From Lysobacteraceae bacterium (GTDB taxonomy: Bacteria; Pseudomonadota; Gammaproteobacteria; Xanthomonadales; Rhodanobacteraceae), in assembly GCA_004143945.1 (NCBI GenBank), contig SEHB01000003.1:124001-188000 (forward strand): DNA of 64,000 nucleotides. The letters run 5' to 3'. Position numbers and translations under genes: made by a program. Under the pieces are notes generated by a model. It did not search any database and had not been told where the DNA came from. It worked only from the letters and a program-made list of their open reading frames with translations. This document shows positions 1 through 64,000 of the stretch, piece after piece. The stretch's first letter is position 1; each line of letters starts with the position of its first letter.

Positions 1-513
1 GCGCGCGCGGCCGCGCCGCGCGCCGATCACGGTTTCGCCGTCGCGCGCCCACAGCGCGCCGCCGCGCGCGAGCGCGACGTCCTTCGATTGCGCCGCGAGC
101 TGCAACGCCTGCGCGCGGCGCTCGCCCCACGGGCCGATCGTCTCGCCGATCACGCAGACGCCGACCGTCAGCAGCGCGAGCGCGAGGGCGACCGAGGCGC
201 AGATGCGCAGCTTGGAAAGGCCTGCCGCGCGCAGCGCGGTCAGCTCACCGGTGCCCGCGAGCGCACCCAGTCCGAGCAGGCCGCCGATCAGTGCGGCGAA
301 ACCGAACATCTCGTAGAACCGCCGCGGCACCGTCAGCAGCACGTAGCTCGCGGCCTTGGCGAGCGTGTAGCCGCCCTCGCCGACGTCTCCGATCTCGGCC
401 ACGAAGATCCGGAACGCGTCGAGCGCGACGAGCACGAGCCAGGCCAGCGCGACCGCGCCGAGCACGCTGCGCGCGACGAGCCGGTCGACGAGCAAGGGCT
501 TCCAGAGGCGCAT
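1..513 (-). CDS. lptG: LPS export permease LptG (3' part missing)
   Basis: Inner-membrane permease subunit of the LptB2FG ABC transporter, which extracts lipopolysaccharide from the inner membrane and feeds it to LptC/A/D. The visible 171 codons start at an ATG that shares one base with the lptF stop (TGATG). They show the family N-terminus: a hydrophobic helix at about residues 15-35 (VALAWLVLVALDAF), a second containing FGFAALIGGLLGLG, the conserved AGTGELTALRAAGLS segment that contacts LptB, and a third helix ending in VIGETIGPWGE. The frame runs off the left edge, so the periplasmic beta-jellyroll and the C-terminal helices are not seen. The order lptF-lptG with overlap is standard and supports the call strongly. 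Confidence 0.93.
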   Translation of the reverse strand, partial: MRLWKPLLVDRLVARSVLGAVALAWLVLVALDAFRIFVAEIGDVGEGGYTLAKAASYVLLTVPRRFYEMFGFAALIGGLLGLGALAGTGELTALRAAGLSKLRICASVALALALLTVGVCVIGETIGPWGERRAQALQLAAQSKDVALARGGALWARDGETVIGARRGRAR

Positions 514-1682
514 CAGGCACTCCCCGCGCGCACGCGCCGACGCCGCAGGCGCTGGCTGCCGCGGATCATCCAGGCCGCGAGCGCGAGCGCGGGCAGGTGC
601 ACCCACCAGAGCCCGAGCCAGCCCCAGGCCTGGTCCTGCCCGAGCCAGGCGCGACCGATCAGCAGCAGGTTGTAGTAGACGAGCCATGCGAGCAATGCGA
701 GCAGCAGGCGTGCGAAGCGCGGCTCGCGCGGACTCGATCGCGCGAGCGGCAGCGCGAGCAGGCCGAGCACGAACGCGGAAACCGGCGCGGCGAGGCGCCA
801 GTGGAGTTCCGCGCGCACGCCGGGCTCCTGCTCTGCGGCGAGCAGGTCCGAGCTCGGTGCCGCGCGCCGCAGCGCCGACTCGCTGCCGGTGCCGACGCTG
901 TCGGGCAGCCGGATGTCGTTGCGCGCGAAGCGCATGAGGCGGAAATCGTCGTGGCCGAGCCGGCCTTCGACGCGGAAGCCGTCCTCGAGCGCGATGTAAC
1001 GACCCTCGCCGTCCGCGTCGTGGTAGAGGAAGCCGTGCGTGGCGGTCACCACGTCGATGCGCGTCTCGCCGGTTTCGGCATCGACGCGCTCGCTCTCGAT
1101 GAACATGCGCCGGAAACGCGTGCCGTCGCCCGACATCTCGCCGACGTAGATCACGCCGTCGCGCCCGGGTAGTTCGACGAAGCGGCCGGGCTCGAGCCCG
1201 GCCACGATCAACGAGCGGTTCGCCTCGGTCAGCAGGCGCTGCCCGAGGCGGTCGGAGGCGGGCGCGATCCAGAAGGAGACGAGGCCGAGCAACAGCGAGG
1301 CGGGCAACAGGAACATCGCGAGCGGCCGCAGCAGCGCGCCGGCGCCGAGGCCGGCCGACTGCAACACCGCCATCTCGCTCTCGCGCCAGAGACGTCCGAA
1401 CGCGAACATCACGCCGACCAGCACGGCGAGCGGCATGATGATCGTGAGCGCGGCGGCCGTCCGCAGGCCGAGCAGCGTGAACAGCAGTTCGGCCGGGATG
1501 CGCCCGCGCGCGATCTTGGTCAGGAGGTCCGCCAGCGTGCCGCCGAGCATGACCAGCAGCAGGATCAGGGTCGCGGCGAGGAAACCCGCGGTGATCTCGC
1601 GCAGCAGGTAGCGGTCGACGATGCGCAGGCGGGGCTGCGCGCGCGGGGCGGGCGGGCTTTGCCTTAGAATGACGGGCTTCAT
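513..1682 (-). CDS. lptF: LPS export permease LptF
   Basis: Partner of LptG in the inner-membrane LptB2FG complex. It is 389 aa, against about 365 in E. coli. Helices lie near residues 18-45 ([20 protein letters not shown]), 60-100 and 100-130, followed by a periplasmic domain (about 135-280) and three C-terminal helices ([18 protein letters not shown] onward). The segment [18 protein letters not shown] is the coupling-helix region facing the ATPase LptB. I chose the ATG at 1682 because it gives a normal-length N-terminus; the frame stays open to 2069 but there it would overlap the divergent pepA. No clear Shine-Dalgarno sequence precedes this ATG. It is the first gene of an lptF-lptG transcript divergent from pepA. 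Confidence 0.93.
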
Positions 1683-1815
1683 GCGTGGCGCCGGCCGCGC
1701 CGGCGGCGGAATGCCGTGGTGCCGTGCCGAGTCGATCCGGGGTTGTTCGAGGACGCCCCAGTGTACCCGCGTCGGCCACCTGACCCAACGAATCGGCACT
1801 CCGGGAATCCCGTAC
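1683..1815. promoter_or_regulatory. lptF/pepA divergent intergenic region
   Basis: This 133 bp gap separates lptF (leftward) from pepA (rightward), so promoters for both should lie here or just inside lptF. A TTAGAAT motif resembling a -10 box reads rightward at 1664-1670, inside the lptF start, without a recognisable -35. Nothing else in the gap looks structured. Confidence 0.3.
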
Positions 1816-3306
1816 ATGAGCCTCACGTTCCAGCTCAGCAACACCGCGCCCGAAACCGCGGCCACGCCCTGCCTCGTCATCGGACTGTTCGAGGACGGCA
1901 GCCTCGGCACCGCGGCCGCGCGCGTCGATGGCGCCTCCGGCGGCGCGATCCGTCGCCTGCACGCCAGCGGCGACCTGTCGGGCAAGGCCGGCGCGACGAC
2001 GACCCTGTTCGGCCTCGCCGGCATCACGGCGCCGCGCGTGCTCGTGGTCGGCCTCGGCGAAGCGCGCAAGTTCGGCGCGGCCGCCTACCATCGCGCGGCG
2101 AACGACTCGGCGCGTGCGCTGCGCAACCTGCCGGTGGACGCCGCGCTCTCGACGCTGCCCACGCTCGAGGTCGCGGAACGCGACTTCGCCTGGAAGCTGC
2201 GCGCCGCGGCGCTCGCCGCGGACCACCAGAGCTACCGCTACACCGCGACGTTCAAGCCGAAGGATGCGCCGAAGAAGCCGACCCTCGCGACGGTCGCGTT
2301 CAGCGGCGAAGCCGCGCCCGCGCAGGCGCGCGCGCTCGCCGAGGCCGCGGCGATCGCGGAAGGCGTGCGCTTCGCGCGCGAACTCGGCAACCTGCCGCCG
2401 AACATCTGCAACCCGGGCTACCTTGCCGAGCAGGCGCGCGGACTCGCCGCCACCCACGAGGGGGTCACGGTCGAGGTGCTCGAACGCGAGGACATGGCGC
2501 GCCTCGGCATGGGCTCGCTGCTCGGCGTCGCCCAGGGTTCGGCCAATCCGCCTCGCCTGATCGTGCTGCGCTGGCAGGGCGGCGAGGCCGGCGCGCGACC
2601 CTATGCGCTGGTCGGCAAGGGCATCACGTTCGACAGCGGCGGCATCTCGCTCAAGCCCGGCGCGGGCATGGAGGAGATGAAGTTCGACATGGGTGGCGCC
2701 GCGGGCGTGCTCGGCGCGTTCGTCGCGGCCGTGCGCCTGAAGCTCGCGCTGAACCTCGTCTGCATCGTGCCGGCGGTCGAGAACATGCCCGATGGCGCCT
2801 CGTACCGACCGGGCGACATCCTGACCAGCATGTCCGGCCTCACGATCGAGGTGCTGAACACCGATGCCGAAGGCCGCCTGATCCTGTGCGACGCGCTGAC
2901 CTATGCGCAGCAGTTCGATCCGGAAGTCATCATCGATGCGGCCACGCTGACCGGCGCCTGCGTGGTCGCGCTCGGCAAGCATGCGTCCGGCCTGATGACG
3001 CGCGACGACGATCTCGCCGCGCAGCTGCTCGCCGCGGGCGAGCGCACGCACGATCGCGCCTGGCGCCTGCCGCTCTGGGACGACTACCAGGGCCAGCTCG
3101 ATTCGGGCTTCGCCGACGTCGCCAACATCGGCGGCAAGTACGCGGGCGCGATCACCGCCGGCTGCTTCCTCGCGCGCTTCACGAACGGCCGTCGCTGGGC
3201 CCATCTGGACGTCGCGGGCACGGCCTGGGACGAAGGCCGCAAGGGCCTCGCGACCGGACGCCCGGTGCCGCTGCTCACGCAGTACCTGATCGACCGCTGC
3301 GCGTGA
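1816..3306 (+). CDS. pepA: Leucyl aminopeptidase (cytosol aminopeptidase, M17)
   Basis: Dinuclear-zinc/manganese exopeptidase that removes N-terminal residues from peptides in the cytoplasm; family members can also bind DNA (XerA role in E. coli). At 496 aa it has normal length. The catalytic domain carries [17 protein letters not shown], with metal/substrate lysine K268, then MKFDMGG, and the family signature NTDAEGRL at residues 348-355. The N-terminal macrodomain-like half is divergent, as usual. The ATG at 1816 is chosen because MSLTFQL aligns with known starts; the upstream extension in frame lies in the divergent promoter region. Its stop overlaps the start of the next gene by three bases, so the two are probably translationally coupled. 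Confidence 0.96.
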
Positions 3307-3722
3307 ACGCTGCCCCACCCTCTCCCGTGCATCGGCAGAAGCAGGCGACGCTGGTCGCGCTGCTCGGTGCATCGGTCGTGCTCGGCATCGTCGAGATCGC
3401 GCTCGGCCTGCCGATGCAGGACTCGCAGCAGCGGCTGGTGTTCACGTTCGTCGGCAACCTTGCGCTGCTCGTGCTCGGCTTCCGCTGGCTGCAGCTGGAC
3501 GCACGCGAACTCGACATCCGTCGCCCGATGTGGCTCAACATCGGCATCGTGCTGCTGGCCGCCGTGTTCGTGCCGTACTACCTGTTCAAGACGCGCCCAC
3601 CCGAGCGGCGGCTGGTCGCGATCGCGTCGTTCTTCGGCCTCGTGATCGCGTGCATGCTGGCCTCGGCGTTCGGTGCAGTGCTGATGGCGACGCTGTCGGG
3701 TTCACCCTTGGCCACCGGTTGA
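3303..3722 (+). CDS. Small inner-membrane protein of unknown function
   Basis: A 139-aa protein starting with GTG that overlaps the pepA stop (GTGA) and ends 4 bp before holC. Four hydrophobic segments are visible: [55 protein letters not shown] and [18 protein letters not shown], so it is a four-helix membrane protein. I do not recognise a named family. Its position between pepA and holC in a tight run suggests cotranscription but gives no functional link. The overlap and the clean hydrophobic pattern make it very probably a real gene. Confidence 0.8.
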
Positions 3723-3726
3723 AGCG

Positions 3727-4152
3727 ATGCCGCGCGCCGACTTCTACCTGATCGACAAGCCGCGCTTCCGCGAAGATCCGCTGCTGCTCGTGTGCGAACT
3801 CGTGAAGAAGGCCTACGCGGCCGAGCAGCCGACGCTGGTGCTCGCGCGCTCGCGCGACCAGGCCGAACGGCTTGACGAGAAGCTCTGGGAATTCGACGAC
3901 GAGTCGTTCATCCCGCATCAGGTGGTCGGCGACGCCGATGACGACGCGGTCACCGCCGTGCTGATCGTGCCGCCCGACCTGCAGACACCCGATCGCCCGC
4001 TCGTGATCAACCTGCGCGACGATTGCGCGCCCGGGCTGTTCGAGCGCGTGCTCGAAGTGATTCCCGCCGACGATGCCGAACGCGCGGGCTCGCGCGAACG
4101 CTGGAAGACCTACAAGGCGGCCGGCTTCGAGGTTGCGAAGCACGATATGTAG
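3727..4152 (+). CDS. holC: DNA polymerase III chi subunit
   Basis: Chi is the clamp-loader accessory subunit that joins psi (HolD) and binds single-strand binding protein, linking the replisome to SSB-coated DNA. The 141-aa protein begins MPRADFYLIDKPRF and contains the family pattern CELVKKAYAAEQPTLVLARS, then DEKLWEFDDESFIPHQ and the PLVINLRDDCAP strand. The order pepA-holC-valS is the same as in E. coli and many Gammaproteobacteria. It starts four bases after the preceding membrane gene, so an operon pepA-membrane protein-holC is likely. The probable holD partner lies about 4 kb to the right on the other strand (7794-8258). Confidence 0.93.
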   Translation: MPRADFYLIDKPRFREDPLLLVCELVKKAYAAEQPTLVLARSRDQAERLDEKLWEFDDESFIPHQVVGDADDDAVTAVLIVPPDLQTPDRPLVINLRDDCAPGLFERVLEVIPADDAERAGSRERWKTYKAAGFEVAKHDM

Positions 4153-4159
4153 CGAAGCC

Positions 4160-4251
4160 GGGAATGGGGAATGGGGCGTGGCAGAAGCCCTTCACCTGCC
4201 CTCCCGCTTCGACACCGCTTACCATTCCCCATTCCCCATTCCCCACTCCCC
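4160..4251. repeat. GGGAATG-type inverted repeat element, copy 1
   Basis: The left arm (4160-4176) is two GGGAATG heptamers plus GGG; the right arm (4222-4251) is four pyrimidine heptads of the CCATTCC type. The arms are reverse complements and flank a 45-base spacer, so the transcript could fold into a long G/C-rich hairpin. The element fills the holC-valS gap and ends three bases before the valS ATG. Related copies lie at 52868-52970 and 57810-57909. Arrays of GGGAATN heptamers are a lineage-type intergenic repeat as far as I recall; I cannot verify genome-wide copy number. Confidence 0.8.
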
Positions 4252-4254
4252 GCC

Positions 4255-7104
4255 ATGGAAAAGAGCTACGAACCCGGCCAGATCGAATCGAAGTGGTACG
4301 CGCGCTGGGAGGCGGAGGGCGTGTTCCAGCCAGCTGGCGCGGGCGAGCCCTACTGCATCCTGCTGCCGCCTCCGAACGTGACCGGCACGCTGCACATGGG
4401 CCACGCGTTCCAGCAGACGATCATGGATGCGCTCGCGCGCTACCACCGCATGCGCGGAGAGCGTACGTTGTGGCAGGGCGGCACCGACCATGCGGGCATC
4501 GCGACGCAGAAGATCGTCGAGAACCAGCTCGCGGCCGAAGGCAAGTCGCGCCACGACCTCGGCCGCGCTGCGTTCGTCGAGCGCGTGTGGGAGTGGAAGG
4601 AGCAGTCCGGTTCGACGATCACGAACCAGATGCGCCGGCTCGGCGCTTCGGTGGACTGGTCGCGCGAACGCTTCACGATGGACGAAGGGCTGTCGGCGGC
4701 CGTGCGCCGCGTATTCGTGACCTGGTATCGCGACGGCCTGATCTATCGCGGCAAGCGCCTCGTGCACTGGGACCCGGTGCTGATGACCGCGGTGTCGGAC
4801 CTCGAGGTCAACAACGAGGAGAAGGACGGATCGCTGTGGTCGATCCGCTATCCGGCATCCGATGGGGGTGAAGGGCTCGTCGTCGCGACGACGCGTCCGG
4901 AGACGATGCTCGGCGACGTCGCGGTCGCGGTGCATCCGGACGACGAGCGCTACCAGGCGCTGATCGGCAAGACCTTGCGCCTGCCCCTGAGCGGCCGCGA
5001 CATCCCGGTGGTCGCCGACACCTACGTCGAACGCGAATTCGGCACCGGCGCGGTCAAGATCACGCCCGCGCACGACTTCAATGACTGGCAGCTCGGCGCG
5101 CGCCACGGCCTCGAGCCGATCGTGATCCTGACCCTCGATGCGAAGGTCAACGACAACGCGCCGCAGAAGTACCGCGGCCTCGATCGCTTCGCCGCGCGCA
5201 AGGCCGTGCTCGCCGACCTCGAGGCCGAGGGCCTGCTGGTCGAGACGAAGAAGCACAAGCTGCAGGTGCCGGTCAGCCAGCGCACGGACGCGGTGATCGA
5301 GCCGATGCTGACCGACCAGTGGTTCCTCGACCTCACGCGCGACGTGCTGCCCGATGGCCGCCCGGGCGGACGCACCGCGATCACCGAGCCTGCGCTCGCC
5401 GCCGTGCGCGACGGCGCGGTCCGCTTCGTGCCCGAGAACTGGGCGACCACCTACAACCAGTGGCTCGAGAACATCCAGGACTGGTGCGTGAGCCGGCAGC
5501 TCTGGTGGGGACACCGCATCCCCGCGTGGTACGACGAAGCCGGCAACATCTTCGTCGGCGAAGACGAAGCGGATGCGCGCGCGCACGCCGACTCGCCGCC
5601 GGTCGGCGAGCTGCGCCAGGACGAGGACGTCCTCGACACCTGGTTTTCCTCGGCCCTGTGGCCGTTCTCGACGCTCGGTTGGCCCGGCGAGACGCCGGAA
5701 CGAGCGGCGGAATGGCAGCAGTTCAACGCGTTCGTGCCGAGCAGCGTGCTGGTCACGGGTTTCGACATCATCTTCTTCTGGGTCGCGCGCATGGTGATGG
5801 CGACGCAGTACTTCACCGGCAAGGTGCCATTCCGCGAGGTCTACATCAACGCGATCGTGCGTGACGCGGAAGGCCAGAAGATGTCCAAGTCGAAGGGCAA
5901 CACGATCGACCCGCTCGACCTCATCGACGGCATCGACCTCGAGTCGCTGGTCAGGAAGTCGACCGCGTCGCTGCTGATCCCGCAGGTGCGCGAGAAAGTC
6001 GAGAAACGCATCCGCAAGGAATACGCGGGCGGCATCGCCCCGGTGGGCGCGGACGCATTGCGCTTCACGTTCGCGGCGCTCGCGACCTACGGCCGCACGA
6101 TCAACTTCGACCTCAAGCGCGCCGACGGCTACCGCAACTTCTGCAACAAACTGTGGAATGCGGCGCGCTTCGTGCTCATGAATTGCGAAGGGCCGGGGAC
6201 GGTGACGGATTCCGGATCAGGAAAAGCGCCCGTGACCGAGGCGGAGCGCTGGATCCTGACCCGCCTGCACCGCACGCTGGCCGAGGTGGAGCAGCATTTC
6301 ACGAGTTACCGCTTCGACCTGCTCGCGCAGGCGTTGTATGAGTTCGTCTGGAACGACTATTGCGACTGGTTCCTCGAGCTCGCCAAGCCCGCATTGGGCG
6401 GCACCGACGCTGCCGCTGCGGAATCCACGCGGCGCACGCTGCTCGTCGTACTCGAGGCGGTGCTGCGCGCGCTTCACCCGATCATGCCGTTCATCACCGA
6501 GGAGATCCGCAGCGAACTTCCGCCCGAGTTCCTCGCGTCATTGACGGGATCGGAACCGCACGATGCCATGGCGACGAGCATCTCCACGCAGGCCTACCCA
6601 CGCGCGACCGGCTTCGCGACCGACACGCAAGCCAGCGCCGAGATCGAGTGGCTCAAGGGCGTGCTCGGCCAGGTGCGGCGCATCCGCGGCGAGATGAACA
6701 TCGTGCCGGGCAAGACGATCCCGTTGCTGTATGCGAACGGCCATGCGACCGACCGCGCACGCACCGCCAAATTCGGCGCCGCGATCGCCTTTCTCGCACG
6801 CGCGGAGTCGCAGCGCTGGCTCGATCCGGGCGAGGCCGAGCCGGCCGCGGCGGCTGCCGTCGTCGGCGAGATGAAGCTGTTGATCCCGCTCGCCGGCCTG
6901 ATCGACCTCGATGCCGAGCGCCAGCGCCTCGAAAAGGAAATCAGACGCATCGAAGGCGAACACGCGCGTTCCACCACCAAGCTCGCGAACTTCGGCGAGA
7001 AGACGCCGGCTGCAGTCGTGGCCCAGGAGCGGCAGCGACTGCAGGACTTCGAAACCGCGCTCGCGACACTGCGCGACCAGCACCACCGCCTGGGCTGCGC
7101 GTAA
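4255..7104 (+). CDS. valS: Valyl-tRNA synthetase
   Basis: Class I synthetase that charges tRNA-Val and edits mischarged Thr. It is 949 aa, as in E. coli (951). The HIGH motif appears as HMGH at residues 47-50 after PPPNVTGTL, and the KMSKS loop is at 542-546 ([10 protein letters not shown]). The editing domain contains [13 protein letters not shown] and AHDFNDW. The C-terminal arm is a coiled coil rich in E/R ([20 protein letters not shown]) as expected for ValS. The ATG at 4255 gives the standard [11 protein letters not shown] start, but there is no Shine-Dalgarno sequence: the pyrimidine arm of a repeat element directly abuts the start codon. Confidence 0.97.
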
Positions 7105-7116
7105 CGCGACGGCGCC

Positions 7117-7209
7117 CCTGCAGGAGCGACACAGCCGCGACTGGCGAAGCCGCGAAACCGCAGGGGGTGGCGAGCGGGCAACGGGACGCACGCCGCTCCT
7201 GCAGGAGCG
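7117..7209. repeat. REP-like element between valS and rimI
   Basis: Two copies of CCTGCAGGAGCG (at 7117-7128 and within 7194-7209) flank the text ACAGCCGCGACTGGCGAAGCCGCG. The right end is a perfect 16-bp palindrome, CGCTCCTGCAGGAGCG, that abuts the rimI stop codon. The layout resembles the CAGGAGCGG/AGCCGCGA-type extragenic palindromes widespread in pseudomonads and xanthomonads. It sits between two convergent genes, where it could act as a bidirectional transcript end or mRNA 3' stabiliser. Confidence 0.65.
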
Positions 7210-7210
7210 T

Positions 7211-7735
7211 TCAGTCGGAAGGCGGTAGCAACTCCATCGCCATCACCAGCGCATCCTCGCGCCCCTTCTTCGCGGGGTAGTAATGCGGACGGCGGCCGAA
7301 TTCGTTGAAACCGAGCGAATCGTAGAGCGCGATCGCACGCGGATTGGAAGGTCGCACTTCGAGGTAGACGCGCTCGGCGCGATGCCAGCGCGCGATGTCG
7401 AGCAGGCGACGCACGATCCGGCGCCCGAGGCCGTGGCCGTGCCGCGCGGGCGCGACGCAGACGTTCAGCACGTGCGCCTCGCCCGCACCGGTGGAAAGCA
7501 CGCCATATCCGATCACTTCGTCGGCATCGACGAGCACGATGCACTCGTAACCTGCGCGCAGGCAGTCGGCGAAGATCGCACGCGTCCACGGGAAATCGTA
7601 GGCCGCCGCCTCGAGCGCCGCGACGGCATCGAGGTCGTCCGCCTGCATGCGGCGGAATTCGGCTTCCGCCTGCTTGAGGATCGCGACCACCGGCAACAGG
7701 TCCTCGCCCGGCGCGGCGCGGGCGTCTCGCGGCAT
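7211..7735 (-). CDS. rimI: Ribosomal-protein S18 alanine N-acetyltransferase RimI
   Basis: GNAT acetyltransferase that modifies the N-terminus of ribosomal protein S18. The fold is clear: DFPWTRAIFADCLRAGY, the acetyl-CoA loop CVAPARHGHGLGRRIVRRLL, then NPRAIALYDSLGFNEFGRR and the C-terminal YYPAKKGREDALVMAMEL, all matching RimI. The ATG at 7735 gives 174 aa; a GTG at 7771 would extend it by 12 residues, and both are longer than E. coli RimI (148), so the true start may even be internal. It is the last gene of the leftward pssA-mla-holD run, 22-58 bp downstream of holD, the same holD-rimI pairing as in E. coli. Confidence 0.9.
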   Translation of the reverse strand: MPRDARAAPGEDLLPVVAILKQAEAEFRRMQADDLDAVAALEAAAYDFPWTRAIFADCLRAGYECIVLVDADEVIGYGVLSTGAGEAHVLNVCVAPARHGHGLGRRIVRRLLDIARWHRAERVYLEVRPSNPRAIALYDSLGFNEFGRRPHYYPAKKGREDALVMAMELLPPSD

Positions 7736-7793
7736 CTTGCCATGAATCAAGGCGATTGCATCCACGCGCACGGCGGCGCCGCGCCACCGTTCG

Positions 7794-8258
7794 TCAATGG
7801 CGCGTGCGATCGGCGGGCGCGAGGCCGCGCAGGATCCGCTTCAGTTCGCTCCACATCGCGCGCTTGGCCACGGCATCGCGCGCGAGATCGGCGGGTTCGG
7901 CCAGCACCACCCACCCGATCGACTGCTGGCGCGCCGTCGGCAGGCAGGCGCCGGCGGCGCGCGCGCGCGCGTCGCCGAACGCGACCAGTGCGTCCGCCGC
8001 GGCCAGCGCGTCCTCGTCGGCGCTGGCCTCGATGCGGCAGCCGACACGCGCGAAGGCGAACGCGCGCCGCACGTCGCCGAGCAGGCGCGCGGCGCCCGCG
8101 TCGTCGGCCAGCACGACGACGACGCGTCCATCGGCCGCAGAGCCGGCCGCGGCCGCGGCCACGGGCAGCGTCGCAGTAGCCGCGACCTGCGAACCGCGCA
8201 GCACGTACACGTCGATGCCGATCTCGGCGAGCCGGCGCAGGCTGGCCTCATCGCGCAT
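7794..8258 (-). CDS. holD: Probable DNA polymerase III psi subunit
   Basis: A 154-aa protein that I assign to HolD by layout rather than strong identity. It starts MRDEASLRRLAEIGIDVYVL, parallel to the E. coli psi start, which also reads RR..LQQLGI and then a short aromatic/Leu strand. It has a central VVVVLADD strand with a helix LLGDVRRAFAF, and ends KRAMWSELKRIL like the ARAALWQQI end of psi. It lies immediately upstream of rimI, as holD does in E. coli. Psi bridges chi to the clamp loader gamma/tau subunits; a holC gene is present at 3727-4152. The start overlaps the end of the preceding lipoprotein gene by 11 bases. The middle section is Ala-rich and poorly conserved. Confidence 0.72.
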   Translation of the reverse strand: MRDEASLRRLAEIGIDVYVLRGSQVAATATLPVAAAAAGSAADGRVVVVLADDAGAARLLGDVRRAFAFARVGCRIEASADEDALAAADALVAFGDARARAAGACLPTARQQSIGWVVLAEPADLARDAVAKRAMWSELKRILRGLAPADRTRH

Positions 8259-8865
8259 CGCGATGCCCCGCCTTCGCGCGCAGGTCGGCGTCGAAGCGCC
8301 GGAAGATCGTGTCGAGCGCGGCGCCGTAGGCATCGACGGTCGCCTGCAGCGTCGCGTCGGCGGCCGGCGCTTGCGCGCGGTAATAGTCGTCGATGATCGG
8401 TTCGCCATCGATCGCGCTCGCGCGCAGCTTGAGCGCCGCGACTGCAGTGAAGCCTCCCGCGTCGCCGGGCACGCGATCGAGACGCAGGATGACGCCGCCG
8501 ATCCGCACCGCGGGTCGGCTCTTGGGCAGTTCGTCGGTCACGGTCGACGCCGCGCCCGCATCACGCAATTGCGCGAGCAGGCGCCGCTGCACGATGCGCG
8601 TCGGCGGATCGGTCCAGAGCTGGTAATGGTATTGGCGCAAGCGCTGCGCGCCCGGGTCGAGTGCGTACACCAGCGCCTGGTCCGCGTAGAGGCCGTCGGC
8701 GCCGAACGCCTCGACCACGATCGGCGCATCGAACAGCGGCGTCGCATGCGGCTCGAGTGGCTGCGGTCGCGGCATCCGGTACCAGGTGAAGTCGGGCACC
8801 GCGGGCGCGCCGCCGCAGCCACCCAGCGCGAGCACGAGCACGGCCACGATCGCGCGCTTCGTCAT
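8248..8865 (-). CDS. ABC-type transport auxiliary lipoprotein (PqiC/DUF330-like)
   Basis: Predicted periplasmic lipoprotein working with the adjacent MCE protein. The N-terminus MTKRAIVAVLVLALGGCGG has a lipobox-like LGGC, followed by a DUF330/PqiC-type domain: DFTWYRMPRPQPLE, IVVEAFGADGLYADQALVYAL, LRQYHYQLWTDPPTRIVQRRLLAQLRDAG. Such proteins accompany MlaD/PqiB-type transporters and probably sit at the outer membrane end of the lipid channel. It is 205 aa, usual size. A very good Shine-Dalgarno sequence (AGGAGG, about 6 bases upstream) supports the ATG at 8865, which overlaps the mlaD stop. It may substitute for MlaC, for which no gene is seen here. Confidence 0.87.
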   Translation of the reverse strand: MTKRAIVAVLVLALGGCGGAPAVPDFTWYRMPRPQPLEPHATPLFDAPIVVEAFGADGLYADQALVYALDPGAQRLRQYHYQLWTDPPTRIVQRRLLAQLRDAGAASTVTDELPKSRPAVRIGGVILRLDRVPGDAGGFTAVAALKLRASAIDGEPIIDDYYRAQAPAADATLQATVDAYGAALDTIFRRFDADLRAKAGHRDAR

Positions 8866-9788
8866 TGCGGCTCCTCCTGGAGCTGGTCGGCTTTCGGCGA
8901 CAGGATCAGCCGGTTCGGATGGCGGCGGATCTCGCGGCTGAACTCGTCGAGGTTGCGGCTCGAGGACTCCAGGTGGTGGGTGATCACGTCCATGCGGCTC
9001 GACAGCGAGGCGAGCACGCTCGCGAGGTCCTGCACCGCGCGGCGGATGTCCTGCCGGTTGTCGCCCGCGATGCCGGCGAGGTCGCCGAGCGCGCGATCGA
9101 GCGTCTCGCGCGTCTTGCGCAGCTCGCCCGCGAGCGCGCGGGCCTCGCCGAGGATCTCGCCGACCGCGGCGCGATTCGCCGGTTTCAGCACGTCGTTGAG
9201 TCCCGCGGAGGCCTGGTTCAGGCGCTCGAGCAGCACGCGTGCCTGCTCGACCAGAATCGGTGCACCTTGGTCGATCGTGCCGGTGATCGAATCGACGCGC
9301 TCGGACAGGCTGCGGATCAACGGCGATATCTGCGTGCGCGTCAGCGTCGTGACTTCGCCCGCGAGCTGGTTCATCGCGGCGAAGATGTCGGCGCCCTCCT
9401 CGCCCCGGAGCTCCGCCCCCGGCGCGAGCATCTCGCGGCTTGCGCCCTCGCGGATCCCGATCGACACGTCGGCGAGCAGTCCGCTCGACTGCAGCCGCGC
9501 GATGCTGTCGACCGGGATCGGCCAGTCGCGACGCAGTGCGAGTTCGACCTTGTAGCGGGTGCCCTCGGCCGTGCGTTCCGGCACGACCTCCCCGACCTGG
9601 CCGATGCGGTACCCCTCGTAGAACACCGGCGCGCCGTAGCGCAGCCCCGTCACGTTGCGATAGCGCACGAGGTAGTCGTCGCTCGCGACGCTGCGGCCGG
9701 TGATGAGCGCGAGGCCGAACAGCAGCAGTCCGATCGCGGCGACCACGAAGATGCCGACCAGCGTGTAGTTGACGGTGTCGCGTCTCAA
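8862..9788 (-). CDS. mlaD: MlaD-family MCE-domain lipid-binding protein
   Basis: Membrane-anchored MCE protein that forms the periplasmic ring of an Mla-type phospholipid transporter. One N-terminal transmembrane helix (VNYTLVGIFVVAAIGLLLFGLAL) is followed by the MCE domain (YLVRYRNVTGLRYGAPVFYEGYRIGQV, about residues 38-120) and a long helical tail (about 150-290) rich in heptads, longer than E. coli MlaD (183 aa) and resembling MCE proteins with extended helical tubes. I chose the TTG at 9788 (308 aa) because MRRDTVNYTLVG matches family starts; a GTG at 9848, with GAGG nine bases upstream, would add 20 unconserved residues and is a real alternative. The stop overlaps the start of the auxiliary lipoprotein gene. 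Confidence 0.9.
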   Translation of the reverse strand: MRRDTVNYTLVGIFVVAAIGLLLFGLALITGRSVASDDYLVRYRNVTGLRYGAPVFYEGYRIGQVGEVVPERTAEGTRYKVELALRRDWPIPVDSIARLQSSGLLADVSIGIREGASREMLAPGAELRGEEGADIFAAMNQLAGEVTTLTRTQISPLIRSLSERVDSITGTIDQGAPILVEQARVLLERLNQASAGLNDVLKPANRAAVGEILGEARALAGELRKTRETLDRALGDLAGIAGDNRQDIRRAVQDLASVLASLSSRMDVITHHLESSSRNLDEFSREIRRHPNRLILSPKADQLQEEPQ

Positions 9789-9852
9789 GCCCCTTCCCCA
9801 TCCGGCACGCGGCGCCGGTGCGCCGGAGCCGCGGCGGAATGATCGCACAGGA

Positions 9853-10659
9853 TCACGCCTCTTCCTCGGTGAGCCGCCTGAGGTATGCGTCGGCGTCGAC
9901 GAGCACTTCGCGCGGGCGGCGATTGAGCAGATCCTGAATGCGCTCGATGCCCGATGCGCGCACGTCGGCGACGCTGCCGGTCAGCAGCACCTCGCCCTGG
10001 TCGAGCACGGTGATCGTGTCGGCGATCTTGAACGCGCTCTCGAGTTCGTGCGTGACGACCACGATCGTCATGCGCAGCGCATCGCGCAGCCGCAGGATCA
10101 GCTCGTCGAGTTCGGCCGAGACCACCGGATCGAGGCCTGCGGACGGCTCATCGAAGAACAGCAGGCGCGGGTCCATCACGATCGCACGCGCGAGCGCCGC
10201 GCGCTTGACCATGCCGCCCGAAAGCTGGCTCGGCATCAGGTCCTGGAAACCGCCGAGGTTCACCACCTCGAGCTTGATGCGGCTCATGATCCGGATCGTC
10301 GACTCGTCGAGCGTGGTGAGCTCGCGCAGTGGCAGCGCGACGTTGTCGCCGACCGTCATCGAAGTCAGCAGTGCACCGCCCTGGAACGACACGCCGATGC
10401 GCTTGCGCACGTCGAGCAGCTCGCGCGCGCTGGCCTTGCCGAGATCGATGCCGAACAGTCGCACGCTGCCCGATGCCGGCCGCTGCAGCCCGAGCAGGTG
10501 GCGCAGCAGGGTGCTCTTGCCAGAGCCCGAACCGCCCATGATCACGCGGATCTCGCCCGCTCCGACCGAGAAGTCGATCCCGTGGAGCACGCGCCGACGG
10601 CCATACCAGGCTTCGAGTTTCTCGACTTCGATCAGTGGCGGAGGGGCGTTCACGGTCAC
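9853..10659 (-). CDS. mlaF: MlaF-type phospholipid ABC transporter ATPase
   Basis: Cytoplasmic ATP-binding subunit driving phospholipid movement between the inner membrane and the MCE protein. It is 268 aa. Walker A is GGSGSGKST at residues 42-50, the signature is LSGGMVKRAALARA, Walker B is LLFFDEPSAGLDP, and the switch histidine is in VVVTHE. The signature followed by KRAALARA is typical of the Mla/Mkl subfamily rather than importers. GTG at 10659 overlaps the mlaE stop in a GTGA; a second in-frame GTG six bases on is an alternative. It lies between mlaE and mlaD in the operon. Confidence 0.93.
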   Translation of the reverse strand: MTVNAPPPLIEVEKLEAWYGRRRVLHGIDFSVGAGEIRVIMGGSGSGKSTLLRHLLGLQRPASGSVRLFGIDLGKASARELLDVRKRIGVSFQGGALLTSMTVGDNVALPLRELTTLDESTIRIMSRIKLEVVNLGGFQDLMPSQLSGGMVKRAALARAIVMDPRLLFFDEPSAGLDPVVSAELDELILRLRDALRMTIVVVTHELESAFKIADTITVLDQGEVLLTGSVADVRASGIERIQDLLNRRPREVLVDADAYLRRLTEEEA

Positions 10660-11453
10660 CGATTGAGGAAGTAGCTGAACACCATGTCGACCACGATGAT
10701 CCAGCAGATCGACAGCACCACCGCGCGCGTGGTCGCGCGCCCGACGCCTTCCGCGCCGCCACTGACCGAGAAGCCGGTGCTGACGCCGATCAGGGTGATC
10801 AGCAGCGCGAACACGACACTCTTTGACACGCCCTGCCAGACGTCGCCGGGATCGAGCAGCGACATCGACTGCAGCAGGTACGCCGCGGGCGTCACGTCGA
10901 GCGCGGGCGCGCTGTAGAGCGCGGCACCGAGGATCGCGACTGCATCCGCGAACACCGTCAGGGCGGGCAGCATCACGAGCATCGCGATCAGCGCGGGCGC
11001 GACGAGGAAGCGCACCGGCGCGATGCCGATCACCGCGAGCGCGTCGACTTCCTGCGACACCGACATCGACCCGATGCGCGCCGCGAGCGCCGACCCCGAA
11101 CGCCCGGCGACGAGGATCGCGGTGATCAGCGCACCGAACTCGCGCGTCACCGACTTCGCCACCGCGACGACGACCTGCGACTGTGCGCCGAATTCGCTCA
11201 GCGAGGCGACGAACTGGATGCCGAGCATCAGGCCGACCGTGAATCCGAGCAGGGTCACGATCGGCAGCGCATCGACGCCGATCTCGCGCATCTGCCGCGC
11301 GATCGCGGCGAGCCGTACGGGCTGGCCGACGCGCCATCCGGCGGCCGCGTAATAGAGCGAATCGAACAGCAGCACGGCCGCATGCCCGACGCCCGCGAAT
11401 GCATCGAGCGTGCTGCGCCCGATCGCGGCGAACGGGCGTGCCGGCGCGCTCAC
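10656..11453 (-). CDS. mlaE: MlaE-type phospholipid ABC transporter permease
   Basis: Inner-membrane permease of the Mla-type transporter, 265 aa. It shows the MlaE (DUF140) pattern: LPIVTLLGFTVGLMLGIQF, AKSVTREFGALITAILVAGRSGSALAARIGSM, then SQEVDALAVIGIAPVRFLVAPALIAMLVMLPAL and a C-terminal block STGFSVSGGAEGVGRATTRAVV. The EFGALITAIL..GRSGSA segment is the coupling helix facing MlaF. The GTG at 11453 overlaps the STAS gene stop (GTGA), so the operon is translationally coupled here. The frame stays open to 11705, but that extension would lie antisense-like across the STAS gene and has no conserved sequence. Confidence 0.93.
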   Translation of the reverse strand: MSAPARPFAAIGRSTLDAFAGVGHAAVLLFDSLYYAAAGWRVGQPVRLAAIARQMREIGVDALPIVTLLGFTVGLMLGIQFVASLSEFGAQSQVVVAVAKSVTREFGALITAILVAGRSGSALAARIGSMSVSQEVDALAVIGIAPVRFLVAPALIAMLVMLPALTVFADAVAILGAALYSAPALDVTPAAYLLQSMSLLDPGDVWQGVSKSVVFALLITLIGVSTGFSVSGGAEGVGRATTRAVVLSICWIIVVDMVFSYFLNR

Positions 11454-11788
11454 GCGAGCAGGGCGTCGGCAGCGGGCACGAGGTGGAACACGCGGTCGAG
11501 CCGCGCGAGTTCGAGCACCGCGCGCACCGCATCGCTGACCGCGACCAGCGCGAAGCGGCTGCCGCGCGCGCGCGCCGCCTGGAAGCCTTCGACCAGCGCC
11601 GCGATGCCCGAGGAATCGATGTAGCTCACGGCCGATAGCTCCACCCCGACCGGCGCACCACTCGCCAGCGCGTCGAGCACCTCGCGCCGGACGTCCTGTG
11701 ACCACGACAGGTCGACTTCGCCGCTCAGGCGCACCAGCACGTAGCCGTCGCCGTCCTCGCGCGCGACGCTGTTGCCTTGCATGTTCAT
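11450..11788 (-). CDS. STAS-domain protein (MlaB-like / anti-sigma-factor antagonist-like)
   Basis: A 112-aa single STAS domain. The core motif VSYIDSSGIAALVEGF at about residues 55-69 includes DSSG (58-61), the site phosphorylated in SpoIIAA/RsbV proteins. In Mla systems the STAS subunit MlaB binds MlaF and is needed for ATPase activity. In partner-switch systems the same fold is phosphorylated by an HATPase kinase and dephosphorylated by a SpoIIE/PP2C phosphatase. Here both contexts meet: the gene lies between a phosphatase-kinase gene and mlaE, overlapping both by a few bases. I therefore read it as an MlaB whose activity may be controlled by phosphorylation; that is inference. The first ATG at 11788 overlaps the upstream stop; a second ATG follows two codons later. 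Confidence 0.88.
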   Translation of the reverse strand: MNMQGNSVAREDGDGYVLVRLSGEVDLSWSQDVRREVLDALASGAPVGVELSAVSYIDSSGIAALVEGFQAARARGSRFALVAVSDAVRAVLELARLDRVFHLVPAADALLA

Positions 11789-13509
11789 GCCTCGTTGGCC
11801 TCGTCGTTGGTGCCGTCGGTGATGCGCTTGCGCAGGATCAGCCGGTTGCCCTCGCCGCCGGGCGCCGGTTCGATCTGCCATTCGTCCATGACCTCGTCGA
11901 TGAGCGCGAGACCGAAACCGCCACAGCGGCACTCGCCGAGCGGTTTCGCGCGGATGCTCGTCGCATCGACGCGCGGCGCGCGATCGGTCAGTTCGAAGCT
12001 CACGACGTGGCCCGCGCGCGACAGTCGCAGTTCGATGTCGCCACTGTGCGTGGGTCCGTAGGCGTGGCGGATGATGTTGGTGCAGGCCTCGTCGACCGCG
12101 AGCACGAGGCAGTCGCGCAGGCGCGGTTCGATGCCGATGCGGTCGAGCGCCTGGCGCAACGCGCCACGCAGGCTGCGCATCTCTTCGGGCCGCGCCGGCA
12201 CGCGTAGTTCGAGCAGGGATTCGGGCGCACCCGCGCGCGGCGCTTCGACCATCAGCAGCGTGGTGTCGTCGACGAGCCGCAGTTGCCTGAGGTCGGTCAG
12301 CAACCCGCGCAGGCGCGCATCGGTCGAAGCGGGGGCGTGGCGCGCGATCAGGTCACGCACGCCCGCGTTGCCGATCGGTTTGCCCGCGGCGTCGCGCACG
12401 TCGGTCGCACCATCGGAGAACGCGTACAGCGTGCCGCCCTCGAGCGCGACCTCGTGTTCGTCGAACGCGATCCCGGGGAGGATGCCGAGCGGAGGCCCGC
12501 CGGACGGGTACTCGGCGAACCTGCCGTTCGCGTGCACGACCACCGGCGGAAAGCCCGCGCCGGCGAAGCGCACGCGCGTGGCGGCACGGTCGCAATAGCC
12601 CACCACCGCGCAGACGAAGCGGCCGTCCTGCGTCGTTTCGCAGAGTTCATCGTTGACGCGCGCGAGCCAGCGCGAGGGATCGGCGCCGTCCTTGCCGGCC
12701 CAGCGCAACAGCGAGGCGGTGCGCACCATCAGCAGCGCCGCGTCGAGGCCCTTGCCCGAGACATCGCCGATCACGAAGCCGATGCGGCCGTCGGGCAGGT
12801 CGAAGTAGTCGTAGAAATCGCCCGAGATCTCGTGCGCCGGTCGATTCACGCCGATCACCGGGAAACCGTCGCGCCGGCGCCTGGGCAGCAGCGAGCGCTG
12901 CAGCCTGCGCGCGAGGTCGAACTCGCGCTTGAGGCGTTGCTGTTCGAGCAGCACGCTGGCCATGCGCGCGCTGTTGATCGCGAGCGCCGCGGGCGCCGCC
13001 ACGAGGTCGAGCAGTTCGGCGTCTGCATCGTCGAACGGGCGGCCGTCGCGCCGGTTCACGATCTCGAGCGCACCGATCGGACCCGCGGCGGTGCGCAGCG
13101 GCGCGCATACGAGGCTGTGCGTGACGAAGCCGGTCTGGTCGTCCGATTCGCGCCACACGCGCGGATCGCTGGCTGCGTCGACGACGAGCTGGGTCGCGTT
13201 GTCGGCGACCGTGCGCCCGACGATGCCCTGGCCGACTGCGAGCCGCGTGCCGCTGATGTCGACCGGCCCGACGCAGACGCGGCAATCCAGCACGCCGGTC
13301 AGCGGATCGAGCAGGAACAGCGATGCACCCTCGACCTGCATGAAGTCGACGACGCGATTCACGACCTCGGGCAGCGTCTGGCGCAGGTCCAGCGAGACCG
13401 CGAGCGCCTGCGAGAGGCCGGCGAGGAACCGCAGCGTGTCGGCGGCCCCGGCCGGCGGCGCGCCTGCGCCGGCGACGGTTGCCGGCTGCGTGGCATGCGC
13501 GAGGTTCAT
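11785..13509 (-). CDS. GAF-SpoIIE/PP2C phosphatase-HATPase fusion protein
   Basis: A 574-aa cytoplasmic regulator with three domains: a GAF sensor (about residues 30-195, with SLFLLDPLTGVLDCRVCVG and APLRTAAGPIGALEIVNR), a linker helix FDLARRLQRSLLP, a SpoIIE-type PP2C phosphatase (about 215-420; metal motifs EISGDFYDYFDL, GDVSGKGLDAALLM and FSDGATD), and a C-terminal RsbW-like HATPase (about 440-565; N-box LAVDEACTNIIRHAYG, then ELTDRAPRVD and CGGFGLALIDEVMDEW). Phosphatase and kinase activities for a STAS partner are thus on one chain. It overlaps pssA upstream and the STAS gene downstream by four bases each, pointing to the STAS protein as substrate. What the GAF domain senses is unknown. 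Confidence 0.9.
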   Translation of the reverse strand: MNLAHATQPATVAGAGAPPAGAADTLRFLAGLSQALAVSLDLRQTLPEVVNRVVDFMQVEGASLFLLDPLTGVLDCRVCVGPVDISGTRLAVGQGIVGRTVADNATQLVVDAASDPRVWRESDDQTGFVTHSLVCAPLRTAAGPIGALEIVNRRDGRPFDDADAELLDLVAAPAALAINSARMASVLLEQQRLKREFDLARRLQRSLLPRRRRDGFPVIGVNRPAHEISGDFYDYFDLPDGRIGFVIGDVSGKGLDAALLMVRTASLLRWAGKDGADPSRWLARVNDELCETTQDGRFVCAVVGYCDRAATRVRFAGAGFPPVVVHANGRFAEYPSGGPPLGILPGIAFDEHEVALEGGTLYAFSDGATDVRDAAGKPIGNAGVRDLIARHAPASTDARLRGLLTDLRQLRLVDDTTLLMVEAPRAGAPESLLELRVPARPEEMRSLRGALRQALDRIGIEPRLRDCLVLAVDEACTNIIRHAYGPTHSGDIELRLSRAGHVVSFELTDRAPRVDATSIRAKPLGECRCGGFGLALIDEVMDEWQIEPAPGGEGNRLILRKRITDGTNDEANEA

Positions 13510-14306
13510 CCGTCGCCGTGGGCACCGCCGCGCGCGGCCCGCTGGCGCCGGTTCTGCTGCAGGCCCCACAGCGTCATCACCGGACCCGACAGCACGTACA
13601 GCACCGCGATCGCGAACAGCACGCGCGGTGGATCGAGCGCAAGCCCGACCAGCACCAGCATCGCCGCCGGAATCCAGATGAACGGCACGCGATCCGACAG
13701 CGGCCACGCCTTGAAGCTGAAGTAGCGCACGCGGCTCACCATCAGCAGTCCCGCGATGACCGCAACGAACGGCGTCACGAAGTCCATGTCGGTCGCGTGC
13801 AGGCCGAACAGTCCGCCGTCCTCGACCGACCACACGAAGGACATGCACAAGCCCGCCGCGGCCGGACTCGCCAGGCCCTGGAAGTAGCGCTTGTCCGCGA
13901 CACCGACCTGCGTGTTGAAGCGCGCGAGGCGCAGTGCCGCGCAGGCCGCGTAGATGAAGGCGGCGGCCCAGCCGACCTTGCCCCAGCTGGGTCCGTAGGC
14001 GGTCAGCGCCGACAGCGACCACGTATAGAGCACCAGCGACGGCGCGAGGCCGAAGCTCACGAGGTCCGACAACGAGTCGTACTGGACGCCGAAATCGCTC
14101 TGCGTGCCGGTCAGGCGCGCGACCCGGCCGTCGAGGCCGTCGAGGATCGCAGCGACGAACACCGCGATCGCGGCCTGCGTGTAGCGCCCGCCGATACCCG
14201 CCACGATCGCGTAATACCCCGCGAACATCGCGGCCGTCGTGAACAGGTTCGGCAGCAGGTAGATTCCGCGCGGTGGCTTGCGCGCTCCGGTCGGGCTCGG
14301 TTCCAT
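13506..14306 (-). CDS. pssA: CDP-diacylglycerol-serine O-phosphatidyltransferase
   Basis: Integral membrane enzyme making phosphatidylserine, the precursor of phosphatidylethanolamine, from CDP-diacylglycerol and serine. The 266-aa protein has the CDP-alcohol phosphatidyltransferase motif DG-x2-AR-x8-G-x3-D-x3-D at residues 59-81 (LDGLDGRVAR ... DSLSD). It begins RGIYLLPNLFTTAAMFAGYYAIV, characteristic of the type II (Bacillus-like) PssA family. Eight or so hydrophobic helices fill the rest. The ATG at 14306 puts the conserved N-terminus close to the start; the longer open frame crosses the divergent promoter region. It heads the leftward lipid-transport run. Confidence 0.92.
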   Translation of the reverse strand: MEPSPTGARKPPRGIYLLPNLFTTAAMFAGYYAIVAGIGGRYTQAAIAVFVAAILDGLDGRVARLTGTQSDFGVQYDSLSDLVSFGLAPSLVLYTWSLSALTAYGPSWGKVGWAAAFIYAACAALRLARFNTQVGVADKRYFQGLASPAAAGLCMSFVWSVEDGGLFGLHATDMDFVTPFVAVIAGLLMVSRVRYFSFKAWPLSDRVPFIWIPAAMLVLVGLALDPPRVLFAIAVLYVLSGPVMTLWGLQQNRRQRAARGGAHGDG

Positions 14307-14451
14307 GTCGATCCGCGAGGCTGGGCTGCGATGGGCGGAGTGTACCGTGATCCTCAATTCCGCGGTTTCTTGCTTGTATCGTGTGCCGACTGGTGCTATC
14401 CAGTCGCCTGTCCGGCGCCTCGCGGCGCCCATCCGAGATGCGAAAGCCCCC

Positions 14452-14871
14452 ATGAAGCGTTCCTGGCCCCTGCTGTTCCTGCTCGCCGCCTGCGTGCCCG
14501 CGCTCGCCGCCGACATGTACTCGTGGACCGACGCGAATGGCGTCCGCCACTTCTCCGACTCCCCGCCGCCCGCAAGTGCGAACGCGCAGAAGATCCGGCT
14601 CAAGGGCGGCGTCGCGACGAACGACGAGGCGGCGCCCGCGGACGCGACGGGCGCGGCCAGTGCGGGAACATCGCTCGCCGCGGCGGCCGGTTACTCGCCC
14701 GACGACATCAAGCGCAATTGCGAGATCGCGCGCGGCAACCTGTCGGCACTGCAAGGCCAGCAGCCCGCGGTGGATGCGGACGGCTTCCCCGTCGACCTCG
14801 ACGCGGCGAAGGATCGGCAGGCGCAGATCGACAAGGCGAACCAGCAGATCTCGCTGTTCTGCACGAACTGA
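14452..14871 (+). CDS. Secreted DUF4124-domain protein
   Basis: A 139-aa exported protein. MKRSWPLLFLLAACVPALAADMYSW has a signal peptide with probable cleavage after ALA, and the mature part starts with the DUF4124 motif YSWTDANGVRHFSDSPPP, common in gammaproteobacterial periplasmic proteins of unknown function. A low-complexity Ala/Thr linker follows, then an acidic helical tail (DAAKDRQAQIDKANQQISLFC). It is divergent from pssA across a 145-bp gap, which must hold both promoters. Nothing in the neighbourhood defines a role. Confidence 0.85.
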   Translation: MKRSWPLLFLLAACVPALAADMYSWTDANGVRHFSDSPPPASANAQKIRLKGGVATNDEAAPADATGAASAGTSLAAAAGYSPDDIKRNCEIARGNLSALQGQQPAVDADGFPVDLDAAKDRQAQIDKANQQISLFCTN

Positions 14872-15014
14872 ACCGGCTCTGCGCGCGCATTGCCGTCGGC
14901 GCGGGCGTCCGATCGAAGGGCGCGGGCCGGCGCGCATGCGTCTAGCCTCCGTGACGTCGATGCGCGCGTTTGCGGCATCCCCTGCGCCGCGGCCACCTTG
15001 CGCCGCATGAGCGT

Positions 15015-15045
15015 GCGCTGCCCGCGCTGCCCGCGCTGCTAGAAT
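15015..15045 (+). promoter_or_regulatory. Tandem 9-mer and extended -10 upstream of proS
   Basis: GCGCTGCCC occurs twice in tandem with a partial third copy (15015-15039) and runs straight into TGCTAGAAT (15037-15045), which reads as an extended -10 box (TGn then TAGAAT). No convincing -35 is present. A transcript from here would have a leader of about 25 bases before the proS ATG at 15076. Confidence 0.4.
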
Positions 15046-15075
15046 CGACGGTTCCGTCGTCCACGCCCTACTGCC

Positions 15076-16773
15076 ATGCGCCTTTCCCGCTTTCATCTCG
15101 CGACCGTCAAGGAAGTACCCGCCGACGCGGAGATCGCCAGCCATCGGCTGATGATCCGCAGCGGCATGATCCGCAAGCTCGCTTCGGGCCTCTACACCTG
15201 GTCGCCACTCGGCTTGCGCGTGCTCGCGCGCGTGGAGGCGATCGTGCGCGAGGAGATGGACCGCGCCGGTGCGCTCGAGGTGCTGATGCCCTCGGTGCAG
15301 CCGAAGGAACTGTGGGAAGAGACCGGCCGCTGGGAAAAATTCGGCGGACAGTTGCTCAAGATCAAGGACCGCAAGGACGCCTGGTACTGTTACGGTCCGA
15401 CGCACGAGGAAGTCGTCACCGACTTCGCACGCCACGAACTGCGCAGCTACAAGCAGCTGCCGGTCAACTTCTACCAGGTGCAGACGAAGTTCCGCGACGA
15501 GATCCGGCCGCGCTTCGGCGTGATGCGTGCGCGCGAATTCCTCATGAAGGACGCGTACTCATTCCACTTGACGGCTGATTGCCTCGAGCGCGAATACCGC
15601 AACATGTACGACACTTACGGGCGCATCTTCACGCGCCTCGGACTGCGTTTCCGCGCGGTGCAGGCGGACACCGGTGCGATCGGCGGCAACGCCAGCCACG
15701 AGTTCCAGGTGCTCGCCGATTCGGGCGAGGACGCGATCGCGTTCTCGGATGCGTCCGACTACGCGGCCAACATCGAGCTGGCCGAGGCGCTCGCGCCGGC
15801 GACGCCGCGGCCGGCGCCGACCGCGACGGCGGAGCGCGTCGCGACGCCGGTGCAGAAGACGATCGACGAGGTTTCGGCCTTCCTCGGCGTGGCCCCTGCG
15901 CAGTGCATCAAGACCCTGCTCGTGCGCGGTCGCGACGGCCTCGTCGCGCTGTGCGTGCGCGGCGACCACGAGATCAACGAGGTCAAGGCGGCCAAGCTCG
16001 AGGAACTGCCCGGCGAAGTCACGCTGGCCGACGAGGCCGAGATCGTGCGCGTCACCGGCGTCAAGCCCGGCTTCATCGGCCCGGTCGAATTGCCCGATTC
16101 GATCCCGGTCATCGTCGACCGCAGCGCGGCGGCGGTCGCCGACTTCGTCTGCGGCGGCAACCAGGACGGCACCCACTGGCGCGGCGCCAACTGGGAGCGC
16201 GATGCGCGCACCACGCGCGTCGCCGACCTTCGCAAGGTGCTCGCGGGTGATCCTTCGCCCGATGGCCATGGCACGCTCGCGATCGCGCGCGGCATCGAAG
16301 TCGGCCATGTGTTCCAGCTCGGCGACACCTATGCGAAGGCGCTCGGCGCGACCGTGCTCGACGATGGCGGCAAGGCGCAGGTGATGCAGATGGGCTGCTA
16401 CGGCATCGGCGTCAGCCGCATCGTCGCCGCCGCGATCGAACAGAACCACGACGACGCCGGCATCCTCTGGCCCGAGCCGATGGCGCCCTGGCGCGTCGCG
16501 ATCTGCCCGATCAACGGCGCGCAGAACGCACAGGTGCGCGAGGAAGCCGAGAAGCTGCACGACGAGCTCGTCGCGCGCGGCGTCGAGGTGCTGCTCGACG
16601 ATCGCGGACTGCGCCCGGGCCCGATGTTCGCCGACATCGAGCTGATCGGCATCCCGCACCGGATCGTCGTCAGCGAACGCGGCCTCGCGGCCGGGACGTT
16701 CGAATACCGGCGCCGCGGCGAGGCGGAGAATCGCGCGGTGTCGCGCGCCGAGTTGCTCGAACTGCTCGCGTGA
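15076..16773 (+). CDS. proS: Prolyl-tRNA synthetase (bacterial type, with editing domain)
   Basis: Class II synthetase charging tRNA-Pro, 565 aa against 572 in E. coli. It starts [20 protein letters not shown] with the usual [26 protein letters not shown]. The class II core has [16 protein letters not shown] and [26 protein letters not shown]. The YbaK-like editing insertion spans about residues 225-385. Motif 3 lies near [17 protein letters not shown], followed by the anticodon-binding domain ([15 protein letters not shown]). Residues look intact. Its leader is short and the promoter candidate lies directly upstream. Confidence 0.97.
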
Positions 16774-16873
16774 ATGCGGCGTCGCGGGCGCGGCTGGCCC
16801 CCGCGCGGCCCGTTCGCCGATAATCGGTCGGCGTCGCCTTCGCGCCGCGCAGTGCGAGGGAGTGCCCGAACCG

Positions 16874-18850
16874 ATGTCGACCCATGCCGCCATGCCGATG
16901 AACAAGCCGATCTGGGAACCTGGCAGCGATCGCGTCGAGCGCGCGAACATCAGCCGCTTCATGCGTTTCGTGCGCGAGAGTACCGGCAACGACGACATCC
17001 GCCGCTACGCGGCGCTGTACGATTTCTCGGTGCGCCAGCCGGACAGGTTCTGGTCGCTGGTGTGGGAGTTCTGCGGCATCCGCGCGCATGGCGAGATGGA
17101 GCCGGTGCTGGTCGACCGCGAGAAGATGCCCGGCGCGCGCTGGTTCCCGAACGTCACGCTGAACTTCGCGCAGAACCTGCTGCGCTACAAGGATGACCGT
17201 TGCGCGATCGTGTTCCGCAACGAATGGGGCCACAAGCGCGAGTACACCTATGCCGAACTGCACGCCGAGGTCGGTCGCCTCGCGCATGCGCTGAAGGACG
17301 CTGGCGTCGGCGTCGGCGATCGTGTCGCCGGCTTCCTGCCGAACATCCCCGAAACCGTGGTCGCGATGCTCGCGACCACGTCGCTCGGTGCGACCTGGTC
17401 GTCGTGCTCGCCCGACTTCGGCATCCGCGGCGTGGTCGACCGCTTCGGCCAGATCGCGCCGAAGGTGCTGTTCACGGCCGACCAGTACGGTTACGGCGGC
17501 AAGCGCTTCGACTGCCTCGGCAAGATCCGCGACGTGCTCGGCGAATTGCCGAGCGTCGAGACGCTCGTGGTGATTCCGTACGGCGGCGATGCGCCTTCGC
17601 TCGATGGGCTGCGCGGTGCCGTGGCATGGCCGGACTTCCTCGGCGACGGCGAGCACGCGCCCCAGTTCGTCGCATTGCCGTTCGACCACCCGCTCTACGT
17701 GATGTACTCGTCCGGCACCACCGGTGTGCCGAAATGCATCGTGCACGGCGCCGGTGGTACGTTGATCCAGCACCTCAAGGAACTGGTACTGCACACGGAC
17801 CTCAAGCGCGAGGACCGCATCTTCTACTACACGACCTGTGGCTGGATGATGTGGAACTGGCTGGTATCGGGCCTCGCGGTCGGCGCGACGCTCGTGCTCT
17901 ACGACGGTTCGCCTTCGCACCCCGACGGCAATGCGCTCTGGGACCTCGCCGACGAGGTCGGCATCAGCGTGTTCGGCACCAGCGCGAAATGGATCAGTGC
18001 GATCGAGAAGGCCGGCGTGAAGCCGCGCGAGACGCACAAGCTGATCCACCTGAAGACGATCCTCTCGACCGGCTCGCCGCTCGCTCCGGAGAGCTACGAC
18101 TACGTCTACCGCGACATCAAGGAGCGCGTGCTGCTCGCGTCGATCTCCGGTGGCACCGACATCGTGTCGTGCTTCGCGCTCGGCTGCCCGGTGCTGCCGG
18201 TCCATCGTGGCGAACTCCAGTGCCGTGGACTCGGCATGAAGGTCGAGATCCTCGACGATGCGGGCAAGCCCGTGCGCGGCGAGAAGGGCGAGCTCGCGTG
18301 CACCGCGCCGTTCCCGTCGATGCCGGTGTTCTTCTGGAACGATCCCGACGGCGCGAAATACCAGGCCGCGTACTTCTCCCGCGTTCCCGGCGTCTGGTGC
18401 CACGGCGACCATGCGCTGCTGACCGCGCACGACGGCGTGGTGATCTACGGGCGTTCCGACGCGACGCTCAATCCCGGCGGCGTGCGCATCGGCACGGCCG
18501 AGATCTACCGCCAGGTCGAACAGGTACCCGAGGTGCTCGAGTCGGTCGCGGTCGGCCAGCAATGGGGCGATGACGAACGCGTGATCCTGTTCGTGCGGCT
18601 GCGCGAGGGCATCGTGCTCGATGACGCGCTGCGGGATCGCATCGCGAAGCAGATCCGCACCAACACCACGCCTCGCCACGTCCCGGCGAAGATCCTCCAG
18701 GTGGCCGACATCCCGCGCACGATCTCGGGCAAGATCACCGAGATCGCGGTGCGCGACACGATCCACGGGCGCGAGGTGAAGAACACGGATGCGCTGGCGA
18801 ATCCTCAGGCGCTGGAGTGTTTTCGCGGAGTGGCCGGGCTGGATGCATGA
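16874..18850 (+). CDS. Acetoacetyl-CoA synthetase (acetoacetate-CoA ligase)
   Basis: Adenylate-forming enzyme that activates acetoacetate to acetoacetyl-CoA. It is 658 aa, the usual length for AacS. The family N-terminus WEPGSDRVERANISRFMRFV is present. The AMP-binding motif YSSGTTGVPKCIVHGAGG begins near residue 278, CGWMMWNWLVSGLAVGATLVLYDGSP is the AacS-specific block, and the C-terminal lysine lies in ISGKITEIAVRDTIHG near residue 618. The ATG at 16874 is preferred; a GTG at 16862 would add four residues. The product would let ketone bodies from Tyr, Leu or PHB catabolism re-enter metabolism, which fits the homogentisate operon elsewhere in the window. Confidence 0.93.
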   Translation: MSTHAAMPMNKPIWEPGSDRVERANISRFMRFVRESTGNDDIRRYAALYDFSVRQPDRFWSLVWEFCGIRAHGEMEPVLVDREKMPGARWFPNVTLNFAQNLLRYKDDRCAIVFRNEWGHKREYTYAELHAEVGRLAHALKDAGVGVGDRVAGFLPNIPETVVAMLATTSLGATWSSCSPDFGIRGVVDRFGQIAPKVLFTADQYGYGGKRFDCLGKIRDVLGELPSVETLVVIPYGGDAPSLDGLRGAVAWPDFLGDGEHAPQFVALPFDHPLYVMYSSGTTGVPKCIVHGAGGTLIQHLKELVLHTDLKREDRIFYYTTCGWMMWNWLVSGLAVGATLVLYDGSPSHPDGNALWDLADEVGISVFGTSAKWISAIEKAGVKPRETHKLIHLKTILSTGSPLAPESYDYVYRDIKERVLLASISGGTDIVSCFALGCPVLPVHRGELQCRGLGMKVEILDDAGKPVRGEKGELACTAPFPSMPVFFWNDPDGAKYQAAYFSRVPGVWCHGDHALLTAHDGVVIYGRSDATLNPGGVRIGTAEIYRQVEQVPEVLESVAVGQQWGDDERVILFVRLREGIVLDDALRDRIAKQIRTNTTPRHVPAKILQVADIPRTISGKITEIAVRDTIHGREVKNTDALANPQALECFRGVAGLDA

Positions 18851-18917
18851 GGGTTCATCCGACGCCGCGATGCGCCCTGCACGCTCGGCAACGGATGGGG
18901 ATTGCGTGAGACGCGCG

Positions 18918-21134
18918 TCATGAGTCCGACGCAGCCCGCAGCTGAAGCTCGTGCAGCTTCACGCCGAGAACCCGAGAATCGGCCGAGATGCCGAGCGCCG
19001 CTGGCGTAGTTGCCTGACGGGTGGAAAGCCGGATTCGCGTATCGCGCGCGGTGTCGATGGTGGGGGGCAATTCGAAGGAATGCCATTGCTCGCGTTCCGC
19101 ATCGATGCGCCAATGCGCGACCACCCGCTCTTCGACGCGCACCTCGAGCACGAGCGGTTGCGCTGCCGAGGCTCGCAACGGCTGCACCAGCATTGCCACG
19201 CGACATGCCTTCCGGCAGGCCGCATCGATCGGGAGCCACAGTTCCGCGTCACCCGCGGACCAGACTCCCGCTGGTTCGGGCGCGTACCACCCTTCGCCGA
19301 GCATCAAGCCGAGCTGCTGATTGTCTGCGCTCGCAACGACCTTGTCGCCGACCGTGAGCCAGGACGGCGAGCGCGCAGCGTCGCGCAACCACAGAAATGG
19401 GCCGGGACGAGTCGACATCGCGTCGTGCTTCTCGCTCGCCACTGCCGTGAGGCCGGCGACGCGCCGATCGAGGTCCCTCGACCAGGATATGAGCGGACCG
19501 TCGCACGAGGTCCGCCACTCCTCCACCGTCGTCCGACGCAAGCCGTTGCCGAACAAGTGGGCACCGTACTTGGCCCACATCTCGATGGAATTCTCCGAGG
19601 GACCGGCGGAATCGACATCGAGGCCGACGCATGTCGGCGAATGGGCGATCTGCGTCCGGATATGCTCGGCAAGGGCGAAGCGCTCGGCATAGATTTCGTG
19701 GCAAGGCAGCAGGAAGCGAGCGTAGACCAGCCCGGTACAGGCAAGGAACACGATCACGAACATTGCCGAGCGCGCGAGGTCGTTCCGCACGAGGAGGATC
19801 ATGCTCGCGACGACCCCAGCCGCCAGCCACCACTCCGGCACCTGGCGGTCCTGCAGGACGGATGCTTGCCAAAGTGCAGTCACGTTGAGCATGTTGATGA
19901 CGGTACCCGGTTCGGCGCCCGCCAGCACGACGGCGCACGCCGCGCCAAGCAGCAGTCCCGCGAGCGCGGTGCGATCGAGCCGTGAGGGCATTGCGAGATA
20001 TCCCATCGCAAGCGCGGGCATCATTGCCCCTTCGAGGTATCGCCCATACATCCAGTGATCAAGCCGCTGCGCGTCTTGCGCCGCGAATGTCAGCGCGGAT
20101 AGCGCGAGCGTCCCGAGCAGGCCGAGTATCGCGAAGGCGGCGGCGCCGATTTCGGGTTCCAGCCCCCGCGCGCGCGTGCTTGCAACGAGGTCCCTCAGGA
20201 GCTGCGACGACGCGAACCAAACGAGCCAAAGTGAACCGGCAAGCAAGTAGAACGTGTGTCCCGCGAGCCGCTGCGCAAGATTAATGAGGCCTCCGGCGGA
20301 AAGCAGGGGCTGCAATGCCGCTTGCCAGGACGGGTAGTGAAGATTGGGTGGATAGCTCCCGACGGAGAGTCGCGATATGAGCCACGGCTGCACCCAGCTT
20401 GCGTACACCACGATCAGCGAAGCGCACACTAGGAGGAAGGCGAAGAACCAGCCCCACTCGCGACGTCGAACCGCAAACAGGATGGCGATCGCGAACGCGA
20501 CCCCGATGGACGCTATCGCCGTGGGGTGTATGAAATACAGCCAACCACACGCGATGCCCCAGCCGATCCAGTACCGACCGCCACGCCGGCCAACCTGCAG
20601 GCATAACCAGGTTGCAGCGCAGAACGATGGGACCATCGCGTTTTCGGACATCGCGAGCGAAGAAAGCACCATCCACGCCGGATATGCGGCTGCAACCGCA
20701 AGAGCGAGCAGGCGCCGCGCGGCGCGTTCGTCCGGGAAAAGTTCGGCAATCAGACGGTGCACAAGCAGGATGGATATCGCCGCCAGCAGAAGATTGACGG
20801 CCTGCACGCCGTGATAGATCGAGGTCGGCTTGTCGAACAGCAGGAATGCCGGTGCGATCAGCAAGGAATATCCGGCGTGGTATGAGCTCGCGCCGTCAAA
20901 CGCGAAGCCGGCGAACGCAGCGGCATTGGAGAGGTAGCCGCCTTCGTCCCGCACCACCAGCGACGCATCGTAGTTGCGGTTGAGGAACGCACGCATCAAG
21001 CAAGAGCTCGCGACGATCGTCGCCAGGCCGTAGCGTTCCCACGCCGAAACGAGCCGCGATGCCGAAGCGGCGCTCATCGCGGGCGGTATCCGCACCCGGC
21101 GTGCGCGCGCGCGGGGATTTCCGACAGGAGCCAC
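18918..21134 (-). CDS. Large polytopic membrane protein, possible GT-C-type glycosyltransferase
   Basis: A 738-aa protein with about eleven hydrophobic helices in the first 470 residues and a soluble C-terminal domain of about 250 residues (about 480-738). Near the N-terminus, after the first helix, is NYDASLVVRDEGGYLSNAAA, whose acidic pair resembles the first-loop catalytic acid of GT-C lipid-linked sugar transferases, but I see no family signature strong enough for a firm call. The GTG at 21134 has an AGGA nine bases upstream and follows the cystathionine synthase/lyase stop closely; an ATG at 21077 is an alternative. GC content is lower than the neighbours and rare codons are more frequent, suggesting possible transfer. 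Confidence 0.75.
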   Translation of the reverse strand: MAPVGNPRARARRVRIPPAMSAASASRLVSAWERYGLATIVASSCLMRAFLNRNYDASLVVRDEGGYLSNAAAFAGFAFDGASSYHAGYSLLIAPAFLLFDKPTSIYHGVQAVNLLLAAISILLVHRLIAELFPDERAARRLLALAVAAAYPAWMVLSSLAMSENAMVPSFCAATWLCLQVGRRGGRYWIGWGIACGWLYFIHPTAIASIGVAFAIAILFAVRRREWGWFFAFLLVCASLIVVYASWVQPWLISRLSVGSYPPNLHYPSWQAALQPLLSAGGLINLAQRLAGHTFYLLAGSLWLVWFASSQLLRDLVASTRARGLEPEIGAAAFAILGLLGTLALSALTFAAQDAQRLDHWMYGRYLEGAMMPALAMGYLAMPSRLDRTALAGLLLGAACAVVLAGAEPGTVINMLNVTALWQASVLQDRQVPEWWLAAGVVASMILLVRNDLARSAMFVIVFLACTGLVYARFLLPCHEIYAERFALAEHIRTQIAHSPTCVGLDVDSAGPSENSIEMWAKYGAHLFGNGLRRTTVEEWRTSCDGPLISWSRDLDRRVAGLTAVASEKHDAMSTRPGPFLWLRDAARSPSWLTVGDKVVASADNQQLGLMLGEGWYAPEPAGVWSAGDAELWLPIDAACRKACRVAMLVQPLRASAAQPLVLEVRVEERVVAHWRIDAEREQWHSFELPPTIDTARDTRIRLSTRQATTPAALGISADSRVLGVKLHELQLRAASDS

Positions 21135-21143
21135 GGCATCCTG

Positions 21144-22301
21144 TCACGCCATCGCATGGGCGAGTTCGTCGCGAAGGTCCGCGAGGTCCTCCACCCCGAC
21201 GGATAGCCGAATCAGCGAATCGCTGATGCCGAGCTTCTTTCGATTCGCCGGCGGGATCGACGCGTGCGTCATGATCGCGGGATGCTCGATCAGGCTTTCT
21301 ACGCCACCGAGCGATTCGGCCAGCGCGAACAATTCGCATCGCTCGAGCACCTTGCGCGCCTTGCGCAGGCCGCCCTTGACCTCGATCGAGACGATCCCGC
21401 CGAAGCCGTCCATCTGCTTCTTCGCCAGCGCATGCTGCGGGTGCGACTTCAGGCCCGGATAGATCACGCGTTCGACCGCCGGATGCTTCTCGAGCCAGCG
21501 CGCGAGCTCGAGCGCGCCCTCGCAGTGCGCGCGCATGCGCAGGTGCAGTGTCTTGAGGCCGCGCATCGCAAGGAAGGAATCGAATGGACCGGCGACCGAT
21601 CCGACCGAGTTGTGCAGGAAGGCCATCTGTTCGGCGAGCTCGGCGCTGCCGCCGACGACCGCGACGCCTCCGACCATGTCCGAGTGGCCATTGAGGTACT
21701 TGGTCGCCGAATGCACGACGATGTCGGCGCCATGCTCGATCGGCCGCTGAAGCATGGGCGAGCAGAACGTGTTGTCGACCACGAAGATCAGCCCGTGCTT
21801 GCGCGCAAACGCGCCGACCTTGTCCAGATCGACGAGTTTGAGCATCGGGTTGGTCGGTGTCTCGGCCCAGATCATTCGCGTGTTCGGTTTCAGCGCGGCC
21901 TTCAGCGCCGCCATATCGTTGAGGTCGATGAACGTGAAATCGAGACCGGCGCTGCGCCGACGCACGCGTTCGAACAGCCGGTAGCTGCCGCCGTAGAGGT
22001 CGTCCATCGCGATGACGTGGTCGCCGCTGTCCAGCAGCTCGAGCACCGTGCCTGCGGCAGCGAGACCCGAAGCGAACGCGTAGCCCTGGCGCCCGCCCTC
22101 GAGATCGGCGACGCAGCGTTCGTACGCCATGCGCGTCGGGTTCTGCGTGCGAGAGTATTCGTAGCCCTGGTGCACGCCGGGGCTCTTCTGCACGTAGGTC
22201 GAGGTCGCATAGATCGGCACCATGATCGCGCCGGTGGACGGATCGGGTGACTGGCCGGCGTGGATCGCACGGGTGCCGAGGTGTCGCTGGGTCTTTTTCA
22301 T
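21144..22301 (-). CDS. Cystathionine gamma-synthase / gamma-lyase (PLP)
   Basis: PLP enzyme of the Cys/Met-metabolism family, 385 aa. The Schiff-base lysine is K201 in SATKYLNGHSDMVGG. Other family blocks are YEYSRTQNPTR, FASGLAAAGTVLELL, DDLYGGSYRLF, AETPTNPMLKLVDL and DNTFCSPMLQRP. The C-terminal SLGGVESLIEHPAIMTH and RLSVGVEDLADL are intact. Sequence alone does not separate synthase from lyase; the neighbour cystathionine beta-synthase makes reverse transsulfuration (gamma-lyase, cysteine formation) the better guess. It overlaps the methyltransferase stop by four bases (ATGA). Confidence 0.92.
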   Translation of the reverse strand: MKKTQRHLGTRAIHAGQSPDPSTGAIMVPIYATSTYVQKSPGVHQGYEYSRTQNPTRMAYERCVADLEGGRQGYAFASGLAAAGTVLELLDSGDHVIAMDDLYGGSYRLFERVRRRSAGLDFTFIDLNDMAALKAALKPNTRMIWAETPTNPMLKLVDLDKVGAFARKHGLIFVVDNTFCSPMLQRPIEHGADIVVHSATKYLNGHSDMVGGVAVVGGSAELAEQMAFLHNSVGSVAGPFDSFLAMRGLKTLHLRMRAHCEGALELARWLEKHPAVERVIYPGLKSHPQHALAKKQMDGFGGIVSIEVKGGLRKARKVLERCELFALAESLGGVESLIEHPAIMTHASIPPANRKKLGISDSLIRLSVGVEDLADLRDELAHAMA

Positions 22302-23242
22302 GGCGTCGGAGTGTCCAGGGTTTTCGTTTCGGGTATCGCTTCGAACGCGAACAGGTAGGAAGCGTCCGCGTCGTCGTGCACGAGGGTCGCCTGCGGGAAC
22401 CAGCGTGCATCGAATATGCCCGAGCGTGCCATCTGCGGCAGGTGCACGAGTCCGGTCCTGCGCACGACCGAGAAGCCGGCCGCATTGAACACGTCTTCCA
22501 GCTGTGCGGGCGTGTATTCCAGCTTGTGGTCCGCGTTGATGTAGGCGTGCGGCGAATGGATCTTCGTGATCGCGCGATTGGGCGTGTCCATGATGAAGCG
22601 CCCCCCTGGCAGCAAGTGCGCGCGGATCCATCCCAGCAACGCGGGCAATTTTTCCGGAAGGATGTGCTCGATCGCCTGGCCCATGAAGACACACTCGTAG
22701 CGGCGCGCCTGCAATGCAGCCACGTTCGCGACGTCTTCGGCGCTGCCGTGGAAATACGTGACGCGCCCCCAATCGAAATCCACGGGCTCGGTCTGGTCGA
22801 AGGTCGGCTCTCCCCAGAACTGGCGATCCGGGGGAAGGTCGAGGATGTCGAGGCGCGAGGGACGATGGGGATAGCCGAGCTCTATCAGCGCGCCTTCGCG
22901 GCGGCCCGCACTGCTGCCGCCGATGTCGAGGATGGAATCGAAGGCATCGACCGAACGGATCCATTGCTGGCGCGCGAGATGCAGGTAGCGGAAGATGTCC
23001 GCGCCGTGGTTGGCGAGGTATTCGTCCGATCCAAGCAGGGCGTCCAGCACGCGTTGCGTGTCGAACGTTCCCCGTTCGATCCGACGACGCCAGTCGTTGA
23101 TGCCGGTCTCGTCGATTTGGCGGCGAAGCAGGACGAGGTAGGCGAGGCGCACGTATTCTTCCGGCCCGATGTCTTCCCCACGCGTGCGGGCGACGATCGC
23201 GGCGCGGATCCTGCCGGCGAGCAGTCGCACGGCCCGCCTCAT
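22298..23242 (-). CDS. DUF4214-like/SAM-dependent methyltransferase fusion
   Basis: A 314-aa protein. Residues about 25-80 (EEYVRLAYLVLLRRQ, then GINDWRRRIERG and ALLGSDEYLAN) look like a DUF4214 domain, usually found in secreted or surface-polysaccharide proteins. Residues about 100-300 form a class I methyltransferase: SILDIGGSSAGRREGALIEL is the SAM loop, MGQAIEHILPEKL the motif-II region, and LLPGGRFIMDTPN is typical of glycan or lipid methyltransferases. It lies inside the cbs-cgs operon, 40 bp after cbs and overlapping the next gene, an unexpected place. Its substrate is unknown; SAM use would tie it to the same sulfur pool. Confidence 0.82.
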   Translation of the reverse strand: MRRAVRLLAGRIRAAIVARTRGEDIGPEEYVRLAYLVLLRRQIDETGINDWRRRIERGTFDTQRVLDALLGSDEYLANHGADIFRYLHLARQQWIRSVDAFDSILDIGGSSAGRREGALIELGYPHRPSRLDILDLPPDRQFWGEPTFDQTEPVDFDWGRVTYFHGSAEDVANVAALQARRYECVFMGQAIEHILPEKLPALLGWIRAHLLPGGRFIMDTPNRAITKIHSPHAYINADHKLEYTPAQLEDVFNAAGFSVVRRTGLVHLPQMARSGIFDARWFPQATLVHDDADASYLFAFEAIPETKTLDTPTP

Positions 23243-23282
23243 GCGATGGACCCGGTGGCGCTCATTCCGTTTCGGCGAGGGG

Positions 23283-24653
23283 TCATCCCGCCCTCCGCCT
23301 CAGATAGTTCAACAGATCGATCCGCGTGATCAGGCCGACGAATTTCGACCCGTCCATCACGATCGCCACGTGCCCCGCGTCGAACACCGGCATCAACGCC
23401 TCGATCGGGGACTTCACGTCGAGCACCTGCAGCTTGGTCGCCATCGCGGTCGAGACCGGATCCCGGAAGCGCGCGTGGTCGGCGTGCACGTGCAGCAGCA
23501 GGTCCGATTCATCGAGGATGCCGACGATCGAGTCGCCATCCATGACCGGGAGCTGCGAGACGTCGTAGAGCTTCATGCGGTTGTAGGCGGTGACCAGCAG
23601 CTCGTTCGGCCCGACCACCACGGTGTCGCGCTGCGCATACGGGCGCAGGATCAGGTCGCGCAGGTCGCCGGTCGGCTGGCGGTCGAGGAAGCCGTTGTCG
23701 AGCATCCAGTAGTCGTTGTACATCTTCGACAGGTATTTGTTGCCGGTGTCGCAGACGAGCGTGACGACACGCTTCGGCTCGCTCTGTTCGCGGCAGTACC
23801 GCAGCGCCGCGGCGAGCAGCGTGCCGGTCGAGGACCCCCCGAACACGCCCTCCTTCGACAGCAGTTCCCGCGCGGTCAGGAAGCTCTCCTTGTCGCTGAT
23901 CGCGAAGGCCTTCTTCACGCGCGAGAAATCGCTGATCGAGGGCAGGAAGTCTTCGCCGATGCCTTCGACCATCCAGCTCGCGGACTTGTCCGACAGCGTG
24001 CCCTCGTTGATGTACTGCGCGAGGATCGAACCGACCGGATCGGCGAGGATGAATTCGGTCGCGGGCGACACGCGCGCGAAGTAGCGCGAGAGGCCCGTCA
24101 TCGTGCCGGACGAACCGCAGCCGAACACGATCGCGTCGACCTTGCCGCCCAGCTGTTCGAAGATCTCGGGTCCGGTCGACTGTTCGTGCGCGATCGGATT
24201 GTCGGGATTGCCGAACTGGTTGATGAAGTACGCGCCCGGCGTCTCGCGGGCGATGCGCTCGGCGAGGTCCTGGTAGTACTCGGGATGCCCCTTGGCGACA
24301 TCAGAGCGCGTGAGCACGACCTCGGCGCCCATCGCCTTGAGGTTGAAGATCTTCTCGCGGCTCATCTTGTCGGGGACGACGAGCACGAGGCGGTAGCCCT
24401 TGGCCTGCGCGACCAGCGCGAGTCCGAGCCCGGTATTGCCTGCGGTGCCTTCGACGAGGGTCGCGCCGGGCTGGAGCTTGCCGGCGTTCTCCGCGCCCTC
24501 GATCATCGAGAGTCCGATCCGGTCCTTGATCGACCCGCCCGGGTTCGCGCTCTCGAGTTTGAGGAAGAGTTCGCAGGGCCCGGTGTCGAGGCGCTGGGCC
24601 TTCACCATCGGCGTGTTGCCGATGAGTTCGAGGACGCTGTCGTGGACGGTCAT
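23283..24653 (-). CDS. Cystathionine beta-synthase (PLP core plus CBS pair)
   Basis: A 456-aa enzyme joining serine and homocysteine to cystathionine. The fold-type II PLP core carries lysine K43 in GGSIKDRIGLSM, the loop GTAGNTGLGLAL and the phosphate-binding FGCGSSGTMTGLS. A tandem CBS module (about residues 335-455; VSQLPVMDGDSIVGILDESD and VAIVMDGSKFVGLITRIDLL) follows, as in bacterial CBS enzymes. There is no heme-binding N-terminal extension. A cysteine-synthase role cannot be excluded, but the CBS domains and the gamma-synthase/lyase downstream favour transsulfuration. It is the first gene of the leftward operon. Confidence 0.93.
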   Translation of the reverse strand: MTVHDSVLELIGNTPMVKAQRLDTGPCELFLKLESANPGGSIKDRIGLSMIEGAENAGKLQPGATLVEGTAGNTGLGLALVAQAKGYRLVLVVPDKMSREKIFNLKAMGAEVVLTRSDVAKGHPEYYQDLAERIARETPGAYFINQFGNPDNPIAHEQSTGPEIFEQLGGKVDAIVFGCGSSGTMTGLSRYFARVSPATEFILADPVGSILAQYINEGTLSDKSASWMVEGIGEDFLPSISDFSRVKKAFAISDKESFLTARELLSKEGVFGGSSTGTLLAAALRYCREQSEPKRVVTLVCDTGNKYLSKMYNDYWMLDNGFLDRQPTGDLRDLILRPYAQRDTVVVGPNELLVTAYNRMKLYDVSQLPVMDGDSIVGILDESDLLLHVHADHARFRDPVSTAMATKLQVLDVKSPIEALMPVFDAGHVAIVMDGSKFVGLITRIDLLNYLRRRAG

Positions 24654-24789
24654 GCGGGCTCCGCTGCGGCGAGGCCGGCGGGTCCGTTCGACCGGGGCGC
24701 GTCGCGCCGCTCGGCAGCCCGCGATGGGTGCTGCGAAGGCGATGCGGCACCGCCGGTACGCACCGGAGCAGCGGGCACGGGTTTCGGGC

Positions 24790-24809
24790 GGCGTTCCCGG
24801 GGGAACGCC
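24790..24809. promoter_or_regulatory. Perfect palindrome in the cbs leader
   Basis: GGCGTTCCCGGGGGAACGCC is a perfect inverted repeat (9-bp arms, 2-base centre) lying 137 bp upstream of the cbs start, just downstream of the weak leftward -10 candidate. It could be an operator or the stem of a leader hairpin. No regulator gene is adjacent, so the function is open. Confidence 0.45.
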
Positions 24810-24920
24810 TGCGGATGATAACCGAGAGGAACCAGCGCGGGCAGCGGGAGCGCGCGCGAAGGGTGGCTCGCGCCGCGCACAATACGCTCGTCGCGATGGG
24901 CGACGCGCCGGGCCTCGCCT

Positions 24921-24947
24921 CGGGCTGCCGCGCCTCGCGGCAGCCCG
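24921..24947. terminator. 12-bp hairpin downstream of the ydcH-like gene
   Basis: CGGGCTGCCGCG and its exact reverse complement are separated by three bases. It lies 54 bp beyond the stop of the leftward ydcH-like gene, where a transcript end is expected, but there is no U tract on either strand, so it may instead be a processed 3' end or a roadblock. Confidence 0.45.
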
Positions 24948-25000
24948 CTTCGACTCGCCGCCCGCTGGACGCGGTGGCGGTTACGTCGCGATTCGGCCGC

Positions 25001-25222
25001 TCAGTGTGCGGCGGTGTGCGAGGACCACATCGACGTGAGTCGATCCTTCGCGTGCAACTTTTCCTTCTTCATGTTGAGCAGTGTCACATCGTCCATCGGC
25101 AGTACGCCGAGCTCGGCGTCGCGAACCTTGCTGTCCAGTTCCTTGTGCCTCTGGTAGAGGCTGCGGAACTCCGCGTTGCTCTGCATCAGTGCTTCGACTT
25201 CTTGCTGGTTCTGCTCGAACAT
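25001..25222 (-). CDS. YdcH/DUF465-family small protein
   Basis: A 73-aa helical protein. MFEQNQQEVEALMQSNAEFR followed by SLYQRHKELDSKVRDAELG, with a C-terminal LNMKKEKLHAKDRL, is the DUF465 pattern, a short two-helix protein of unknown function widespread in Proteobacteria. The ATG at 25222 has a strong Shine-Dalgarno sequence (AGGAGG, about 8 bases upstream). It appears to be transcribed alone, with a structured leader region on its right and a hairpin after its stop. Confidence 0.87.
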   Translation of the reverse strand: MFEQNQQEVEALMQSNAEFRSLYQRHKELDSKVRDAELGVLPMDDVTLLNMKKEKLHAKDRLTSMWSSHTAAH

Positions 25223-25256
25223 CTGCTGACCTCCTCTTGGCGCGAACACCGCGGAC

Positions 25257-25288
25257 GCAGCGACGCGGCGGCGAAGCCGCGTCGCTGC
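25257..25288. repeat. 13-bp perfect inverted repeat upstream of the ydcH-like gene
   Basis: GCAGCGACGCGGC at 25257-25269 pairs exactly with 25276-25288 across a six-base loop. It lies 35 bp upstream of the ydcH-like start codon and would be in its leader if transcription starts further right. Confidence 0.6.
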
Positions 25289-25486
25289 GTTGCGGGACGA
25301 GTTGCAGCTGGACTGCGATTGGCTCGGAAGGAGCCGCCCTGGCCGCCTGACGTGATGCAGGACCGGTGCGGAGGCGTCGGCCGTTCGGAACGGACGCCAC
25401 TGCCAGGAAAACATCCGACCACACGACCCGACTCCCGGTGTCCCGGGGCGTCGAGGGCCTCGCTTGCGGTCGCTGCTGTCATGGGG

Positions 25487-25530
25487 CTTGGGCCTTGCCC
25501 AAGTGGGCCTCTGGACGTGAGCCACTTGGG
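25487..25530. repeat. Two mutually exclusive hairpins
   Basis: CTTGGGC-CTT-GCCCAAG (25487-25503) forms a 7-bp stem. CCCAAGTGG (25498-25506) also pairs perfectly with CCACTTGGG (25522-25530). The two structures share CCCAAG, so only one can form at a time, a layout typical of attenuators and switches. Confidence 0.55.
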
Positions 25531-25706
25531 AGACAGACGCTACTCCTTCGACCGATGCTTGGCAACGCCGAAAACGTGCCATCGGTCGGCGCACGGCGCC
25601 GGAAAAGCTGCAACGACAGTCCTGTAATCAATCACTTGCGACGTGCCGCCGTGATGCGCGCCGAGGCGTGCGCTCGTGTCGTCGCGGTCACGGCGAAGGC
25701 CGGCGT

Positions 25707-26627
25707 TCAGCCTGCGCCATCGCCGACGACGATCCGCATCGAGGCGGATTTCGCCTTGCCCGCATCGATCGAAAGCCGCGCATCGGCGACGCCCCCGGCC
25801 ACCAGTGCGTTGCGGACCATCGCCGCGCGGCGATCGGCGAGGCCGGCGTCGGAGGAGCGCGACACGATGCGGACGCGACTCGCGGCCGGAGCCGACTTGA
25901 CGTCGTTGACGATGCGCGCAAATCGCGCGGAAGCACCGCCCGCGAACGTCGCCTCGCCCTGCACGAACAGCGACTCGGGCACTCTGATCTCGCGCGGCGC
26001 CTGCTTGGCCGCAGTGCCGCCCGCGAGCGCGGCTTCTAGTTCCGCTTCCTTCTTCTTCAGTGCATTCGCACGCGCCTGCGCATTCGCCATGCGCTTGGCC
26101 TGCGCGACTTCGGCGCGCGCCGACTCGGCCGCGAGCGCAGCCTGCTCGCCTTCCGCGCGCGCCGCGTCGGCTTCGAGGCGCAGTCGCTCTGCCTCTTCCG
26201 CGCGGATCTGCGCCTGCAGTCGCTGGCGTTCGAGTTCCGCACGCGCCTGCGCGGCGTCGCGGCGCGCGAGTTCGAGTTGCAGGCGATCGCCGTCGCGCTG
26301 GAGTTCGTCGCGCTCCGCTTCGAGCACCGCGGCTTCGGCCGTCGCGCGCGCGGTCTCGATGCGCCGTTCCGCGACGTAGGCCCAGTGCTCGCGGTCGCGG
26401 CGCCGCGCCTCCGCGAGCTGCTGCAGCGCGACGCGCGCACGCGCGATCTCCGCCGGGACCCGCGTGCCGAGAGCGGGGTCCGCGGCGAGGCGGTCGAGGC
26501 GCATGGCGAGTTGCTCGTACTCGGCCGGCGGTGGCGCATCCAGTTCGCGGCGGACCTGGGCGCGCGCGTCGGTGACGCCCGCCGCGAGCACGAGCGTGAG
26601 CAGCGAAGACGCGAAGCGGACGTTCAT
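25707..26627 (-). CDS. OmpA-like protein with long coiled coil
   Basis: A 306-aa exported protein. MNVRFASSLLTLVLAAGVTDARAQ is a signal peptide, residues about 75-215 are a charged Ala/Glu/Arg-rich coiled coil, and the last 90 residues (IRVPESLFVQGEATFAGGAS, then ARIVNDVKSAPA and SDAGLADRRAAMVRNALVAGGV) resemble an OmpA/MotB peptidoglycan-binding domain, though the usual NxxLSxxRA motif is degenerate (GLADRRAAMV). It probably spans the periplasm. The start overlaps the DUF4398 lipoprotein stop (ATGA) and has GAGGAG upstream, so the two are a coupled pair. Confidence 0.83.
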   Translation of the reverse strand: MNVRFASSLLTLVLAAGVTDARAQVRRELDAPPPAEYEQLAMRLDRLAADPALGTRVPAEIARARVALQQLAEARRRDREHWAYVAERRIETARATAEAAVLEAERDELQRDGDRLQLELARRDAAQARAELERQRLQAQIRAEEAERLRLEADAARAEGEQAALAAESARAEVAQAKRMANAQARANALKKKEAELEAALAGGTAAKQAPREIRVPESLFVQGEATFAGGASARFARIVNDVKSAPAASRVRIVSRSSDAGLADRRAAMVRNALVAGGVADARLSIDAGKAKSASMRIVVGDGAG

Positions 26628-27016
26628 GGCTGCTCCTCGAAGGCGGCGGGCGCGGCGAGGTCGCGCGTGAGCGTGGCGTTCTGATCGCGCAGTCGATCGA
26701 CCTCCGCGCGCGCGGCGGCCCGACGCGCGCGCGCGACCGCGAGTTCGCTGTCCGAGAGCGACTGGCGCGCGAACTGCGCCGCTTCGTCGTAGTCGCCTCG
26801 CGCCTGCGCGGCTTGCGCCTGGTCGAAGCCGCTCGCGGCGGCCCGATAATCAGCCGCGGCGCGTTCCGCCGCACCCGCATCGCGCGCGGCACCGAGCGCA
26901 CGCGAGGCCGCATCGAGCTGGTCGGTCGGAGGCCGGGTCGGCGCGCAGGCCACGAGCATCGCCATGATGGCCGGAAGCACGACCAGTGCATGGATTTTTC
27001 GGCGGTCGGGTGTCAT
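26624..27016 (-). CDS. DUF4398-type lipoprotein
   Basis: A 130-aa lipoprotein. The N-terminus has a hydrophobic stretch (LVVLPAIMAMLVACAP) with lipobox LVAC, cysteine near residue 24. The mature part is an Ala-rich helical hairpin (AAADYRAAASGFDQAQAAQA and GDYDEAAQFARQSLSDSELA) as in DUF4398 proteins, which are typically found beside OmpA-like proteins, as here. It is divergent from pilU across 108 bp. Function unknown; an envelope scaffold is a reasonable guess. Confidence 0.82.
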   Translation of the reverse strand: MTPDRRKIHALVVLPAIMAMLVACAPTRPPTDQLDAASRALGAARDAGAAERAAADYRAAASGFDQAQAAQARGDYDEAAQFARQSLSDSELAVARARRAAARAEVDRLRDQNATLTRDLAAPAAFEEQP

Positions 27017-27124
27017 ATATTTCCACGTTCAGGGACGGGTGCCGGCTGGTATTGTGTGAAGGCCGGAGCCTCGATTGCAATCGGCCGCCCGCGGACGCCC
27101 CCAGATACCCCAGCGAGATCGCAG

Positions 27125-28228
27125 ATGGACATCGGATATTTCCTGAAGCTCATGACGGAGAAGGGTGCGTCGGACATGTTCCTGACCACCGGCGCCCCGG
27201 TGAACATCAAGGTCGAGGGCAAGCTGTATCCGCTCGGCAACACCGGCATGCCGAACGGCATGGTCAAGAAGATCGCGTATTCGCTCATGGACGAGGGGCA
27301 AGTGCCGCAGTTCGAGAAGAACCTCGAGCTCAACATGGCGATCGCGGTCAAGGACGCGGGACGGTTCCGCGTCAACGTGTTCAAGCAGCGCGGCGAAGTC
27401 GGCATGGTGATCCGCGCGATCAAGAGCGAGATCCCGACGATCGAGCAGCTGCGCCTGCCGCAGCTGTTCAAGAGCATCATCATGGAACCGCGCGGCTTGA
27501 TCCTGCTGGTCGGTGCCACCGGTTCGGGCAAGTCGACCACGCTCGCGTCGATGATCGACCACCGCAATTCCAACACCTCGGGCCACATCCTCACGATCGA
27601 GGACCCGATCGAATACCTCTACCGCCACAAGAAATCGGTGGTGAACCAGCGCGAGGTCGGGCTCGACACGCACAGCTTCCACGAGGCGCTCAAGAACGCG
27701 ATGCGCGAAGCGCCCGACGTGATCCTGATCGGCGAGATCCGCGATGCGACCACGATGGAGGCCGCGATCACGTTCTCCGAAACGGGCCACCTCTGCCTCG
27801 CGACGCTGCACTCCAACAACGCCGACCAGACGATCGAGCGCATCCTCAACTTCTTCCCCGAGGCCGCGCACAAGAACATCCTCATGAACGTCGCGCTGAA
27901 CCTGCGCGCGGTCATCAGCCAGCGCCTCGTGATGGGCAAGGACGGCCACCGCCTGCCCGCGGTCGAGGTGCTGCTGAACACGCCGCACATCCGCGACCTG
28001 CTGCGCCGCGGCCAGGTCCACGAGGTCAAGGAAGCGATGGATCGCAGCCTGCAGGAAGGCATGCAGACCTTCGACCAGGCGCTGTACGCGCTGTACAAGG
28101 AAGGCAAGATCGAGCTGGAGGAAGCGCTCAACCACGCCGACTCGCGCGATGGCCTCGCACTGAAGATCCGACTCGCCGAAGGCGCGGACGTGCCGATGGC
28201 GGACGGGTTCGACGTCAACAGCTTCTGA
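27125..28228 (+). CDS. pilU: Type IV pilus retraction ATPase PilU
   Basis: Hexameric cytoplasmic ATPase supporting pilus retraction with PilT, 367 aa. It starts MDIGYFLKLMTEKGASDMFL, which matches PilU better than PilT. Walker A is GATGSGKST at residues 130-138, the Asp box is ILTIEDPIEYLY, Walker B lies in DVILIGEIRDATTMEAA, and the His box is GHLCLATLHSNNADQTIERI. No pilT gene is next to it, although pilT and pilU are usually adjacent; it may lie outside this window. The leader upstream is shared with the divergent DUF4398 gene. Confidence 0.93.
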   Translation: MDIGYFLKLMTEKGASDMFLTTGAPVNIKVEGKLYPLGNTGMPNGMVKKIAYSLMDEGQVPQFEKNLELNMAIAVKDAGRFRVNVFKQRGEVGMVIRAIKSEIPTIEQLRLPQLFKSIIMEPRGLILLVGATGSGKSTTLASMIDHRNSNTSGHILTIEDPIEYLYRHKKSVVNQREVGLDTHSFHEALKNAMREAPDVILIGEIRDATTMEAAITFSETGHLCLATLHSNNADQTIERILNFFPEAAHKNILMNVALNLRAVISQRLVMGKDGHRLPAVEVLLNTPHIRDLLRRGQVHEVKEAMDRSLQEGMQTFDQALYALYKEGKIELEEALNHADSRDGLALKIRLAEGADVPMADGFDVNSF

Positions 28229-28271
28229 TCGGATGCGGGCAACTCGATCGGCACGGCATCCCGCCCGACGG

Positions 28272-28287
28272 CGCGCCCGCGGGCGCG
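28272..28287. terminator. 16-bp palindrome after pilU
   Basis: CGCGCCCGCGGGCGCG is a perfect palindrome 44 bp after the pilU stop, followed by GAAACC without a U tract. It may form a hairpin that ends the pilU transcript, but the absence of Us makes an intrinsic terminator doubtful. A TAGACT box at 28305-28310 may start the next transcript. Confidence 0.35.
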
Positions 28288-28342
28288 GAAACCGCATGAT
28301 CGCGTAGACTCGTGATCGATCCCGCGCGTCCGCACGGCCCGC

Positions 28343-29935
28343 ATGCCGCCACCCGCTCCGCCACCCGTTTCCCGCCTGCAGGGCCTTGATCGCGCGCAGG
28401 CGATGCAGGTCGTCGCCGCCGCGCAGGCGCTCGAGGCCGGTCGCGTCGAGCAGGCCGAGCAGGCGCTCGCGCCGCTGTTCGCGCGTTCCGGATCGCATCC
28501 CGAGGTGCTGCGCCTGCGCGCAGGCATGCGCAGCCTGCGCGGCGACCATGCGGATGCGATCCTGGCCGCCTCGCGCGGCGTGGCACAACGGCCCGACGAT
28601 CCGTTGCAGCACAACACGCTCGGCACCGTGCTGGCCGAAGCCGGGCAGTACGACGAGGCGATCGCGGCGTTGCGTCGATGCTGCGATCTGCAGCCGGGCT
28701 ACGCGGTCGCGCACTACAACCTCGGCGTATTGCTGACGCGCTGCGTGCGCCATGACGAAGCGGTCGTCGCGCTGCGCGAAGCGGTCGCACTGGCGCCCGC
28801 GCACGCCGACGCGCGCGCGCTGCTCGCGGACATGCTGCGCGTTTCGGGCCACGCGGACGAAGCGGCCGCCGAGTACCGGCGCATCCTCGCCGAGCGGCCC
28901 TGGACCGGCATGGCCTGGTGGGGCCTGGCCGATCTCAAGACGATGAAGTTCGAGGCCGGCGACGTCGCACGCATGGAATCCGCCCTGCGCGATGCGCGTG
29001 GAAGCGACGACGATCGCGTCGCAATCGGCTTCGCGCTCGCGAAGGCGCTCGACGACGAGGGTCGGCTGGCCGAATCGATGGCCGCGCTCGCGGCGTCGAA
29101 CACGATTGCACGTCGGCGCCGTCGCTGGGATGGAGCGACGTTCGCCGCGCAGATGACCGCGGTGCGCGCCGCGTTCGAACAGGCACCTGCGACCGGGTCG
29201 GGCGACTTCGGCAAGGCGGCCATCTTCGTCACGAGCCTTCCGCGATCGGGTTCGACCCTGATCGAGCAGATCCTCGCATCGCACAGCGCGGTCGAAGGCG
29301 CGGGCGAACTGCCGGACCTGCCGCTCGTGATCGCCGAGGAGTCGCGCCGTCGCGCGCAGGCGTTCCCGGCCTGGGTCCCCGCGATGCAAGCCGCCGACTG
29401 GAAGCGACTCGGGGAGCGCTACCTCGAACGCACGGCGCACTGGACCGCGCGTCGACCGCGATTCACCGACAAGCTGCCGAACAACTGGTACTACTTCGGC
29501 GCGATCCGCGCGATGCTGCCGGGTGCGCGGATCATCGCGGTGCGCCGGGATCCGCTCGAAACGTGTTTTTCATGCTATCGGCAGCTGCTGCACAACAACG
29601 AGTATTCACGCACGTTCGATGACCTGGCCGGTTTCTGGCGCGAGTTCGACCGATCGGTCGTCGCCGCGCTCCCGCTGCAACCGGGGCAGCTGTTCGAGAG
29701 CGTGCACGAGCAGCTCGTGGCGGCGCCCGAGGCGCGCATCCGCGCGCTGCTCGAGCACTGCGGGCTGCCGTTCGAGCCTGGCTGCCTCGAGTTCCACCGA
29801 ACCGAACGCGACGTGCGCTCGCCGAGTGCGATGCAGGTGCGCCAGCCGCTCAGGCGTGACACCGCGCGCGCGGCGCGGTACGGAGACCTGCTCGATCCGT
29901 TGCGCGCGGCGCTTGCGCGTGCGACCTCTGCCTGA
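28343..29935 (+). CDS. TPR-containing sulfotransferase family protein (1)
   Basis: A 530-aa protein. Residues about 20-215 are TPR-like repeats (QHNTLGTVLAEAGQYDEAIA, AVAHYNLGVLLTRCVRHDEA). From about 290 a sulfotransferase fold begins with IFVTSLPRSGSTLIEQILASH, whose PRSGST forms the PAPS 5'-phosphosulfate loop; RIIAVRRDPLETCFSCYRQLL supplies the 3'-phosphate contacts (R and S). Family members are thought to sulfate proteins or peptides, but substrates are mostly unknown. No signal peptide, so cytoplasmic. It is convergent with the second TPR-sulfotransferase, nine bases between stops; similarity between the two is limited to fold and motifs. Confidence 0.87.
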   Translation: MPPPAPPPVSRLQGLDRAQAMQVVAAAQALEAGRVEQAEQALAPLFARSGSHPEVLRLRAGMRSLRGDHADAILAASRGVAQRPDDPLQHNTLGTVLAEAGQYDEAIAALRRCCDLQPGYAVAHYNLGVLLTRCVRHDEAVVALREAVALAPAHADARALLADMLRVSGHADEAAAEYRRILAERPWTGMAWWGLADLKTMKFEAGDVARMESALRDARGSDDDRVAIGFALAKALDDEGRLAESMAALAASNTIARRRRRWDGATFAAQMTAVRAAFEQAPATGSGDFGKAAIFVTSLPRSGSTLIEQILASHSAVEGAGELPDLPLVIAEESRRRAQAFPAWVPAMQAADWKRLGERYLERTAHWTARRPRFTDKLPNNWYYFGAIRAMLPGARIIAVRRDPLETCFSCYRQLLHNNEYSRTFDDLAGFWREFDRSVVAALPLQPGQLFESVHEQLVAAPEARIRALLEHCGLPFEPGCLEFHRTERDVRSPSAMQVRQPLRRDTARAARYGDLLDPLRAALARATSA

Positions 29936-29944
29936 GCGCATTCG

Positions 29945-31798
29945 TCACGCAGATGCGCGGATCGCCGCCTCGGGCGCGGGAGCGGTCGGATATTCCCAGT
30001 GCCGGAGCATCGGCTCGAGGATCGGCAGGACGGGATCGAGGTACGCGCGATAGCGATGCCAGCGATTCATGCCCTTGGCATTGATCGGCTGGATCACCTG
30101 GGTGTAGCTCGGCGTCGCGATGAAGCCCTTGTCGCGCGCGTGCTGGTCGAAGCGCAACAGCGGCGAGGCGTCCTCGAGGCCTAGGAATGCACCGATCCGC
30201 TGCGCCTGCGCGGTCGGGTCGGCGATCAGTTCCTCGTTGCGGACATTGAGCACTGCCGGCTGCAGCACCTCGACGTGATGCAGCCAGTTGCGCATCGAAG
30301 CGACGTAGGCCGTCGCGAGCCGCTCGAGCGTGGTGCACGCCGCCGCGAGCATGTTGGAGCGGAAGTTCTGCATGTAGCAGCTCAGGATCACGTCGCAGGG
30401 ATGGCGCAGCGCGAGGATGTAGCGCGCATTCGGGAACAGGCGGTGGATGAACGGCAGCCACAGCATGTTGAGCGGATTCTTGTCGACGATCTGCGCATCC
30501 CACTGACGCGGCACGGTGCGGCACACCATCGTGAGGTAACGGCGTCGCAGCTCGTCGCAGTCGCGCTGGCCGAGGCGATGGATGTCGTACGGAACCATGA
30601 TCCCCTGGTCCGCGAGCTGGTCGCACAGCTTGTTGAGGAACGGGTTTTCGTCCATGGACTGCAGGTGCGGATGCGCATCGAGCATCTGCTCGAGCAGGGT
30701 CGTGCCCGATCGCGGGAAGCCCACGATGAAGACTGGCGACTGGCCCTGTTCCGGCGCGATCAAGGTGGGCCAGCGCTCGTAATCGGCCCGCTCGATGCAT
30801 CGATCTGCGGCCGGCAGCACGCTCGCGCCAGGTTGGAAGCGAGCGGGCACGGCCTGTTTCAATTCGACCTGCTGCAACGCGTGCGCCGATTCCAGCGCCT
30901 GCATCGTCTGTTCGACATTGCCGAGCCGCGCGTGGATGTCGGCGAGGCTGAAGTAATGCGCAAAATCACCTTCGCCGCGCGGACCCGCGCCCTCCAGCAA
31001 CACTCGCGCATCGTCGAGATCGCCGGCACGTTGGGCGATCTTGGCCAGCACATGCGTGAGTTCGGCGGCCTGCGCGGGACCGATGCCGGCCCGCAACGGC
31101 TGGATGCGCGCCATCGTCGCCTGCGCTTGCGGCAGCTTGTTGAGGCGCTCGTAGGCGGAAGCGAGGTGGACCAGCGCCGAGACATTCGCGGGCGCGCGCT
31201 GGACGAGTTGTTCCAGTACCGCAATCGCGTCGAAACCGTCGCCGCTGGACAGCAGCAGGTCGCCGAGTTCGAGCTGCAGGTCGTCTTCCAGCGGCAGCCA
31301 GTTGCGCCAGGGCGCCAACAGTTCCTGGGCCTCGTCGTATTCGCGGCACGCGTCCGCGGCGCGAGCAGCGCGGATTCGAGCCTCGGGTGAACCTGGATTG
31401 AGCGCGAGCGCCCGCGACAAGGTCGCCCGCGCCGCCTGGTAGTCGCGCCGGTGCAGCTGCAACAAGCCGTAGTTGGTCAGCTCGTGCGCGTCGTCGGGCG
31501 CCAGCTGCAAGGCACGTTGGTGCGCAGCGGCTGCCTCGTCGAACGATCCCGCCTCGCGCAAGGCGGTCGCGTAGTTGCCCCAGTAGGTCGCGTTCTGCGG
31601 GAACCGCTGCGTCAACTGCGCATGGGCTGCGACCGCGTCGGCGATCTTGTCCTGCATTTGCAGGCTGATCGCGAGCATCAGGAGCAGGTCTTCGCGGTGC
31701 GGGTGCGTCGACAGGTGCAGCCGGGCCTGACGTTCGGCCTCGGCCCAGTCACGAACGCGGATGGCAGCGGACACAGCGGGGAATTCGATTGCAGTCAT
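29945..31798 (-). CDS. TPR-containing sulfotransferase family protein (2)
   Basis: A 617-aa protein with N-terminal TPR repeats (about residues 1-300; NATYWGNYATALREAGSFDE, LTNYGLLQLHRRDYQAARAT) and a C-terminal sulfotransferase domain starting VFIVGFPRSGTTLLEQMLDAH near residue 352. The second PAPS motif is YILALRHPCDVILSCYMQNF. Cytoplasmic. Its ATG lies 13 bases beyond the U tract of an intrinsic terminator belonging to the TonB receptor gene upstream, so transcription probably comes by read-through or from inside that terminator region. A TonB receptor followed by a TPR-sulfotransferase is a neighbourhood I recall from related genomes. Confidence 0.88.
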   Translation of the reverse strand: MTAIEFPAVSAAIRVRDWAEAERQARLHLSTHPHREDLLLMLAISLQMQDKIADAVAAHAQLTQRFPQNATYWGNYATALREAGSFDEAAAAHQRALQLAPDDAHELTNYGLLQLHRRDYQAARATLSRALALNPGSPEARIRAARAADACREYDEAQELLAPWRNWLPLEDDLQLELGDLLLSSGDGFDAIAVLEQLVQRAPANVSALVHLASAYERLNKLPQAQATMARIQPLRAGIGPAQAAELTHVLAKIAQRAGDLDDARVLLEGAGPRGEGDFAHYFSLADIHARLGNVEQTMQALESAHALQQVELKQAVPARFQPGASVLPAADRCIERADYERWPTLIAPEQGQSPVFIVGFPRSGTTLLEQMLDAHPHLQSMDENPFLNKLCDQLADQGIMVPYDIHRLGQRDCDELRRRYLTMVCRTVPRQWDAQIVDKNPLNMLWLPFIHRLFPNARYILALRHPCDVILSCYMQNFRSNMLAAACTTLERLATAYVASMRNWLHHVEVLQPAVLNVRNEELIADPTAQAQRIGAFLGLEDASPLLRFDQHARDKGFIATPSYTQVIQPINAKGMNRWHRYRAYLDPVLPILEPMLRHWEYPTAPAPEAAIRASA

Positions 31799-31810
31799 GG
31801 TCTTCGGGCA

Positions 31811-31845
31811 ATAAAAAAGGCCGCGCGGATTGCCCGCGCGGCCTT
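31811..31845 (-). terminator. Intrinsic terminator of the TonB receptor gene
   Basis: On the minus strand a 12-bp stem (AAGGCCGCGCGG, loop of five, exact complement at 31834-31845) is followed by TTTTTTAT. It begins 24 bases after the TonB receptor stop and ends 13 bases before the next start codon. Stem, loop and U tract are all close to ideal. Confidence 0.92.
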
Positions 31846-31868
31846 CAAGTTTACAGCCTAAGCCGATC

Positions 31869-34814
31869 TTAGAACTTGACCGTGACGCGACCGAAGTAGT
31901 AGCGGCCCATCAGGTCGAAGTTGGACGGATCGGTGTTGGCGTTCAGCGTGTTGTTCGCGTACAGGAACGGCGGCTGCTTGTCGCCCACGTTGTTCACGCC
32001 GAGGTCCACGCGCGTGTTGATCGGCTCGATGTTGTAGCCGAACTGGATGTCGTGGTACGTCGTCGAACCGTAGTCGGTGTACAGGCCGTCCAGCGACGCG
32101 TTGCCGGTACCGTACGGATGCGTGTCCTGCGACGGCGACGGCGAACCCATGCGGAAGCCACCGATGTAGCGCATGTTCCACGTTGCGTCGAACGCGCCCA
32201 TCTGCCAGCCGATGCTGGACTGTGCGCGCCAACGCGGGAACAGGCACACGCCACCACCGGCGCCCGGGCAGGCAGCCGCCTGTGCGGAGCCGAAGCCCAT
32301 GAAGTGGCCGGAGTAGTGGTACACGGTGTTGGCATCACCCAGGCCAGGCGCCGTCTGCAGGTCGTACTTGCTCAGGTACGTCGCATTGAGCGCGACGTTG
32401 AAGCGACCGAACGAGAACTCCGGCAGGCGATAGTTCAGCGCGAAGTCCACACCCTCGACGTCGACGCGACCGAGGTTGCCGGTCGGCTCGAGCAGGGTCT
32501 GGATCTGGCCCGCGCCGTTGCCCGACTGGAAGCGGCGGATCAGCGAGCAGTACTCCGTCTGACCGGCGAAGCACAGGTCGATCACGCTCTGCGCGCCGAT
32601 GTTCGTGATGTTGTTGTTGAGGTACAGACGCCACATGTCGGCGCTGACCGACAGGCCTTCCAGCCAGTTCGGGTCATACACCACGCCGAAGTCGAACGAC
32701 TTGCCGGACTCCGGACCGATCGGGAAGCCCGCGAAGGCCGAACCCGACGCGATCGCGTTGAGCTGCGAACCGCTCTGCACCGCCTCGTTCTGGAACGGAC
32801 CGGTCGACGGGACGCCCACGCAGCCCGGGTGGCCTGCGTTCGGGTTGGTGCCGGTGCCCGAGTAGTCGCACGGGTCGCGCGAGATACGCGGGGCATCGCT
32901 GCCCGCGCCGGAGAAGATGTTGCCGATGGTCGGCGCGCGGAACACTTCCGCCACCGTGCCACGCAGCAGCAGGTCTTCGATCGGGCGCCACTCGAGCGCG
33001 ATCTTGGTGTTGTTGGTGCTGCCGAACGAGCTGAACTTCGAGTAGCGGTCACCCAGCGTCAGGTTCAACGCGTGAAGGAACGGGATGTCCTTGACGATCG
33101 GGATGAACAACTCGGCGTAGGCTTCCTTGACGTCGTAGCCGCCCTGCAGCGCCGAGGCGCACTGGCTGCCGAGCGCGCAGTTGCCGTTGAAGTCGATCAG
33201 CAGGCTGGTGTCGACGTTCGAGTTGATGTACTCGTCGCGCTTGCTGACGCCGAGCGCGAGCTGCACGGTGCCGCCCGGCAGTTCGAACAGGCCGCCGTTG
33301 AGGTCGAAGCGCTTGACCTTCTGGATCTGGAAGAACTGGCTGACGCCGATCTGCTGCGATGCGAGCAGCGCGGCAACCGTGTTCGGATCCTGCAGGTTGA
33401 ACGGATTGAACGGCGTGCAGTTCGCGATCGGATCGTCCGGCGTGCCGCAGACGACTTCGCCGGTCACCTCATCGAGGAACGACGGACCCGTGCCCTGGTT
33501 CAGCGCGCCGAGGCCCGGCAGGCCGAGGGTCTTCGTGCTCTGGTGCACGTGGCCGTAGTCGTAACCGAGTTCCCAGTTCCACTGGTAGTCGTTCCACACG
33601 TCGAACGAGCCACGGAAGCCGGTCGACACCTGGTTGTTCGCGGTGCCATTGGCGGCCGCGCGATTGCCGAGCGATTCGAGACGCGCGCGGAAGTCGTCAC
33701 CCACCGACGGCGAGAACTCGACGCCGAACGGGTTGTAGTAGCTGTCGGCCGAGACGACCGCACCGTACACCGCGCCGTACACGGCGGGCGCGAGCTGGAA
33801 CGACGCCGAGGTCTTGTTGCTCAGCACCGACAGGTAAGCTTCGACGTTGTCGGTCAGCTTGTAGTTGCCATTGAGGAACAGGCCGGTACGCTCCTGCGGC
33901 GTCATGATCAGGTTGACGGTCGCATAGTTGTACAGGTCGTTCGCGTTGACGTAGCAGTGGTAGTCGGTTTCGACGTTCAGACCGCTCGCTTCCGGGTTGC
34001 GCGCGATGAACGTGCAATCGTAGGTGTCGCGGAACTCTTCCGGCACGCGGATGCGGCCGTACGGCGAAGCCGGCGAACCACCGACGAAGGTGCCGATCGG
34101 GCTCGAGGTCGAGCCGAGGCGGGACACCGCGTTGGCCGAGAAGTCGCGGTGGCCCGAGAGCACGCCGTCGATCTTCTTGTAGTTGATGCCGCCCATGATG
34201 CTGCCACGGTCGGTGCTGTGGCCGAACGTGAAGCTGTAGCCCTGGCTCTCGCCATCGTCCTTGTCGGAGATGCCGTAGTCGAGCGCGAACTCCGCGCCCT
34301 GGTAGTCGCTGCGCAGGATGAAGTTCACGACGCCCGCGATCGCGTCCGAGCCGTACACGGCCGACGCGCCCGAGGTCAGGACTTCGATGCGCTCGACCAT
34401 GTTGGCCGGGATCGCGTTCGGGTCGCCGCTGAGGAAGCGGTGGCCGTTGATCAGCACGAGCGTACGCGGCGAACCGAGGCCACGCAGGCCGATGCTCGAG
34501 AAGCCGCTGCCGCCGGAGTTGTTGACCTGCGGGTTGGTGTTCGGACCGGTGACTGCGGGCAGGGACTGCACGAGGTCGCCGAGGGTCAGCTTGCCGGTCT
34601 TCTCGATCGCGGCGCGATCGATGGTGACGACGGGGTTGGACGTTTCGATATCGACGCGACGGATGTTCGAACCCGTCACCGTGATCGTTTCCAGCTGCTG
34701 GCTGGATTCATCCTGCGCAAGCACAGGCGCGGCCGACAAACCGACCACCGCCGTCGTGCCTGCGTACAACGCATAGCGCACGGCTTTGAAAAGCTCGTTG
34801 CTCATAAGATTCAT
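31869..34814 (-). CDS. TonB-dependent outer-membrane receptor
   Basis: A 981-aa outer-membrane transporter energised by TonB-ExbBD. The signal peptide ends near APVLA (residue 33), followed by a TonB-box-like ETITVTGSNIRR. The plug domain shows NPVVTIDRAAIEKTGKLTLG, SSIGLRGLGSPRTLVLINGHR and the typical IPANMVERIEVLTSGASAVYGSDAIAGVVNFI. The rest is a 22-strand barrel ending MGRYYFGRVTVKF with terminal Phe. This is the large Xanthomonadales type whose ligands are peptides or glycans rather than siderophores, as far as known. The ATG at 34814 has GGAGAG upstream; a second ATG is three codons on. Confidence 0.93.
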   Translation of the reverse strand: MNLMSNELFKAVRYALYAGTTAVVGLSAAPVLAQDESSQQLETITVTGSNIRRVDIETSNPVVTIDRAAIEKTGKLTLGDLVQSLPAVTGPNTNPQVNNSGGSGFSSIGLRGLGSPRTLVLINGHRFLSGDPNAIPANMVERIEVLTSGASAVYGSDAIAGVVNFILRSDYQGAEFALDYGISDKDDGESQGYSFTFGHSTDRGSIMGGINYKKIDGVLSGHRDFSANAVSRLGSTSSPIGTFVGGSPASPYGRIRVPEEFRDTYDCTFIARNPEASGLNVETDYHCYVNANDLYNYATVNLIMTPQERTGLFLNGNYKLTDNVEAYLSVLSNKTSASFQLAPAVYGAVYGAVVSADSYYNPFGVEFSPSVGDDFRARLESLGNRAAANGTANNQVSTGFRGSFDVWNDYQWNWELGYDYGHVHQSTKTLGLPGLGALNQGTGPSFLDEVTGEVVCGTPDDPIANCTPFNPFNLQDPNTVAALLASQQIGVSQFFQIQKVKRFDLNGGLFELPGGTVQLALGVSKRDEYINSNVDTSLLIDFNGNCALGSQCASALQGGYDVKEAYAELFIPIVKDIPFLHALNLTLGDRYSKFSSFGSTNNTKIALEWRPIEDLLLRGTVAEVFRAPTIGNIFSGAGSDAPRISRDPCDYSGTGTNPNAGHPGCVGVPSTGPFQNEAVQSGSQLNAIASGSAFAGFPIGPESGKSFDFGVVYDPNWLEGLSVSADMWRLYLNNNITNIGAQSVIDLCFAGQTEYCSLIRRFQSGNGAGQIQTLLEPTGNLGRVDVEGVDFALNYRLPEFSFGRFNVALNATYLSKYDLQTAPGLGDANTVYHYSGHFMGFGSAQAAACPGAGGGVCLFPRWRAQSSIGWQMGAFDATWNMRYIGGFRMGSPSPSQDTHPYGTGNASLDGLYTDYGSTTYHDIQFGYNIEPINTRVDLGVNNVGDKQPPFLYANNTLNANTDPSNFDLMGRYYFGRVTVKF

Positions 34815-35309
34815 TACACTCTCCAACGTCAGAGTTGTCACAGCTCGGGACAAGTGCTCTCCCATCCATGGGAACGACCAAGACGGTCCACCAAAAAACC
34901 CTCGGCAGTGGACGATACTAACAAGATTCTTACGCCTTGGGAATCCCTGAGCAGCGCCTTAACTTGTGGCGTATTCGCGAAGAAAATCATCGACTTGCAG
35001 CACCCGCAGGTATGCGGCAGTGCAGTGTGGAAGACACTTGCGCGCGCGCTGGAAGCGTGCCTGCGACCGGCCCGATCGGGGTGCGTGCACGCTTGGGTGC
35101 GGCGAGGGGCGGACCGCTGCGGTCGGGTCGGGACGGCGCGGCCGGCCACGCGGGAGAGGTCACGCGGCCTGCATCTGCGCGAAGTGCGTGCCCCAGGCAG
35201 GGAGGGCGGATCGCGGGAGCACCCGAGGAGGGCCCGGACCGCGAATCCGATGCGACTCTCGGTTGCGCGCGGAGCGCTCCGACGTCACGCGCCAACGACC
35301 GGAAGCGGA
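34815..35309. other. Intergenic region upstream of the TonB receptor
   Basis: These 495 bases hold no gene I trust. The part nearest the receptor (about 34880-34995) is distinctly AT-richer than its surroundings and includes, on the minus strand, TAGTAT (34916-34921) as a possible -10 and a GGGATTCCC palindrome near 34940-34948, so the receptor promoter and its control are probably here. The right half (35000-35309) is GC-rich and featureless. Confidence 0.45.
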
Positions 35310-36314
35310 CTACAGGTCTTGGCGGTACTGGATGTACGGCGTGCGCGCCTTCGCTTCCGCGTCGGCCGCCGAATCGATCGGCGTCGACCAGAGGTTCTGC
35401 GCGCCGACGCTGAGTTCGCCGCTCCACGGCGTCCGCCATGAAACGCCGAGGTCGAGCGTCGACCAGCGCTTGCCGGCGAGCACGGGATCATCGCTGCTGA
35501 GCACGTGGCCGATGATCGCACCGCGCAAGGAACCCGCGTCGAGGCCGAGGCTCAGCGACAGCTGCTCGAGGTCGAGGCCGGGGCCGAGCGGATCCATGCC
35601 CGCGCCGAGTTCGGAGGCGCGACCACGCCCGAATGCCGCGGCGACGTCGAATGCCGCCTGCTTGCCGAACTGCCAGCGTCCGCGCGCATACATCGATACT
35701 TCGCTGTCGAGCGCGTACAGGCCGCCCTCGGGCAGGCCGAGCAGCGGCGTCGTGCCGAAGCCGAATCCGGTGAATGCAGCAGGACCGTCTTCACGCTCCA
35801 GCCAGGAGAGGCCATACGCGAGATCCAGTCCTTGCGTCGCGCTGGTCCAGCCGAGGCCGAGCGAACCGGCCACCGAACCCTGCGTCCACGCGCGATCGGC
35901 GTGCGCGTCACAGGTCTCGCCGCCGCACGCGAGCGTCGCGCCCGCGAGGTAATGGCCGAGCGTCGCATCGAGGTGCAGGCCGCTGTTGCCGAACAGCCAG
36001 CTGAGGCCGCCGCCGCTCGAGCGGCTGCCGGCGAGGTGCCAGGTCGAAGGACCACCGTAGGCAGGCGTGGCCTCGATCGGCGAAACCTGCCAGTCCTGCG
36101 GCAACGGCACGACCGCGAGCAACTGGCCGTTCGCACCGGACCAGATCGGAAGCACCCGCGTCGCGTGGTCGGTGAAGGGCTGTCCGGCCGGATCGATCGC
36201 GAGCAGTTGCTCGACCATCGGCGTGGACGAAGCAGGAACGATCGACGGCAGCGTCTGTGCCGTTCCCGCGAGGGGCAACAGCAGCAACGCCAGCCAGGCC
36301 ATCGACAACCGCAT
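35310..36314 (-). CDS. Probable outer-membrane beta-barrel protein
   Basis: A 334-aa exported protein with a signal peptide (MRLSMAWLALLLLPLAGTAQ). The mature part alternates short hydrophobic and Gly/aromatic strands (GGLSWLFGNSGLHLDATLGHY, then SLGLGWTSATQGLDLAYGLSW and GALYALD-like turns) as expected for a beta barrel, ending TPYIQYRQDL without a terminal aromatic. I do not recognise a named family. Two cysteines (ACGGETCD) probably form a loop disulfide. The ATG at 36314 is the start that leaves the signal peptide at the N-terminus; the open frame extends to 36410. It is divergent from the subtilase gene. Confidence 0.72.
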   Translation of the reverse strand: MRLSMAWLALLLLPLAGTAQTLPSIVPASSTPMVEQLLAIDPAGQPFTDHATRVLPIWSGANGQLLAVVPLPQDWQVSPIEATPAYGGPSTWHLAGSRSSGGGLSWLFGNSGLHLDATLGHYLAGATLACGGETCDAHADRAWTQGSVAGSLGLGWTSATQGLDLAYGLSWLEREDGPAAFTGFGFGTTPLLGLPEGGLYALDSEVSMYARGRWQFGKQAAFDVAAAFGRGRASELGAGMDPLGPGLDLEQLSLSLGLDAGSLRGAIIGHVLSSDDPVLAGKRWSTLDLGVSWRTPWSGELSVGAQNLWSTPIDSAADAEAKARTPYIQYRQDL

Positions 36315-36665
36315 CTTCACGCTTCGATCCAGATCACGGGGGTAAAGATCGCGCCGCCGCCGGGGAGTTCCCGAGCGACATTGGCACGCAGACATCTTAG
36401 CGCCTTTCACAAAAAACTAACAGCGCTTCAACGGCCTGCGACAGGCCTCAAGTGTGGTCGCGTTCACGTCCCGGCAAGCCCGTCTCCATCCACGTCCGGA
36501 CGCGCGGCGATGCGCGTTCGTCGCAGGTTCGCGCGCGCCGACCTTCCCCGGGCCGGGCACGGCTCCGTCAAGCGGCGTATGCCGGAAGTTGTGCTGCCAA
36601 GCGCGTGGGTCGCCGCGCATACTGGGCCGGTTGCCACCTCCGCCATCTTCCTGGGGACTTTCGTC
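36315..36665. other. Divergent promoter region, outer-membrane protein / subtilase
   Basis: These 351 bases separate two divergent exported-protein genes. An AT-rich patch at 36394-36420 contains, on the minus strand, TAAGAT as a possible -10 for the outer-membrane protein and a run of T. I see no strong rightward promoter for the subtilase and no ORF of interest. Confidence 0.4.
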
Positions 36666-39600
36666 ATGAACACCCTGCCTCGCCGCACCGCCCTCGCCAT
36701 TGCGTTCTCGATCGCGCTCGGAAGCGCGGGCGCCCTCGCCGCCGACCTGGTTCCGGCCGCCCTGCCCTCGATCGATGCGATCGACGCCGCGCGCGGCGAC
36801 GCGGACCTGCTGATCCTGCGAGCGGGCGTGTTCGATCCGAGGACCCAGCACCTCGACCTGCAGGCGATCGGCGCAGCAGCTGCGGCCCCGACCACATACG
36901 CGATCGTGCAGTTCGAACCGGGCCGGCTCGACGCGCGCAGCACGCTCGCGCGCGCGGGCATCGAGTTCCTCGGCTACGTGCCGAACAACGCGTACTACGT
37001 GCGGCTCAACGGGGTGACGCTGGAATCGCTGCAACGCGACGCCGCCGTGCGCTGGGCCGGTCCGCTGCAGCCTGCGCTCAAGCTCGACCCGCGCCTGTGG
37101 CAGGCGGTGCGCGCCAATTCACCCGCGCTGCAGAACGATGGTCGCCACGAACTCATGATCGAGGCGTTCGACGGCGTGTCGTCGGCGCGCATCGAGGCCG
37201 CGATCCTGCGCGCGTTGCCTGATGCAGAAATCACGTTGCGCAGCGTGCGCGCGGATGCCGCGCCTTACGTGCGCGTGCGCGTCGCCGCCGCGTCGCTCGA
37301 CGCATTGATCGACACGGCGACCGCGCTCGACGGCGTGGCCTGGGTGTCGCCGTGGCGCGACACGCACACGATGAACGCGGGCGGCATCGGCGCGCTGCAG
37401 GGGAACCTCACGGGCACCTGCCCCGGCAGCGGCGCGATCTGCGGGGTCACGCCGATGTTCGACCAGGGCCTCACCGGCAGCGGCCAGATCGTCGCGGTGG
37501 CCGACTCCGGCACGACGCCGAATGCGGCGTGGTTCACTGCACTCGACCGCGGCCAGGGTCCGCACACCGAAGTCACGTTCGCCGAAAACCCGCCGCCCGT
37601 CCTGCCGGGCATCGGCACGCTGCATCCGGACAACAAGATCATCGCGTACTGGACGCAGCCGGGCGGTCCGATCGACTACGACGCGAACTCGGGCCACGGC
37701 ACGCACACCAGCGGCACCGTGCTCGGCGACGCCGCCGGCACGTTCGGCGCGAACACCTACCTGCCCTCGACGCCGTACCTGCCCAATCACGAGATCGCCG
37801 ACGGCATGGCGCCCAACGCGCAGTTGCTCATGCAGGACATTGGTCCCGCGTCGCCGACCGCGGTGATCGCTCAGGATTTCGAAGGCACGATGCTGCAGGC
37901 CGTCGCCGCCGGCGCATACATCCACAGCAACAGCTGGGGTTCGGACAACGGCGCGCAATACACCGCGGAAGACGCGAACGTCGACCGAGCGACCAGCAAG
38001 CGCGAAAGCCTGCTCGTCGTGATCGCGGCGGGCAACGACGTGGCGGGGCCGATGGCGGTCGGGTCGCCCGGCGTCGCGAAGAACGCGGTCACGGTGGCCG
38101 CGCTCGGGCATGCGGGCAGCCTCGCCAAGGCCGGTTTCTCGAACGCGGGCCCCACCGCGGATGGCCGCATGAAGCCCGACGTCGCCGCGCCCGGCAGCAG
38201 TACCGTGTCGGCCGACAATGCCGGCACCGTCACGCCGACGATCAGCGCGCCGCTGACCGCGACGATGTCGGGCACCTCGATGGCGACGCCGACGGTCGCG
38301 GGCAACGCGGCGCTGGTGCGCCAGTACTTCGTCGACGGCTTCTATCCGCGTGGATTCCGCAACAGCGCCACCGGCGCGGACGTCGTGTTCGCCGACGGCT
38401 TCGACGGCGTCACGCCGCCCCTGCCGCAGGGCGCGCCGCTGGACGCGTTCAATCCGAACGGCCCGGTGCTCAAGGCCGTGCTGCTCAATGGCACGGTGCA
38501 GACGACGAGTCCGTCGGCCTTCCCGAATACCGGCACCGGTTGGGGTCGTCCGTGGCTGGATGCGAACCTCTGGTTCCGCGACACGATGCCGGGCGGCGAC
38601 GACAGCCGTCGCCTGCGCGTGTTCGAGCGCCCGAACGCAGCCGGCATGGAAACCGGCGACGTGCACGAGTACACGCTCGCCGATGTCGAGGCCGGTTTCG
38701 AATTCCGCGCGACGCTGACCTGGTTCGACCCCGAAGCCGCAGCCGGTGCCGCATCGACGCTGGTCAACAACCTCGACCTCGAGGTCGTCGCGCCGAACGG
38801 CACCTACCTCGGCAACGTGTTCGCGGGCAACGTCTCGGTCCCGGGCGGCAGCGCCGACGCGAAGGACACCGTCGAGCAGGTGCGCCTGCTCGCACCCGTC
38901 GCGGGCAGCTACACGCTGCGGGTGAAGGCCACCTCGGTGCCGGGCAATGGCCGTGCGAACACCGATCGACAGGGTTACGGCCTCGCAGTCTCGGGTCGCT
39001 TCGGCATCCCCGATCCGGTGCCGCTCGCCGCGCCGACCGCGTTGATCATCGATGCGAACGGCAGCGCCGGCATCGACATCGATGCGACCGCCCCGGGTGC
39101 CGCGCAGGGTTACCAGCTCTACCGCGCCGACGATGCGACCTGCGCGACCGCGGCCGACGGCGATTTCCACCTCGTCGCGCACGGCAGCGCGCTGCCGCTG
39201 GTCGACGACCGCTCCCAGGGCGGCTACAGCTACGCGTACAAGCTGCGCGGCGTGCAGGGCGACGTCGAAGGCGAGCTGTCGGCCTGCATCGACGTGGTGT
39301 CGGCCGACGACTGCACGCTCGCACCGGACTTCGACGTGCTCTCGGTCGATGCCGACGCGAGCAACGCGAGCTGCTCGGTCAATCTCGCCTGGGCGCCCGG
39401 CGCCTCGAATTGTCCTGCCGCTGGCGCGATCACGTATTCGGTCGAGCGCGACACCGATCCGTATTTCGGTGCACCGGTGACGCTCGCGAGCGGGATCGTG
39501 CCGACGACGTTCAGCGATTCCACCGTCGCGAACGGGACGCCGTACTACTACCGCGTGCGCGCGGTCGACGCAGTCGGCAACGCATCGGTGCCATCGGCGG

Positions 39601-40232
39601 TCGCCAACGCGACGCCGAGCGGTGTCGACGGTCCCGACCCGGGCAGCTTCCTCGATGACGTCGACACGCACACGTACATGACGATGCAGTCGCCGTGGCA
39701 GATCACCGACACCGCGGCGTCGGCGGGCAGCCACAGCTACCACAGCAGCAACGACGACGAGCCCTACATCGACAATGCATGCTACGCGATCACGACACCG
39801 CCGCTGACGCTGACGGCCGGCGCCGCGCTGAGCTTCCAGGCGCGCTACGACATCGAGTACCAGTGGGACGGTGCGGTGATGGAGATCTCGACCGACGGTG
39901 GCGGCAGCTGGAGCGACCTGCCACCCGACGGCGGCTACCCGAGTTCGTTCGCGCAGACGCAGAATCCGCCGCTCAACACTTGCGGCTACGCGGCTTCGCA
40001 TGGCGCGTTCAACGGCGTGACCACCGCGGCCTCGAATGCCAATCCCGGCAACGGCACGGTGGCCGCGGTGTTCAAGCCGTTCACGCGCAACCTCGCGGCG
40101 TTCGTCGGGCAGACCGTGCAGATCCGCTGGCGCATGTCGACCGATCCCGCGGTCGGTTTCGACGGCTTCTTCCTCGATCAGGTACAGATCAGCGGCGCCG
40201 CCGGTCCGGGCAGCTACATGTGCACGCCCTGA
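36666..40232 (+). CDS. Secreted subtilisin-family (S8) serine peptidase
   Basis: A 1188-aa exported protease. The signal peptide is MNTLPRRTALAIAFSIALGS to about residue 26. After a propeptide-like region come the triad residues: Asp280 in VAVADSG, His344 in SGHGTHTSG, and Ser538 in MSGTSMATPTVAGNAAL. The oxyanion Asn lies in VVIAAGNDV. Next comes VFADGFDG, an unusual insertion at about residue 575, then a P/proprotein-convertase-like beta domain (about 650-780), a fibronectin III-like region (about 850-980) and a C-terminal jellyroll-like module with paired cysteines. It probably degrades extracellular protein. An intrinsic terminator-like hairpin follows its stop. Confidence 0.93.
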   Translation: MNTLPRRTALAIAFSIALGSAGALAADLVPAALPSIDAIDAARGDADLLILRAGVFDPRTQHLDLQAIGAAAAAPTTYAIVQFEPGRLDARSTLARAGIEFLGYVPNNAYYVRLNGVTLESLQRDAAVRWAGPLQPALKLDPRLWQAVRANSPALQNDGRHELMIEAFDGVSSARIEAAILRALPDAEITLRSVRADAAPYVRVRVAAASLDALIDTATALDGVAWVSPWRDTHTMNAGGIGALQGNLTGTCPGSGAICGVTPMFDQGLTGSGQIVAVADSGTTPNAAWFTALDRGQGPHTEVTFAENPPPVLPGIGTLHPDNKIIAYWTQPGGPIDYDANSGHGTHTSGTVLGDAAGTFGANTYLPSTPYLPNHEIADGMAPNAQLLMQDIGPASPTAVIAQDFEGTMLQAVAAGAYIHSNSWGSDNGAQYTAEDANVDRATSKRESLLVVIAAGNDVAGPMAVGSPGVAKNAVTVAALGHAGSLAKAGFSNAGPTADGRMKPDVAAPGSSTVSADNAGTVTPTISAPLTATMSGTSMATPTVAGNAALVRQYFVDGFYPRGFRNSATGADVVFADGFDGVTPPLPQGAPLDAFNPNGPVLKAVLLNGTVQTTSPSAFPNTGTGWGRPWLDANLWFRDTMPGGDDSRRLRVFERPNAAGMETGDVHEYTLADVEAGFEFRATLTWFDPEAAAGAASTLVNNLDLEVVAPNGTYLGNVFAGNVSVPGGSADAKDTVEQVRLLAPVAGSYTLRVKATSVPGNGRANTDRQGYGLAVSGRFGIPDPVPLAAPTALIIDANGSAGIDIDATAPGAAQGYQLYRADDATCATAADGDFHLVAHGSALPLVDDRSQGGYSYAYKLRGVQGDVEGELSACIDVVSADDCTLAPDFDVLSVDADASNASCSVNLAWAPGASNCPAAGAITYSVERDTDPYFGAPVTLASGIVPTTFSDSTVANGTPYYYRVRAVDAVGNASVPSAVANATPSGVDGPDPGSFLDDVDTHTYMTMQSPWQITDTAASAGSHSYHSSNDDEPYIDNACYAITTPPLTLTAGAALSFQARYDIEYQWDGAVMEISTDGGGSWSDLPPDGGYPSSFAQTQNPPLNTCGYAASHGAFNGVTTAASNANPGNGTVAAVFKPFTRNLAAFVGQTVQIRWRMSTDPAVGFDGFFLDQVQISGAAGPGSYMCTP

Positions 40233-40259
40233 TGCGGTAACGTCGGCGATTGGAGGAAC

Positions 40260-40293
40260 ACACCGGCGCGGAGATCCCGCGCCGGTGTCGTTT
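40260..40293 (+). terminator. Terminator after the subtilase gene
   Basis: ACACCGGCGCGG (40260-40271) pairs perfectly over 12 bp with 40277-40288 across a five-base loop, followed by CGTTT. It starts 28 bases after the subtilase stop. The U tract is short, but position and stem favour an intrinsic terminator. It also argues against a mtgA start upstream of it. Confidence 0.75.
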
Positions 40294-40318
40294 CCGCAGG
40301 CGGCGTACCGGAGGCCCG

Positions 40319-41035
40319 TTGTCGAGCACGCGCAAACGTTCGTGGCCACGGCGCGTGCTGCGTGCGCTCGCGCTGGGGCTGGTCGCATGGATCGCGCTCG
40401 GCATCGTCGCCGTGCTCGTGTTGCGGTTCGTGCCGCCGCTGGCCTCGTCGGTGATGCTGCAGGACTGGATCGGCGCACGCCTCGCGGGCGACCGCGACTT
40501 CGAACTGCGCTATCGCTGGACGCCGTGGGCGCAGGTCGCACCCGCGTTGCCGATCGCGCTGGTCGCCGCCGAAGACCAGAAGTTCCCGCTCCACCACGGC
40601 TTCGACATCGATGCGATCCGCGGCGCGCTCGTCGAGGCCGGCGAGGGCGAACGCCTGCGCGGCGCGAGCACGATCAGCCAGCAGGTCGCGAAGAACCTGT
40701 TCCTGTGGAATGGCCGCAGCTTCGTGCGCAAGGGCCTCGAGGCCTGGTTCACGCTGCTGATCGAGACCTTGTGGCCGAAACAGCGCATCCTCGAGGTCTA
40801 TCTCAACATCGCCGAGTTCGGGCACGGCACGTACGGCGCCGGAGCGGCCAGCGAGCGCTACTTCCGCAGCACGCCTGCGCGGCTGTCGCCGCACCAGGCC
40901 GCGCTGCTCGCGGCGGTGCTGCCCAATCCGGCCCGTTTCAGGGTCGAGCGTCCCTCGCCTTACGTACTGCGCCGCGCGGCGTGGATCCAGCGCCAGGCGA
41001 ACCAGCTCGGTGGCCCCGAGTACCTGCGGCGCTGA
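40319..41035 (+). CDS. mtgA: Monofunctional peptidoglycan transglycosylase
   Basis: Inner-membrane enzyme that polymerises lipid II into glycan strands. It is 238 aa with a TTG start, preceded by GGAGG at five bases; E. coli MtgA has 242. One N-terminal helix (about residues 14-37) anchors it. The GT51 domain has the catalytic Glu85 in LVAAEDQKFPLHHGFD, then GASTISQQVAKNLFL and KQRILEVYLNIAEFGHGTYGA, followed by AASERYF. A longer frame from 40250 would cross the terminator hairpin, so the TTG start is preferred. Convergent with the ars operon. Confidence 0.92.
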   Translation: MSSTRKRSWPRRVLRALALGLVAWIALGIVAVLVLRFVPPLASSVMLQDWIGARLAGDRDFELRYRWTPWAQVAPALPIALVAAEDQKFPLHHGFDIDAIRGALVEAGEGERLRGASTISQQVAKNLFLWNGRSFVRKGLEAWFTLLIETLWPKQRILEVYLNIAEFGHGTYGAGAASERYFRSTPARLSPHQAALLAAVLPNPARFRVERPSPYVLRRAAWIQRQANQLGGPEYLRR

Positions 41036-41052
41036 CCGGGGCGACGGTCCGG

Positions 41053-42114
41053 CTACGCCGGGGGCAACGCACGTTCGTACCAGCCTCGGCTGCGATTGAC
41101 GATGTCGACGACCGCGAGCATCAGCGGCACTTCGATCAGCACGCCGACCACGGTCGCGAGCGCTGCACCGGACTCGAAGCCGAACAAGGCGATCGCGACC
41201 GCGACCGCAAGCTCGAAGAAGTTGCTTGCGCCGATCAAGGCCGATGGCCCGGCGACGCAGTGCGCCTCGCCGACGACGCGATTGAGGCCGTAGGCGAGCG
41301 CGGAATTCACGACGACCTGGATCGCGATCGGCACGGCCAGCATCGCGATCACGAGCGGTTGGCGCAGGATCGCCTCGCCCTGGAAGCCGAACAGCAGGAC
41401 CAGCGTCGCGAGCAAGGCGAGCATCGACCACGGCTGCAGGCGCCGCGTCGCCGCCTCCACCCCGCCGGGGCGCCGCGCCACGAGGCGCCGAAGCAGCTGC
41501 GCGAGCGCGAGCGGCGCCAGGATGTAGAGCAGCACCGAAAGCAGCAGCGTGTCCCACGGCACCGAGATCGAGGCGACGCCGAGCAGCAGCGCGACGATCG
41601 GCGCGAACGCGAACACCATGATGGTGTCGTTCAGCGCGACCTGGGTCAGCGTGAAGTGGGCCTCGCCGCGCACCAGCTGGCTCCAGACGAACACCATCGC
41701 GGTACACGGCGCGGCGGCGAGCAGGATCAAGCCCGCGATGTAGCCGTCATGCTCGGCCGCGGGCAGCCACGGCGCGAACACGTGGCGTACGAAGATCCAC
41801 CCGAGCAGCGCCATCGAGAACGGCTTGACCGCCCAGTTCACGAACAGCGTGACGCCGAAGCCACGCCAGTGCCTGCGCACGCCGCCCAGCGCGGCGAAAT
41901 CCACGCGCATCAGCATCGGCACGATCATCACCCAGATCAGCGCGCCGACCACGAGGTTGATGCGCGCGACCGTGAGCAAGGCGAGCGCTTCGAACACGCC
42001 CGGCAACCCGTGTCCGAGTCCGATGCCGACGAAGACGCACGCAGCCACCCAGAGGCTGAGGCCTCGTTCGAACAGGCCCAGCGGAGCGTGCCGCGGCGTC
42101 GCCGACGCAGTCAT
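41053..42114 (-). CDS. ACR3-type arsenite efflux permease
   Basis: A 353-aa inner-membrane protein with ten helices that exports arsenite. The key helix-4 cysteine, C137, lies in AAPCTAMVFVWSQL, the ACR3 hallmark; other conserved blocks are ALIWVMIVPMLMRVDF, VNWAVKPFSMALLGW and ALNDTIMVFAFAPIVALLLG. The name arsB is often used loosely, but this is the Acr3 family, not the ArsB of E. coli. It is the last gene of the leftward ars operon; its start overlaps the arsC stop (ATGA). It probably receives the arsenite made by ArsC or released by ArsI. Confidence 0.95.
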   Translation of the reverse strand: MTASATPRHAPLGLFERGLSLWVAACVFVGIGLGHGLPGVFEALALLTVARINLVVGALIWVMIVPMLMRVDFAALGGVRRHWRGFGVTLFVNWAVKPFSMALLGWIFVRHVFAPWLPAAEHDGYIAGLILLAAAPCTAMVFVWSQLVRGEAHFTLTQVALNDTIMVFAFAPIVALLLGVASISVPWDTLLLSVLLYILAPLALAQLLRRLVARRPGGVEAATRRLQPWSMLALLATLVLLFGFQGEAILRQPLVIAMLAVPIAIQVVVNSALAYGLNRVVGEAHCVAGPSALIGASNFFELAVAVAIALFGFESGAALATVVGVLIEVPLMLAVVDIVNRSRGWYERALPPA

Positions 42115-42602
42115 CGCGTCTCCTCTGCGATCTGCCGCAGCGCGGAAGCCGCTGCGAGGCCATCGAGCTTGTCGGCCGGCAAGGCCAGCAGCAATTCGAC
42201 GCGTCGACGCAGCGTCGCGAATGCATCGCGATACGCGGCCCGTCTCGAGTCATCGTCGCCCGAAACGGCGGCGGGATCCGGCACGCCCCAGTGCGCGAGC
42301 GCTGGATGCCCGGGCCAGATCGGACAGGCTTCGCCTGCGGCGTCATCGCAGACCGTGATGACCATATCCATCTGCGGTGCCCCGGGGACCGCGAATTCGT
42401 CCCACGCCTTGCTGCGCAGGCGGTCGGCCGGATAGCCGAGCGCGGTCGCGAGTTCGACCGCATGCGGCTGCACCCGGCCGGTCGGCCGGCTGCCCGCGCT
42501 GAATGCGTTGAAGCGCCCCGCGCCGAGTACGCCGAGCAGAGCCTCGGCCATGATGCTGCGCGCGGAGTTGCCGGTGCAAAGAAACAGGACGTTCCCGGCC
42601 AT
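42111..42602 (-). CDS. arsC: Arsenate reductase, thioredoxin-coupled (LMW-PTP fold)
   Basis: A 163-aa enzyme reducing arsenate to arsenite. The P-loop CTGNSAR (C9-x5-R15) is the nucleophile, and a further redox pair C85/C93 (VITVCDDAAGEACPIWPG) lies at the spacing of thioredoxin-coupled ArsC. The rest matches the LMW phosphatase fold (AFSAGSRPTGRVQPHAVE). A frame extension upstream overlaps arsI and is not part of the gene. Thirteen bases separate it from arsI. Without a glutaredoxin-type partner here, thioredoxin is the likely reductant. Confidence 0.93.
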   Translation of the reverse strand: MAGNVLFLCTGNSARSIMAEALLGVLGAGRFNAFSAGSRPTGRVQPHAVELATALGYPADRLRSKAWDEFAVPGAPQMDMVITVCDDAAGEACPIWPGHPALAHWGVPDPAAVSGDDDSRRAAYRDAFATLRRRVELLLALPADKLDGLAAASALRQIAEETR

Positions 42603-42615
42603 CTGGGCGCCTTCC

Positions 42616-43119
42616 TCAACCGCAGCACTTCGCCGCGCCGACCGGCGCCGGCCCGCAGCAGCCCGAGGCCGGTTGCGTCGCGGTCGCCGCCGTCGTCGCA
42701 GCCGACCCGGCACGCGGTCCGCAGCATGCGGCTTCCGTCGCGGGGTCGAAGTACGTCGTCGCTTCGCCGTGCGTGTGGAACGTTTCCCAGCGCAGGCCCT
42801 GCGGGTCGGCGGTCCAGTACTTGTCCGAGTGGGCATAGCAGCATGTCGTGCCGGTCTCCTCGAGCGCGATCGCATCGGCCGCGGCGAGTCGCGCACCGAT
42901 CTCGGCGAGCTCTTCCGCAGTCTCCGATTGCACGCCGAGGTGGTCGACGCCGGGTTCGCGTTCGCGCCGCGACATCGCGAAGTTCACGCGCGGGTCTTCG
43001 AGCATCCACTTCGCGTAGTCGGGCTTGACCACGCTCGGCACGCTCGCGAACAGCGTCGAGTAGAAGCGGATGCTCGCGTCGAGGTCGCGCACGTTGACGT
43101 GCACATGGAAGCGTTTCAT
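42616..43119 (-). CDS. arsI: ArsI-type C-As lyase (VOC dioxygenase) with Cys-rich tail
   Basis: A 167-aa vicinal-oxygen-chelate protein that in characterised members cleaves the carbon-arsenic bond of trivalent organoarsenicals using Fe(II). Metal ligands fit the family positions: H5, H60 (GVDHLGVQ) and E112 (RWETFHTH). The substrate-binding vicinal pair C93-C94 sits in TTCCYAHSDKYW. Unusual is the C-terminal tail of about 40 residues with three CCG motifs (C132-C133, C154-C155, C165-C166) separated by Ala/Thr-rich linker, which could bind extra As(III). Also related to CadI. The start overlaps the arsR stop (ATGA). Confidence 0.92.
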   Translation of the reverse strand: MKRFHVHVNVRDLDASIRFYSTLFASVPSVVKPDYAKWMLEDPRVNFAMSRREREPGVDHLGVQSETAEELAEIGARLAAADAIALEETGTTCCYAHSDKYWTADPQGLRWETFHTHGEATTYFDPATEAACCGPRAGSAATTAATATQPASGCCGPAPVGAAKCCG

Positions 43120-43463
43120 GGGCGGTTTCTCCGGCTGGGTCGGGGTGGGCGGCAGGTCGCGGCGGGGACGCATGCGTTCGCGTCGCCGCAGCAGTTCTCG
43201 GTGAGGAACGCGAGCAGCGCCTTCATGCGCGCGTAGTCGGCATGGCAGGTGATCGAACGCCCGTCGCGCGCATCCACGACGAGTCCCGCGCGACGCAGCG
43301 CATGCAGGTGATGGGTCAGGGTTGCCGGAGGAATCCCGGTCCGCGCCTGGAGTTCGCCGACGGCGAGGCCACCTGGTCCCGCCTGCACCAGCAGGCGGTA
43401 CAGCGCGAGGCGATGCTCGTGCGCGAGCGCGGCCAGTGCGGCGACGGCATGCTTCGATTCCAT
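43116..43463 (-). CDS. arsR: ArsR-family arsenic-responsive repressor
   Basis: A 115-aa winged-helix repressor (SmtB/ArsR fold; LAHEHRLALYRLLV, then GIPPATLTHHLHALRRAGLV). The As(III) site is not the classic alpha-3 CxC but C-terminal: C91-C92 and C98 (ENCCGDANAC), the same CC-x5-C spacing described for the Acidithiobacillus-type ArsR. It would release operator DNA when arsenite binds. It is the first gene of the operon, with an ATG at 43463 only about ten bases from the predicted transcription start. Confidence 0.93.
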   Translation of the reverse strand: MESKHAVAALAALAHEHRLALYRLLVQAGPGGLAVGELQARTGIPPATLTHHLHALRRAGLVVDARDGRSITCHADYARMKALLAFLTENCCGDANACVPAATCRPPRPSRRNRP

Positions 43464-43509
43464 GATTCTAGAATACTCGAATTATAGAGGATGCACAAGG
43501 ACCGTCACG
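43464..43509 (-). promoter_or_regulatory. ars operon promoter and operator
   Basis: On the minus strand a perfect TATAAT (43481-43486) is preceded at 16 bp by GTGACG (four of six matches to the -35 consensus). Between -10 and the arsR ATG is CTAGAATACTCGAATTATAG (43469-43488), an imperfect palindrome (six of eight arm pairs) that overlaps the -10, as expected for an ArsR operator. The leader would be about ten bases. Confidence 0.75.
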
Positions 43510-43563
43510 AGGGCGCACCGCCGAGTCGGTTAGCATTCGAAGCCCGTGCCGATCCAGAAAGCC

Positions 43564-44502
43564 ATGTCGAGACTCACCGTCGTCGTGCCCGCGTACAACG
43601 AGAGCGAGGGGCTGCGCGCCTTCCACGCGCGGCTCGCCGCGGTGCTCGACGGACTCGACCTCGCCGCCGACGTGCTTTACGTGGACGACGGCAGCCGCGA
43701 CGACACCTGGTCGGTCATGTGCGCGTTGCGCGCGGAAGACGCGCGCGTTTCGACGCTGCGCCTTTCGCGCAACTTCGGCAAGGAGCTCGCACTGACCGCC
43801 GGCCTCGACCACGTCGACGCCGATGCGGCCGTCGTGATCGATGCGGACCTCCAGGATCCGCCGGAACTGATCCCGACCTTCGTGCGCCACTGGCGCGAGG
43901 GGCATGACGTGGTCTACGGCACGCGCGCCTCGCGCGCGGGCGAAACCGGCTTCAAGAAGATGACCGCCTCGGGTTTCTACCGCGTGATGGAGCGGCTCTC
44001 GAGCACGCCGATCCCGCGCGACACCGGCGACTTCCGCCTGCTGTCGCGCCGGGCGCTCGACGCATTGCGGCAGGTGCGCGAGCGGCAGCGCTTCATGAAA
44101 GGCCTGTTCACCTGGGTCGGATTCCGGCAACTGCCGGTGGTCTACCACCGCGATCCGCGCCACGCCGGCCAGACCAAGTGGAACTACTGGCGCTTGTGGA
44201 ACTTCGCGATCGAGGGCATCACCTCGTTCTCGGGCGCGCCACTCAAGGTCGCGACCTACGTCGGGCTGCTGGCCGCGCTGCTCGCCTTCGCGTTCGGTCT
44301 CTGGGTGCTCGGCAAGGCGATGCTGTACGGCGACCCGGTGCAGGGCTATCCGTCCCTGATGGTCGTGGTGCTGTTCCTCGGCGGCATCCAGCTGATGGCG
44401 CTCGGCGTCATCGGCGAGTACCTCGGCCGCCTCTACCTCGAGTCCAAGCAGCGCCCGTTGTACCTCGTGGATGAGTATCATCCGCCGCACGGCGGAGCAT
44501 GA
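43564..44502 (+). CDS. Family 2 glycosyltransferase (DPM1/ArnC/GtrB-like)
   Basis: A 312-aa enzyme transferring a sugar from a nucleotide donor to a polyprenyl phosphate carrier at the inner membrane. GT-A motifs: VVVPAYNESEGL, LYVDDGSRDDT, DADLQDPPE and the acceptor-side GQTKWNYWRLW. Two C-terminal helices (LKVATYVGLLAALLAFAFGL and YPSLMVVVLFLGGIQLMALG) anchor it, as in GtrB-type proteins. ATG at 43564 is preferred over GTG at 43546. A TAGCAT box at 43531-43536 is a possible -10. Its stop overlaps the first ATG of the next ORF, but the pair has no clear functional link. Confidence 0.88.
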   Translation: MSRLTVVVPAYNESEGLRAFHARLAAVLDGLDLAADVLYVDDGSRDDTWSVMCALRAEDARVSTLRLSRNFGKELALTAGLDHVDADAAVVIDADLQDPPELIPTFVRHWREGHDVVYGTRASRAGETGFKKMTASGFYRVMERLSSTPIPRDTGDFRLLSRRALDALRQVRERQRFMKGLFTWVGFRQLPVVYHRDPRHAGQTKWNYWRLWNFAIEGITSFSGAPLKVATYVGLLAALLAFAFGLWVLGKAMLYGDPVQGYPSLMVVVLFLGGIQLMALGVIGEYLGRLYLESKQRPLYLVDEYHPPHGGA

Positions 44503-44531
44503 GTCCGCCGCTCTCTCGCGGGGACGACCAA

Positions 44532-47500
44532 ATGACGAAGTGGATTGTGGGGCTGGTGCTGGCCGGGGCTGCGCTGGCCACCGCCGGCGTGCTGGTGTGG
44601 AACGGGGGCGAGGCGAAGCCGGAACACGTGCGCAGCGGCAAGGGCCGCCCGCCGGTCGAAGGCGACTATTGGGCCGTGCGACTCGCCTACGGCGGCGACC
44701 CCGCGCGCATGCGTTTCGAACCGCAGTGGCTGCTCGATGCGAAGCGCCAGGACCTGCGCGTCGCCAGTGGCGTGCCCGCGGGCCAGCGCACCTACGCGCG
44801 TTCGGGCGACAGCGCATTCGCGCTGGATCCCGATGCGTTCACGCTGCTCGGCCCGAAGCCGCTGGTCGGCCAGGACTTCGGCGCGGGCAGCAACGCCGGT
44901 CGCGTGAACGTCATCATCACGGATCCCGATGATCCGGCGATCGCCTACCTCGGCGCCGATGGCGGCGGCGTCTGGAAAACCAGCAACTGCTGCACGGCCG
45001 CGACGACCTGGGAAGTGAAGACCGACTTCCCCGAACTGTCGAGCATGGCGATCGGCGACATGACGCTCGATCCGAACGACTCGAACATCGTCTACGCCGG
45101 CACCGGCGACCTCCGCTACGGCTCGTTCTCGTTCGGCTCCGCGGGGCTGCTCAAGAGCACCGACAAGGGCGAGACCTGGCAGGTGCTCGGCGAGGACGTG
45201 TTCAATCCGTTCTACGGGCCTTCCGCGAACGGGTTCCCGCAGTACCAGTCGATCGGCAAGGTGGTGGTCGACCCGAACGATTCGGACAACGTGATCGTCG
45301 GCACCAAGACCGGCCTGTATTTCTCCTACGACGCCGGGACCAGCTGGGCCGGCCCCTGCTACACGAATGCCTTCTCGAGCGGTCCCGGCGCGCAGCGCCA
45401 GGACATGACCGCGCTGCACGCGGTCGACCGCGGCGGCAACACCGTGCTGTACGCGGGCGTCGGCACGCGCGGCCTGCCGACGCCGGTGCAGCCCGACCTC
45501 GTCAACAACGGCGCGAACGGCGTCTACCGCGCAGCGATGCCGGCGAGCGGTTGCCCCGCGACCGGCGACTGGACCCTGCTCGCGAACGGCTTCCCCGCCG
45601 GCACCGGCGACGGCACGCCGAACACCACGCGCGGCCGCCTCGAACTCGCGGTGGCGCCGAGCAACACGATGGTGCTGTACGCGATGTTCGCGCACTCGGC
45701 CAATCGCAACGTGCTCGGCGTGTGGCGCAGCAACGATGGCGGCGACACCTGGGTGCAGACGACGACGGGCTCGACCATCCCCGACGCGGGCGGCAGCCAG
45801 ATGTGGTACGACGCCGGACTCACGGTCTCTCCCGACAATCCCGACGTCGTGTTCCTCAGCGGTGTCGATCTCTACCGTTCGAGCAATGGCGGAACGAGCT
45901 TCATCAACTTGACGGCGGCCTACAGCGGCGGCCCGGTGCACCCGGACAACCATGCGCGTGCGTTCGTCGGCGGCGATCCGCAGAAGCTGCTGAACGGCAA
46001 CGATGGCGGCGTGTACTTCCTGTCCAACGCGAATACCGCGACGACCGCATTCAATGCGACCTGGATCGCGCTCAACGACACGCTGCCGACGATCGAGGTC
46101 TACCACGGCGACATCACCGCGAACTTCGCCGAGTCGGCGAGCGCGGGCGTCGCCGCGGGCTTCCAGGACAACGGCAGCGCGGTCGCGGTGTTCTCGGGCG
46201 ATCCCTCCGCGACGCCGTGGACCCACGTGTTCGGTGGCGACGGCATCGTCTCGCGCATCGAGCCCGTGCTCGGGCAGCGCTGGTACGCATCGAGCCAGAA
46301 CGGCAATGTCGTGGTCAGCACCAACGGACCGAACGATCCCGACAGCAACGCGGCCGGCGCATGGAGCAGCGACGTGCGCAGCTTCATCTTCCCGTTCGAC
46401 CTCTATCGACACGGCGAGCTCGACGCACCCGGAAGCGGCTGCACCAGCGCGCAGGGATGCACGCGGCTCATCGCGGGCTCCAACCGCGTATGGGAAACCA
46501 CCACCGGCGGCGTCAATGGCAGCGGCTGGGCCGCGAAGACCGGCAACGTCACCAAGAACAACCTGATCCTCGGCAGCGACAACCGCTCCTTCATCAACAA
46601 CCTGCACTACTCCGTCAGCGATCCCGCGGTCGCGATCGTCGCGACCAACGACGGCAACGTGCAGTACGTGTTCGGGCTCGGCCAGGCCGGCGCCGCGACT
46701 GCGGTGAACGTGACCGGCGCGAATGCGGTGCTGCCGAACCGCCCGATCATGGACGTCGCGACCGATCCGCTCGATCCGCTGGTCGGCTATGCCGCGGTCG
46801 GTGGCTTCACCGCGAACACGCCGGCCACGCCGGGCCACGTGCTGCAGGTCACCTGCACCGCGCAGTGCGCGAGCTTCGACTGGGTCGACAAGAGCGGCAA
46901 CCTGCCCGACATCCCGGCCAACGCGGTGATCGTCAACCCGCACCAGCCGCAGCAGGTGTTCGTCGGCATGGACTGGGGCCTGTACTACACCGACGACATC
47001 AGCGCTGCATCGCCGGTGTGGCAGCGCTTCGAAGGCCTGCCGCACGTGATGATCTGGAGCCTCTCGATCGACCGCGGCTTCACCACGCTCGCCGCGTACA
47101 CGCGCGGGCGCGGCACTTGGGCCTGGCCGTTGCCGCAGGCGCCGACCGGCGACGGAGCCGACCTCGACGTGACGATCGAACTGCCCGAGGGGCCGGGTCC
47201 GGGACTCGAGTACGAATGGTCGGTCACGGTGACCAACAACGGGCCGGAAGCGGCGAGCAACGTCTCGCTCGATGCGCTGATCCCGGCTGGATTCACGCTG
47301 CGCCACAACAGCGGGGACTGCACCGTCGCCTGGCCGTGCACGTTCGCGCAGATCGCGCCCGGTGCATCGCGCACGGTCGTCACGCGCGCTTGCGTCGCGC
47401 GCGACTACGCGGGGCCGGATCCGGTCGTGTTCGGCGCGAGCGTCGACAGCGACACGCCTGATCCGGTCGCGGCGAACGACGTCACGAGCGGCTCGGTGGC

Positions 47501-47549
47501 GCTCATGCTGTCGATGTTCGCCGACGGCTTCGACTGCGCGGCGCAATGA
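44532..47549 (+). CDS. Large secreted/anchored BNR (Asp-box) repeat protein
   Basis: A 1005-aa protein with an N-terminal hydrophobic segment (WIVGLVLAGAALATAGVLVW) that may be a signal anchor or signal peptide. The main part is a sialidase-like beta-propeller with Asp boxes STDKGETWQ, SYDAGTSWAG and SNDGGDTWVQ. A DUF11-like domain (about residues 890-985; LEYEWSVTVTNNGPEAASNVSL) follows and the chain ends LSMFADGFDCAAQ. No catalytic residues of a true sialidase are visible to me; related proteins bind or hydrolyse glycans. ATG at 44532 is chosen because it places the helix at the N-terminus; an ATG at 44499 overlaps the glycosyltransferase stop. Confidence 0.83.
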   Translation: MTKWIVGLVLAGAALATAGVLVWNGGEAKPEHVRSGKGRPPVEGDYWAVRLAYGGDPARMRFEPQWLLDAKRQDLRVASGVPAGQRTYARSGDSAFALDPDAFTLLGPKPLVGQDFGAGSNAGRVNVIITDPDDPAIAYLGADGGGVWKTSNCCTAATTWEVKTDFPELSSMAIGDMTLDPNDSNIVYAGTGDLRYGSFSFGSAGLLKSTDKGETWQVLGEDVFNPFYGPSANGFPQYQSIGKVVVDPNDSDNVIVGTKTGLYFSYDAGTSWAGPCYTNAFSSGPGAQRQDMTALHAVDRGGNTVLYAGVGTRGLPTPVQPDLVNNGANGVYRAAMPASGCPATGDWTLLANGFPAGTGDGTPNTTRGRLELAVAPSNTMVLYAMFAHSANRNVLGVWRSNDGGDTWVQTTTGSTIPDAGGSQMWYDAGLTVSPDNPDVVFLSGVDLYRSSNGGTSFINLTAAYSGGPVHPDNHARAFVGGDPQKLLNGNDGGVYFLSNANTATTAFNATWIALNDTLPTIEVYHGDITANFAESASAGVAAGFQDNGSAVAVFSGDPSATPWTHVFGGDGIVSRIEPVLGQRWYASSQNGNVVVSTNGPNDPDSNAAGAWSSDVRSFIFPFDLYRHGELDAPGSGCTSAQGCTRLIAGSNRVWETTTGGVNGSGWAAKTGNVTKNNLILGSDNRSFINNLHYSVSDPAVAIVATNDGNVQYVFGLGQAGAATAVNVTGANAVLPNRPIMDVATDPLDPLVGYAAVGGFTANTPATPGHVLQVTCTAQCASFDWVDKSGNLPDIPANAVIVNPHQPQQVFVGMDWGLYYTDDISAASPVWQRFEGLPHVMIWSLSIDRGFTTLAAYTRGRGTWAWPLPQAPTGDGADLDVTIELPEGPGPGLEYEWSVTVTNNGPEAASNVSLDALIPAGFTLRHNSGDCTVAWPCTFAQIAPGASRTVVTRACVARDYAGPDPVVFGASVDSDTPDPVAANDVTSGSVALMLSMFADGFDCAAQ

Positions 47550-47671
47550 ACGAGCGCCGGCGCCGCGCGCTCGCGCGGCGTCGGCGTGTTGCGCGGCGAC
47601 GAGCGTCGCCGCGGCGTGGGCGCTAGACTGGCCGGCGACGGCGGCAGGCCGTGCCGCGCGGAGGAGATCCC

Positions 47672-48100
47672 ATGCTCCAGGTCAAGCACCTGCTCGCGGA
47701 GAAAGGCAACCAGGTCCATGCGATCGGCCCGGACGATCCGGTGCTGGCCGCGGTGCAGTCGATGGCGGATCGCTACATCGGGGCGCTGCTCGTGATGCGC
47801 GGGGACGAACTCGTCGGCATCGTGTCGGAGCGTGATTACGCGCGCAAGATCGTGCTCAAGGGTCGCTCCTCGAGCGGGACGCCGGTGCGCGACATCATGA
47901 CCTCGCCGGTGATCTCGGTGAGTCCGGCCGACTCCGTCGACACCTGCATGCGCCTGTGCACCGACAGCCGCGTGCGCCACTTGCCCGTGGTCGAAGGTGG
48001 AAAGGTCATCGGCGTCGTTTCGATCGGCGACCTCGTCAAGGCCGTGATCAGCGAGCAGGGCGAGCAGATCGAGCAGTTGCAGCGCTACATCGCGGGTTGA
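47672..48100 (+). CDS. CBS-domain pair protein
   Basis: A 142-aa stand-alone Bateman module: two CBS motifs, about residues 8-65 (AIGPDDPVLAAVQSMADRYI, GALLVMRGDELVGIVSERDY) and 78-138 (MTSPVISVSPADSVDTCMRL, HLPVVEGGKVIGVVSIGDLV). Such proteins bind adenine nucleotides and modulate partners, often unknown. GAGGAG lies 5-8 bases upstream of the ATG, a strong ribosome site. A TAGACT box at 47624-47629 could be its -10. Its last 16 bases overlap the end of maiA on the other strand. Confidence 0.88.
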   Translation: MLQVKHLLAEKGNQVHAIGPDDPVLAAVQSMADRYIGALLVMRGDELVGIVSERDYARKIVLKGRSSSGTPVRDIMTSPVISVSPADSVDTCMRLCTDSRVRHLPVVEGGKVIGVVSIGDLVKAVISEQGEQIEQLQRYIAG

Positions 48101-48756
48101 GCATCGGACTGATTCTGCGGGTGCGCGGCGTCGAACTCGGGCAAGGCGAGGCAACGTTCGTTGATCGCGCGGATCGTCGGATACGGCGCGAGGTCGAGGC
48201 CGAAGCGGTTCGCGTTGTAGACCTGCGGCACCAGGCAGATGTCGGCGAGTGTCGGGGTGTCGCCGTGGCAGAACGCGCCGGTCGCGGCGTCGCCTGCGAG
48301 GATCGCCTCGAACGCCGCGAAGCCCTGCCGGATCCAGTGGCGCGTCCACGCATCGCGCGCATCGGCGCCGACGCCGAGCTCGCGCTCGAGGTACTGCATC
48401 ACGCGCAGGTTGTTGATCGGATGGATGTCGCAGGCGACCAGCTGCGCGAGTCCGCGCACGTGCGCACGATCGCGCGGCGTGGTCGGCAGCAGCGGCGGGT
48501 CCGGATGGATCTCGTCGAGGTACTCGATGATCGCGAGCGACTGCCGGACCACGCGCTGGCCGTCGACGAGCGCCGGCACCAGTTGCTGCGGATTGATCTG
48601 GCGGAATGGGGCGCCGTGCTGCTCGCCGCCATCCTTCACCAGATGCACGGGCACGCGCTGGTGGCGCAGGGCCTTGAGGTTGAGCGCGATGCGCACCCGG
48701 TAGCCCGCGCTCGAGCGCCAGTAGTCGTGCAGCGTGAGTTCCGGCGTCCCCGTCAT
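48085..48756 (-). CDS. maiA: Maleylacetoacetate isomerase (zeta-class GST)
   Basis: Glutathione-dependent cis-trans isomerase of the homogentisate route, converting maleylacetoacetate to fumarylacetoacetate. The 223-aa protein has the zeta GST N-terminal motif SSAGYRVRIALNLKAL (active Ser/Cys segment normally SSCxWRVR; here the Cys is Ala and the Trp is Tyr), then INPQQLVPALVDG and QSLAIIEYLDE. The C-terminal domain has ACDIHPINNLRVMQYL and CLVPQVYNANRF. Replacement of the motif cysteine by Ala is worth noting, since Ser is the catalytic residue. Last gene of the hppD-hmgA-fah-maiA transcript, 20 bp after fah. Confidence 0.9.
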   Translation of the reverse strand: MTGTPELTLHDYWRSSAGYRVRIALNLKALRHQRVPVHLVKDGGEQHGAPFRQINPQQLVPALVDGQRVVRQSLAIIEYLDEIHPDPPLLPTTPRDRAHVRGLAQLVACDIHPINNLRVMQYLERELGVGADARDAWTRHWIRQGFAAFEAILAGDAATGAFCHGDTPTLADICLVPQVYNANRFGLDLAPYPTIRAINERCLALPEFDAAHPQNQSDAQPAM

Positions 48757-48776
48757 CGCCTGCTCCCTTCCTCGCG

Positions 48777-49769
48777 TCAGCCGCGCGGTGGCTGCCGCGT
48801 GACGACCTGCTCGATCGCGCCGAAGATGCTCGCGCCATCGGCGTCGGTGATCTCGATGCGCACGGTATCACCGAATTTGAGGAACGGCGTGGCCGGCTTG
48901 CCGTCGCGCAGGGTCTCGACCGTGCGCTGCTCGGCGAGGCAGGAGGCGCCCTTGCCGGTGTCCTCGTTCGCGATCGTGCCCGAGCCGACCAGCGTGCCGG
49001 CCGCGAGCGGCCGCGTCTTCGCCGCGTGCGCGACGAGGTCGGCGAAGCTGAACTGCATGTCGACCCCGGCTTCGGCTTCGCCGAACCAGCGGCCATTGAT
49101 CCAGGTGCGCATCGGCAGGTGCAGCTTTTCGCCGTGCCATGCCGCGCCGAGCTCGTCGGGCGTGACGAGCACCGGCGACAGCGCCGAGCGCGGCTTGGAC
49201 TGCAGGAAGCCGAAGCCTTTCGCAAGCTCCCCCGGGATCAGTCCGCGCAGGGACACGTCGTTGACGAGGCCGACGAGCTGGATGTGACCGGCCGCCGTCG
49301 CCGGCGATACGCCCATCGGCACGTCGTCGGTGACGACGACGACCTCGGCCTCGAGGTCGATGCCCCATTCCTCGCTCGCGGCGAGAATCGGATCGCGCGG
49401 GCCGTAGAAGCCCGCGCTGGTGGCCTGGTACATCAGCGGGTCGGAATAGAAGCTCTGCGGCACCTCCGCGCCGCGCGCGCGGCGCACGCGTTCGACATGC
49501 GGCAGGTAGGCGCTGCCATCGACGAATTCGTACGCGCGCGGCAGCGGGGCCGCGAGCATCGCGTCGTCGAGATCGAACGCTCCATCGGCGCGGCCTTCCT
49601 GCAAGGCCTGGTACAACGCGTTGAGCCTCGGGGCGGCGTTCGACCAATCGTCGAGCGCCTGCTGCAGGGTCGCCGCGACGCCATCGGCGCGCACCGCGCG
49701 TTGCAGGTTGCGATCGACCACGACCAGGGTGCCGTCGCGTCCGCCTTCCTTGAGTGATCCGAGTTTCAT
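48777..49769 (-). CDS. Fumarylacetoacetate hydrolase family protein
   Basis: A 330-aa FAH-fold hydrolase that would split fumarylacetoacetate into fumarate and acetoacetate, the last step of tyrosine breakdown. Metal-site and substrate elements: EEWGIDLEAEVVVVTDDVPMG, ALSPVLVTPDELGAAW, RTWINGRWFGEAEAG and LVGSGTIANEDTGKGASC. It is the shorter type common in bacteria, not the 420-aa animal type. The ATG at 49769 (MKLGSLKEGGRDG) is the usual start. The acetoacetate product could be used by the acetoacetyl-CoA synthetase at 16.9 kb. Confidence 0.9.
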   Translation of the reverse strand: MKLGSLKEGGRDGTLVVVDRNLQRAVRADGVAATLQQALDDWSNAAPRLNALYQALQEGRADGAFDLDDAMLAAPLPRAYEFVDGSAYLPHVERVRRARGAEVPQSFYSDPLMYQATSAGFYGPRDPILAASEEWGIDLEAEVVVVTDDVPMGVSPATAAGHIQLVGLVNDVSLRGLIPGELAKGFGFLQSKPRSALSPVLVTPDELGAAWHGEKLHLPMRTWINGRWFGEAEAGVDMQFSFADLVAHAAKTRPLAAGTLVGSGTIANEDTGKGASCLAEQRTVETLRDGKPATPFLKFGDTVRIEITDADGASIFGAIEQVVTRQPPRG

Positions 49770-49798
49770 GCGCTCTTCCGCTGCGTGGGACATGGGAA

Positions 49799-49820
49799 GG
49801 GCGCGGCCATGGCCGCGCCC
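49799..49820. terminator. Palindrome between hmgA and fah
   Basis: GGGCGCGGCC-AT-GGCCGCGCCC is a perfect palindrome in the 79-bp gap between two genes of one operon. A very stable hairpin here could attenuate transcription, set an RNA processing site or protect the upstream message. No U tract follows on the minus strand. Confidence 0.5.
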
Positions 49821-49848
49821 GGGACGCGAGTATCCACCGTCGCCGCGA

Positions 49849-51156
49849 TCACCGCGACGACTGCGGCATCGCGAAGTGCTTGCGCAGGCCGCTCCAGCAG
49901 GCCTGGTAGTCGCGCTGGCGGTGCGCGGCATCCAGCGCTTGCGCGGTCGGGCGGATCACCGCGCGCGTTTCGAACATGAAGGCCATGGTGTCGGTGATCA
50001 CGTCGGGTTTCGCGAGATCGGCTGCGCTCGCCTTCTCGAACGTCGCGGCGTCCGGTCCGTGGCCGGTGAAGCTGTTGTGCAGCGAACAGCCGCCCGGCAC
50101 GAAACCTTCCGCCTTCGCGTCGTAGGCACCGTGCACGAGGCCCATGAACTCGCTCGCGACGTTGCGGTGGAACCACGGCGGGCGGAACGTGTCCTGTGCG
50201 ACCAGCCAGCGTGGCGGGAAGATCACGAAGTCCATGTTGCTGGTGCCCGGCGTGTCGCTCGGCGAATGCAGCACGAGGAAGATCGACGGATCGGGGTGGT
50301 CGTGGCTGATCGATCCGATCGTGTTGAAGCGACGCAGGTCGTAGCGGTACGGCGCGTAGTTGCCGTGCCAGCCGACCACGTCGAGCGGCGAATGCGCGAT
50401 GTCCGCGCGCCACAGGTGACCCTGGAACTTCGCGACGAGTTCGAACGCGCCTTCGACGTCCTCGAACGCCGCGCGCGGCGTTTCGAAGTCACGCGGATTG
50501 GCGAGGCCGTTGCTGCCGATCGGGCCGAGATCGGGCAGGCGCAGCGCTGCGCCGAAGTTCTCGCAGACGTAGCCGCGCGCGCTGCCGTCGGGCAACGAAA
50601 CCGCGAAACGCACGCCGCGCGGGATCACCGCGATCTGTTGCGGCTCGACCTCGACCACGCCGAACTCCGTGGCGATGCGCAGGCGCCCCTGCTGCGGCAC
50701 GATCAGCAACTCGCCGTCGGCATCGTAGAACCAGCGACCCTGCATGTCCCGATTGGCCGCGTAGAGATGGATGCCGACCCCGTTTCCCGCAGCCGGCGCG
50801 CCGTTCCCGGCCATCGCATACAGGCCTTCGATGAAATCCGCGGGCGCGGACGGCATCGGCAACGGGTTCCAGCGCAACTGGTCCGGCGTGACCGGACCCT
50901 CGCCGAAGTCGTTGTGGAAAGCCGGCTGCGCGAAGCGCGTGAACGGCCCGTGCATCGCGGCCGGGCGGATCCGGTACAGCCAGCTGCGACGGTTCGAAGC
51001 CCGCGGCGCGGTGAACGCGGTGCCGGACAGCTGCTCCGCATAGAGCCCGTGCGCGACGCGCTGCGGCGAGTTGCGTCCGATCGGCAGCGTGCCGGCGACC
51101 GCTTCGGTCGCGAATTCGTTGCCGAAACCGGTCTGGTAACCGTCGTGTGTGCTCAT
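49849..51156 (-). CDS. hmgA: Homogentisate 1,2-dioxygenase
   Basis: Fe(II) ring-cleavage enzyme converting homogentisate to maleylacetoacetate. It is 435 aa, normal length. The start [19 protein letters not shown] is the family N-terminus. Iron ligands are visible in order: a His in FRPPWFHRN, the Glu in SEFMGLVHG and a His in [13 protein letters not shown]. The ATG at 51156 is clear. It lies second in the operon after hppD, with a 57-bp gap. Loss would give the homogentisate/pyomelanin phenotype known for this family. Confidence 0.96.
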
Positions 51157-51213
51157 CGATGTTCGCTCGTGGCCGGGGGCGGCTCCCTCGTCGCGAGGGC
51201 GCGCGACCGGGGG

Positions 51214-52299
51214 TTACAGCACGCCGCGCTTGATCTGGTCGCGCTCGATGCTTTCGAACAGCGCCTGGAAATTGCCCTCGCCGAAGCCTTCGTTGCCCTT
51301 GCGCTGGATGATCTCAAAGAAGATCGGGCCGATCGCGTTCTGGGTGAAGATCTGCAGCAGCAGGCGCTGCTTCGTTTCCTTGTCGGCGTCGATCAGGATC
51401 TTGTTGCGCGCGAGGCGCGGCACGTCCTCGCCGTGGTTCGGAATGCGCTCGTCGATGACCTCGAAGTAGGTGTCGGGCGTGTCGAGGAACTCGACGCCGG
51501 CTTCGCGCATGCGCTCGACCGTCGCGTAGATGTCGTCGGTGAAGCACGCGATGTGCTGGATGCCCTCGCCGTGGTACGCATCGAGGTATTCATTGATCTG
51601 CGACTTGGGATCGGACGATTCGTTGAGCGGGATGCGCACGACGCCGTCAGGAGCGGTCATCGCCTTGGACACCAGTCCGGTCTTCGCGCCCTTGATGTCG
51701 AAGTAGCGGATCTCGCGGAAGTTGAACAGCTTCTCGTAGTAGTCCGACCACTTCTGCATGTTGCCGAAGTAGAGGTTGTGCGTGAGGTGGTCGATGAAGG
51801 TCAGGCCGTAACCCTTCGGCTGCGGGTCCGCGCCCTCGATCGGCTCGTAGTCGCGCGCGTACACATCACCTTCGCGCGGCACCAGGTACAGCATGCAGTC
51901 GCCGATGCCTTTGACCACGGGGACCTCGATCGCGCGTGATTGCGGCTTGTGCGCGACCGGCTCGCCGCCGTTCTCGAGCACCTTGCGCTCGACCTCGGCC
52001 ACCGGCCTGGTGAAGCGCACCGCGAAGCCGCAGGCGCTGGGACCGTGGCTGGCCGCGAAATCGGCCGCGAACGAATCGGGAGCCTCATTGACGAGGAAGT
52101 TGACGCCGTTCTGGCGATACACCGTGATCGGGCGCGTGCGGTGGCGCAGCACCGCGCTGAAGCCCATGCGCCCGAACAGCGCATGCAGTTCGGCGCCCTG
52201 CCCGGCCGGCGCGGCGAACTCGACGAATTCGAAGCCGTCGATCCCCATCGGGTTCTCGAACGTGGTGACCTGCATGCCGAGGTTAGGCTGGGCGTTCAT
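51214..52299 (-). CDS. hppD: 4-Hydroxyphenylpyruvate dioxygenase
   Basis: Fe(II) enzyme turning 4-hydroxyphenylpyruvate (from tyrosine) into homogentisate; 361 aa. It belongs to the VOC superfamily. The ligands lie in FIDHLTHNLYFGNM (His), GEGIQHIACFTDDI (His) and FFEIIQRKGNEGFGEGNF (Glu). The C-terminus FQALFESIERDQIKRGVL is typical. ATG at 52299 (MNAQPNLGMQVTTFENPMG) fits the family start. First gene of the tyrosine-catabolic operon; its promoter and a palindromic operator are at 52381-52409. Confidence 0.96.
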   Translation of the reverse strand: MNAQPNLGMQVTTFENPMGIDGFEFVEFAAPAGQGAELHALFGRMGFSAVLRHRTRPITVYRQNGVNFLVNEAPDSFAADFAASHGPSACGFAVRFTRPVAEVERKVLENGGEPVAHKPQSRAIEVPVVKGIGDCMLYLVPREGDVYARDYEPIEGADPQPKGYGLTFIDHLTHNLYFGNMQKWSDYYEKLFNFREIRYFDIKGAKTGLVSKAMTAPDGVVRIPLNESSDPKSQINEYLDAYHGEGIQHIACFTDDIYATVERMREAGVEFLDTPDTYFEVIDERIPNHGEDVPRLARNKILIDADKETKQRLLLQIFTQNAIGPIFFEIIQRKGNEGFGEGNFQALFESIERDQIKRGVL

Positions 52300-52380
52300 C
52301 GTGCATCTCCGGCTGGCGTTGCTTGGAAGCGGCTTGGCGACCGCCGCGCGCCGATGATCCGGCAACGCGCGAGGCCGCAT

Positions 52381-52409
52381 GTTATAGTTTCAAATGAAAC
52401 CAATATCAA
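52381..52409 (-). promoter_or_regulatory. hppD promoter with palindrome filling the spacer
   Basis: On the minus strand TTGATA (52404-52409) and TATAAC (52381-52386) are exactly 17 bp apart, a near-consensus sigma-70 promoter giving a leader of about 75 bases to hppD. The spacer contains GTTTCA-AA-TGAAAC (52387-52400), a perfect 6-bp-arm palindrome of the kind bound by MarR/HpaR-type regulators. The marR start codon lies 14-22 bp to the right, so the marR promoter must overlap or be further left. Confidence 0.85.
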
Positions 52410-52422
52410 GGGACGCCGCCGC

Positions 52423-52863
52423 ATGGCCGCCCACGCGCCGCTCGAACTCGAACGCTTCCTGCCCTACCGGCTGTCGATCCTGTCCAATCGCGTGAGCCAG
52501 GCGATCGCGCGCGACTACCAGCAGCGCTTCGACCTTTCGATGACGGAGTGGCGCGTGATGGCCGTGCTCGCGCGCTTCGATGGCGACGGGCTTTCGGCGA
52601 GTGCGGTCGCAGGACACACCGAGATGGACAAGGTCGCGGTCAGCCGTGCGGTCACGCGCCTCGCCGCCGCCGGACGCGTGACGCGTCGCGCGCACGAGGG
52701 CGACAGGCGCCGCTCGGTGCTGCGCCTGACCGCGGCCGGATGGAAGGTGCACGACGCGATCGCGCCGCTCGCACGCGCGCACGAGCGCACGATGCTCGCC
52801 GAACTCGACGATGACGAGCGCCGCGCACTCGCGCGCATCCTGGACAAGCTCGCGCCGGTGTGA
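52423..52863 (+). CDS. MarR-family transcriptional regulator
   Basis: A 146-aa winged-helix dimeric regulator: MTEWRVMAVLARFDGDGLSAS, then AGHTEMDKVAVSRAVTRLAAAGRV (recognition helix) and the wing RRAHEGDRRRSVLRLTAAG. It is divergent from hppD and a palindrome lies in the shared promoter, so it probably represses the homogentisate operon and itself, relieved by an aromatic intermediate; that is inference. No good Shine-Dalgarno sequence precedes the ATG (CAAGGGACG lies further up). Convergent with the POT transporter across a repeat element. Confidence 0.9.
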   Translation: MAAHAPLELERFLPYRLSILSNRVSQAIARDYQQRFDLSMTEWRVMAVLARFDGDGLSASAVAGHTEMDKVAVSRAVTRLAAAGRVTRRAHEGDRRRSVLRLTAAGWKVHDAIAPLARAHERTMLAELDDDERRALARILDKLAPV

Positions 52864-52867
52864 GGCC

Positions 52868-52970
52868 GGGAATGGGGAATGGAGAATGGGGAATGGGAAG
52901 AGCCATGCTGCGCATGGTGGCTGGCACGAGCTCAGCTTGACGATTCCCGATTCCCGATTCCCTGTTCCCC
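52868..52970. repeat. GGGAATG-type inverted repeat element, copy 2
   Basis: Left arm 52868-52899 is four heptamers of the GGGAATG type with one change (GAGAATG); right arm 52942-52970 is CGATTCC-type heptads. A small internal hairpin (CCATGC-TGC-GCATGG) lies between. The element fills the gap between two convergent genes almost exactly, from 4 bases after the marR stop to 1 base before the transporter stop, which suggests a role as a shared transcript end. Confidence 0.8.
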
Positions 52971-52971
52971 G

Positions 52972-54474
52972 CTACTTCACCCCGTGCATCAGCCGCTGGA
53001 TCAGCGGTGCGATGAGGAACAGCAGCACGCCCGGGATCACGAGCGCCCAGAAGCCGAAGGTGTAGCCCGACAGCGCCGAATCGACGCTCATGCCGGTTTC
53101 CCCGCTGACGTGGCTCGCGAAGATGCCGGACAGGTTGTTGCCGATGCCGGTCGAGAGGAACCAGCCGCCCATCGCGAAGCCGACCAGTTTGGTCGGCGCG
53201 AGCTTGGTCGTCATCGACAGGCCGATCGGCGACAGGCACAGCTCGCCGATCGACTGGATCACGTAGACCATGAACAGCGTCCAGAACGGGATCTTGCCCG
53301 CGTCGCTGACCAGGCTCGACAGCGCGAACATCAGCAGCAGGAACGCGAGGCCGTTGAACACCAGGCCGAGGCCGAACTTGCGCGGGATCGACGGGTTGTT
53401 GCGACCCATGCGGATCCACAGCCACGCCAGCAGCGGCGCGAACGTGATGATCGCGATGGAATTGACCGACTGGAACCAGGCGACCGGGAAGACCCAGGAG
53501 CCGAACTCGCGGTCGACGATCTTGTCGGCGAGGAAGTTGAACGAGCTACCTGCCTGCTCGAAGAACATCCAGAAGAGGACGTTGAACGCGAAGATGATCA
53601 GCATCGCGATCGTCTTGTCGCGCGACACCGCGCCTTCGCGCACGCCCTCGACCAGCAGCATCACGCCGAGGCCGATGAACATCGCGGTCAGGATCCACTG
53701 CAGCGAGCTCGCGCCCATCGAGAGCAGGAAGTAGATCACCGGGATCGCGATGACCGCGCCGACCACGGTCATCATCACGCGCCCGAGGCCTTCGGCACCC
53801 TGCGGCGGACGACCGATGCCCTCGAGCTGGCGACGACCGAACCAGAACCAGACCAGGCTCAGCAACATGCCGATGCCGGAGGCGATGAACACGACCTTGT
53901 AGGCCGGCATGCCGGGTTGGCCACCGAGGACACGCTCGGCCAGCCATCCGGTCAGCAGCGGCGCGAGCATCGCGCCGAGGTTGATGCCCATGTAGAACAG
54001 CGTGAAACCGGAGTCGCGGCGTTCGTCACCACGCGTGTACAGCATGCCGACCATCGTCGAGATGTTCGGCTTGAACAGGCCGTTGCCCGCGATGATCGTC
54101 GCGAGGCCGAACTTGAACAGGTTCTCGTCGGGCATCGCGATCATGAACAGGCCCGCAGCCATGATCACCGCACCGACCAGGATCGAGCGCTGGTAGCCGA
54201 TCACGCGATCCGCGACGTAGCCGCCGAAGATCGCCGCGGCGTAGACGAGCGCGAGGTAGGCGCCGTAGGTCTGGTTCGCGGGCGCCTCGCCGGTACCGCT
54301 GCCGCCATGGAACTGCGCGACGATGTAGAGCACGAGCGCCCAGCGGATCCCGTAGAACGCGAAGCGTTCCCAGAATTCGGTCATGAACAGCATCCACAGC
54401 GGGCGTGGATGCCCGAGCATCTGCCTGAATTCCGGCAGCGGCTGCTCCGGCACGTTGGTCGCGGCTCCGCTCAT
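52972..54474 (-). CDS. POT/PTR-family proton-dependent oligopeptide transporter
   Basis: A 500-aa 12-14 helix membrane importer of di- and tripeptides. Signatures: EFWERFAFYGIRWALVLY (the ExxER motif of helix 1), GGYVADRVIGYQRSILVGAV (PTR2 signature 1) and FTLFYMGINLGAMLAPLLTGW (signature 2). The ATG at 54474 (MSGAATNVPEQPLPEFRQ) is preferred; the open frame extends 16 residues upstream. It fits the theme of peptide use with PepA and the secreted subtilase. A single gene transcribed leftward, convergent with marR. Confidence 0.94.
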   Translation of the reverse strand: MSGAATNVPEQPLPEFRQMLGHPRPLWMLFMTEFWERFAFYGIRWALVLYIVAQFHGGSGTGEAPANQTYGAYLALVYAAAIFGGYVADRVIGYQRSILVGAVIMAAGLFMIAMPDENLFKFGLATIIAGNGLFKPNISTMVGMLYTRGDERRDSGFTLFYMGINLGAMLAPLLTGWLAERVLGGQPGMPAYKVVFIASGIGMLLSLVWFWFGRRQLEGIGRPPQGAEGLGRVMMTVVGAVIAIPVIYFLLSMGASSLQWILTAMFIGLGVMLLVEGVREGAVSRDKTIAMLIIFAFNVLFWMFFEQAGSSFNFLADKIVDREFGSWVFPVAWFQSVNSIAIITFAPLLAWLWIRMGRNNPSIPRKFGLGLVFNGLAFLLLMFALSSLVSDAGKIPFWTLFMVYVIQSIGELCLSPIGLSMTTKLAPTKLVGFAMGGWFLSTGIGNNLSGIFASHVSGETGMSVDSALSGYTFGFWALVIPGVLLFLIAPLIQRLMHGVK

Positions 54475-54599
54475 GCGGCTGTACCCCTTCGGTGACTGGT
54501 GATCGGCGCGGGCCGGTGGCACGCGGCCGACGAGATTTACCGGCTGGCGCCGGCCACGTCAACGCGAATCGGGCAAACCGATGTGACGCATCGCAACAA

Positions 54600-55457
54600 T
54601 CAGGCGCTGCCGATGTGCGTGCGCACGTCCAGCAGTTCGGGGAAGAACACGAGGTCGAGCGCCTTGCGCAGGAAACCGACGCCCGAAGAACCGCCGGTAC
54701 CCCTGCGGTAGCCGATGATGCGCTCGACGGTCTTCATGTGGCGGAACCGCCAGAGCTGGAAGTTCTCTTCGATGTCCACGAGCTGCTCGCACAGGTGGTA
54801 TTCGGGCCAGAACGCGCGCGGGTCCTCGTAGATGCGCCGGAACACCGGCAGCAACGCGGGCGCGCGCTCGTGCGGTGCGGTCACGTCGCGCGCGAGCAGT
54901 TCGGGCGGCACCGGGTGCCCGCGGCGCGCGAGATAGCGCAGCACCTCGTCGTACAGGCTCGGTGCCTCGAGCGTTTCGCGCAACTGCGCCTGCGAAGGCG
55001 GATCGTGCTCGAACACGCGCAGCATGTCCGCATTCTTGTTGCCGAGAAGGAACTCGATCATGCGGTACTGGTGTGACTGGAACCCCGACGCAGGTCCGAG
55101 CACGTGGCGGAATTCGAGGTATTCCGACGGCGTCAGCGTCGCGAGCACGCCCCACTGCGCGAACAGCTGCTGCTGCACCTGCTTGACGCGCGCGAGGATC
55201 TTGAGCGTCGAATCGACATCGTCCTCGCGCAGGCGCAGGATCGCGGCGCGCAATTCATGGATCATGAGCTTGAGCCAGAGCTCGGCGACCTGGTGCTGCA
55301 CGATGAACAGCATCTCGTCGTGGTGCGGCGGCTCGCTCAGCGGCTTCTGCGCCGACAGCAGCACCGGAAGCTGCAGGTAACCGCCATAGGTCGTGCGATC
55401 ACGCAGGTCCAGCTCGATGCCCTGCTCGAGTGCGCGCCGGTTGTGCGATTCGGTCAT
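54600..55457 (-). CDS. kynA: Tryptophan 2,3-dioxygenase
   Basis: Heme enzyme that opens the indole ring of tryptophan to N-formylkynurenine, the first step of the kynurenine route. The 285-aa protein matches the Xanthomonas enzyme residue for residue in numbering: F51 and H55 in [12 protein letters not shown]117 in YLEFRHVLG, the proximal heme ligand H240 in WRFRHMKTV, and T254 in [11 protein letters not shown]. This agreement confirms the ATG at 55457. No other kynurenine-pathway gene is next to it. Divergent from the E1alpha gene. Confidence 0.96.
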
Positions 55458-55658
55458 TGCGGATCCCAGGGTTCCGGAACGAACCAGTCTAACGCCAAGC
55501 GGCGATGCTGCGCCGAGTCTTGCGGACCTGCGGGCGTCTTGCTTACTGTTCGACATTCCCTCGCCGGGCCCGCGTCGATGGCCCGCGACGCGCCCCGCCC
55601 GACATCGGCGCCGCGTCCCGCGCGTGATCGCGCCCGCGAGCCTGCAACGGAGGCTGTC

Positions 55659-56735
55659 TTGTCCATCGCCGCAACTTTCGAGATCGAATTCCTCCAGTAC
55701 CTCGACGCCGAGGGCAAGCTGGTGCGTGACGACCTGCCCGCGATCGCGCGCGACGTGCGCGAGCTGGTCGAGCTCTACCGGCAGATGCTGTTCGTGCGCG
55801 TGTTCGACGCGAAGGCGGTCGCGCTGCAGCGCACCGGCAAGCTCGGCACCTACGCGTCCTGCCTCGGCCACGAGGCCGCGCACATCGCGATCGGCAGCGC
55901 GATGCAGGAGGACGACGTGTTCGCGCCGATGTACCGCGAGTACGGCGCGCAGTTCATCCGCGGCGTCAAGCCGCGCGAGGTGCTGCTGTACTGGGGCGGC
56001 GACGAACGCGGCAGTGACTTTTCCGGCCCCGCGCACGATTTCGCGTGGTGCGTGCCGATCGCGACGCAGTGCCTGCACGCGGCTGGATCCGCGCTCGCGT
56101 TCAAGCTGCGCGGTGAACCGCGCGTGGCGGTGACCGTGGTCGGCGACGGCGGCTCGTCCAAGGCCGACTTCAACAGCGCGATCAATGTCGCCGGTGCGAT
56201 GCAGCTGCCGCTGGTCGCCGTGATCGTCAACAACCAGTGGGCGATTTCGGTGCCGCGCAAGGCGCAGACCGGCGCAAAGACGCTCGCGCAGAAGGGCATC
56301 GCGGCCGGGCTCGAATGCCTGCAGGTCGACGGCAACGACCTGATCGCGATGCGCAGTGCGATGGACCACGCGATCAAGCGCGCGCGCCACGGCCACGGCG
56401 GGATGGTCATCGAGGCGGTCACCTATCGCCTGTCCGACCACACCACCGCGGATGACGCGCGCCGCTACCGGCCCGACGACGAAGTCAAGGCCGCGTGGCA
56501 GCGCGAGCCGCTCAAGCGCCTCAAGGCCTATCTCGTCGGCCTCAACGCGTGGACCGAGAAGGAAGAGGAAGACTGGAAGGCCGACTGCGCGCAGCGCGTC
56601 GACGCCGAGGTCAACGCCTACCTCGAGACGAAATCCCAACCGGTCGAAGCGATGTTCGACTACACCTGGGCCGAATTGCCCGCCGACCTCGCCGCGCAGC
56701 GCGCGCAGGCACTCGGCGCCGACAAGTCCCACTGA
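55659..56735 (+). CDS. bkdA1: 2-Oxoisovalerate (branched-chain) dehydrogenase E1 alpha subunit
   Basis: Thiamine-diphosphate-binding subunit of the branched-chain 2-oxoacid decarboxylase, 358 aa from TTG 55659 (GGAGG five bases upstream), or 385 aa from ATG 55578. The TTG start gives [16 protein letters not shown], the expected N-terminus. The TPP motif starts [20 protein letters not shown] and ends [31 protein letters not shown] and [14 protein letters not shown] are typical of E1 alpha. Pyruvate or acetoin dehydrogenase are possible but less likely. First gene of an E1a-E1b-E2 run; no E3 gene is seen. Confidence 0.88.
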
Positions 56736-56809
56736 ACTTTTCCACCGCCCCGGCGCAGGCCGGGACGGTCGCGCGACGCGCGGAAGACGCACGAGGAAAC
56801 CCGGATCCC

Positions 56810-57790
56810 ATGGCACAAATCACCCTGATCGAAGCCGTCACTCAGGCGCTCGCGTACGAGATGAAGATCGACCCCGGCGTCGTCGTGCTCGGCGAGGACG
56901 TCGGCGTCAACGGCGGCGTGTTCCGCGCGACCGTCGGCCTGCAGGAGAAATTCGGTGCCGACCGCGTGATCGACACGCCGCTGTGCGAAACGACGATCGC
57001 GGGCCTCACGGTCGGGCTCGCCGCGCAGGGCATGAAGCCGGTCGCCGAGGCGCAGTTCGAAGGCTTCATCTATCCGATGATGGAACACATCGCGTGCCAT
57101 GCGGCGCGCCTGCGCACGCGCACGCGCGGTCGCATGACCTGCCCCGCGGTGTTCCGCGCGCCCTGGGGCGGCGGCATCCGCGCGCCCGAGCACCATTCGG
57201 AAGCGAACGAACACCTGTTCACGAACATCCCGGGCATCCGCGTCGTGCTGCCGTCCTCGCCCGGGCGCGCCTACGGCCTGCTGCTCGCCGCGATCCGCGA
57301 CCCCGATCCGGTCGTGTTCTTCGAACCCAAGCGCATCTATCGCCAGTACAAGGAAGAGGTGCCCGACGACGGCGAGGCGTTGCCGCTCGACGTCTGCTTC
57401 GTGCTGCGCGACGGCAGCGACGTCACGCTCGTGACCTGGGGCGCGCAGGTCAAGGAAACCCTGGAAGCTGCCGATGCGCTGGCCGAGCAGGGCGTCAGCG
57501 CCGAAGTCATCGACGTCGCGACCCTCAAGCCGCTCGACTTCGACACGATCCACGAATCGGTGCGCAAGACAGGCCGTTGCGTGATCGTGCACGAGGCGCC
57601 GCGCACCGCGGGCTTCGGCGCGGAAATCGCCGCGCGCCTCGCCGACGAGGCACTCTACGACCTGCTCGCGCCGGTCGAACGCGTCACCGGCTACGACACC
57701 CACATCCCGCTGTATCGCCTCGAAATGAAGTACCTGCCCAGCGTCGAGCGCATCGTCGCCGCTGCCTTGCGCACGTTGGCGGCCAGCTGA
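56810..57790 (+). CDS. bkdA2: 2-Oxoisovalerate dehydrogenase E1 beta subunit
   Basis: Pairs with E1 alpha to form the alpha2-beta2 decarboxylase. The 326-aa protein has [20 protein letters not shown] and [20 protein letters not shown], the conserved GEDVG element, then the [20 protein letters not shown] block and [15 protein letters not shown], which is typical of branched-chain E1 beta (potassium-binding region). C-terminal transketolase domain with [23 protein letters not shown] at 56810 follows E1 alpha by 74 bp. A repeat element lies between this gene and E2. Confidence 0.9.
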
Positions 57791-57809
57791 GCTGCCCGCC
57801 AACGTGCGT

Positions 57810-57909
57810 GGGAATGGGGAATAGGGGACAGGGAATCGTTCAAGACTGAACCTGCACGATGCCGACGACCCGCCTTTCCCATTCCCTGTTCCCCATTCCC
57901 GATTCCCGG
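57810..57909. repeat. GGGAATG-type inverted repeat element, copy 3
   Basis: Left arm 57810-57837 (GGGAATG, GGGAATA, GGGGACA, GGGAATC) and right arm 57875-57909 (CCATTCC, CTGTTCC, CGATTCC-type heptads) with a 37-base spacer. It separates E1 beta and E2 inside an operon, so a terminator function would disconnect E2; an RNA-processing or polarity role is more likely. It ends eight bases before the E2 start codon, as copy 1 ends three bases before valS. Confidence 0.78.
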
Positions 57910-57917
57910 ATTTCGAA

Positions 57918-59312
57918 ATGGCCGACCTCAAGACATTCCACCTCCCCGACCTCGGCGAAGGCCTGCCCGACGCGACCATCGTCGAATGGCTGGTGCCGGT
58001 CGGTGGCACCGTCCGGCTCGACGAGCCGATGGTCTCGATGGAGACCGCGAAGGCCGTCGTCGAGGTGCCTTCGCCGTTCTCGGGCACGCTCGCGAAGGTG
58101 CACGGCAACGCGGGCGACGTGATCGCGACCGGCGCCGCGCTGGCCGAGTTCGAACTCGACCCGAACGCACCGCAGCGCGCCGAAGCCGAGTCCACCGGTC
58201 ACCACCATGCGCCGCCGCCGAAGGGTCCCGCACCGGGCAAGGGCGTCGGCAACGAAGCGGCCGACGGCACCGGCGTGGTCGCATCCGACGAAGGCGGCGA
58301 GATCGTCACCGACGACGATTCGGGTCGCGCGGACGAAGGCACCGTCGTCGGTGCGATGCAGTCGAGCGACCGCGTGCATGCCGAGCAGGCGACGAGCATC
58401 GGTGGCGTCAAGGCGGTTCCGGCGGTGCGCGCCCTCGCGAAGAAGCTCGGCGTCGACCTCGCTCGCGTGCGCGCGAGCGGCGCAGGCGGGGTGGTCACGC
58501 TGAAGGACGTCAAGGACGCCGCCGCGGCCGGCACGGCCAGAGCCGGAACCGTCGCTCCATCCGCACACGTCGCCCAGCCTTCGCCTCAAGGCTCCCAGCC
58601 CTCCCAGGCCCAGCGCACCGCGGTCTCCGCGAGCGGCAAGCCGATGCGCACGACGCCACCGGGCCCGAGCGCGACGGGCCAGCCCGAGCAGCTCAAGGGC
58701 GTGCGCCGCAACATGGCTCGCGTGATGGCGGACGCGCATGCGAACGTGGTGCCGACCACGCTCGTCGACGACGCCGACCTGCATGCATGGATCGGCAAGC
58801 AGGACATCACCGCGCGCCTGATCCGCGCGATCGTCGCGGCCTGCAAGACGGTGCCTGCGCTCAATGCATGGTTCGACGGCAAGAACCTGACTCGCACGCT
58901 GCATCCGCACGTCGATATCGGCATCGCGGTCGATACCGACGACGGCCTGTTCGTGCCGGCGCTGCGCAACGCCGACATGCTCGATGGCGCGGGCATCCGC
59001 ACCGCGATCCAGCGCCTGCGCACGCAAGTCGAGGATCGCTCGATCCCGTCGTCCGAGCTTTCCGGCTACACGATCAGCCTGTCGAACTTCGGCATGTTCG
59101 CGGGCCGCTACGCCACGCCGGTGGTGGTGCCGCCGACCGTCGCGATCGTCGGCGCCGGCAAGCTGTGCCACGACGTGGTCGCGGTCATGGGCGGCATCGA
59201 AGTGCATCGGCGCATGCCGATCTCGTTGACGTTCGACCACCGCGCCGCGACCGGCGGCGAGGCCGCGCGGTTCCTCAAGGCCCTGCTCGACGACCTCGCG
59301 CGGCCGCAGTAG
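57918..59312 (+). CDS. bkdB: Branched-chain 2-oxoacid dehydrogenase E2 (lipoamide acyltransferase)
   Basis: Core acyltransferase, 464 aa. The N-terminal lipoyl domain has K45 in SMETAKAVVEV. A long Gly/Ala/acidic linker leads to the E1/E3-binding domain (about 162-200: VPAVRALAKKLGVDL and SGAGGVVTLKDV). The catalytic domain ends with TFDHRAATGGEAARFLKALL, H441 being the catalytic His. The usual HxxxDG motif reads HRAATGG, so the Asp that assists catalysis in other E2s is Thr; I believe relatives share this but cannot check. ATG at 57918 lacks a Shine-Dalgarno sequence because repeat copy 3 precedes it. The linker is unusually long. Confidence 0.9.
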   Translation: MADLKTFHLPDLGEGLPDATIVEWLVPVGGTVRLDEPMVSMETAKAVVEVPSPFSGTLAKVHGNAGDVIATGAALAEFELDPNAPQRAEAESTGHHHAPPPKGPAPGKGVGNEAADGTGVVASDEGGEIVTDDDSGRADEGTVVGAMQSSDRVHAEQATSIGGVKAVPAVRALAKKLGVDLARVRASGAGGVVTLKDVKDAAAAGTARAGTVAPSAHVAQPSPQGSQPSQAQRTAVSASGKPMRTTPPGPSATGQPEQLKGVRRNMARVMADAHANVVPTTLVDDADLHAWIGKQDITARLIRAIVAACKTVPALNAWFDGKNLTRTLHPHVDIGIAVDTDDGLFVPALRNADMLDGAGIRTAIQRLRTQVEDRSIPSSELSGYTISLSNFGMFAGRYATPVVVPPTVAIVGAGKLCHDVVAVMGGIEVHRRMPISLTFDHRAATGGEAARFLKALLDDLARPQ

Positions 59313-59318
59313 CGGCCG

Positions 59319-59927
59319 ATGGCGGAGCAGCGATCCGCGGGTGCCGCTGACCTCGGCGCGCATGCCGACACCGACCCGCCGCGGCTGGTCGCCACCGCGC
59401 AGCGGCTCGCGCCGTTGCTGCTCGCACACCTGCGCAGTCACGCGCGCCACGCGCGCCGGCGGGTTCGCGCGGGTGAAACTCTGTGCACGACCGCGCTCGT
59501 GCATGAAGCCTTCCTGCGCCTGCAACCCGCCGATGGCTGGCACGGGGAACAGCATTTCCTGCGCGCGGCCGCGCTTGCGATGCGCCAGGCGCTGGTCGAT
59601 CACGCGCGCATGAAGCTCGCTGCCAAGCGCGGCGGCGGCGCGACGCTCTCGCTCGAGGAAGCCGGCACCGAACCCTGGTGGGACAGCGACGAACGCCTGG
59701 TCGAACTGCACGAGGCCCTGCAGCGGCTCTCCGTGCTGAGTCCGCGCCTGACCCGCGTCGTCGAGTGCCGCTTCTTCGGCGGCTACTGCGAGCGGGACAC
59801 CGCGCGCATCCTCGGCGTCACCGAGCGCACCATCCGACGCGACTGGCTCAAGGCGCGTGCCTGGCTCTACCGCGAACTCGGCGGCGTGGCTGCCAGCCCC
59901 GGGATCGTCGCGGGAAGCGCGGCGTGA
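59319..59927 (+). CDS. ECF-type RNA polymerase sigma factor (TIGR02999/ECF43-like)
   Basis: A 202-aa sigma factor of the group paired with Ser/Thr kinases. The sigma-2 region reads CTTALVHEAFLRL, with Thr54, Thr57 and Thr58 where other ECFs have acidic residues that contact core polymerase; in the Vibrio EcfP system, as I recall, kinase phosphorylation at a threonine in this place supplies the charge. Sigma-4 is VVECRFFGGYCERDTARILG, then VTERTIRRDWLKARAWLYREL. Starts six bases after the E2 stop, so it may be cotranscribed, but the E2 operon and this pair are probably unrelated in function. It overlaps the kinase gene (GTGA). Confidence 0.9.
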   Translation: MAEQRSAGAADLGAHADTDPPRLVATAQRLAPLLLAHLRSHARHARRRVRAGETLCTTALVHEAFLRLQPADGWHGEQHFLRAAALAMRQALVDHARMKLAAKRGGGATLSLEEAGTEPWWDSDERLVELHEALQRLSVLSPRLTRVVECRFFGGYCERDTARILGVTERTIRRDWLKARAWLYRELGGVAASPGIVAGSAA

Positions 59928-62383
59928 GCGCGGGCGCGTCCGACCGCTTCGCGCGCATCGAATCCTTGCTCGACGCAGCGCTCGACCGGCCGCTCGATGG
60001 CCGTGCCGCGTTCCTCGAGACGGCGTGCGACGACACCGGACTGCGCGAGGAAGTCCACGCCTTGCTGCAAGCGATCGAGGCATCGACGGGTTTCCTCGAC
60101 GCACCGGACGTCCCGCCCGTCGGCCACGCCGGTGACGAGATCGGCGCCTGGAAGCTGGTGCGCCCGCTCGGGCGTGGCGGCACCGGCGAGGTATGGCTTG
60201 CGCGTCGGGACGATGGCCGTTTCGAGCAGCAGGTGGCGGTCAAGCTGCTGCACCACGACGGCGGCGATCACGCGCGCCTGCTCGACGAGCAGCGCCTGCT
60301 CGCGCGTCTTCAGCACCCGGGCATCGCGCGCCTGCTGGACGCAGGCAACCTCGCCGACGGCCGACCGTACATGGTGATGGAATACGTCGATGGCGTACCC
60401 CTGCTGCGCCACAGCCTCGCGCATTCGCTCGCGGTCGATGCAAGGCTCGCGCTGTTCCTGCGTGCCTGCGATGCGGTCGCGTTCGCACATCGCCATCTGG
60501 TCGTGCATGGCGACTTGAAGCACGAGAACATCCTGGTGCGCGCAGATGGCGGCGTGGCCCTGCTCGATTTCGGCGTCGCGCGCCTGCTCGACCAGCCGCC
60601 GCGCGGGCGGGAACCGGAGATGGTTCACCTGACGCCGGCGTACGCGGCGCCGGAACAACTGCGTGGTGCGCCGCCGAGCACGCAGGCCGACGTGCACGCA
60701 CTCGGCGTGCTGCTGCACGAGTTGCTCGCGGGCCAGTCGCCGTGGGGCCCTCTCGCTCCGTCGGCGCCACTCGCGCTGCTGCAGCGCGCGCAGGCTGGTG
60801 CGGCACGGGCACCCAGCACCCAAGCGGGATCGGCAACACTCTCGCGCCGGCTGCGCGGCGACCTCGACGCGATCGTCGAGAAGGCGACGCAAGAAGAGCC
60901 GGCGCTGCGCTATGCCTCGGTTGAAGCACTCGCGGACGACGTGCGACGCCACCTCGCGCACGAACCGGTACGCGCCCGCCGCGGCGGTGGCGGCTATCGC
61001 CTGCAGCGACTGCTGCGCCGCCACTGGTTCGCGGCCGGCTCCGCGCTGCTGTTGTTCGCCTGCATGACCGCCGCACTGGCGGCGATCTCGCTCGCGCGCC
61101 GCGATGCGCTGCGCGAGCGCGATGCCGCGCAGGTCGAGGCCAGGCGCAGCAAGGCGGTGCGCGACTATCTCGCGCACATGTTCCGCGATGCGGGACAGCA
61201 CGCGCAAGGCGGCGCCGCGTTGAGTGCACAGCAGGTGCTCGCGCGCGCGGCTGCGCGCGTCGACGCGGGATTCGCGGATGCGCCCGCAACCAATGCCGAA
61301 GTGCTGAAGGCGCTCGGGGAACTCCATTTCTACATCGACGACTACGCCGGAGCCGAGCCCCTGCTGCGTCGCTGGCTCGCGCGCGAATCCGCGATCGCGG
61401 ACGACGTCGCGGCAGCCGACGTCCGCTTCACGCTGGCCGAGACGGTCCACCGCATGGGCAGGCCTGCGGAAGCGAAGGCGTTGCTCGCCGCAGCGCAGGC
61501 CTTCTGGCTAGGCGATCCACGGCGACATGCCGACGTACTGTTGACCAGCCGTGCGCTCGAGGCACGCCTGCTGCGCGAAGGCGGTGACCCGGATGCTGCG
61601 TTGGCGATGCTCGAACGCGCGCGCGACGAACGCCTGCACCATTCCGGGCGCGTGCATTTCGAAACCGCGGCGTTGTACACCAACCTCGGTGCGGCGTATG
61701 GCGCGTCGGGTCGCCTCGACGAGGGCATCGCGGCTTCGCGAGAGGCGATGGAGCTGTGGCACCGACTCGGCCTCGGTGACGGCAACGATGCGCTGAACAC
61801 GCTCAACAACCTCGCCGCGATGCAGTTCCGCAAGGGCGACCTCGTCGAGGCGGAAGCCGCGTTCTCGCAGGCGCTTGCGCTGCGTCGCACGCTGCTCGGA
61901 CCGTCCGCCGCGACTGCCGCCTTGATCGGAAATCTCGCGCGCGTGCTGCAACGCCAGCAGCGCCATGACGCGGCGCTCGTGTACGCCGACGAGGCCGAAG
62001 CCATGGCGTCGGCGCACGCGGGCGCATCCAGTCCGCTCGCCCAGGCTGCGCGGCTGACGCGAGCGGAACTGCTGCTCGCGCTCGACCGCACCGACGACGC
62101 CGCCTCGGCGCTCGATGCATTCTCGTCGCACGATCCTTCGCCGCTGCCATCGTCGCTGCGCCTGCGCGCGGCGCTCGCCGATGCGGATCGTCATCGACGC
62201 GTCGGCGACGATTCGCGCTGGCGCGCCCGGCTGGCCGACGCCGAGTCGCTGGTGGACGCGATGGGCGTGGAAGCCGAGCCGTTCCGCGCGCGCCTCGATG
62301 CGCTGCGCCACGACGCCGGTTCCGCCTCGCGGCAAGCACCGCACCTCGGGCACTCGGGCTCCCGCGCGAGTTCGACCCGGTAG
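59924..62383 (+). CDS. Membrane-anchored Ser/Thr protein kinase with periplasmic TPRs
   Basis: An 819-aa kinase starting GTG, overlapping the sigma factor stop. Domains: an N-terminal helical region, a Hanks-type kinase (about residues 75-345; loop GRGGTGEVWLAR, Lys107 in VAVKLL, catalytic D197 in VVHGDLKHENIL, D215FG in LLDFGVARL), a single transmembrane helix (about 366-388), and a TPR-like extracytoplasmic half. The catalytic loop is HGD rather than HRD, so it is a non-RD kinase. It probably phosphorylates the adjacent sigma factor. The last residues look unlike a conserved domain and overlap a convergent gene. Confidence 0.9.
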   Translation: MSAGASDRFARIESLLDAALDRPLDGRAAFLETACDDTGLREEVHALLQAIEASTGFLDAPDVPPVGHAGDEIGAWKLVRPLGRGGTGEVWLARRDDGRFEQQVAVKLLHHDGGDHARLLDEQRLLARLQHPGIARLLDAGNLADGRPYMVMEYVDGVPLLRHSLAHSLAVDARLALFLRACDAVAFAHRHLVVHGDLKHENILVRADGGVALLDFGVARLLDQPPRGREPEMVHLTPAYAAPEQLRGAPPSTQADVHALGVLLHELLAGQSPWGPLAPSAPLALLQRAQAGAARAPSTQAGSATLSRRLRGDLDAIVEKATQEEPALRYASVEALADDVRRHLAHEPVRARRGGGGYRLQRLLRRHWFAAGSALLLFACMTAALAAISLARRDALRERDAAQVEARRSKAVRDYLAHMFRDAGQHAQGGAALSAQQVLARAAARVDAGFADAPATNAEVLKALGELHFYIDDYAGAEPLLRRWLARESAIADDVAAADVRFTLAETVHRMGRPAEAKALLAAAQAFWLGDPRRHADVLLTSRALEARLLREGGDPDAALAMLERARDERLHHSGRVHFETAALYTNLGAAYGASGRLDEGIAASREAMELWHRLGLGDGNDALNTLNNLAAMQFRKGDLVEAEAAFSQALALRRTLLGPSAATAALIGNLARVLQRQQRHDAALVYADEAEAMASAHAGASSPLAQAARLTRAELLLALDRTDDAASALDAFSSHDPSPLPSSLRLRAALADADRHRRVGDDSRWRARLADAESLVDAMGVEAEPFRARLDALRHDAGSASRQAPHLGHSGSRASSTR

Positions 62384-62880
62384 CTGACGTCGTCATCGAA
62401 CAGCACCCCGGCAGCGCCCGATTCCGACCGGGGCAGATGCAGGACCAGCGGGTTCGATGCGTCCGCCGAAATCGCAAGCCGCAGGTACAGGCCATCCGGC
62501 GCGACCAGCGCCTGGCCGACCTGCCCGCGCGCGCCGACCCATTCGCAGGGTTCGGCCATCACGTCGGGACAGATCGCGCGTCCGGCGGTCCACGCGACGT
62601 GCGCACGTTCGCTGCCGCGATCGTGCGCGATCGACAGGCGCAACGCCTCGGCGCCCGCGCGCGTGCGGATGCGCGGATCGGCACGCAGCACCCGCCATTC
62701 GCCCTGCCAGTGCCCGGCCGGCAACTCGAGCGCGCGCTCCGCGGCGGATTGCATCGCATGCGCCGCTTCCTGCGCGGGGCTGGTCGATGCACACCACATC
62801 ACCGCGGCGAACAGTGGTGGCCCACACCGGAAGCTGCGATTGATGCAGTGTCGTGGATGAGGCGGCGCGGAAACGGTCAC
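62191..62880 (-). CDS. Hypothetical exported protein overlapping the kinase gene
   Basis: A 229-aa ORF starting GTG 62880 in a GTGA overlap with the lipoprotein gene before it. A hydrophobic segment CGPPLFAAVMWCASTSPAQEA suggests a signal peptide. The central part (GHWQGEWRVLRADPRIRTR, then ALRLSIAHDRGSERAHVAW and VGQALVAPDGLYLRLAISAD) looks like a real beta-rich domain. The last 40 residues are low-complexity Arg/Ser and lie opposite the kinase gene end, an overlap of 193 bp. Both ends in the overlap look weakly constrained, so a frameshift or a shorter C-terminus is possible. Function unknown. Confidence 0.6.
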   Translation of the reverse strand: MTVSAPPHPRHCINRSFRCGPPLFAAVMWCASTSPAQEAAHAMQSAAERALELPAGHWQGEWRVLRADPRIRTRAGAEALRLSIAHDRGSERAHVAWTAGRAICPDVMAEPCEWVGARGQVGQALVAPDGLYLRLAISADASNPLVLHLPRSESGAAGVLFDDDVSYRVELAREPECPRCGACREAEPASWRSASRRARNGSASTPIASTSDSASASRARQRESSPTRR

Positions 62881-63698
62881 GGCGCGCGCACGTGCAGCTC
62901 GGAGATGTCGAAGCGACCGCTCGCGCGGGGGAGCGTTTGACCGGCGAGTCCCTTCGCGAGCACACCCGGGCGCATGTCCTTCGCTTCGAATCGGCCAGCG
63001 ACCGACCAGGTGTCGGCACTGCTGCGTTCAAGGCGATCCAGTTCGAGCTGCAGGTCCCCGCCCTTGCGCGATTTTGCTTCGAAACGGTCCGCCACCCGCT
63101 TGCCCGCAGGTCGATATTCGAGTGTCGGGTCGATCACCTCGTCGCCGCCGATGGCCAGCGAGAATCCCAGCGTGACCTTGCTGCCGTCCGTCGCTTCGCC
63201 CTCGATCGACACCAGCTGGCGCCGGACGATGTCGACCGTGCGCATCTGCGCGGAATAGATCGTCTTGCCCGCAAACGCATCGGCGATGGCCTGCACATCG
63301 GAGGCACCGACCCTCGCCGCTCCTCCAACCCGCGCGTTCGCCTCCTCCAGCGCAGCCTTGCCATCGCTGCGTGCGAGACGCTCTGCGGCGCGCTGGCCGA
63401 GGTCGTCGGCGATCTTCGTCGCCAGCACGCGGTAGCTGCGCGGACCCTGGCCGAGATCCAGCGTGATCGTGCCCTGCAGGCGTTGCCCCGGCTGCAATGC
63501 GCCAGGCGTCGCTTCGCCGCGGGCTTCGCGCGTTGCAGTCTCCGCGCGGTCCAGCGCGGGCGTCGGGTCGGAGCCGGCCGTCGGCGCGGCGTCCGTGCAC
63601 CCCGCAAGCAGGGCGACGCAGAAGGATGCAGCCGGGAGCAATGCGGCGCCCCTGCAGTGGAGCCGATGCAGCGCGCCGAATCGGCGCGCGCGGCTCAC
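62877..63698 (-). CDS. Lipoprotein of unknown function
   Basis: A 273-aa lipoprotein. GTG at 63698 overlaps the upstream stop. The N-terminus has a hydrophobic stretch PAASFCVALLAGCTDA, lipobox LAGC with Cys34. The mature protein has a low-complexity Ala/Thr/Pro linker and then a globular beta-rich part (LQGTITLDLGQGPRSYRVLA, VDIVRRQLVSIEGEATDGSK, VTLGFSLAIGGDEVIDPTLE). I know no family for it. It sits in a leftward run of exported proteins beside the sigma/kinase pair and could belong to the same regulon; that is a guess. Confidence 0.72.
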   Translation of the reverse strand: MSRARRFGALHRLHCRGAALLPAASFCVALLAGCTDAAPTAGSDPTPALDRAETATREARGEATPGALQPGQRLQGTITLDLGQGPRSYRVLATKIADDLGQRAAERLARSDGKAALEEANARVGGAARVGASDVQAIADAFAGKTIYSAQMRTVDIVRRQLVSIEGEATDGSKVTLGFSLAIGGDEVIDPTLEYRPAGKRVADRFEAKSRKGGDLQLELDRLERSSADTWSVAGRFEAKDMRPGVLAKGLAGQTLPRASGRFDISELHVRAP

Positions 63699-64000
63699 GG
63701 CTGTACTCCGGGCAGCGCCTGGCAACCGACTTCGTAGGAACCGAAGGGGCGCTGGTAGTCGTCGGGCATGCGCGGGAACTGCGCGCCGTCCGGAACGCTG
63801 AAGTTGCCGCCGTCGTAGCCGGGCTCCGTGAACACGAGGATCCCGCACCCCTGCTCGCAGGCCAGCGACTTGATGCCGTTGCGCCAGCGTTCGGGCGTCT
63901 CGCGCACGCGCAGGCCGGATTCGCCACCCATCTGCATCGAGTTGCCGGTGTAGTTCTCCTGGTCGTATGCCGTGCAACCTTCATTGAAACGGAGACTCGC
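63695..64000 (-). CDS. Beta/gamma-crystallin-like or related secreted protein (5' part missing)
   Basis: The frame is open from the right edge to the stop at 63695, giving the last 101 residues. YDQENYTGNSMQMGGESG, then NGIKSLACEQGCGILVFTEP and GYDGGNFSVPDGAQFPRM, show two Greek-key-like repeats with Y/G/N-rich hairpins and four cysteines, as in small secreted crystallin-type or metalloprotease-inhibitor proteins. The start and any signal peptide lie outside the window, so the family call is tentative. Its stop overlaps the GTG of the lipoprotein gene, so they are cotranscribed. Confidence 0.6.
   Translation of the reverse strand, partial: ASLRFNEGCTAYDQENYTGNSMQMGGESGLRVRETPERWRNGIKSLACEQGCGILVFTEPGYDGGNFSVPDGAQFPRMPDDYQRPFGSYEVGCQALPGVQP

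Follow-up and report, generated by a model that had tools for sequence, protein, structure and literature searches.

A partner-switching circuit probably controls an ABC lipid transporter of the Mpc/Mla-like kind in the window (the whole stretch of 64,000 nucleotides that was analysed). At the sequence level, genes for a sensor-PP2C phosphatase, an RsbW-type kinase and a STAS protein with an invariant serine are co-inherited with mlaE, mlaF, mlaD and lipoprotein genes, which suggests that lipid traffic between the two membranes is toggled by phosphorylation. By its gene neighbourhood, the circuit belongs with the transporter and not with pssA.

All nine genes listed in the sequence-only reading were found on the minus strand between positions 7211 and 14306, in the order given there (Table 1). 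Six of them form a cassette (GAF-PP2C-kinase, STAS, mlaE, mlaF, mlaD and PqiC-like lipoprotein) which is flanked by pssA on one side and by holD-rimI on the other. Most junctions had been described as overlapping and this was confirmed for six of the eight, with overlaps of 4 bp for pssA/GAF-PP2C-HATPase (13506-13509), GAF-PP2C-HATPase/STAS (11785-11788), STAS/mlaE (11450-11453), mlaD/PqiC-like (8862-8865) and, provided that mlaF starts at the GTG at 10659, mlaE/mlaF, and of 11 bp for PqiC-like/holD (8248-8258). A gap of 64 bp separates mlaF from mlaD, assuming the TTG at 9788 as the mlaD start, and holD and rimI do not overlap either. The product of the putative holD matched neither Pfam nor NCBIfam and was named from its position beside rimI; holD and rimI are paired genes in E. 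coli.

Table 1. Genes and protein parts of the nine-gene run in the window.
Feature	Position	Strand	Evidence
pssA (CDP-diacylglycerol-serine phosphatidyltransferase)	13506..14306	-	PF01066 1.3e-17; TIGR00473 107.4 bits, cut-off 107
574-aa protein with GAF, PP2C phosphatase (SpoIIE) and serine kinase (HATPase_c_2) parts	11785..13509	-	Pfam domains
GAF part, residues 1-185	12955..13509	-	5w10 3.1e-12, 1ykd 1.6e-11
PP2C phosphatase part, residues 186-425	12235..12954	-	PDB 3es2 3.8e-13, 3eq2
RsbW-type kinase part, residues 426-574	11788..12234	-	RsbW 6m36_A 2.8e-9
Free STAS switch protein (putative), 112 aa, D58-S59-S60-G61	11450..11788	-	PF01740 4.1e-18; TIGR00377
mlaE-type permease, 265 aa, no attached STAS domain	10656..11453	-	PF02405 2.9e-69
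mlaF-type ATPase, C-terminal Y-x3-L	9853..10659	-	PF00005 4.7e-29
Long mlaD-type MCE protein, 308 aa (TTG start uncertain)	8862..9788	-	PF02470 1e-10
PqiC-like auxiliary lipoprotein	8248..8865	-	PF03886 3.1e-11
Probable holD, cassette neighbour	7794..8258	-	place before rimI
rimI, cassette neighbour	7211..7735	-	TIGR01575 122.8 bits, cut-off 86.4

From the adjoining pssA it had been supposed that phospholipid transport is controlled together with phospholipid synthesis, which was not borne out. The cassette is wholly missing between pssA and rimI in all nine cassette-free relatives in which pssA was found (ten loci, two of them one place), and in these genomes pssA stays beside rimI and, where matched, holD; a tenth cassette-free genome searched for pssA gave no match. 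Across the class, pssA was matched in 0/28 and 1/40 loci. Being absent as a whole from between pssA and rimI, the cassette travels as a unit, and pssA only happens to lie next to it. On these grounds, a control shared with pssA, holD and rimI was rejected.

In the family set (n = 197), the phosphatase-kinase (E ≤ 1e-130) and the cassette MlaE (at least 74% identity) were each found in 43 genomes; 44 genomes held either and 42 held both, and the two exceptions lie at contig ends. Whether the gene order is unique to this strain had been set as a test beforehand: it was kept in 40 out of 40 fetched family loci and far beyond. Of 369 genomes of the class, 38 had both phosphatase (E ≤ 1e-40) and cassette-type MlaE (E ≤ 1e-55), 8 only MlaE and 13 only the phosphatase (Fisher p ~1e-32, relatedness ignored). 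Since the genome search scored few candidates per genome, absences may be overstated; a weaker phosphatase match adjoins MlaE in three of the eight MlaE-only genomes. Kinase and STAS genes lie directly before mlaE in 42 of the 46 class genomes with cassette-type MlaE, and the arrangement kinase-STAS-mlaE is present in 26 of the 28 families holding this MlaE. Three genomes have it without an adjoining phosphatase and in another the phosphatase is on the opposite strand. In G484, in G718 and in the contig C45 copy of G501, the transporter genes have neither STAS nor kinase next to them; the retrieved loci of G484 and G718 held no match to the window STAS elsewhere. Among the loci of named genomes (the best 80 of 548, chosen by STAS motifs), the kinase is upstream of STAS in 80/80 and MlaE downstream in 74/80. 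Cultured environmental species with such loci include Dokdonella fugitiva, Tahibacter aquaticus and Rudaea cellulosilytica.

Judged by their conserved residues, phosphatase and kinase both look intact. In the 574-aa protein, GAF (PF13185/PF01590) covers residues 40-178, PF07228 residues 239-422 (1.9e-39) and PF13581 residues 437-561 (2.8e-25). D249, D366, D414 and D415 of the PP2C part, which we take to be the metal-binding Asp residues, are conserved in 175-176 out of 176 rows (a set that also contains paralogues), and E474, N478, D509, G530 and G533 of the kinase, presumably active-site residues, in 119/119 rows. RsbW (6m36_A) was the sole PDB sequence match of the kinase part at E ≤ 0.01, and the cassette kinase is the only strong HATPase_c_2 protein of the genome (93 bits; the next of 15 matches in all scored 36.1). 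Class-wide, the sensor on the phosphatase is GAF or HDOD. In the window, the nearest solved relatives of the GAF part by sequence include cyclic-nucleotide-binding GAF domains, and N152-K/R153-x5-F159-x3-D163 is retained; the sensor of this genome may read a cyclic nucleotide.

The STAS protein scored above the cut-off of the NCBIfam anti-sigma-antagonist model (TIGR00377, 68.4 versus 53.45) and far under that of the MlaB model (NF033618, 27.2 versus 90 bits), which may not extend beyond enterics; an assignment as MlaB by curated model was thus rejected. The nearest folds to its AlphaFold2 model (pLDDT 91.5) were TM1442 and RsbV, and the modelled fold is closer to RsbV than to MlaB. The acceptor site D-S-S-G is invariant (119/119 STAS rows) and its first serine, Ser59, aligns with Thr52 of E. 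coli MlaB, whose phosphorylation was proposed by Thong 2016 (PMC5016091) and Kolich 2020 (PMC7367683). The exchange T52E weakens MlaF binding (PMC7367683); T52A is inactive yet retains MlaF binding (PMC7367683, PMC5016091), so a site of the Thr52 type may act by more than docking. The earlier statement that phospho-control of an Mla transporter had not been described has to be narrowed accordingly: a phosphorylation of MlaB was proposed, but the relevant passages of both papers name no kinase, and Kolich 2020 noted that at that time there was no experimental evidence for it. The search, made in openly licensed PMC literature, found no kinase named for MlaB there. STAS and kinase were never one ORF in 295 loci, nor were STAS and MlaE in 293 (overlapping, non-independent loci); a separate STAS ORF is what a diffusible switch requires.

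MlaE, MlaF and MlaD were assigned at the domain level, NCBIfam cut-offs not being reached (the best NCBIfam match of mlaF was MlaF with 190 bits, under the cut-off of 441). No mlaC was found among the ten proteins scanned at the locus and the lipoprotein matches PF03886, so that the transporter resembles Mpc (Mla-Pqi chimera) more than Mla; of the earlier designation as an Mla transporter, the MlaE, MlaF and MlaD domains stand. MlaF carries Y-x3-L within its last 45 residues in 92/92 STAS-linked rows, and the E. coli MlaF tail that packs against MlaB also has Y-x3-L near its end. With pssA and rimI removed, distance correlations were 0.45 for kinase-STAS and 0.30 for STAS-MlaF, and 0.03, 0.08 and 0.13 for STAS-MlaE, kinase-MlaE and kinase-MlaF, respectively. 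This co-evolution test is only suggestive, since for mlaD and for the lipoprotein a correlation was seen with all cassette genes that were tested (0.43 for STAS-MlaD, 0.62 for PP2C-MlaD).

In the proposed mechanism, the kinase would phosphorylate STAS at Ser59, and phospho-STAS would be unable to dock on MlaF, so that the transporter would lose activity. A signal at the GAF (elsewhere HDOD) sensor would turn on the phosphatase and STAS would be dephosphorylated; it would then leave the kinase, bind MlaF as MlaB does and start transport. A more specific version is tentative and on balance doubtful: cAMP or cGMP would bind to GAF and set PP2C, the kinase would oppose it and the phospho-state of STAS would decide on ATP hydrolysis by MlaF. 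If true, an envelope-spanning lipid transporter would be gated by a second messenger and, as a similar kinase-STAS unit adjoins a CHASE2 cyclase elsewhere, a single family of switches would serve both membrane lipid traffic and signalling by cyclic nucleotides.

Rather unlikely, in our estimate, is an ordinary partner switch with another output, be it a sigma factor, a cyclase or a diffusible target, which adjoins the transporter only for shared expression. MlaE is not downstream in 6 of the 80 named-genome loci, and a cyclase-like gene follows a like unit in the five of these loci examined; CHASE2 and cyclase domains were confirmed by Pfam in the two of these genes that were scanned. The STAS proteins of the cyclase-linked loci keep the same conserved residues as the transporter-linked ones and a search for a sequence mark separating the two types found none, so that the kinase by itself may account for the conservation of STAS. 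The greater likeness of STAS to RsbV than to MlaB in family score and fold also fits such a switch, as does SypA, a free STAS protein whose target is given as unknown in the passage concerned (PMC8256260). However, STAS remains with mlaE-mlaF in 8/8 genomes tested of a family in which the kinase gene lies elsewhere, the arrangement spans 26 families and no sigma gene is found among the cassette proteins. Furthermore, the cassette transporter has no second STAS gene beside it, whereas each of the two further MlaE systems in this genome comes with its own STAS, one as MlaB and one (contig C8) as a weakly scoring fused domain. Control of the transporter by the circuit thus remains the preferred reading. 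The phospho-switch put forward in the sequence-only reading holds as to its parts, a kinase, a phosphatase and a STAS protein that is phosphorylatable by comparison, all co-inherited with the transporter; its output is one that we infer, given the sister unit beside cyclases and the lack of a transporter mark in STAS.

MlaF assembly needs MlaB in E. coli (PMC7367683, PMC5016091), and STAS could likewise be a constitutive assembly subunit, with the kinase-phosphatase merely setting the amount of assembled transporter or acting as a slow quality control rather than as a signal switch; a GAF or HDOD sensor-type domain on the phosphatase in 11/11 proteins scanned makes this improbable. That the kinase-phosphatase also acts on the canonical MlaB and on the STAS fused to the third MlaE is very improbable: it is the one strong RsbW-type kinase of the genome and in both STAS domains the acceptor column is occupied by Ser or Thr, but the D-S-S-G context is not kept in them and 197/197 family genomes have some MlaE while only 43 have the cassette kinase.

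How Mla-type transporters are regulated is treated as an open question in PMC5016091 and PMC7367683. The cassette supplies a kinase, a phosphatase and a putatively phosphorylatable STAS protein encoded with the transporter, which makes this question directly testable. If the circuit acts as proposed, partner switching would extend from transcription to the control of an ABC transporter.

With RsbU-RsbV-RsbW and SpoIIE-SpoIIAA-SpoIIAB the cassette shares the sensor PP2C phosphatase, the GHKL serine kinase and a STAS protein with an acceptor serine, but a lipid ABC transporter and not a sigma factor comes next. HsbR-HsbA of Pseudomonas is another phosphatase-kinase with a free STAS protein. SypE-SypA of Vibrio fischeri likewise combines a dual kinase/phosphatase with a free STAS protein in which one serine is phosphorylated (PMC8256260); the cassette differs by its GAF or HDOD sensor and by mlaEFD as output genes. 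MlaE, MlaF with Y-x3-L, MlaD and a STAS protein, whose acceptor serine corresponds to Thr52, are common to E. coli MlaFEDB, but the cassette operon lacks mlaC, its STAS is RsbV-like, its lipoprotein is PqiC-like and it encodes a kinase and a phosphatase. Mpc of Brucella has MlaE, MlaF, a long MlaD and a PqiC-like lipoprotein and no MlaC, as the cassette does; STAS is fused to MlaE in Mpc (PMC12436622), whereas in the cassette it is a separate gene beside the kinase.

All nine genes named by the sequence-only reading are present, in the order it gave, on the minus strand between 14306 and 7211; the gene called holD had no match in Pfam or NCBIfam. The start/stop overlaps described for most of these genes were found at six of the eight junctions (4 or 11 bp), but the other two have none. 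Short gene overlaps are common in bacteria and weak proof by themselves; the 4-bp overlap of the phosphatase-kinase and STAS genes is possible in 38 of 42 family loci.

Features of the cassette region and of related loci
Feature	Coordinates	Strand	Named by
pssA		-	Pfam, NCBIfam
GAF-SpoIIE-HATPase_c_2 protein (phosphatase-kinase), 574 aa		-	Pfam, NCBIfam
GAF part of phosphatase-kinase	12955-13509		
STAS protein, 112 aa		-	Pfam, NCBIfam
MlaE		-	Pfam, NCBIfam
MlaF-kind ABC ATPase		-	Pfam, NCBIfam
MlaD		-	Pfam, NCBIfam
PF03886 lipoprotein		-	Pfam, NCBIfam
rimI		-	Pfam, NCBIfam
mlaFEDCB-like set, same genome, contig C22	L122: about 4.9-8.3 kb		
Mpc-like set, same genome, contig C8	L118:7714-11314		
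CHASE2 + cyclase gene	L359:4376-6622		Pfam
CHASE2 + cyclase gene	L374:4399-6648		Pfam

Within the family, the phosphatase-kinase was found in 43 of 197 genomes (E<=1e-130) and an MlaE of the window kind likewise in 43 (identity >=74%); 42 genomes contain both and 44 either. In G114 (kinase, no such MlaE) and G100 (MlaE and a fragment of the kinase) the locus runs into a contig end. Excluding the window's own genome, G176 and G114, 40 of the 43 phosphatase-kinase loci were fetched and the order phosphatase-kinase, STAS, mlaE, mlaF was maintained in all of them, showing that it is not unique to this strain; in three, the contig stops at or inside mlaF. pssA is located upstream in 38 of the 40, and the remaining two are cut by contig starts. 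This phospholipid synthesis gene had been counted as part of the unit, which is contradicted by relatives: of ten cassette-free genomes checked, nine had a pssA match, at ten loci of which two are one place. rimI follows pssA within 1.5 kb in all ten, holD was matched in seven, and the interval is free of cassette genes save for a 27% match to the kinase part in L292, which is antisense and at chance level (E=0.03). A pssA-rimI interval without cassette genes argues that the cassette is a block of six genes, from phosphatase-kinase to lipoprotein, gained or lost as one, with pssA, holD and rimI as its setting. A second STAS-to-rimI copy on a short contig (L119, G091:C2:1-6518), whose MlaE match score equals that of the main copy, is perhaps a duplicated contig.

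At the level of the order, a phosphatase-kinase match (E<=1e-40) was obtained for 68 of 299 genomes. The gene-neighbourhood search proposed by the sequence-only reading found STAS and mlaE downstream in 21 of 24 new loci (L127-L150, five from the window's family) and pssA upstream in all 24; the three lacking STAS and mlaE belong to family f9, and in four of the 24 the kinase is encoded by a separate ORF. The eight f9 genomes tested encode the phosphatase-kinase with pssA at one site and STAS at another, immediately 5' of mlaE-mlaF and apart from the kinase in all eight. In the class, the phosphatase was found in 51 and window-type MlaE (E<=1e-55) in 46 of 369 genomes, 38 having both (phosphatase at E<=1e-40). 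The order kinase-STAS-mlaE occurs in 42 of the 46 (26 of 28 families), with the phosphatase just upstream on the same strand in 38 of these 42. G484 and G718 have neither STAS nor kinase at the MlaE locus, in G501 the kinase-STAS unit adjoins a different MlaE, and the MlaE locus of G511 lies at a contig end. Among the class loci, a pssA match came up in none of 28 (L193-L220) and in one of 40 (L283). Kinase-STAS-mlaE without an adjacent phosphatase was seen in G424 (L283), G582 (L267) and G701 (L269); G424 has a 30% match on a separate contig. Since STAS is followed first by mlaF in G440, G463 and G596, and by a different MlaE (33-38% identity) in G501, G571, G681 and G776, several kinds of transporter have come to be paired with the regulator.

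Scanning GTDB genomes for two motifs taken from the STAS alignment gave at least 548 relatives. Among the best 80 of these, the kinase is immediately upstream of STAS in 80 loci and MlaE downstream in 74. In five of the six MlaE-less loci (L357, L359, L360, L361, L364, L374), namely all those read (L360 excepted), the next gene is cyclase-like, and both genes scanned encode CHASE2 and cyclase domains. This cyclase-linked sister unit is the strongest result against a regulator dedicated to transporters. Judged by eye, L359, L361 and L374 carry FHA-like and PPM-like genes on the opposite strand, and L281, where neither MlaE nor cyclase follows STAS, shares these neighbours.

Partner switching is a known regulatory mode, and its parts appear intact. 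Kinase residues E474, N478, D509, G530 and G533 and the STAS site D58-S59-S60-G61 are identical in 119 of 119 rows, and phosphatase residues D249, D366, D414 and D415 are found in 175-176 of 176 rows, some being paralogues. DSSG also occurs in 149/149 rows of an enlarged STAS set, plus 6/6 cyclase-type rows, 79 of the 156 rows coming from a scan with DSSG itself. We take the roles of these residues to be those in RsbW, PP2C and SpoIIAA, and the first Ser of DSSG to be the acceptor. RsbW is the sole PDB sequence match of the kinase part at E<=0.01.

The solved relatives nearest in sequence to the GAF part are 5w10, presumably Lcd1, 1ykd, an adenylate cyclase that we take to be CyaB2, and phosphodiesterase GAF domains (PDB). 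According to excerpts of a review, the Leptospira GAF protein Lcd1 is activated by cAMP (PMC8846402), and excerpts of PMC4937426 call an NKFDE motif essential for nucleotide binding. Its core is conserved in the GAF part (N152 130/130, K/R153 128/130, F159 129/130, D163 128/130), the final E is not (130 rows). Since a GAF domain whose motif is degenerate is reported to bind no cAMP and no cGMP (PMC4937426, excerpts), a cyclic nucleotide as signal is a lead, not a demonstration. Nine phosphatases picked for an N-terminus unlike the window GAF (L250, L256, L258, L261, L265, L266, L272, L279, L284) all have HDOD instead; the tenth scanned, L285, has GAF.

How the switch might reach the transporter is suggested by E. 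coli, where, in the excerpts seen, MlaB is required for MlaF to join the complex, its MlaF-binding face is centred near Thr52, T52E weakens MlaF binding (PMC7367683), and T52A abolishes ATPase activity without disassembling the complex (PMC5016091). Tyr261 and Leu265 of the MlaF tail pack on MlaB (PMC7367683). Y-x3-L with this spacing occurs in the last 45 residues of 92/92 STAS-linked MlaF rows; where the locus has no STAS, two of three rows have it and the third, G484, has F for Y. Across 36 loci, with the pssA and rimI signal removed, distance correlations reached 0.45 (kinase-STAS) and 0.30 (STAS-MlaF), versus 0.03 (STAS-MlaE), 0.08 (kinase-MlaE) and 0.13 (kinase-MlaF). This pattern would be expected from a switch; we lean on it lightly, because mlaD and lipoprotein distances correlate with every cassette gene tested. 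An active kinase would keep transport shut down; the sensor phosphatase would start it.

Phospho-control of an Mla transporter had been thought undescribed. MlaB phosphorylation has already been proposed (PMC7367683, PMC5016091, excerpts), but the partly sampled, mainly open-access literature on STAS, SpoIIE or partner switching with MlaE or MlaB yielded no Mla-type transporter to which a kinase or phosphatase had been assigned. A kinase and a phosphatase beside the transporter make the open question of how Mla-type transporters are regulated testable. Two further MlaE systems lie in the same genome: one is mlaFEDCB-like, the other Mpc-like, its MlaE carrying a fused STAS domain that scores weakly. 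The cassette shares with E. coli Mla the Y-x3-L near the MlaF end, and Ser59 aligns on Thr52 of K-12 MlaB. The STAS model (pLDDT 91.5) is nearest in fold to TM1442 (TM-score 0.85, query length) and closer to RsbV (0.78-0.82) than to MlaB (0.61-0.70).
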